From: Acidobacteriota bacterium
GTDB taxonomy: Bacteria; Acidobacteriota; Vicinamibacteria; Vicinamibacterales; UBA2999
NCBI GenBank assembly: GCA_023265015.1
Contig: JAHFUO010000023.1
Coordinates: forward strand, 1 to 33,125
Direction of reading: 5' to 3'
DNA: 33,125 nucleotides
Of this stretch, positions 1 through 33,125 are shown one piece after another; the stretch's first letter is position 1; each line of letters opens with the position of its first letter. The translations under genes were made by a program, and so were the position numbers. The notes under the pieces were generated by a model. The model saw only the letters and a program-made list of their open reading frames with translations, ran no database searches and was not told the DNA's origin.

Positions 1-2801
1 CTCTGCGCATCCGGCGCGGCCGCGAGCGCGAACCGTTCGCCGTCGGGATGCAGATCGAAGCTCCGCTGCCTGCGCGGGGCGAACCGGGTCTCAGACCAGA
101 CGCTCGGTTTCGCGGCTTGAAGAGAGTCGCCGTCCACCGTGTAGGTCGCCACCATGATCCGATTGTCCGGGGCCGAGTAGAACAGCTCGCGGCGCGTGCG
201 CGACCAGGTGGGAAAATTACCGCCGGCGGTGGACACCTGCCACTTGCCACCCGGTCCAGGAAACGGGCGCACGTAGACTTCGTAGCGACCGGACTCGTTT
301 GATTGGTACGCCAGCCATCGCCCGTCGGGCGAGAACATCGGCTCCCGTTCGTCGAAGGGGCTGTTCAGGAACACCGTGGGCTTGCCAGGCTTCCAGCCTG
401 ATGCCTCGTCCCCTTCCATCGGCAGGATCATCAGGTCGTCGTTGACTGTGTGGATCTCCCGGAAGGCCAGGAACTTCCCGCTCGGGTGCCACGAGCCGGT
501 AAATTGAACGGCCTTGCTCTCCGTGAGACGCTGCACGTCGCCGGTGCCGTCGGCCCGCTGCCAATAGAGATTGAACGCCCCGCCATTCCGCGCCGACGTA
601 AACACGATGCGACGTCCATCCGGCGTCCAGACTGGTTTTTGGTCCGGGGCGGGATCGAACGTCAGGCGCGTCAGCGTATCGCGGGCCCACTCGTAGACCC
701 AGACGTCTGTCTGCTGCTTGTCGACGATGTCAACGGCGAGCCGGCGGCTGTCGGGCGCAAACTGCGGATTGCTCCAGTTGGTCGCGGCCGCACGGAGCGG
801 CAGTGTCTTTCCACCGCGGTCCATCCAGACGATCGGCGCGTCGGCGGTCACGGTCTGCCCTGGCAGGTAGACCAGCGTGCCGTTGCCAGAGACCGCAAAC
901 TGAGCCCCGCCGACGGTCGGGTTCGCTGCCGCCATGACGCCCTCCATGACGGGTACCGCCTGGCCGGTCACTTCCACTCGATCCAGGTCGAAGGGCGCGG
1001 CGAACAACGTCCCTTCGTGGAGGTACACGAGATGCCCGCTGGGCAGATATCTACCGTAGTAGCCGCCCCGCTGCACGACGACCTTCCGCTCACCCGCCGG
1101 CAGCGGCTGCACGACGAGGCTCGCGTCGTCCGCCACGCCCATTGTGTGTTCGCTTGTATAGAGCAAGGCTTTGCCGCCCGGCAGCATTTGCGGCCAGCGC
1201 TGCGTAACTTCGCCTTCCGCGAGCGTCGTCAGCGGTTGCGGTGTCCCGCCGGCTGACGGCACGCGCAGCAGGCGGATCTGCACCGTGCTGTCGGGGGTGA
1301 ACACAATCGTGCCGTCCTCGGCCCACGTGCCGCCGCGGCCGTTCGGCGCGTCGCAGAGCGTGACCGCAGCGCCACCGGTCACGGAGATTTTCTTCAGCTT
1401 CCCCCCGGCAAAGAACGCCACCCATTGGCCGTCGGGCGAGAAGAAGGGATTCCGCGCGCCGTCGGTACCAGAGAGCGGCGTCGCCTGCAACTGATCAAGT
1501 CGACGGACGAACAACTGAGCGTCGCCGCCCGCGCTCTTCTGTGCGGCGAAGACGAGCAGACGGCCGTCCGGCGAGAGGACTGCGGCGGCGCCCTGATCGA
1601 GCACGAGTGACGCATCGGCGCCCAACTCCGCGCTCACGCGCACGGCCGCGGGCGGCGGCACCGTTCGCCACGGCGCCCACAGCCCGAGTACGACCGCGAG
1701 CGCTACCAGCGCGCTTCCCAGCAGCGCCCACGGCAGCGCCCGCCGCCATCCGGATGGCTGAGCGTCAACGCTCACCCCGCTGACGGCGTTCGCGTCGATC
1801 AAGGGTGTTGCCAGCGCTTCGTCGATCTCCAGCCGTGCAGAGGCGATGTCCGGCAAGCGGCGCTTGCGATCTTTCTCCCCGCAACGGCGGAGCAGCTTCC
1901 GAATCTCCGGTGGTGTTCCGGCTGGAAGCGCGGACCAATCAGGCGCATCGCGCAGCACGGCCACCAGCGTGTCCGACACATCGTCGCCCGCGAACGCCCG
2001 CTTCCCCGAGAGCATCTCGAAGACGACGCAGCCGAACGCCCAGATGTCGCAGCGCTTGTCCGCCTCGCGCCCCTTCGCCTGCTCCGGCGCCATGTAGGCC
2101 GCGGTACCGAGCAGCACGCCGGCGCCGGTCATCATCGCGGGCGAGGTGATGGTGGGCGACATCGACAGATGGGCTGCGTCCTGCCCCGTCACCGCGGCGG
2201 GTCCGCTTCGCGGAACCCGCCCTACGTCTGTCAATTTCGCCAGGCCAAAATCGAGCACTTTCACCGTGCCGTCAGGCCGTACTTTGATGTTCGCGGGCTT
2301 CAGATCGCGGTGAATGATGCCCTGCTCGTGCGCCGCTTCGAGCGCGTCGGCAATCTGTCGCGCGATTGGCAATGCCTCATCGAGTGGGATCGGCCCCGCG
2401 GCGATGCGGCCGGCCAATGTCGGTCCCTCGACGAGCTCGAGGACCAGCGCACGGATGGGCCGGCTCAAGCCGGCCCCCACGTCGGGAGTTTCTTCGGGGC
2501 CTCCATGTACATAGGGGCCGGCTTCAGTTTCATGTACGTGGGGGCCGGCTTTAGCCGGCCCGTCTTCGAGGCCGTAGATCTGCGCGATGTTCGGATGATT
2601 CAGCGAGGCGAGGACTTTGGCCTCGCGCTCGAAGCGCGCCAGCCGATCGGGATCTTTCGTGAAGAGATCGGGCAGGACTTTCAGGGCGACGTCACGGTCG
2701 AGTTTCGTATCGCGCGCGCGATACACCTCGCCCATGCCGCCGGCGCCGATGGCGGAGAGGATTTCATACGGACCGAGCCGGGTACCGGGACCGAGCGACA
2801 T
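1..2801 (-). CDS. Ser/Thr protein kinase with transmembrane segment and PD40 beta-propeller repeats (3' end outside window)
   Basis: This gene is missing from the ORF track because it has no stop codon inside the window. The minus frame starting at 2801 is open for 933 codons; I checked the frame at the start, at the membrane segment and at the window edge. The N-terminus has the glycine loop (GAGGMGEVYRARD) followed by VALKVLP with the ATP-anchoring lysine. The catalytic loop HRDLKPANIK lies near residue 163 and is followed by DFGLAK. A proline/alanine-rich linker leads to one hydrophobic helix (about residues 351-375, ALPWALLGSALVALAVV). The rest is WD40/TolB-like PD40 repeats (for example SPDGQWVAFF, TPDGRRIVFTS, SPDGRWLAYQS). 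This is the usual layout of acidobacterial PknB-like receptor kinases: cytoplasmic kinase, outside propeller sensor. The ligand is unknown. Two palindromic repeats lie in frame inside the kinase domain (listed separately). No clear Shine-Dalgarno is seen before the ATG. Confidence 0.93.
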   Translation of the reverse strand, partial: MSLGPGTRLGPYEILSAIGAGGMGEVYRARDTKLDRDVALKVLPDLFTKDPDRLARFEREAKVLASLNHPNIAQIYGLEDGPAKAGPHVHETEAGPYVHGGPEETPDVGAGLSRPIRALVLELVEGPTLAGRIAAGPIPLDEALPIARQIADALEAAHEQGIIHRDLKPANIKVRPDGTVKVLDFGLAKLTDVGRVPRSGPAAVTGQDAAHLSMSPTITSPAMMTGAGVLLGTAAYMAPEQAKGREADKRCDIWAFGCVVFEMLSGKRAFAGDDVSDTLVAVLRDAPDWSALPAGTPPEIRKLLRRCGEKDRKRRLPDIASARLEIDEALATPLIDANAVSGVSVDAQPSGWRRALPWALLGSALVALAVVLGLWAPWRTVPPPAAVRVSAELGADASLVLDQGAAAVLSPDGRLLVFAAQKSAGGDAQLFVRRLDQLQATPLSGTDGARNPFFSPDGQWVAFFAGGKLKKISVTGGAAVTLCDAPNGRGGTWAEDGTIVFTPDSTVQIRLLRVPSAGGTPQPLTTLAEGEVTQRWPQMLPGGKALLYTSEHTMGVADDASLVVQPLPAGERKVVVQRGGYYGRYLPSGHLVYLHEGTLFAAPFDLDRVEVTGQAVPVMEGVMAAANPTVGGAQFAVSGNGTLVYLPGQTVTADAPIVWMDRGGKTLPLRAAATNWSNPQFAPDSRRLAVDIVDKQQTDVWVYEWARDTLTRLTFDPAPDQKPVWTPDGRRIVFTSARNGGAFNLYWQRADGTGDVQRLTESKAVQFTGSWHPSGKFLAFREIHTVNDDLMILPMEGDEASGWKPGKPTVFLNSPFDEREPMFSPDGRWLAYQSNESGRYEVYVRPFPGPGGKWQVSTAGGNFPTWSRTRRELFYSAPDNRIMVATYTVDGDSLQAAKPSVWSETRFAPRRQRSFDLHPDGERFALAAAPDAQ
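2196..2221. repeat. Short hairpin repeat inside the kinase activation segment
   Basis: GGCGGGTCCGC and GCGGAACCCGCC can pair as a stem with a three-base loop (one bulge). On the coding strand it begins GTAGGGCGGGT, like the intergenic GTAGGGCGGGCC hairpins at 24091 and 24128. It encodes DVGRVPRSGPAAVTG just after DFGLAKLT, in the activation loop ahead of the APE-like APEQAKG motif. The frame is kept. Whether the longer loop alters activation by phosphorylation is not known. Confidence 0.65.
2457..2561. repeat. Palindromic repeat read in frame inside the kinase gene
   Basis: This 105-base block has a near-perfect palindrome at each end (GGGCCGGCTTTAGCCGGCCC and GGGCCGGCTCAAGCCGGCCC) and a further GGGGCCGGCTTC unit between them. 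It is exactly 35 codons long and adds a Gly/Pro/Ala-rich stretch (GPAKAGPHVHETEAGPYVHG) between GLED and ALVLELVEGPTL. Those flanks are normally separated by only a few residues in this kinase family, as far as I recall. The position fits a surface loop of the N-lobe, so the insert may be tolerated. The comB-like gene carries a similar block at 18210-18290. Confidence 0.8.
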
Positions 2802-3026
2802 CTGGTTGAGGGATCCGCGCAGATTCTGCCACGGACGCCGCCCGGCAGCATTGGAAAAACTTCAATGACTTGACGATGAGTGACCACGTCCGCTGCGATT
2901 CATGGCGCCCGTGCGCATGCACACGACGCGGTCCGATTCTTGCCTCGAGCCGGTGACGCCCTCAGCGAATGGCTTGCCCCGTCGAGCCAAGCGCCCTTAC
3001 GATGATCCTGCGACCGAAGCATTGAT

Positions 3027-3599
3027 ATGAGCGCAGTGCAGATGCGGCGTTGGACCCGACGGGAGTACGAGCGAATGACCGAGGCGGGAGTCCTGACACC
3101 CGAGGACCGTGTCGAGCTGATCGATGGAGAGATCCTGACCGTGACGCCGCAAAGCAGCGCGCACGCCACCGGTGTCTCGCTCGTTCACGACGCGCTGCGA
3201 GTCGCGCTCGGGCACGATGTCCATATTCGCGTGCAACTGCCGCTGGCGCTTGGGGCTGACTCCGAGCCCGAGCCGGACGTGGCTGTCGTCGCCGGATCAA
3301 TCCGCGACTATCGCGAGGCCCACCCGCACTCGGCCCTCCTTGTGATCGAAGTCGCCGATACCACGCTCGCGTACGACCGGGACGTGAAGGGCAGCGTGTA
3401 CGCGCGAGCCGCGGTGCCCGAGTACTGGATCGTGAATCTGGCGGCATCGCTCGTGGAGGTCTATCGCGACCCAGCGGTGACCCTGCAGGCACGTTTCGGC
3501 TGGCATTACGCCTCGTCGAATCGCTTCAGACGCGGTGATTCGATACAAGCGCTGTCAGTGCCTGGCGGACCTGTTTCGGTGACCGACTTGCTGCCCTGA
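3027..3599 (+). CDS. Uma2-family putative restriction endonuclease (DUF820)
   Basis: This is a 190-residue protein of the Uma2/DUF820 family, which has a PD-(D/E)xK nuclease fold. Family-typical parts visible in order are an N-terminal ERMTEAGVLTPEDRVELIDGEI segment, EPDVAVVAG near residue 82, LLVIEVADTT near 105 with the acidic residue, then DRDVKGSVYARAAVPEYWIV containing the expected lysine and the Y-W pair. The active-site set (Asp, Glu, Lys) therefore appears intact. Family members are very common in cyanobacteria and acidobacteria, often in many copies. Their biological substrate is unclear, and some behave like orphan mobile-element relatives. The gene stands alone, divergent from the kinase and convergent with the TPR gene. 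Confidence 0.88.
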   Translation: MSAVQMRRWTRREYERMTEAGVLTPEDRVELIDGEILTVTPQSSAHATGVSLVHDALRVALGHDVHIRVQLPLALGADSEPEPDVAVVAGSIRDYREAHPHSALLVIEVADTTLAYDRDVKGSVYARAAVPEYWIVNLAASLVEVYRDPAVTLQARFGWHYASSNRFRRGDSIQALSVPGGPVSVTDLLP

Positions 3600-3660
3600 A
3601 GCCTGTTTCCACCTGCCGTGACAAACGGCCTTCGTGACCTTCGTGTCCCTCGTGGTTTCG

Positions 3661-5232
3661 CTACACGCCGGCGCGCTTCTGGAGCTGCGCGGCGTTCTGG
3701 GCAGCCTCGTCGCGGTGCTGCGCTTCCTCGGTCATCGCGCGCTGCTGTCGCGCGATCTGGCGGGCCTTGCCCGCCTCGCTGCCTGGTCCCGCGCTGATCC
3801 TGTCGATCGCCTCGCGCCGGAGCGTCACGCTCAGGTCGTAACATCGCTGGGCGAGGCCGAAGGCCGCTGCGCCCGACGCCCACTGCTGCCGCTCGGCGCG
3901 GACGGCGCCGAGGAGGAACGCCGCCTCGCACTGCCCGGCGTCGATTGTCAGCGCGTCCTGCAGCTCGGCTTCGCTGCTGTCGAACCGGCGGTCGTGCCAC
4001 TCGATCATGCCGGAGAGGACGAAGACCGGCGCGCTGTGCATCAGCCCCTTCGCGCGATCGGTGTCGATGCGCGCCTCCTCGATGCGCGCGAGGTGATACT
4101 CGTTCCACGCTCGCCAGTAGTACGCCTCCCCGGTGAACCAGGTGCCCAGCTCGAGGATCCGCGTTGCGGCCGCGACGGCGTCCTCGTAGCGCTCGAGGTG
4201 CGAGAGCGTCACCGCGCGCCCGAGCAGCGCGTCGCGATGCGTCGGCACCATGGTCAACGTGGCCTCGTACGCGTCGAGCGCATCCGCCCACTCCTCACGA
4301 TCCTCGCGCAGCGAGCCGAGGCTTGCCACGACGGCCGGCGAGCCGGGGAACGTCGCGCGGGCGGCGGTGAACCGGCGCAGCGCCTCGTCCTGATCGGGCT
4401 GCTGCGGAATGTCGAGCGCGTAGCGGCCGAGCGTGAGGTCGACGTCGACGAAATCCGGATCGGCGTCCTGCACCGCCGTCAGGTGCGGCGCCTGCGACGG
4501 CCCGCACAGGCCGGCCCGATACTCGATGAGCGGGACGTCGGGGAAGCGCTGCACTGCGGCGGCAATCGTGACGTTGCGATCGTCCACCACGTACTGGCAG
4601 ACGAGCGACAGCTCGAGATACGCGCGCAGCACTGGAGAGCCCGCGCCCTGGCCGAGGTCGGCGCGCCAGCCCGCCACCGTTTCGCGCGTCGCGCGGTATT
4701 TCAAAGTGTCGGTCAGGATGGCGTCGCGATCGCCGCTCAGGGGATCGATGCGAAGCGAGAGAACGATGGCGAGGTAGTCGGACCAGTCGGGCCCGGCGGG
4801 CATCGAAGCGCGGGCGCGATCGAGCCACGGCTCGTAGGGGAGGCCGAGCTCTTTCGCGCGCGCGGCGAGCAGAAGCGCGGACTCGAAGGCCTGCGGTGCC
4901 AGACGAAGGCGGACCTGCCATCCTTCGCGCTCCGCGCTTCGGAGGCCCGCCGAAGCCTTGGCGGAGGCGGGAAGGTCCGCCTCTACGGGCGATGCAGCCG
5001 GGGTCAGACTCGCGCGACCGCGCGAATCTGACCCCGTCGCGAGGTTATACGCCTGTTCGAGGCACTGGTAACAGCCGCGCTTGATGAGAGCGTCGACGCC
5101 GGCGCGCGCAGACGCTGCCGTCGCGGCGGAGGAGACAGGCGCGCGGGCGGCGCAGGCGGCGCCGGACAGCGCCGCGAGCACTGCCGCGACGAGCGTCGCG
5201 GCGCGTGCGCACGTGCGGGCATGGTGGCCCAT
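3661..5232 (-). CDS. Exported tetratricopeptide-repeat protein
   Basis: The ORF track starts at a GTG (5259), but the ATG at 5232 gives a better signal peptide: MGHHARTCARAATLVAAVLAALSG, followed by ACAARA. I prefer that start; no strong ribosome site precedes either. The protein has about 523 residues. The C-terminal half shows several TPR-like helical pairs, such as ALRRFTAARATFPGSPAVVASLG, WADALDAYEATLTMVPTHRDAL and RFDSSEAELQDALTIDAGQC. A charged coiled tail rich in Gln/Arg follows (ARQIARQQRAMTEEAQHRDE). TPR proteins act as protein-protein scaffolds; no enzyme domain is visible. Near the N-terminus, just after a CYQCLEQAYNLA segment, about 40 residues are encoded by repeat DNA (4907-5035) that also occurs between genes elsewhere in the window. 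The gene is divergent from the small gene at 5292. Confidence 0.8.
   Translation of the reverse strand: MGHHARTCARAATLVAAVLAALSGAACAARAPVSSAATAASARAGVDALIKRGCYQCLEQAYNLATGSDSRGRASLTPAASPVEADLPASAKASAGLRSAEREGWQVRLRLAPQAFESALLLAARAKELGLPYEPWLDRARASMPAGPDWSDYLAIVLSLRIDPLSGDRDAILTDTLKYRATRETVAGWRADLGQGAGSPVLRAYLELSLVCQYVVDDRNVTIAAAVQRFPDVPLIEYRAGLCGPSQAPHLTAVQDADPDFVDVDLTLGRYALDIPQQPDQDEALRRFTAARATFPGSPAVVASLGSLREDREEWADALDAYEATLTMVPTHRDALLGRAVTLSHLERYEDAVAAATRILELGTWFTGEAYYWRAWNEYHLARIEEARIDTDRAKGLMHSAPVFVLSGMIEWHDRRFDSSEAELQDALTIDAGQCEAAFLLGAVRAERQQWASGAAAFGLAQRCYDLSVTLRREAIDRISAGPGSEAGKARQIARQQRAMTEEAQHRDEAAQNAAQLQKRAGV
4907..4986. repeat. Dispersed repeat copy A inside the TPR gene
   Basis: The reverse complement of these 80 bases matches 9981-10060 at 79 of 80 positions in a hand alignment; the single difference is in the 11th base (A versus G). 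Here it is translated within the TPR protein as VEADLPASAKASAGLRSAER and following residues. The other copy is intergenic. It contains internal complementary arms (GAGGCGG...CCGCCTC and GGCGGGCCTCCGAAG against CTTCGGCGG-like words), so it can fold. Confidence 0.9.
5000..5035. repeat. GGGGTCAGA...TCTGACCCC palindrome inside the TPR gene
   Basis: GGGGTCAGACTCGCGCG and CGCGAATCTGACCCC form an inverted repeat with one mismatch and a short centre. It lies directly beside repeat copy A and is also translated in frame (GSDSRGRASLTPA). Such GGGGTCAGA palindromes are dispersed in many GC-rich bacterial genomes, from general knowledge; no second copy was found in this window. Confidence 0.7.
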
Positions 5233-5291
5233 CGCAGAAGATTTTAAACTGAACTGCACTTCCCGGCGTCAGCTTTACACCGACGTACACT

Positions 5292-5741
5292 ATGGACCTT
5301 ACGTCCGCCGCCCCACAGACCGATCGGCTCAGCGACGTCCGGCGTGCCCTGCTCGACCTGCACAAGGCGCTGATCGACAGGGAGCGCGCCGAGTACGAGA
5401 AAGCGCACGGCGTTGTCTCGCCCGGCGAGCTCCTGCAGCTCCTGATCCGCGATCCGCAGTTCTCCTGGCTCCATCCGATCTCGGCGCTCATCGTTCGCGT
5501 TGACGAGCTCATCAGCAACGCACGCGACAGGCGCCGGCCGACTCCCGCGAGGCCGCCGATGACGCCCGGCCAGGTCCAAGCCGAGGCGGACGCGCTGCTG
5601 CGCGAGATGCACGAGCTGCTCACCGTCGACGATGCGCCGGGCGGCTTCCGGGAGCGGTACGACACCGCGCTGCAACGCGATCCCGCGATCGTGCTGATGC
5701 ACCAGGCGGTGATGAGCACGCTGCCGGCCGATCGCGCGTAA
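5292..5741 (+). CDS. Conserved hypothetical protein, soluble, helical
   Basis: This 149-residue protein has no signal peptide or membrane segment. It appears mostly helical, with the segments SDVRRALLDLHKALIDRERAEYE, SPGELLQLLIRDPQFSWLHP and ALIVRVDELI, then a proline-rich linker and a C-terminal part QAEADALLREMHELL. The core pattern (RDPQFSWLHPISALIVRVDEL) resembles conserved proteobacterial and acidobacterial hypothetical proteins I recall without a known function. It is divergent from the TPR gene with about 60 bases between the starts, so the two may share a control region. The codon pattern matches its neighbours and the frame is clearly coding. No function is assigned. Confidence 0.7.
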   Translation: MDLTSAAPQTDRLSDVRRALLDLHKALIDRERAEYEKAHGVVSPGELLQLLIRDPQFSWLHPISALIVRVDELISNARDRRRPTPARPPMTPGQVQAEADALLREMHELLTVDDAPGGFRERYDTALQRDPAIVLMHQAVMSTLPADRA

Positions 5742-6000
5742 GGCCGACCTCTACACACTTGTCGTGCACACCCTCAAGCCGCGACACGTTTGTCCCCTCG
5801 ATCATCGCCTGCCGGGCGCTCTCCACATGTTTGTGTGATTCGCGGATCGCCCATTCGCGACCCTCGCTGAGACACTGAGCAAATCGCGCGATTCAGCACG
5901 TGGTCCGCGTCTTGCTCTCGCACCGGACTACGCATCTCGCAATTCGCGACGAGTGATTGGCGATTCGTGTCTGGCGGAGCCTCGCCTGAAGGAGACGACG
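5742..6000. other. Intergenic region with ATTCGCGA-type words and receptor ribosome site
   Basis: No gene is seen here. From about 5836 to 5970 the sequence repeats variants of ATTCGCGA on both strands (for example GATTCGCGGATCG, CATTCGCGACC, AATCGCGCGATTC, AATTCGCGACG, GGCGATTCG). The receptor ribosome-binding site AAGGAG lies at 5989-5994, six bases before the ATG at 6001. This decides that start over the upstream one in the ORF track. Confidence 0.55.
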
Positions 6001-8898
6001 ATGAACAGTTGGCGCGTCATCAGCCGCGTGCTGATCCTCTGCGCAGCGATTGCGCTGCCCCGCAGCGGGTTCGCGCAGGAAGCCGTCCTGAGCGGCACCA
6101 TCACCGACAGCACGGGCGGCGTGCTGCCTGGTGTCACCGTGACAGCCCTCAACACAGCGTCCGGAAACAACTTCGTTGCGGTCACCGACGAGCGCGGCGG
6201 CTATCGCATCCCCGTGCGGATCGGCGACTACACGATCTCCGCGGAGCTCCAGGGATTCGGCGCCGCCGCGAAGACGGTTGCCGTGCAGGTCGGCCAGACC
6301 GCGGTGATGAATCTGCAGATGGCTCCGTCCACCGTGCAGGAGTCCATTGTCGTGAGCGGCGAGGCGCCGCTCATCGACACTGCCACCTCCACGCTCGGCG
6401 GCAACATCGACAAGCGGCAGATGCGGGACCTGCCGATCAACGGCCGCAACTGGATGGACCTGGCGATGCTCGCGCCCGGCAGCCGGCAGAACGAGAGCAG
6501 CAACATCCCGCAGGCGCGCCAGGGCTACTCGCAGATCAACATCGACGGCCAGCAGATCACCCACCTGATCCCGGGCACGGATCAGAACCAGCCCAGCTAC
6601 AGCATGGACGCCATCGCCGAGTTCATCGTCGTCACCAACCGGTTCGACGCGACACAGGGGCGATCGTCCGGCATGCTGGCGAACGCGGTGACCAAGTCCG
6701 GCACGAACACCTACGCCGGCACGGTCGCCGGCTACTTCCGGAGCGACAGGTTCAACGCGTCCGACTTCATCCAGAACCGCGTCGTACCGTACCAGGATCA
6801 GCAGCTCGTGACGACCTTCGGCGGGCCGATCAGGAAGGATCGGATCCATTTCTTCGGCAACTACGAGCAGGAGCGGCAGCCGCAGACGGTCACCTTCTCG
6901 AGCCCGTACCCGGCGTTCAACATCGACCTGACGGCGAAGAACCGCCAGCGGAAGGGGATCGTGCGCGGCGACGTGCAGTTCTCGTCGCGGACGCACTTCA
7001 TGACGCGCTTCCAGAAGTACTACAACGACCTGCCGAACAGCGGCACGGGCGGGGCGAGCAGCCACCCGTCCACGGCGCGGCGCGAGCAGCGGCACAGCGA
7101 CGAAATCTTCAGCACGCTCACCGAGGTGCTCGGCGTGCGCGCGGTGAACGAGATCAAGGGCGGCGCGTCGCTCTTCAACTACACGCGCGATGCCGCGGTC
7201 ACGTGGAAAGGCGGCTGTTTTCCCGATGCTCCAGTGCGCTGCGGCGGCTCGGAGACCATCAGTCTCCGCGGGTACTCGATCGGCCAGGGCGTCGGGCAGG
7301 ACCAGACGCAGAACAACTATTCGGTCAGGGACGACTTCACGTTCTCGTTCGACAAGGGCGGGCGGCAAGACGTGAAGATCGGCGGCGAGTACGTCCGCCA
7401 GGCGACCTACATCCTGTGGTGCGCGACCTGCACGGGGAGCCTCGACGCCACCAACGGCCCCGTGCCGGCCAACATCCAGTCGCTGTTCCCGGTCTGGAAC
7501 GACGCCGCGACGTGGAACCTCGCGCCGCTGTCGCCGATTTCGAGGCGCTTCACGATGAACGTGTCGAACACGAGGTTCCACTACAAGATCCCGCAGAGCC
7601 TCTACGCGGCCTGGCTGCAGGACGACTGGAAGGTGGCCAGCAAGCTGACGCTGAACCTCGGCCTGCGCTACGACGTGCAGGCCGGTGCCAACTCCGAAGG
7701 CTATGTGTTCAAGCCGTGGATCAACAACGACATCCCGTACGACCTGAACAACTTCGGCCCGCGCGTCGGCTTCGCGTATACGCTCAACCAGAAGACCGTC
7801 ATCCGCGGCGGCTACGGGTTGTTCTACGCGCAGGCGTCCACCGACGAGGGACACCAGACGGCGGAGGCGGTGCATCAGGCGGCGGCCGAGGCCCTCTACG
7901 ATGGCCGCGCCGACTTCGCCGTCAACCCGTACAACGGCCCTGTGCCGACCTACGCGCAGGTGATGGCGAACGCGTGCGATCAGAACGGCAACGCGCCGGG
8001 ATGCTACCGCCGGTCGATCACCGACGAAATCAACAGCAAGTGGCGGCGGATGCCGTACGCGCGGCAGGGATCGATCGGGCTTGAACGCCAGGTCGGCGGC
8101 GACATGTCGATGCAGGCGAACTATGTCTATACGGGCGGACGCGGCGAAGAAGTGGACACCAACATCAACCTCTCGTATAACCCCGCGACCGGCGTGAACT
8201 ACCCGTCCGCCGACCTGACCCATCGTCCGTTTCAGGATTGGGCGATCGTGCCGCTCGGCCTGCTCGAGGGCTTCTCGAACTACAAGGGCCTCGAGACGAG
8301 CGTCAACAAGCGCTTCAGCCATCATTGGCAGGCTCAGGGCACGTATACCTACTCCCATTTCCGCGACGGCTCGGGCCAGCCGCGGCAGTATTCGATCGTC
8401 AACGGATTGTTGACGCGCACACCGTACGCCTTCGCGATCCCTCCGGACATTTACGGGGGCTACGGCCTGGCGGCCACCGATCAGCGGCATCGCGCGGTCA
8501 TCAACGGCATCTACAGTCCCGGCCTCGGCATTCAGGTCAGCGGCCTCTATTTCTATGGCTCGGGATCGCGGTTGGCGACGAGGTACGGCAGCGACATCCG
8601 CGATGTCGGCTTCAACCTGATGGCGACGCAGCGGCTGCGTCCGAACGGATCGATCATCCCGCGCAATACGTTCGTCGGCTCGCCGATTCACCGCGTGGAC
8701 ATGCGCGTGCAGAAGTCGATCAGCCTCGGGCACCACACGATCGCGGGGGTCGTGGACGTCTTCAACGTCTTCAACCGCGCGAACTACGGCTCCTACACGC
8801 TCACCGAGACGAGCGCGAGCTATGGCAGGCCGTCCTACAACAGCAACCTCGCGTACCAGGCCCGCATGCTGCAGTTCGGGTTCCGGCTCGGGTTCTGA
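6001..8898 (+). CDS. Oar-like TonB-dependent outer-membrane receptor
   Basis: This is a 965-residue outer-membrane receptor, started at the ATG behind AAGGAG rather than at 5953. A signal peptide (about residues 1-25, ending GFAQ) is followed by a carboxypeptidase-regulatory-like domain (SGTITDSTGGVLPGVTVTAL, about 28-105). Next comes a plug domain (VVSGEAPLIDTATSTLGGNI, then LPINGRNWMDLAMLAPG). A long beta-barrel follows and ends in the aromatic pattern FGFRLGF typical of outer-membrane assembly. Such receptors import large or complexed substrates using TonB energy, but the substrate cannot be read from sequence. A DUF6152 gene follows after 8 bases, suggesting one transcript. A 947-codon antisense frame is only a composition shadow. 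Confidence 0.93.
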   Translation: MNSWRVISRVLILCAAIALPRSGFAQEAVLSGTITDSTGGVLPGVTVTALNTASGNNFVAVTDERGGYRIPVRIGDYTISAELQGFGAAAKTVAVQVGQTAVMNLQMAPSTVQESIVVSGEAPLIDTATSTLGGNIDKRQMRDLPINGRNWMDLAMLAPGSRQNESSNIPQARQGYSQINIDGQQITHLIPGTDQNQPSYSMDAIAEFIVVTNRFDATQGRSSGMLANAVTKSGTNTYAGTVAGYFRSDRFNASDFIQNRVVPYQDQQLVTTFGGPIRKDRIHFFGNYEQERQPQTVTFSSPYPAFNIDLTAKNRQRKGIVRGDVQFSSRTHFMTRFQKYYNDLPNSGTGGASSHPSTARREQRHSDEIFSTLTEVLGVRAVNEIKGGASLFNYTRDAAVTWKGGCFPDAPVRCGGSETISLRGYSIGQGVGQDQTQNNYSVRDDFTFSFDKGGRQDVKIGGEYVRQATYILWCATCTGSLDATNGPVPANIQSLFPVWNDAATWNLAPLSPISRRFTMNVSNTRFHYKIPQSLYAAWLQDDWKVASKLTLNLGLRYDVQAGANSEGYVFKPWINNDIPYDLNNFGPRVGFAYTLNQKTVIRGGYGLFYAQASTDEGHQTAEAVHQAAAEALYDGRADFAVNPYNGPVPTYAQVMANACDQNGNAPGCYRRSITDEINSKWRRMPYARQGSIGLERQVGGDMSMQANYVYTGGRGEEVDTNINLSYNPATGVNYPSADLTHRPFQDWAIVPLGLLEGFSNYKGLETSVNKRFSHHWQAQGTYTYSHFRDGSGQPRQYSIVNGLLTRTPYAFAIPPDIYGGYGLAATDQRHRAVINGIYSPGLGIQVSGLYFYGSGSRLATRYGSDIRDVGFNLMATQRLRPNGSIIPRNTFVGSPIHRVDMRVQKSISLGHHTIAGVVDVFNVFNRANYGSYTLTETSASYGRPSYNSNLAYQARMLQFGFRLGF

Positions 8899-8906
8899 GG
8901 TGAACG

Positions 8907-9305
8907 ATGAAAAAAATCATCAAAATTCTGTTGACCTCGGCCACTGTCCTGGCGTTCCTGGCGGGCACACCCGCGATCGCGCATCACTCCGCCAACGCCG
9001 AGTTCAACACGCAAGAGCAGCTCACGATCACCGGCGTACTCACGAAGGTCGAGAATGTGAACCCGCACTCGTGGTGGTACGTCGACGTCAAGGATTCCGA
9101 TGGAAAGGTCAGCTCGTGGAGGCTGGAATCCAACAGCCCGAGCGGCCTCATCCGGCTGGGTCTGAAGGTCAAGACCGAGGTCAAGATCGGAGACATTGTC
9201 AGCTTCAGGATTTCGCCGGCCTGGAAGGACCCTGAGGGCTCCAAGCTCGGGTGGATGAGATCGATCACGGTGAACGGCAAGGAGTTCGTGCTCACCGAGC
9301 TCTAG
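8907..9305 (+). CDS. DUF6152 periplasmic protein, paralogue 1
   Basis: This 132-residue exported protein has signal peptide MKKIIKILLTSATVLAFLAG ending TPAIA. The predicted mature chain begins HHSANAEFNTQEQLTITGVL and contains NPHSWWYVDVK. This HHS start, the T-x-x-G-x-hydrophobic strand and the NPH(S/A)W motif are what I recognise as DUF6152. The fold is probably a small beta-barrel; the function is unknown. A ribosome site (GAGGTGA) overlaps the end of the receptor gene, so the two are likely translated from one message. The paralogue at 22743 differs at about 20 positions over the mature part of about 107 residues. A role as a periplasmic partner of the receptor is inference. Confidence 0.88.
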   Translation: MKKIIKILLTSATVLAFLAGTPAIAHHSANAEFNTQEQLTITGVLTKVENVNPHSWWYVDVKDSDGKVSSWRLESNSPSGLIRLGLKVKTEVKIGDIVSFRISPAWKDPEGSKLGWMRSITVNGKEFVLTEL

Positions 9306-9510
9306 GAAACCAGTTCTCGGGTTGCTCTGGTGCTCGGGTGCTCAGGTTCTGGTTCTCCGGTTCATGGCAAGGGTTCACGGTGCTCAGGTGGTTCCTCCGG
9401 TTCACAGGTTTTCCGCGCGAACCCACCGGTGCACCCAAGAACCGATGAACCCGCGCACCGGAACCCAAGCACCTGAGCACCCGAGCAACCTGAGAACCGT
9501 ATTAAAGCGC
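9306..9510. repeat. Intergenic inverted low-complexity repeat (GGTTC/GGTGCTC words)
   Basis: The left side is made of GGTTC, GGTGCTC and CGGGTT words, and the right side of their complements. The clearest arms are TGCTCGGGTGCTCAGGT at 9331-9347 and its exact reverse complement at 9471-9487. It lies between convergent genes and could act as a bidirectional terminator or fold as a long imperfect hairpin. No T-run is present. Confidence 0.75.
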
Positions 9511-9522
9511 CGGCCCGGCTGA

Positions 9523-9951
9523 CTATCTCCGCCGGAAATTATTTCCCCGCCGGAAATTGTTTCCCGCCGCCTGCCCGCTGCCAGGCCACACCCAGCCGTC
9601 CGCCGGGCGGCGGATGCTCTTGAGGTGCACCGAGTACTCCGTCGCGCTGCGGCTGGGCGCCCCGGTGACGATCACGTGGTCGCCCGCGTTGATGCTCCCG
9701 CCCGAGATCCCCTGTTGCGTGAGCCGATTGGGATTGGCCCATTCGGCGCCGAACTGCCGCAGCACGCCCGTGCTGTCCTTCGCGGTGAAGTAGACCCACG
9801 AATGCGGGTTGCGGAGCTCGAACGACACCACGTCGCCCTCGAGCGAGACCAGTTTTTCCTCCGCGTAGTCCTTCGCAAAGGAATGGTGTGCGTCGGCCGC
9901 GGCGGCGACGAGCAGTGCGCCGATGCCCATGAGCAAGAGCGTGCGCTTCAC
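9523..9951 (-). CDS. DUF6152 periplasmic protein, divergent paralogue 2
   Basis: This 142-residue exported protein has signal peptide MKRTLLLMGIGALLVAAAADA; the mature chain is predicted to begin HHSFAKDYAEEKLVSLEGDV. It keeps the family NPHSW motif (ELRNPHSWVYFTAKD) and later GISGGSINAGDHVIVTGAPS. It is much more distant from the 8907 protein than that one is from 22743. The C-terminus ends with a duplicated motif, GNNFRRGNNFRRR, encoded by an 18-base tandem repeat (9530-9547 and 9548-9565, one base different). That tail looks like a recent local duplication. The gene stands alone upstream of dispersed repeat copy B and converges on the receptor operon. Function unknown. Confidence 0.85.
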   Translation of the reverse strand: MKRTLLLMGIGALLVAAAADAHHSFAKDYAEEKLVSLEGDVVSFELRNPHSWVYFTAKDSTGVLRQFGAEWANPNRLTQQGISGGSINAGDHVIVTGAPSRSATEYSVHLKSIRRPADGWVWPGSGQAAGNNFRRGNNFRRR

Positions 9952-9980
9952 GTGGACCTCCAGCGAATCATAATCGACAT

Positions 9981-10060
9981 GTAGAGGCGGGCCTTCCCGC
10001 CTCCGCCAAGGCTTCGGCGGGCCTCCGAAGCGCGGAGCGCGAAGGATGGCAGGTCCGCCT
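9981..10060. repeat. Dispersed repeat copy B (intergenic)
   Basis: This 80-base block matches the reverse complement of 4907-4986 at 79 of 80 positions. It starts GTAGAGGCGGGCCTTCCCGCC and ends GGCAGGTCCGCCT. It lies between the DUF6152 gene and the DUF5995 gene. It can form stems through GGCGGGCCTTCCCGCC-type arms. It shows that the DNA inside the TPR gene is a mobile or at least dispersed element. Confidence 0.9.
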
Positions 10061-10161
10061 AGCTTACCGCACCTGCCCGCTGCGCGCGGCCGGCGCTGAT
10101 GATATCCCTGGTCGGCGCAGCCGACGAGGCCGGTCGTGTCGGTGTTACCGCTCCTTCGTGG

Positions 10162-10893
10162 TCATGTTCGTTGCACTCGAGCCGTCGCGACCGGTATGAG
10201 CAGGCCCCGGGAGGCAAAGCCCGTCAGCCGGTCGAGCCTGTCGAAATAGTCCCGCTGCAGCGTGGGTGTGGGTTTGAGCGCCCAGAGGACCTCGGCGTTG
10301 GTCCAGGCGGCATCGCGGGCGGCACGAACGTTCCACATCGCGACCCGATCGTCGACGGGGGAGGTTGCCGCGTCGATGACGGCCAGCGCTCCGGTCATGT
10401 ACTCCGCCTTCACCTTCGTCTCGACCGATTCCAGCAGGCCATTGACCTGCTCGAAATCGTCGTGGCGCGCACCGCTTGAAGCCGGGGCGCCGCCCAGCTG
10501 TTCGTGCACGGTGACGATGCCGGCCGGCAGATCGCGATTGATGTGGGCATTCATGCCAGCGAGTGCGAACTGCAGCGGCTTGAGGTCGCCCCTGGCGCGC
10601 GCACCGAGAAGAGGACGCCAGGCCGGCGGTGCAGCGTCGGGATGCGAGTCGCCGGCCGCAACAGCGTCGAAGTACAGGTTCCCGAACACCACATCCAGCC
10701 GGTTCAGAAAGGCTGAATCCTGGAACGCCGTGGCGTCGATCGTCTGCCGGACGGCGAGCGTGACCTCCAGATACAGGTGGTTGAACCACCAGAGCCCGTC
10801 CGATCTGGGAAGGGTCTGCTCGATTCCCGTCATGATGCTGATGACGTGCTCGACAGATGTGGCGGGCCTTCGATCAAGAACGGACGACAGCAC
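10162..10893 (-). CDS. DUF5995 family protein
   Basis: This 243-residue protein has the recognisable DUF5995 pattern: IEQTLPRSDGLWWFNHLYLEVT, then FLNRLDVVFGNLYFDAV, PAWRPLLGARARGDLKPLQF and the highly characteristic ALAGMNAHINRDLP. A later helix DDFEQVNGLLESVETKVK follows. No signal peptide or membrane helix is visible, so it is probably cytoplasmic. The conserved His and Asn residues in GMNAHINRDL and WWFNHLY hint at a metal or catalytic centre, but no reaction is established for the family to my knowledge. The gene is single, with dispersed repeat copy B downstream. The start ATG at 10893 is the first in frame; the ribosome site AGGAGA (10899-10904 on the plus complement) supports it. Confidence 0.8.
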   Translation of the reverse strand: MLSSVLDRRPATSVEHVISIMTGIEQTLPRSDGLWWFNHLYLEVTLAVRQTIDATAFQDSAFLNRLDVVFGNLYFDAVAAGDSHPDAAPPAWRPLLGARARGDLKPLQFALAGMNAHINRDLPAGIVTVHEQLGGAPASSGARHDDFEQVNGLLESVETKVKAEYMTGALAVIDAATSPVDDRVAMWNVRAARDAAWTNAEVLWALKPTPTLQRDYFDRLDRLTGFASRGLLIPVATARVQRT

Positions 10894-11204
10894 AAGGTCT
10901 CCTGCGCGAACGCACCCGGCGCCTCAGCGTCTGACGGGCCGCTCCGACTGATATGACGACGGCTCGACGTCGAACGAACGAGCAACCGAGCGCGCCGTCT
11001 GGCCGGAGCAGCTTACCGCAATCCGCGAGCAAGTCCACCCGGAGTGTTCACGATCTTTTGACGAACGGCGAGCTCCTTGACGTGATGTGTCAGGTCTCGT
11101 GAGATGGAGTGCCATCACAGCGCCTGCTGTCGCCTGATGCGAAACGGAGGCGCTCGCGAAAGGTCTTGTTCATCGCGCGATGGCTGTGCTTAGATGGCGC
11201 GGCC
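10894..11204. other. Intergenic region, no supported gene
   Basis: I see no convincing coding frame or RNA gene here. Short frames on both strands have arginine/serine-rich shadow composition. Cytochrome remnants begin just downstream. Confidence 0.5.
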
Positions 11205-11279
11205 CGTGGCCATCTGTTCGGGGCCGATCTGCCCGACGGGGACGAGCGCGCGCTCATCGAGTTTCTGAAGACGTTCTGA
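11205..11279 (+). pseudogene. C-terminal remnant of a cytochrome c-type protein
   Basis: The plus frame reads RGHLFGADLPDGDERALIEFLKTF and then stop. This matches the typical tail of large multi-haem or peroxidase-like cytochromes (G-H-x-Y/F-G-T-x-L...ALIEFLKTL). No start, no haem motif (CxxCH) and no signal peptide are attached. It is a tail fragment only. A second, similar tail follows within 340 bases. Confidence 0.6.
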
Positions 11280-11292
11280 CGAAGGGGAGTCG

Positions 11293-11617
11293 ATCATTCC
11301 GGATCACCTGCCGCGGCCGGGCGGGTACGCCGCGCTCGGCATCCTGGGACAGGACGGACACGAGATGCCGATCGGATTCTCCAAGGTGACGGTCGGGTTC
11401 CCGCGCGCCGAGCCGGCGACCGGCGCGGTTCTGGCGCGGCTACGACGTCTACGACCCGGCGAAGGTCGGGTTCATCTCTGACGACGCGGACGCGCAGCGA
11501 GTCGGTACGCTGCTCGACACGGAGCAGGACGGGAACAGCCGGGAGGGACACACCTACGGCACCGAGCTCAGCGCCGATCGGAAGCGCGCCTTGCTCGAAT
11601 ACCTCAAGACGGAGTAG
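11293..11617 (+). pseudogene. Cytochrome c-type gene reduced to both ends by internal deletion and frameshift
   Basis: One frame first reads IPDHLPRPGGYAALGILGQD and PIGFSKVTVGFPR, which resembles the region before the first haem site in RoxA-like or peroxidase-like cytochromes. It then shifts near 11420 to a second frame reading RFWRGYDVYDPAKVGFISDD, ending with GHTYGTELSADRKRALLEYL and a stop at 11617. The expected central part with the CxxCH motifs is absent. I read this as a large internal deletion plus a frameshift. The stop lies two bases before the next gene's start codon, and its GGAG (11611-11614) may now serve as that gene's ribosome site. Confidence 0.7.
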
Positions 11618-11619
11618 CC

Positions 11620-13221
11620 ATGCCCAAGAACATCGCTGTGTGCGCGGACGGGACGGGGAACGCAAACATCCTCGGCCGAGGGACCAACGTCTTCAAGCTG
11701 TACGAGCTCGTCGATCAGAACGGGCACCGGCAAAACCCGGAACGCATCAAGGCGTCCTTGACCCCGCTGACCTCGCAGGTGGCCATCTATCACGACGGCG
11801 TCGGCACGGAAGACTTCAAGTGGCTCCGGATCTTTGCCGGCGCGACTGGTTACGGCTTGAGCCGCAACGTCAAGCAGCTCTACGGCGAGTTGTGCCGCGC
11901 GTACACGCCCGGCGACAAGATCTTCCTGTTCGGCTTCAGCCGCGGAGCGTTCACGGTCAGGACGCTGGCCGGTTTGATTTCGGCGTGCGGGATTCTGAAC
12001 CTGTTTGACGGCGACAATTACAAGACGAACGCCCAATTCCAGCGCGGGATCGACGAGGCGTACGACGAGTACCGGCGCACGTATCAGACGCGGCTGTCGA
12101 GGTTCGTCCACGGAAAGCGCCCGCCGCTCGACCAGAAGGCGAAGGACGTACTCCGGAAGCGGTTTTCAGTGGACATTCCCGCCTTCCACAACCCGGACTC
12201 GAAGCTCATCGAATTCCTCGGCGTCTGGGACACGGTGGATGCCGTCGGCCTGCCGGTCCCCTCGGCCGAGTTCGTCAACAGGTGGATCTACGCGTTCAAG
12301 TTTCCCGATAGCAAGCTGAACTCGGACGTCAAGCGCGCCTGCCATGCGCTCGCGCTCGACGAGGAGCGCGAAAGCTTCGCGCCGCTGCTGTGGAGCGAGG
12401 CGACCACGACAAGCGGGCAGACCATCGAGCAGGTGTGGTTCGCCGGCGTGCACTCGAACGTCGGCGGCGGCTACCCGCGGCAGGGCATGTCGCTCGTCGC
12501 GCTCGAGTGGATGCTGAAGAAAGCTGAGAAGCACGATCTACGGTTCATCGAACCCGACCGGGCGCTGTACGGGCTTCACGCCGACGTCGACGACAAGCTG
12601 TACGATTCCCGCGGCGGCCTCGGCATCTTCTACCGGTGGAAGCCGCGCGACGTCCAGGCCTTGTGCAAGGCGCACGGCATACAGTCGCCCAGGGTCCACC
12701 GGAGCGCCATCGAGCGCATCGCCCGGAACACGGAAGGCTACGCGCCGGGATCGATGCCTCCGAACATCGACATCGAGTCGACGACGCTTGGGGCGGCGGC
12801 CGCGGAGGTCGAGGCGCTGATCGCGCGTCATCATCAGCAAGACGCGCCGTTGGGGCTGATGCGCCGCGAGGCGGGGTGGCTGGTGTTCGGCGCCTGGTCG
12901 TACTGGCTGTTTGTCTGGGCGGTGCTGATCATTGTCGCGTTCATGGTCGTCAGCCTCGTCGGAGAAGCGGCGCGTGGCGCCGACACCTGGCTCGCGGCCG
13001 CGCGCGGGCTCGTGGAAACTGCAGCCAGTTCCCGATGGATCGGCCTGCTGCTGCAGACGCTGCGGCAGCACCCGTGGCTGGGCATCGCCCTTGTCGTCAC
13101 GCTGCTTCTGGCGCTTTGGGTCGAGCATCACCTCGACAATCGCTACTCGGAGTTCTGGCACCGGATCCGATACGACCTCCGGAATACGCTGGGCCTGGGA
13201 CGGCCGGGCGGTACTCCGTGA
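11620..13221 (+). CDS. DUF2235 (Tle1-like) alpha/beta hydrolase with C-terminal membrane helices
   Basis: This 533-residue protein belongs to DUF2235, the family that includes the Tle1 phospholipases. The N-terminus reads KNIAVCADGTGNANILGRGT. The nucleophile elbow GFSRGAFTVR places the likely catalytic serine at residue 107. LGVWDTVDAVGLPVP near 203 and FAGVHSNVGGGYPRQG near 277 are the other conserved blocks; the family usually has HSDVGGGY, so the Asn here is a variant. Two hydrophobic segments follow, about 420-447 (FVWAVLIIVAFMVVSLV) and 486-503 (LGIALVVTLLLALWV), so the enzyme is probably anchored in the inner membrane. No type VI secretion genes, VgrG or PAAR are nearby, which argues against an exported effector. 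It leads the likely operon with the next two genes. GGAG sits five bases before the ATG. Confidence 0.88.
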   Translation: MPKNIAVCADGTGNANILGRGTNVFKLYELVDQNGHRQNPERIKASLTPLTSQVAIYHDGVGTEDFKWLRIFAGATGYGLSRNVKQLYGELCRAYTPGDKIFLFGFSRGAFTVRTLAGLISACGILNLFDGDNYKTNAQFQRGIDEAYDEYRRTYQTRLSRFVHGKRPPLDQKAKDVLRKRFSVDIPAFHNPDSKLIEFLGVWDTVDAVGLPVPSAEFVNRWIYAFKFPDSKLNSDVKRACHALALDEERESFAPLLWSEATTTSGQTIEQVWFAGVHSNVGGGYPRQGMSLVALEWMLKKAEKHDLRFIEPDRALYGLHADVDDKLYDSRGGLGIFYRWKPRDVQALCKAHGIQSPRVHRSAIERIARNTEGYAPGSMPPNIDIESTTLGAAAAEVEALIARHHQQDAPLGLMRREAGWLVFGAWSYWLFVWAVLIIVAFMVVSLVGEAARGADTWLAAARGLVETAASSRWIGLLLQTLRQHPWLGIALVVTLLLALWVEHHLDNRYSEFWHRIRYDLRNTLGLGRPGGTP

Positions 13222-13279
13222 CGCAACAGCGCGTGACAGTAGGATGCGCTGCAAGCTGGTGTGTCCAAGGAGCGATTCC

Positions 13280-21646: not shown

Positions 21647-21703
21647 TTATTGCGGCGGCGGGGCGACAGGACTATAAAAGCTGACGTAAGCTCTATGGGC
21701 CTC

Positions 21704-21732
21704 TTGCGGCATCCGATCGAATCCGGTTATAA
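21704..21732 (+). promoter_or_regulatory. Possible sigma70-type promoter for the 21771-24079 genes
   Basis: TTGCGG and TTATAA are separated by 17 bases, about 40 bases before the ATG at 21771. The AT-rich -10 stands out in this GC-rich DNA. An AGAGGTAA ribosome site follows. It suggests a transcript separate from the receptor gene. Confidence 0.4.
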
Positions 21733-21770
21733 ATCTCCCTTGGACAGACTCGATCATCAGAGGTAATCGA

Positions 21771-22709
21771 ATGCGTACCGCCATCGTCGTTGCTGCTGCA
21801 GGCCTGCTCATGGGGAACGCCGTCATGGCACAGCGGGGCATGCCCGCGGCGCCGGCCGGTCCGGCACCGACCTGTCCGCCGAGCGGCTACATGCCGCAGG
21901 CGTATTACGCCGGGTTCGGCCAGAACGGCGGTGACGGCAACACCGCCTACGAGATCGCCAGCCCGTGCATCGGCAAGGACGTGCGCGAGGTCGCCGAATC
22001 GATCGGCATGGGGCGCAACAAGCTGCTCGGCGTCAAGAACGTGATCACGATCATGTTCTCCGCCGACGGGACGATGGCCGATGCGGGCGGAATGGCCAAG
22101 CTGACCAAGTCCGACTTTCATATCTCCTACTATCTGCCGGCCATGCGGATGTTCCTCAACGGAACTCGCGCGAACGGCCAGCCGCTGAAGGACATCCGCG
22201 TGTTCGCTGACCAGTACGCGTGGAACGAGACCCAGGAGGGTAGAGGGGCGACGGCCGCGATGAGCACGCTGAACGATCGCGCGCCGCTCCTCAAGCTCAC
22301 GCCGTTTGGCGCGATGTGGTCGGTGATCGAGGCCGAGGGCCACACGGTTGTCACCAAGACGGCCGACGGCAAGACGGTCCTCACCGGCACCTCTCCGTAC
22401 GATGGCATTGAAGTCTCGATCACGGTCGAGGATCGGGTTCAGCATCCCCGACTGGGCCCGTACGCTCCGGGCGAGTTGATACGGCTGCCGGTCGCAGTCA
22501 CGGCGAAGGCGAACGGTCACGCCTACGGCGCGACGTTTGCGGATTACCGCAGCAACCTGGAGCCGAATGTCTGGATCATCTTCCCGGCCCAGATCGCGTG
22601 GACGCTCGACGGCAAGCCGCTCGCCGATCTGAGGGTCACGTATTTCCGTTCGAATCCGTACGTCGTGTTTCCGGTGCCCGACGTCGTGAAGCAGAAATCA
22701 TCCAATTAG
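21771..22709 (+). CDS. Exported protein of unknown family
   Basis: This 312-residue protein has a signal peptide (MRTAIVVAAAGLLMGNAVMA). The mature chain has a proline-rich start (APAGPAPTCPPSGYMPQAYY), then a central part (YEIASPCIGKDVREVAESIG, NVITIMFSADGTMADAGGMA) and a C-terminal beta-rich part (VEDRVQHPRLGPYAPGELIR, VWIIFPAQIAWTLDGKPLAD). Two cysteines (in TCPPS and SPCIG) could form a disulfide. I do not recognise a named domain. It is the first gene of a tight cluster with a DUF6152 protein and another exported protein, spaced 33 and 8 bases apart, which suggests a shared periplasmic or surface task. AGAGGTAA upstream fits its start. Confidence 0.75.
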   Translation: MRTAIVVAAAGLLMGNAVMAQRGMPAAPAGPAPTCPPSGYMPQAYYAGFGQNGGDGNTAYEIASPCIGKDVREVAESIGMGRNKLLGVKNVITIMFSADGTMADAGGMAKLTKSDFHISYYLPAMRMFLNGTRANGQPLKDIRVFADQYAWNETQEGRGATAAMSTLNDRAPLLKLTPFGAMWSVIEAEGHTVVTKTADGKTVLTGTSPYDGIEVSITVEDRVQHPRLGPYAPGELIRLPVAVTAKANGHAYGATFADYRSNLEPNVWIIFPAQIAWTLDGKPLADLRVTYFRSNPYVVFPVPDVVKQKSSN

Positions 22710-22742
22710 ACCGATCAAGGCGCAGAGAAAGGACTCAGCAAC

Positions 22743-23138
22743 ATGGTCAAGAAGATTGTCATCGCATCCGCCGCCGTTCTGGCGCTGCTGATGATCGGCG
22801 CCCCCGCGATGGCGCACCATTCGGCGAACGCGGAGTTCAACACGCAGGAGCAATTCACGATCACCGGCGTGCTCACGAAGGTTGAGAACGTCAATCCGCA
22901 CTCCTGGTGGTACGTCGACGTCAAAGGGCCGGATGGCAAAATGACCTCGTGGAAGCTGGAATCGCTGAGCCCGAGCGGTCTGATTCGCCAGGGTCTGAAG
23001 GTCAAGACCGAGCTCAAGATCGGCGATACGTACAGCTACCGGATCTCTCCCGCGTGGAAGGACCCCGAGGGCGCGAAGCTGGGGTTCATGCGGGCGATCA
23101 CCATGAACGGCAAGGAATACATCGTCGTCGAACTGTAG
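22743..23138 (+). CDS. DUF6152 periplasmic protein, paralogue 3
   Basis: This 131-residue protein is a close paralogue of the protein at 8907. The signal peptide ends GAPAMA and the mature chain is predicted to begin HHSANAEFNTQEQFTITGVL. The motif VNPHSWWYVDVKGPDGKMTS follows. Of the mature part of about 107 residues, about 20 differ from paralogue 1, mostly conservative. The two signal peptides differ more than the mature parts, which implies selection on the exported domain. It is the middle gene of the 21771-24079 cluster. The ATG at 22743 has the purine-rich AGAAAGGA about eight bases upstream. Function unknown; possible metal binding is discussed in the findings. Confidence 0.88.
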   Translation: MVKKIVIASAAVLALLMIGAPAMAHHSANAEFNTQEQFTITGVLTKVENVNPHSWWYVDVKGPDGKMTSWKLESLSPSGLIRQGLKVKTELKIGDTYSYRISPAWKDPEGAKLGFMRAITMNGKEYIVVEL

Positions 23139-23146
23139 GAGGCGTC

Positions 23147-24079
23147 GTGAGCAACAACATCCGGTCATCGGCCGCCGCGGCGTTCGCGCTCGTCGCCGCG
23201 GTCGCAGTGTCGCCTGGGCATTCCGCTGCGCAGCAGCAGCCTCAGGCCGCCCAGCAGCTTCCGCCGAGCGCACAGCGGACGGGGAACCTTCCGCTCCGGG
23301 ATGTGCAGACGTCGTACAGTCCCGCGGGAAAGCGCATCTCGCCGCAGGACGGCTTCGTCATGCAGCAGCATTCATCACTGCCGACGCCGCGTGATGCCGA
23401 CGGCCATCCGGACCTGTCTGGAAACTGGGGCGCGAACTTTCCCAATCCGATCGGCGCACCCGGACTACGGAGGATGGGGGCCCTCGAACCCGACCAGGCC
23501 ACGATGCAGCGCGGCGCGCAGTGGAACAAACCGCTCTATAAGCCGGAGTACTGGGAGAAGGTCAGGAGTCTGGACTTCAGCAAATCCGACGTCGATCCGA
23601 ACTACGGCTGCGGAAAGCCGAGCGGCGTGCCGCGGCAGAACACGCCGGGGCGGATTGTCCAGAAGGACAAGCAGATCTGGCTGCTCAACGGCGTCGAGAA
23701 TGAACTTCGTATCCTCCCGCTCGACGGGCGCCCGCGCGACCCCAACGATGAGCAGTTCTCGACGTTCAGCGGCATGGGGCTGGCGCGCTGGGACGGCGAC
23801 ACGCTCGTGATCGAATCGGTCGGCTTCAACGACATCTCCTGGCTCGGGTGGGAAGGGTACTTCCACACCGACAAGATGACGGTGACCGAGCGTTTCCGTC
23901 GCGAGGGCGACCTGCTGTTCTACAACTTCACGGTGAACGACCCTGACGTGCTGATGGAGCCGTGGACGTCGTACACGTATGTGAGGAGGGGGAACACGAA
24001 TCCGAACCGGCAGGACGAAGCGACGACTTGCGACGAGCGCGATATCGGCCTGCTGGTCGATCCGTACCTCCGCGGCTGA
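23147..24079 (+). CDS. Exported acidobacterial protein of the DLSGNW / WDGDTLVIE type
   Basis: The track starts inside the DUF6152 gene in another frame. I choose GTG at 23147, preceded by AGGAGG at 23137-23142, which overlaps the previous stop region. The 310-residue product has a signal peptide (NIRSSAAAAFALVAAVAVSP, ending HSAAQ). The mature part has HPDLSGNWGANF, PRQNTPGRIVQ, GLARWDGDTLVIESVGFNDI and KMTVTERFRREGDLL. I recall a very large acidobacterial family with this DLSG-W and (R/W)xGDTLVV(D/E)(S/T)xGF...VTERFRR pattern and no established function. The beta-rich repeats suggest a small propeller or sandwich. It is the last gene of the cluster; a double hairpin follows its stop. Confidence 0.82.
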   Translation: MSNNIRSSAAAAFALVAAVAVSPGHSAAQQQPQAAQQLPPSAQRTGNLPLRDVQTSYSPAGKRISPQDGFVMQQHSSLPTPRDADGHPDLSGNWGANFPNPIGAPGLRRMGALEPDQATMQRGAQWNKPLYKPEYWEKVRSLDFSKSDVDPNYGCGKPSGVPRQNTPGRIVQKDKQIWLLNGVENELRILPLDGRPRDPNDEQFSTFSGMGLARWDGDTLVIESVGFNDISWLGWEGYFHTDKMTVTERFRREGDLLFYNFTVNDPDVLMEPWTSYTYVRRGNTNPNRQDEATTCDERDIGLLVDPYLRG

Positions 24080-24094
24080 CCGCGGTTTCCGTAG

Positions 24095-24152
24095 GGCGGG
24101 CCTTCACGGCCCGCCTGCCATCTTCTCGTAGGGCGGGCCTTTACGGCCCGCC
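24095..24152. terminator. Two tandem GGCGGGCC hairpins between convergent genes
   Basis: GGCGGGCC-TTCAC-GGCCCGCC (24095-24115) and GGCGGGCC-TTTAC-GGCCCGCC (24132-24152) are two stems of eight perfect pairs with five-base loops, each preceded by GTAG. They sit between convergent genes and may act as a bidirectional terminator or mRNA-end protector. No T-run follows. They resemble the hairpins at 26307 and 2196. Confidence 0.7.
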
Positions 24153-24155
24153 TCG

Positions 24156-24542
24156 TTACATCTTTGCGAGATGCCACACCATGCCGCGGCCCTCGCCGAG
24201 CTTGTCACCGGCGGCCTTGTCCATCACGAAGTAATAGAGCGGCTTGCCCTTGTACGCCCACTGCTTCGAGCCATCGTCACGGGTGATGACCTTCCAGTCG
24301 CCGAGGTCCTTGTCGGCGGCCTCGGCCTTCAGCACGGGCCAGTTGTTCAGGCAATTACCGGCACAGGCCGACTTGTTCGCTTCTTTGTCGTTATCGAAGG
24401 TGTACAGCGACATGCCCTTCGCATCCATCAGCATGCCATTCGCCGCATGCACGGCGGCCGGCATCGTCGGAGTCTGGGCGACGGCATATCCGCTCACCGC
24501 CACGGCCAATATGGCCGACGCCACAACAGTCATTGCTCGCAT
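24156..24542 (-). CDS. Secreted YxFxxD-motif protein (COG4315-like), copy 1
   Basis: The start at 24542 is supported by AGGAG seven bases upstream and a signal peptide (MRAMTVVASAILAVAVSGYAVAQ); the track's 24599 start precedes that ribosome site. The product has 128 residues. The two repeats SLYTFDNDKEANKSACAGNC and PLYYFVMDKAAGDKLGEG carry the Y-x-(F/Y)-x-x-D motif of the secreted-repeat family PF03640/COG4315. The CAGNC pair and a tryptophan-rich centre (NNWPVLKAE, GDWKVI) are typical. The function is not established. A 468-base block holding this gene and its upstream region is duplicated at 30079-30546 with about 19 differences. Confidence 0.88.
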   Translation of the reverse strand: MRAMTVVASAILAVAVSGYAVAQTPTMPAAVHAANGMLMDAKGMSLYTFDNDKEANKSACAGNCLNNWPVLKAEAADKDLGDWKVITRDDGSKQWAYKGKPLYYFVMDKAAGDKLGEGRGMVWHLAKM

Positions 24543-24624
24543 GAGGTTTCTCCTGAAGTCGCTCCTCGAACACCGGGGGAGGCGGGGCGACGTGCGCATC
24601 CGGGAGGCAACTTAGCACAAATCG
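24157..24624. repeat. 468-base duplicated block, copy 1
   Basis: This block matches 30079-30546 without indels, with about 19 mismatches by hand count (roughly 96 percent identity). It includes the YxFxxD gene and 82 bases upstream of its start. Similarity stops abruptly after AGCACAAATCG at the upstream end and at the stop codon at the other. Confidence 0.88.
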
Positions 24625-25086
24625 GCGAGGCGGTGGATCTTCGAAGCCTGGACTCAGGTCCGCCAGGCCGAAGCGCAACACAGGACGTGCGTTCCTCATC
24701 GCTACGGCGTTCAGCACGAACGAGCCGCGCGCGTCACGAGCGATCGCGCGCCGGCTCCATTCGGGGGTTGGACGCCTTCCTCGCCGATTCGCGCGCGGCG
24801 TCCGAGTGCGATGTTCATCCTCGTAATGCCCCACGTCCATTGCGGGAGAAGTCCTACGTCCTCAGTCGTTTGGGCAGGCAGGCGGCGATTCGGGCCACGC
24901 ATGCGGCGGCTTATCGAGTGCGCTGATCGCTCCGGGAAGTCGCGTGGCGGCGAGAATCAAGGGATCTCCGGACGACGCGCCGCGGTCTCGGACGAAAGAA
25001 ATCGGGCGCGCCTGCCACGACAGATGTAGCATACGGGACGCGTTCCACATTCTGCGGCTTCTCGAAAGGAAGGCAGGAGGCACATG
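24625..25086. other. Intergenic region, no supported gene
   Basis: No frame here has a recognisable protein pattern; the listed ORFs look like composition shadows. The only clear element is the ribosome site AGGAGG at 25075-25080 for the downstream cytochrome gene. Confidence 0.5.
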
Positions 25087-26244
25087 ATGAATCTGATTCC
25101 GAAGCAGTCGGTAGGCGCGATCACAGCGTTGGTTCTTGGCATCTCGCTGACCGTCGGAGTCAGCCAGAAGCTGGTCACCGCCCAGGCTCCCGTCGCACTC
25201 AGCAACAACCAGAAGGTCGAGGACGTGTTCCTCAACATCAAGTCTCTCAGGGGCCAGCCTGCGGACATGCTGAACCCGACGATGGTGTTCTTTGAGGCCG
25301 CCCTTGGAGTCGGCTGTCCGTACTGCCACGACAATGACGCCAACAAGCGCGAGCTCGACTCCAAGCCACAGAAGCTGATCGCCAGGCGGATGATCGACAT
25401 GGTGACGTCGATCAACAAGGAGACGTTCAACGGAGCCCGGCAGGTCACCTGCTTCACCTGCCACGAGGGACGGAGCACGCCGATCGGGACGCCGAATGTC
25501 AGTGGCGCCGAACTGCCGCCCGCACTGGGAGAAGACTACCTTGCGACGCTGCCTCCTCCTCCTCCGGTACCCGCGATGAGCGCCGGCCAGGTGCTCGACA
25601 AGTACATCGCGGCGCTTGGCGGAGCGAACGCCCTGGAGAAGGTTCCCGGCCTGACGGCGGCGGGTACCGTCACGCAGCGCCGGCCCGGACGCGACTTCCC
25701 TTCGACTCAGATCGAGATTTTCTCGAGGGTTCCCGGAATGGGGCTGAGCGTGACCAAGGCGGGACAGAACGACAACCTGCTGTCCTACGGCGCGACCGGC
25801 GGATGGGCGCGAGCCGGCAACGCAGCCCCGCGCGACCTCCGCAAGGCCGAGGCCGACGGCACGAAGCTGGAAGACCCCTTCAACCTTCCGGCCCAGCTGA
25901 AGCAGACCCTGATCGACGCGAAGCTGGACCACCCGGACGTGATCGGCAACCGCGAGGTCTACGTGATCACGGCGCGCACGCAGAACCTGCCGTTGGTGAA
26001 GGCGTACTTCGAGAAGGAAAGCGGGATGCTGGCGCGCCTCGTCTACTACACCGACACGCCCTTCGGCCAGTATCCGACGCAGATCGAATACAGCGACTTC
26101 CGGGACGTCGGCGGGAGAAAGGTCCCGTACCAGTGGGTGATCTCGCAGACCAGGAATCGCGAGTTCACGTATGCGATGCAGACCGTCCGGGCGGTGGCGA
26201 TCGAAGACGCCAGATTCGCCAAGCCGGCTGCAACCGCGCGCTGA
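25087..26244 (+). CDS. Di-haem c-type cytochrome related to the photosynthetic reaction-centre cytochrome subunit
   Basis: Two ATGs lie in tandem (25084, 25087); AGGAGG is better spaced for the second. The 385-residue product has a signal peptide (NLIPKQSVGAITALVLGISL, ending TAQA). An N-terminal domain of about 130 residues has two haem sites, CPYCH (residues 77-81) and CFTCH (122-126), separated by KPQKLIARRMIDMVTSINKE. This is the pattern of the acidobacterial two-haem proteins related to the reaction-centre cytochrome subunit (PF02276), which occur without photosynthesis. After a proline linker (LPPPPPVPA), a C-terminal domain of about 220 residues (DKYIAALGGANALEKVPGLT to YSDFRDVGGRKVPYQWVISQ) resembles LolA-like lipoprotein-sorting beta-folds. 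It is probably a periplasmic electron carrier; the partner is unknown. Confidence 0.87.
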   Translation: MNLIPKQSVGAITALVLGISLTVGVSQKLVTAQAPVALSNNQKVEDVFLNIKSLRGQPADMLNPTMVFFEAALGVGCPYCHDNDANKRELDSKPQKLIARRMIDMVTSINKETFNGARQVTCFTCHEGRSTPIGTPNVSGAELPPALGEDYLATLPPPPPVPAMSAGQVLDKYIAALGGANALEKVPGLTAAGTVTQRRPGRDFPSTQIEIFSRVPGMGLSVTKAGQNDNLLSYGATGGWARAGNAAPRDLRKAEADGTKLEDPFNLPAQLKQTLIDAKLDHPDVIGNREVYVITARTQNLPLVKAYFEKESGMLARLVYYTDTPFGQYPTQIEYSDFRDVGGRKVPYQWVISQTRNREFTYAMQTVRAVAIEDARFAKPAATAR

Positions 26245-26306
26245 CGTCGATAGACCGCCGGCCGTAGCGCGGTCTCTGGCGGAATCAACGTGTCGCTGAG
26301 CGATGG

Positions 26307-26328
26307 GGCGGGCCTTGAGAGGCCCGCC
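26307..26328. terminator. GGCGGGCCT hairpin downstream of the cytochrome gene
   Basis: GGCGGGCCT-TGAG-AGGCCCGCC is a stem of nine perfect pairs with a four-base loop, 62 bases after the cytochrome stop. It resembles the stems at 24095 and 24132. Confidence 0.65.
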
Positions 26329-26373
26329 TCACTCGCATCGCAGAGCGGCGAGAGGATCCAGTCGCGTTGCGCT

Positions 26374-26451
26374 CGACGGATCTTGATCGCGGCGTACATT
26401 CCTGCGCGCCGCGCCGCGCGGCTCGATCCCGCCGTTACCCTTCGATACGAG
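26374..26451 (+). pseudogene. C-terminal remnant of an ADOP/MacB-type ABC transporter permease
   Basis: The plus frame reads RRILIAAYIPARRAARLDPAVTLRYE, the standard tail of MacB/ADOP permeases (A-x-Y-I-P-A-R-R-A-A-R-x-D-P-x-x-A/T-L-R-Y-E). The transmembrane helix normally preceding it is missing. Just upstream (26334-26373) another degenerate tail can be read across two frames (HRRAARG, then EDPVALRS). After RYE the frame runs on to a stop at 26487 without similarity. It is a remnant without a start. Confidence 0.7.
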
Positions 26452-26544
26452 TTGACCCTGCAGTTCCTGCACGCCGCTGCCGCTTGACTTCGACAAGACG
26501 ACGATGCCATCGTCGTCTTCGAGGGCCAGGAAGGATTTGCGTGT

Positions 26545-26916
26545 ATGGACCCTCAAGACGTGTTGACCATGGCGGATGAACGCTTTGAGCGCCGGCTGAC
26601 GCAGGAATCGGGCGCGATACGCCAGGAAATCGCCGGCGTACGTCAGGAGGTCGCAGTCCTGCGGCAGGACATGACAGCCCTGCGCCAGGAGATGGCGACG
26701 CGGCAGGACCTGGCAGCCCTGCGCCAGGAGATGGCGACGCGGGAGGATCTGGCGGCGCTGCGCCAGGAGTTCGCGCAATTCAACGAGAAATTCGGCCAAC
26801 TCAACGAGAAAATCGGCGACTGGCGCGCCGATATCATCAAATGGTCGTTCCTGTTCTGGACCGGCCAGCTCTTCGCGACCGCTGGATTCCTGCTCGTCAT
26901 CCTCCGGATCCGCTAG
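26545..26916 (+). CDS. Coiled-coil protein with C-terminal membrane helix
   Basis: This 123-residue protein has a long Gln/Arg/Glu-rich helix and one C-terminal hydrophobic segment (WSFLFWTGQLFATAGFLLVI). The 13-residue unit ALRQEMATRQDLA occurs twice exactly (one Q/E change), with a partial third; at DNA level this is a 39-base tandem repeat (26677-26754). It resembles small coiled-coil membrane proteins of the DUF1640/CCDC90-like type, whose bacterial role is unclear. The repeat could expand or contract by slippage. AAGGA precedes the ATG by about eight bases. Its 3' end overlaps the small opposite-strand ORF at 26897-27064 by 20 bases. Confidence 0.75.
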   Translation: MDPQDVLTMADERFERRLTQESGAIRQEIAGVRQEVAVLRQDMTALRQEMATRQDLAALRQEMATREDLAALRQEFAQFNEKFGQLNEKIGDWRADIIKWSFLFWTGQLFATAGFLLVILRIR

Positions 26917-27064
26917 GATTTCCCCATATCGCCCCTTCTCGGTATTCAGGTTTGCCGGCTCGAATACCCTTCACAATGAAATCCTGGCTCACTCCATAAT
27001 CCTTCTTGGCCGTTACGTCGCTGAGGGTTGCCCCTTTACGATTCCACTCGCCGTATTCCGCCAT
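26897..27064 (-). CDS. Small putative DNA-binding-like protein, apparently C-terminally truncated
   Basis: This 55-codon ORF is too short for the ORF track. It reads MAEYGEWNRKGATLSDVTAK, then KDYGVSQDFIVKGIRAGKPE and YREGAIWGNP, followed by SGSGG and a stop. I recall small conserved proteins that share this sequence and continue after GNP with about 30 more residues (YLRVLRSQLE-like). Here the similarity ends at GNP, where the frame enters the 3' end of the coiled-coil gene. It is probably a truncated gene whose remaining part still looks conserved. The fold may be winged-helix or excisionase-like, but that is not certain. It lies on the same strand as VapC and about 100 bases downstream of its stop. 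Confidence 0.6.
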   Translation of the reverse strand: MAEYGEWNRKGATLSDVTAKKDYGVSQDFIVKGIRAGKPEYREGAIWGNPSGSGG

Positions 27065-27162
27065 ATCTCATCTCTCTGACCGAACGTGAGCGCTCACCCG
27101 CCGGCGATCACGATCACAGAGCGCCGGTCGGGTGCAGCCTCGGCGGCCTCCCCGTGACGTGA

Positions 27163-27558
27163 TCAGACCCAGTTCGCTGTCTTGAGCCCCGCGACCCGCT
27201 GAAAGTGCTTCACATTGTTGGTCACGAAGGTCAGGCCGAGTGACAGAGCATGGGCTGCAATGAGCGTGTCGAACGTGCCGATAGGCTCGCCCCTTCTCGC
27301 CAGGGCGCTGGCCACGGGGCCGAACCGGCCGGCAGCCGCCACATCGAACGGCATCACCGCCACCGACTGCATGAAGGTGTCGATCAGGCCATGCAGCTTG
27401 CGCGACCTCTTGGCATCCGCCCCGAAGCGCAACTCGGCCAGGGTAATCGAACTGATGCACAGTTGGGATGGCCGGTGCTCCAGGAGACGGGTCGCTACGG
27501 CCCCCTGCCCCCGCAATGCCCAGCTCACCGTGTCCGTATCGAGCATCAACTCGGGCAT
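27163..27558 (-). CDS. vapC: PIN-domain toxin ribonuclease, VapC type
   Basis: This 131-residue PIN-domain protein is the toxin of a type II pair. The acidic metal-binding positions are present: Asp7 (MLDTDTVSW), Glu42 (ITLAELRFG) and Asp97 (IGTFDTLIAAHA), with the usual TNNVKHFQRV segment (Asn114/115) after them. VapC toxins cleave tRNA or rRNA when freed from VapB. The start ATG at 27558 shares one base with the antitoxin stop (TGATG), so translation is coupled and the toxin should not be made without the antitoxin. No frameshift or loss of active residues is seen; the pair appears functional. Confidence 0.93.
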   Translation of the reverse strand: MPELMLDTDTVSWALRGQGAVATRLLEHRPSQLCISSITLAELRFGADAKRSRKLHGLIDTFMQSVAVMPFDVAAAGRFGPVASALARRGEPIGTFDTLIAAHALSLGLTFVTNNVKHFQRVAGLKTANWV

Positions 27559-27797
27559 CAGGTCAGCGGATTCCGAAGGTCCCGTACGGAACGCTGGGGC
27601 GGCCGCGGAATCGCCTCACGCCAAGCGCCCAGACATGCACGGAACTCGGCTGGCCATTCGTCAGCGGGCTCGAGAATCACGCGCCGCCCTTCACGACGGA
27701 CCAAGACGTCCTGCGCTGCCGGGAAGCGGCACGCTTTGGGAAGCCGAACCGCCTGGCTTCCACCGTTCTGGAACAATTTCGCGCGAGCACCTTTCAT
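27558..27797 (-). CDS. vapB: VapB-type antitoxin with AbrB-like N-terminus
   Basis: This 79-residue antitoxin has an AbrB/SpoVT-like swapped-hairpin DNA-binding domain at the N-terminus (AKLFQNGGSQAVRLPKACRF, VLVRREGRRVILEP). The C-terminal tail (WPAEFRACLGAWREAIPRPP) is the likely toxin-binding part. The NGGSQAVRLPK motif is characteristic of VapB. It directly precedes and overlaps vapC. A consensus-like promoter and inverted-repeat operator lie immediately upstream, in keeping with autoregulation by the VapBC complex. No ribosome-binding site is seen before the ATG; the transcript may be leaderless. Confidence 0.92.
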   Translation of the reverse strand: MKGARAKLFQNGGSQAVRLPKACRFPAAQDVLVRREGRRVILEPADEWPAEFRACLGAWREAIPRPPQRSVRDLRNPLT

Positions 27798-27803
27798 GCA
27801 ATT

Positions 27804-27832
27804 AGTATAGATGCCAGTCTATACGGCGTCAA
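27804..27832 (-). promoter_or_regulatory. vapBC promoter (sigma70-type)
   Basis: On the minus strand, TTGACG (27832-27827) and TATACT (27809-27804) are separated by exactly 17 bases. That is close to the sigma70 consensus. Seven bases after the -10 lies the A of the vapB ATG, so the expected transcription start coincides with the start codon. Confidence 0.75.
27805..27824. promoter_or_regulatory. Putative VapBC operator, inverted repeat over the -10 and spacer
   Basis: GTATAGA and TCTATAC form a perfect seven-base inverted repeat with a six-base centre (TGCCAG). The site covers most of the -10 and part of the spacer of the vapBC promoter. This is where the antitoxin AbrB-like domain would be expected to bind and block RNA polymerase. 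Confidence 0.75.
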
Positions 27833-27951
27833 CAAGTGAGCCGATGAACCGTCTTCAAGTCCGCAGAACTATTTGTAGACATCTCCCACGCTCGTAAACA
27901 CGCTCACGCGCGAACGCACCGAGCACCGCGAACGGATCAACGCGCGCGCGG

Positions 27952-28689
27952 TCAGGGACGCGGCTCGAACGCGATCGCGGACCGCTCGTCGCAGCCAGGC
28001 GGCAGGTGTACTTTGCCTGGCAGCACGTTGCCGACATAGCATCCGGGGATCGCGTAGATCGTCGACGGCGGCGGCACGTCCGGAGCGCGGGCAACCTGTG
28101 GAGCAGGTGTGGGCGCGGCGGCCGCAGGTTTCAACGTACCTCGGAATGTGATCGGCCGGTCGGCGGGAACCTGGACGTCGACCTCGAGGCTCTCGTATCC
28201 GTCGGCGCGCAGCTCGACGTGGTGTGGGCCCGCGTCGAGCGTCAGCTCGCCGCTGTCGTCATCCACCATACCGACGTAAAAGCCGTCGATGTAGATCTGC
28301 GCGGCGACTCCGCGCTGCAGCGCCAGGCGCAAGCGTCCCGTCCGCGGCGTCGGCTCCTCACGTCGAGCGGGTTTCGCCGGCGTCTCCGGATACGGCCAAC
28401 TGGATATCGGAACGAAGTAGATGATGATCGGGGTGGGCCGCATCGTGCCGCCTCGACTGCTCCTCGTGCCGCTCGGTCGCGCGTCGAGCGCCGGCGCGCT
28501 GTCGGCAGGAGCGCGAGGCAAACCCATCGGCGGCAGCGGAAGCCCGATGTGCGGAAGGGGAAGACCGATTGTAGGCAAAGGAAGGCCGATGCTCGGCCGC
28601 GGGACCAGCGACGAGTCCGGCTCGGACGATTGGGCCGTGACCACGGCCGACACGCTGAACACCGCCGCCGCTACCAGGGCGAAACGCAT
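27952..28689 (-). CDS. Exported PEGA-domain protein with heptapeptide repeats
   Basis: This 245-residue protein has a signal peptide (MRFALVAAAVFSVSAVVTAQ). Four units of a seven-residue repeat follow (PSIGLPL, PTIGLPL, PHIGLPL, PPMGLPR), giving a proline-rich extended segment. A linker leads to a PEGA domain, about residues 117-187: LRLALQRGVAAQIYIDGFYV, VGMVDDDSGELTLDAGPHHVELRADGYESLEVDV (the G-x-x-x-V-x-(L)-x-A-x-G-Y pattern). A C-terminal tail with GCYVGNVLP and PPGCDERSA has two cysteines. PEGA domains are thought to be surface-layer or envelope-associated. It is the last gene of the putative redox operon, 37 bases after the molybdopterin gene, but a link in function is unclear. Confidence 0.82.
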   Translation of the reverse strand: MRFALVAAAVFSVSAVVTAQSSEPDSSLVPRPSIGLPLPTIGLPLPHIGLPLPPMGLPRAPADSAPALDARPSGTRSSRGGTMRPTPIIIYFVPISSWPYPETPAKPARREEPTPRTGRLRLALQRGVAAQIYIDGFYVGMVDDDSGELTLDAGPHHVELRADGYESLEVDVQVPADRPITFRGTLKPAAAAPTPAPQVARAPDVPPPSTIYAIPGCYVGNVLPGKVHLPPGCDERSAIAFEPRP

Positions 28690-28726
28690 TCCCTGTTCAG
28701 CACTATACCGCCACCCGGGATCCGCG

Positions 28727-29488
28727 TCAGATTCCCGCGTACCACGAGTAACCGATCTCTGGTGACCACGAGCCCAGGCCCTTGCCGATGCCGTTCAGCG
28801 TATCCACGACCGTGATGCGGGAAAGATATTTCACGCTCTTGTACCCGAGCTGCCGCGGCACGCGCAGCCGCAGCGGCGCGCCGTGGCCGGAGGACAGCTC
28901 CTGTCCGTTCATGCCGTAGGCGAGCAGCGTCTGCGGATGCCAGGCATCGGACATGTCGAGGCTGTCCCACGACTGGTCGAACGGAAAGAATGCGACGTAC
29001 TGTGCCCGCGTGCTGACGCCAACCAGGCTCAAGACATCAGACAGGGACACGCCGGTCCATTGTGCGATGAAGGACCAGCCTTCCTCGCACGCCTGATGTG
29101 TGATCTGGCTGCGCGAAGGCAATCGCTGCAGCTCCGCGAGCGAAAAAGACGAAGGCCGCGCGACCAGCCCGTCGACAAGGAGCCGCCACTCCGCGAACGC
29201 GCCGCTCGACAACCGCTGGTAGGCGTCCGTCTCCGGAGGCGCCCCATTCACCGGCGCCACTCGCGAGATATCGCCGCGGTCGAATTCGCGGGCCATCGAA
29301 TGATGAGACATCAGCACCCGCTGCGCGGCATAAGTGAGCGTTTCGCCGGCACCGTAGATGCCGCCATGGTCGGGCGGAATCAGGCCGTATCGATCGGCAA
29401 GACGCGCGGCGGCCGCGAGCCCGGAGGCGCCGGCTGCAGCCGCGAGGCCTGTCGTGATCAGTCTGCGACGCGTAATCAGCCGCGTCAT
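28727..29488 (-). CDS. Molybdopterin-dependent oxidoreductase (sulfite oxidase / MsrP-like), Tat-exported
   Basis: The start is set at 29488, where ATGA overlaps the stop of the cytochrome gene; the track's start lies within that gene. The 253-residue product begins with a Tat signal (MTRLITRRRLITTGLAAAAG). The catalytic domain has the cysteine ligand motif THQACEEGWSFIAQWTG, where the Cys should bind molybdenum, and LAYGMNGQELSSGHGAPLRL followed by LGYKSVKYLSRI, typical of the SUOX/YedY (MsrP) fold. It is shorter than sulfite oxidase and near the size of MsrP. The coupled cytochrome b561 resembles the msrPQ arrangement in principle, but this b protein is of another type. The substrate (sulfoxide, sulfite or other) cannot be told from sequence. 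Confidence 0.87.
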   Translation of the reverse strand: MTRLITRRRLITTGLAAAAGASGLAAAARLADRYGLIPPDHGGIYGAGETLTYAAQRVLMSHHSMAREFDRGDISRVAPVNGAPPETDAYQRLSSGAFAEWRLLVDGLVARPSSFSLAELQRLPSRSQITHQACEEGWSFIAQWTGVSLSDVLSLVGVSTRAQYVAFFPFDQSWDSLDMSDAWHPQTLLAYGMNGQELSSGHGAPLRLRVPRQLGYKSVKYLSRITVVDTLNGIGKGLGSWSPEIGYSWYAGI

Positions 29489-30099
29489 CGCTCGTCCGTC
29501 GCGGCTGGCGTCCAGCCGGTAATCATTCCTCGCACGCGGTCCGTGAAGCCGGCGCGCCACACCATCCCGATGTGCACCAGAAGAAACAGAACAAGGAGAT
29601 CCGCCGCGAAGAAATGAATGGTCCGCGCCGACTGCTGCCCGCCCAGCACGCGCACGGCGCCGGGCACAACCGAGACGATCGCGGGAGACATCGCGAGGCC
29701 GCTCCAGATCATCAGGGGGAACAGCGCGAAGACGACGATCAGGTACGTGCGTCGCTGAAGGGGGTTGTAGTCGCGCATGCGGAAGTGCCGGGTCCACAAG
29801 CCGTACAAAACGTAGATCGCGCCGGTCGCGACGGCGATCCACGCGGAGAGAAAGTGCAGATACCGGCCCCAGCCCGTTTGACCCGTCAGGACAAGCGGGA
29901 GCGGCAGATCGATGAGAGAGGGCGCTCCCACGGCCCCGGTTTCACCCCAGTAGAGCCGTGGGTGAGCCAGCAGAATCGCGACGCCGCTGACGAGCAGCGC
30001 GCAGAAGGCGACCGCGGTCATCCAGTGCGTGATGCGCACGAGGGTGGAGTGCCGCGGACGATCCGTTGATCGCTCCTCTACATCTTGGCGAGATGCCAC
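29485..30099 (-). CDS. Cytochrome b561 / formate dehydrogenase gamma-like membrane subunit
   Basis: This integral membrane protein has about four helices and conserved histidines of b-type haem binding: ITHWMTAVAFCALLVSG (helix 1), RYLHFLSAWIAVATGAIYVL (helix 2), TYLIVVFALFPLMIWSGLAM (helix 3) and TIHFFAADLLVLFLLVHIGM (helix 4, with two His). It should pass electrons between quinol and the periplasmic molybdopterin enzyme whose start codon overlaps its stop. The start is uncertain. GTG at 30099 makes 204 residues and lies inside the preceding YxFxxD gene, overlapping it by 22 bases; GTG at 30039 makes 184 residues and places the first histidine near the N-terminus. GAGGAG at about 30070 is too far from 30039. 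Confidence 0.85.
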   Translation of the reverse strand: MASRQDVEERSTDRPRHSTLVRITHWMTAVAFCALLVSGVAILLAHPRLYWGETGAVGAPSLIDLPLPLVLTGQTGWGRYLHFLSAWIAVATGAIYVLYGLWTRHFRMRDYNPLQRRTYLIVVFALFPLMIWSGLAMSPAIVSVVPGAVRVLGGQQSARTIHFFAADLLVLFLLVHIGMVWRAGFTDRVRGMITGWTPAATDER

Positions 30100-30464
30100 A
30101 CCATGCCGCGGCCTTCGCCGAGCTTGTCACCGGCCGCCTTGTCCATCACGAAGTAATAGAGCGGCTTGCCCTTGTACGCCCACTGCTTCGAGCCATCGTC
30201 ACGGGTGATGACCTTCCAGTCGCCGATGTCCTTGTCGGCGGCCTCGGCCTTCAGCACGGGCCAGTTGTTCAGGCAATTGCCGGCACAGGCCGACTTGTTC
30301 GCCTCTTTGTCATTGTCGAAGGTGTACAGCGACATGCCCTTGGCATCCATCAGCATGCCATTCGTCATATGCACGGCGGCCGGCATCGTCGGAGTCTGGG
30401 CAACGGCGTATCCACTCACCGCCACCGCCAATATGGCCGACGCCACAACAGTCATTGCTCGCAT
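30078..30464 (-). CDS. Secreted YxFxxD-motif protein (COG4315-like), copy 2
   Basis: This 128-residue protein differs from copy 1 (24156) at only three residues (HMTNG versus HAANG, and DIGDW versus DLGDW). The motifs SLYTFDNDKE and PLYYFVMDKA, the CAGNC pair and the signal peptide are unchanged. AGGAG lies seven bases before the ATG at 30464. Unlike copy 1, it is the first gene of a probable operon with cytochrome b561, the molybdopterin enzyme and the PEGA protein, with its stop inside the first codons of the cytochrome frame. This context hints at a redox-linked role. The duplication is recent, judging by about 19 base differences, of which most are silent. Confidence 0.88.
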   Translation of the reverse strand: MRAMTVVASAILAVAVSGYAVAQTPTMPAAVHMTNGMLMDAKGMSLYTFDNDKEANKSACAGNCLNNWPVLKAEAADKDIGDWKVITRDDGSKQWAYKGKPLYYFVMDKAAGDKLGEGRGMVWHLAKM

Positions 30465-30546
30465 GAGGTTTCTCCTGAAGTCGCGCCTCGAACACCGGCG
30501 GACGCGGGGCGACGTGCGCATCCGGGAGGCAACTTAGCACAAATCG
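30079..30546. repeat. 468-base duplicated block, copy 2
   Basis: This is the partner of 24157-24624, same orientation, no indels. The block covers the whole YxFxxD gene plus 82 upstream bases, so any promoter in that leader was copied as well. Confidence 0.88.
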
Positions 30547-30559
30547 ACGACACACCCTG

Positions 30560-33125
30560 CTAGAACGTGAACCGCACCGCCAGCTCCGCCTGCTGGCGGG
30601 GCTGGACCTCGAGCAGACGCCCGAAGGAATCGGACAACACGTTTTCCTGCCAGGTGCCTGCGACGCCCAGGTTGTCGCGTCCGAACAGGTTGAAAACCTG
30701 CGCGATGAACTCGAGCTTGCGTACGCCCACCTGGAGAGCCTTGCTCGCGCGGACATCGACGCGGTTGTAATCGTTCGTTTCGATGGTGGACGCCGAAATC
30801 GGGGCGCGTCCATTTTGCGCGCGATACGCGTTGACCACCTGGAGCAGCGCCTCGTTGTTGCCGCGGTTGAACACGTTGCGGCTCAGGCCCGGCACGTAGT
30901 CGGTGGTGGCGCCGTCGTTGTTCAGATCGCGGCCCGCGCGCGCGCTGAAGGGCATCATCGACCGCAGCGTCCACACGCCGCCGAGACTGACCTCGAACGG
31001 CAACAGCACGGATCCGCTGGCCACGAGGCCATGGCGCCGGTCTCCGCTGCCGGGACCGTAGTCCACGCCCGGATTATAGAAGTCGGTGATCGCCCCGGTC
31101 GGCCCCTGATTCTTCTCCTTCGCCACGGTGTAGGAGAGCATGTACTGATGCCGGGCGGCGAACCGCTTCTCGAGCCGCACGTACATGGCCCGATATTCGT
31201 GAAAGCCGGCCGATTGCAGGCGCACGATGCGCCCCCACGCGGGCCGTGGACGAAGCGCGGTCACCGGGTCCGGGGTGTTGATGTTCGCCGACTGGATCAT
31301 CTTCTCGACATTGGTGTACACGCCGTCGACATGAACGGCCAGATTGCGCCGCAGCTCCTGCGAGAAGCCGACGTTGAATCCCCGCGCCTCCGCGTTCTCG
31401 ATCGCGTCGTCGGTGATGTTCACATTCGGCGGCGCAGTCGAGGCAAAGGATTCGGGCGTCCGGCCGCCGTACGGATCCGGATACGACGGATTTCGGATGG
31501 TGATGCTCGTCTGACGCAGCGCCGTCAGCTCCGGCCGGAGATTCGTCTGCATGAGGTACTGGTAGTAGATGCCGTATGCGGCTCGCACGACCGAGCGCCC
31601 GTTGTTCCCCACGTCCCACGCGACCCCGAGCCGCGGAGCGACGTTGTTGTTGTCGCCTCGCGACGCCGGGTCGATCAGCTCGCGCAGCCGCGGCACGGGC
31701 GTCAAATCGAGATGGGTGTTGAAGGACTTGTACTGATTGTCGTACCGGAGCCCGAGGTCCAGCGTCACATTCGGCCGAACGCGCCACTGCTCGGCGACGT
31801 AGCCCTGGATCCAGTGGTTCTGAAGCTGCCGCGGAAGCGGCGGCCACGATGCCGTGAACTGAATCGGGTTCCGCACCCTGGCGATCGCCGCGGCCGAACC
31901 GTCGAAGAACTGGTCGGTGTCGAACACCCACGTGCCGAGGTTGTTCCCCTGCTCTTCCGGAGAATATAGCCGTACGTAAGCGCCGCCGAACTTCAGGTTG
32001 TGGCCGCTGCCCACGGACCAGGAGAAATCGTCGCGATACTCCTGCCGATCGGTCCAGTTCATGGACAACGCGTTCGACCCCCAGGTCAAGCTCGGGAACT
32101 GGTAGATCTGGGTGTAGTCCTTGAACCGCTCCGGCGGAAATTGCCCTTTCTTATCAGGCGTCCAGAACCCGACGCCGGGCGGGGCATTGCGGTTGTCGAG
32201 ATGCGACGGCGGGATCTGCACGCGGATCTCGTTCAGCTTCCGGGCGCCGATCACCCACGTGTGACCGATCAGGTTCGAATCGCGCGGCGACCAGACATCG
32301 GAGCCGGTATTCGCCGCGCTGGAGCCGCCACAACTTTCGCAGTGGATGAACTCCAGATCGGTGACGTAGCGCATGAAGAGCGTCTGCTGCTGGTTGACCT
32401 GGAAATCGCCCCGCAGGAACCAGGCACGCCGCATGTACGTGCGCGGGAAGCTGCCTTCCAGCGCCGAGTAGAACCGCGGCTGGCCGGTGTTGACAATCGC
32501 GTTGGCCTCCTCGCGCGATCTCTCGAACGCCGCAAAAAAGTGCAGGCGATCGCGAATGATGGGACCGCCAAAGGCCACGCCCACGGAATGGCGCCGGTAA
32601 TCGGGCTTCCGCTCACCAAACTGGTCGTGACGAGCCTTCTCGAGGCTGTCCATCGCGTTGAGGCTCTTGTCGCGGAAGAACTCGAATGCCTCGCCGCTGA
32701 ACCGGTTCGTGCCGCTCTTGGTCGCCACCTGGACGACGCCGCCCACCGCGTTGAACTCGGCCGTCGACTGGCTGATGTTGACCTTGAATTCCCGAATCGC
32801 CGTCTGCGGCACTTCCAGGTGCTGCTGTCCGGAGTTGTTCGACATGTTCATGCCGCCGTCGGCGTAATAGAGGTTCATTCGGCCGCCGTCTCCGCCGCCT
32901 GCCCCGATGGTCGCCGTCGGCCGGCGCCCCGACAGGTTGTTCATGCTCGTGCCGGGGAGCAGGAGGGCAAGCGAGATCGGCATGCGATTGGCGATCGGCA
33001 GCATCTCGATCTGCTCCTGCGTCACGACCACCGCCACCCGGGTCTGCGTCGTTTCGACAACGGGCGCTTCGGCGCTGACGGTCAATGTTTCCTGCACGCC
33101 CTGGAGTCCCATCGTCAGGTCGCGC
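30560..33125 (-). CDS. Oar-like TonB-dependent outer-membrane receptor (third; 5' end outside window)
   Basis: The frame remains open to the window edge beyond the ATG at 33112 (RDLT precedes it), so that ATG is internal and the signal peptide and regulatory domain lie outside. The visible part starts with the plug strand QETLTVSAEAPVVETTQTRV and IEMLPIANRMPISLALLLPG, then the conserved EFKVNISQSTAEFNAVGGVV and ATKSGTNRFSGEAFEFFRDK. The barrel ends in AELAVRFTF. It carries an ECESC-like pair (HCESCGG) near the first third of the barrel. The substrate is unknown. The stop lies 13 bases before the duplicated YxFxxD block and on the same strand, so read-through into the redox operon is possible. 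Confidence 0.92.
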   Translation of the reverse strand, partial: RDLTMGLQGVQETLTVSAEAPVVETTQTRVAVVVTQEQIEMLPIANRMPISLALLLPGTSMNNLSGRRPTATIGAGGGDGGRMNLYYADGGMNMSNNSGQQHLEVPQTAIREFKVNISQSTAEFNAVGGVVQVATKSGTNRFSGEAFEFFRDKSLNAMDSLEKARHDQFGERKPDYRRHSVGVAFGGPIIRDRLHFFAAFERSREEANAIVNTGQPRFYSALEGSFPRTYMRRAWFLRGDFQVNQQQTLFMRYVTDLEFIHCESCGGSSAANTGSDVWSPRDSNLIGHTWVIGARKLNEIRVQIPPSHLDNRNAPPGVGFWTPDKKGQFPPERFKDYTQIYQFPSLTWGSNALSMNWTDRQEYRDDFSWSVGSGHNLKFGGAYVRLYSPEEQGNNLGTWVFDTDQFFDGSAAAIARVRNPIQFTASWPPLPRQLQNHWIQGYVAEQWRVRPNVTLDLGLRYDNQYKSFNTHLDLTPVPRLRELIDPASRGDNNNVAPRLGVAWDVGNNGRSVVRAAYGIYYQYLMQTNLRPELTALRQTSITIRNPSYPDPYGGRTPESFASTAPPNVNITDDAIENAEARGFNVGFSQELRRNLAVHVDGVYTNVEKMIQSANINTPDPVTALRPRPAWGRIVRLQSAGFHEYRAMYVRLEKRFAARHQYMLSYTVAKEKNQGPTGAITDFYNPGVDYGPGSGDRRHGLVASGSVLLPFEVSLGGVWTLRSMMPFSARAGRDLNNDGATTDYVPGLSRNVFNRGNNEALLQVVNAYRAQNGRAPISASTIETNDYNRVDVRASKALQVGVRKLEFIAQVFNLFGRDNLGVAGTWQENVLSDSFGRLLEVQPRQQAELAVRFTF

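Follow-up and report, generated by a model that had tools for sequence, protein, structure and literature searches.

The stretch of DNA analysed here (the window, 33,125 nucleotides, from an Acidobacteriota bacterium) contains three genes of the DUF6152 family (PF19649), for which Pfam states no function. In a Pfam scan the encoded proteins score 66-80 bits against PF19649 (80.4, 66.5 and 79.3 bits for proteins 1, 2 and 3), all above the curated cut-off of 27 bits that defines membership, and protein 2 has an additional weak match to the OB-fold family PF01336. The mature parts of proteins 3 and 1 are 84% identical. The coordinates of these genes, of their predicted signal peptides and histidines, and of the neighbouring genes are given in Table 1.

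Table 1. DUF6152 genes, proposed ligand residues and adjacent genes in the window.
Feature	Position	Strand	Basis
TonB-receptor-like outer-membrane protein	6001..8898	+	PF25183 and PF13620 matches
DUF6152 gene 1, 132-residue precursor	8907..9305	+	ORF and PF19649
Predicted signal peptide of protein 1, 25 residues, A-I-A at end	8907..8981	+	sequence; family-wide cleavage pattern
His1-His2, predicted mature N-terminus of protein 1	8982..8987	+	347/348 homologues
His29 of protein 1 (NPH turn), proposed third ligand	9066..9068	+	invariant column
DUF6152 gene 2, 142-residue precursor, GTG start	9523..9951	-	ORF and PF19649
Predicted signal peptide of protein 2, 21 residues, A-D-A at end	9889..9951	-	sequence
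His1-His2 of protein 2	9883..9888	-	sequence; homologue set
His29 of protein 2	9802..9804	-	sequence; invariant column
Secreted protein directly before DUF6152 gene 3	21771..22709	+	ORF
DUF6152 gene 3, 131-residue precursor	22743..23138	+	ORF and PF19649
Predicted signal peptide of protein 3, 24 residues, A-M-A at end	22743..22814	+	sequence
His1-His2 of protein 3	22815..22820	+	sequence; homologue set
His29 of protein 3	22899..22901	+	sequence; invariant column
Secreted partner protein, GTG start, AGGAGG ribosome-binding site	23147..24079	+	sequence; family adjoins 83/89 DUF6152 genes

Gene 1 starts 8 bases past the end of the TonB-receptor-like gene, and the gene of the secreted partner protein begins 8 bases behind gene 3; the secreted protein encoded directly before gene 3 has no family match in Pfam or NCBIfam. 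Genes 1 and 2 are convergent and an imperfect inverted repeat lies between them (9331-9487; 31-base arms, 84% complementary and 95 bases apart). Elsewhere in the window a Lipoprotein_15 gene (PF03640) is present in two near-identical copies, flanks included, both on the reverse strand (24156-24599 and 30078-30521), and positions 25084-26244 of the forward strand encode an exported protein of which about 100 residues match the reaction-centre cytochrome c family PF02276, while an additional 250 residues or so at its C-terminus lie beyond this match.

A preliminary description of this DNA had pointed out that an A-x-A signal peptidase site (AIA, ADA, AMA) directly precedes His-His-Ser in the three DUF6152 proteins and that an NPHSW motif is conserved, and had proposed an N-terminal metal site. 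Both observations are borne out: the predicted cleavage contexts are TPAIA/HHSANAEF, AAADA/HHSFAKDY and APAMA/HHSANAEF for proteins 1, 2 and 3, and NPHSW is found in all three, its histidine being residue 29 of the mature protein. The source assembly (3.18 Mb in 175 contigs) contains 24 DUF6152 copies, including the three of the window, and His-His stands at the same place in all 24, at identities to the window proteins that for some copies fall to 21%. Such a number of divergent copies in 3.2 Mb is a large expansion, and several relatives have at least 31.

As a control for circularity, a core profile was built from residue 12 onwards, omitting the N-terminus; it recovers the same 24 copies in the source genome, so the constancy of His-His is not an artefact of the search. 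The core profile has matches in 98 of the 162 genomes of the order, in 37 of 289 genomes when the class of a Phenylobacterium genome is searched, and in 7 of 369 for that of a Peristeroidobacter genome. Among 351 distinct cores 347 carry His-His, or 347 of the 348 in which the N-terminus is readable, the three loci set aside as unreadable being L308 and L374, truncated where their contigs end, and the frameshifted L212. The sole true exception is an exported homologue (L152) with GGG for His-His and DPH for NPH, whose genome also has intact copies; a second candidate exception, L056, was rejected as an artefact of the choice of open reading frame. Proline-histidine is present at the His29 site in 345 of the 347 His-His-bearing sequences, the other two having NH and one undetermined residue, respectively. 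An alignment of 42 sequences has just four invariant columns, H1, H2, H29 and G60. Since a degenerate search from a closer alignment selects for HH or NPH, the invariance is based on the core-profile searches, the Pfam searches and the loci derived from them. At one locus near a contig end (L021, contig C145:192-362) a single reading frame joins the first half of a DUF6152 gene to the last third of a partner gene, either through fusion or deletion in nature or through an error of assembly.

Signal peptidase I typically requires a small residue at position -1 and a small or aliphatic one at -3, and leaves position -2 free. The residues before His-His follow this pattern: in the 345 sequences with upstream sequence, position -1 is A in 331, S in 7, G in 6 and V in 1 (A, S or G in 344 of 345), position -3 is small or aliphatic, and position -2 is unrestricted, W, Q, R and Y included. 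The hydrophobic core of the signal peptides spans approximately positions -19 to -8, and proline is the commonest residue at -4. Of the 230 homologues with long upstream sequence, 99.1% follow the cleavage rule at His1. The secreted partner family of the same loci served as a control, aligned on the first motif conserved in it, and there no column exceeds 43%; in CopC homologues of the same phylum, a family with an N-terminal histidine, the rule is satisfied at His1 in 16 of 22. The constant position of the cleavage site relative to HHS, on which the metal proposal had relied, therefore extends to several hundred homologues from two phyla and to identities of about 20%, and the mature DUF6152 proteins very probably begin with His-His after removal of the signal peptide. 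A second position, five residues on (HHxFA/A), also formally fits the cleavage rule.

The AlphaFold2 models of the mature proteins have a pLDDT of 92.0 and a pTM of 0.84 for protein 1, and of 87.5 and 0.77 for protein 2. In the model of protein 1 a short helix (residues 4-7) is followed by strands 14-26, 29-37 and 43-50, a helix at 53-58, and strands 72-80, 88-97 and 100-103. Both models match OB proteins of the PriB/SSB kind, that of protein 1 with a Z score of up to 9.3 (78 residues superposed at an rmsd of 2.2) and that of protein 2 with a Z score of 9.1. A five-stranded barrel, a helix between strands 3 and 4 and a structural match to OB proteins, which we used as the criteria of an OB fold, are all found in the models, which predict an OB barrel for DUF6152. 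Residues 1-10 form an ordered extension outside the barrel core (mean pLDDT 83 and 81 in the two models).

The placement of this extension was approached by coevolution. A mean-field coupling analysis of 202 sequences was dropped because it coupled invariant columns artificially; a pseudolikelihood analysis (349 rows, Meff 204) was used instead, and recovers the strand pairs 33-47, 35-43 and 12-79. Of the couplings that link residues 3-9 with the barrel, F8-W31 is the strongest, W31 being two residues past His29, and further N-terminal couplings fall in the same area (F8-E49, A5-I26, A5-A30, E7/D9-W25). Residues 24-32 take 5 of the 15 top couplings between N-terminus and barrel, against 1.4 expected, and a second zone, residues 73-80, couples equally strongly with the N-terminal segment. 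These couplings, with modest statistics, moderately support a position of the N-terminal extension close to the NPHxW strand, where a contact between His1 and His29 may be supposed.

The genomic context was surveyed in 80 named loci from other genomes, which hold 89 DUF6152 genes. A secreted partner family lies within 1.5 kb of 83 of these genes, 77 times on the same strand. It is a multi-copy family of about 260-300 residues, with a PDLxGxW start, the motifs WEGDTLVV and DPxxFTRPW and two invariant cysteines; the members scanned have no Pfam match, the partner in the window has no NCBIfam match, and the family profile has no relative in the PDB. In the source genome 13 of the 24 DUF6152 genes adjoin a partner gene, against 0.8 expected. 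Counted regardless of kinship, DUF6152 is found in 98 genomes of the order and the partner in 95, both being present in 92, and a third family, DUF6644, is found in 97 genomes, 92 of them in common with DUF6152. DUF6644 is a predicted membrane protein, with one histidine and one arginine fully conserved in the set examined. Its genes often stand in tandem pairs (for example L445 4810-9303 and L448 6059-9650), and occur in clusters with DUF6152 and the partner. On plasmids of Novosphingobium and Sphingobium the module is composed of the partner, DUF6152 and two DUF6644-type genes, and a Croceibacterium plasmid carries two DUF6152 genes, the partner and a TonB receptor. No recognised metal-handling genes were identified in the neighbourhoods inspected.

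Three histidines that remain invariant at identities down to about 20% suggest a metal site, and the earlier proposal of an N-terminal metal site is supported as a hypothesis by these sequence comparisons. With a probability of roughly 0.6, DUF6152 would be an N-terminal-histidine, brace-like metalloprotein built on an OB fold, which holds a metal in the periplasm together with the partner and DUF6644. The precursor would leave the cytoplasm by the general secretory route and lose its signal peptide to signal peptidase I at a cut exactly in front of His1; the metal would then be chelated by the N-terminal amine set free in this way together with the side chain of His1, and the invariant His29 of the NPH turn would complete a histidine-brace-like site on the rim of the OB barrel, with His2 as a further ligand or a second-shell residue. 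The metal held in the periplasm would most likely be copper, with nickel, cobalt or zinc next, and DUF6152 would work with the secreted partner encoded beside it and with the membrane protein DUF6644. We infer in this way the actual N-terminus, the closeness of the histidines, the binding of a metal and its identity, and a role in delivery, catalysis or redox chemistry.

Besides the modest coevolution signal with its equally strong second zone, the formally possible later cut and the lack of recognised metal-handling genes in the neighbourhoods inspected, two points weigh against this reading: some genomes have more than 30 copies, which is unusual for a metal chaperone, and one natural homologue, L152, has lost His-His. 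Copy numbers of 24 in the source genome, and of 31 or more in several relatives, argue against a role in metal homeostasis alone and favour copies specialised for a partner or a substrate. Tentatively, and with less confidence than the metalloprotein reading as such, DUF6152, with a three-histidine, brace-like centre on the OB fold, might carry the metal in a repeated secreted module that it forms with the partner family and DUF6644, diversified to dozens of copies per genome, in which the copy number would suggest redox or delivery roles specific to each partner or substrate.

The invariant histidines can be read in other ways. The pair His-His might bind a metal by itself, with no brace and with His29 as a structural residue, which we consider rather unlikely. 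Adjacent histidines are a Cu(I) motif, and the pair could hold Cu(I) linearly between its two side chains, or Cu(II) through the amine, an amide and His2. His2 is in fact as invariant as His1, and a brace made of His1 and His29 needs no His2; the authors of the signal-strapping study discussed below also hold that the side chains of residues 1 and 2 are hardly able to share one metal in a brace. Against this, His29 is no less invariant, and the strand that carries it shows couplings with the N-terminal segment. It is improbable, in our judgement, that the three histidines serve a role other than metal binding, such as the binding of haem, of a ligand or of a partner, or acid-base catalysis in the groove of the OB fold. 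OB folds commonly bind other ligands, and because DUF6152 is nearly always accompanied by one secreted partner, His-His could be a docking site; but a free N-terminal histidine with a second fixed histidine is a known metal arrangement (PMC10952591, PMC12537917), and docking needs no cleavage site fixed to the residue. Cleavage five residues later, at HHxFA/A, which would leave His-His within the signal peptide and without an N-terminal role, is very improbable: the loose (-3,-1) rule also holds there in 93% of the sequences, so that the rule alone cannot decide, and A-E often follows that position, but we reject the later cut because the strict A/V-x-A form is found in only 26% of sequences there against 70% at His1, because it implies a c-region of about 12 residues, because it does not fit proteins 1 and 3 of the window (HHSAN) and because the near-total invariance of His-His would be left without a reason in a discarded signal peptide; F8 and its neighbours, moreover, co-vary with the barrel.

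If the metalloprotein reading is true, what is now a common family of unknown function among Acidobacteriota and sphingomonads would turn out to consist of metalloproteins of a defined kind, an N-terminal-histidine site would have arisen on a fold unrelated to those of LPMO and CopC, and a neglected module (DUF6152, the secreted partner and DUF6644) would gain a biochemical handle that can be tested. Searches of Pfam, NCBIfam and PDB sequences gave no functional relative, weak NCBIfam matches being discarded as below the cut-off, and in the open-access papers searched we found none naming DUF6152 or DUF6644. The predicted N-terminal processing, the predicted OB fold and the partner module are added here.

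In 2025 a signal-strapping study found four families with an N-terminal histidine, DUF4198, DUF6702, Ang-1 and Ang-2, formerly of unknown function, and showed that they bind metal (PMC12537917). DUF6152 resembles them in being exported, with a predicted N-terminal histidine and further possible ligands; unlike DUF6702 and the anglerases, which are described as beta-sandwiches (PMC12537917), it begins with His-His and is a predicted OB barrel. DUF6152 is absent from the main text of that study, whose procedure rejects a second ligand at position 2 (PMC12537917), a rule that may have excluded His-His proteins from its set.

The likeness to CopC and to lytic polysaccharide monooxygenases (LPMOs), drawn in the preliminary description, holds for the motif. 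Like CopC (PF04234) and LPMOs, DUF6152 is predicted to gain an N-terminal histidine from signal-peptide cleavage and has a second fixed histidine; the likeness goes no further than this motif, since an OB barrel is predicted and not the beta-sandwich of CopC and LPMOs. In Pfam the window proteins match neither CopC nor LPMO families, only DUF6152 and, weakly, an OB fold; the source genome has no CopC match, and among the structural matches listed for the DUF6152 models, which are OB folds, CopC, LPMO and CusF do not appear, an absence without evidential weight. CusF and SilF are periplasmic OB-fold chaperones of Cu(I) and Ag(I), and DUF6152 is likewise small, exported and a predicted OB fold, with a histidine and a tryptophan near the proposed site as in these proteins. 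CusF homologues, however, carry H...M..TM whereas DUF6152 has no conserved methionine, and CusF is without the N-terminal histidine motif; homology to CusF (PF11604) was rejected at an hhalign probability of 2.9%. In the systems YcnI-YcnJ and CopC-CopD an exported histidine protein goes with a membrane protein carrying a conserved histidine, and the association of DUF6152 with DUF6644 recalls these pairs, as a tentative analogy.
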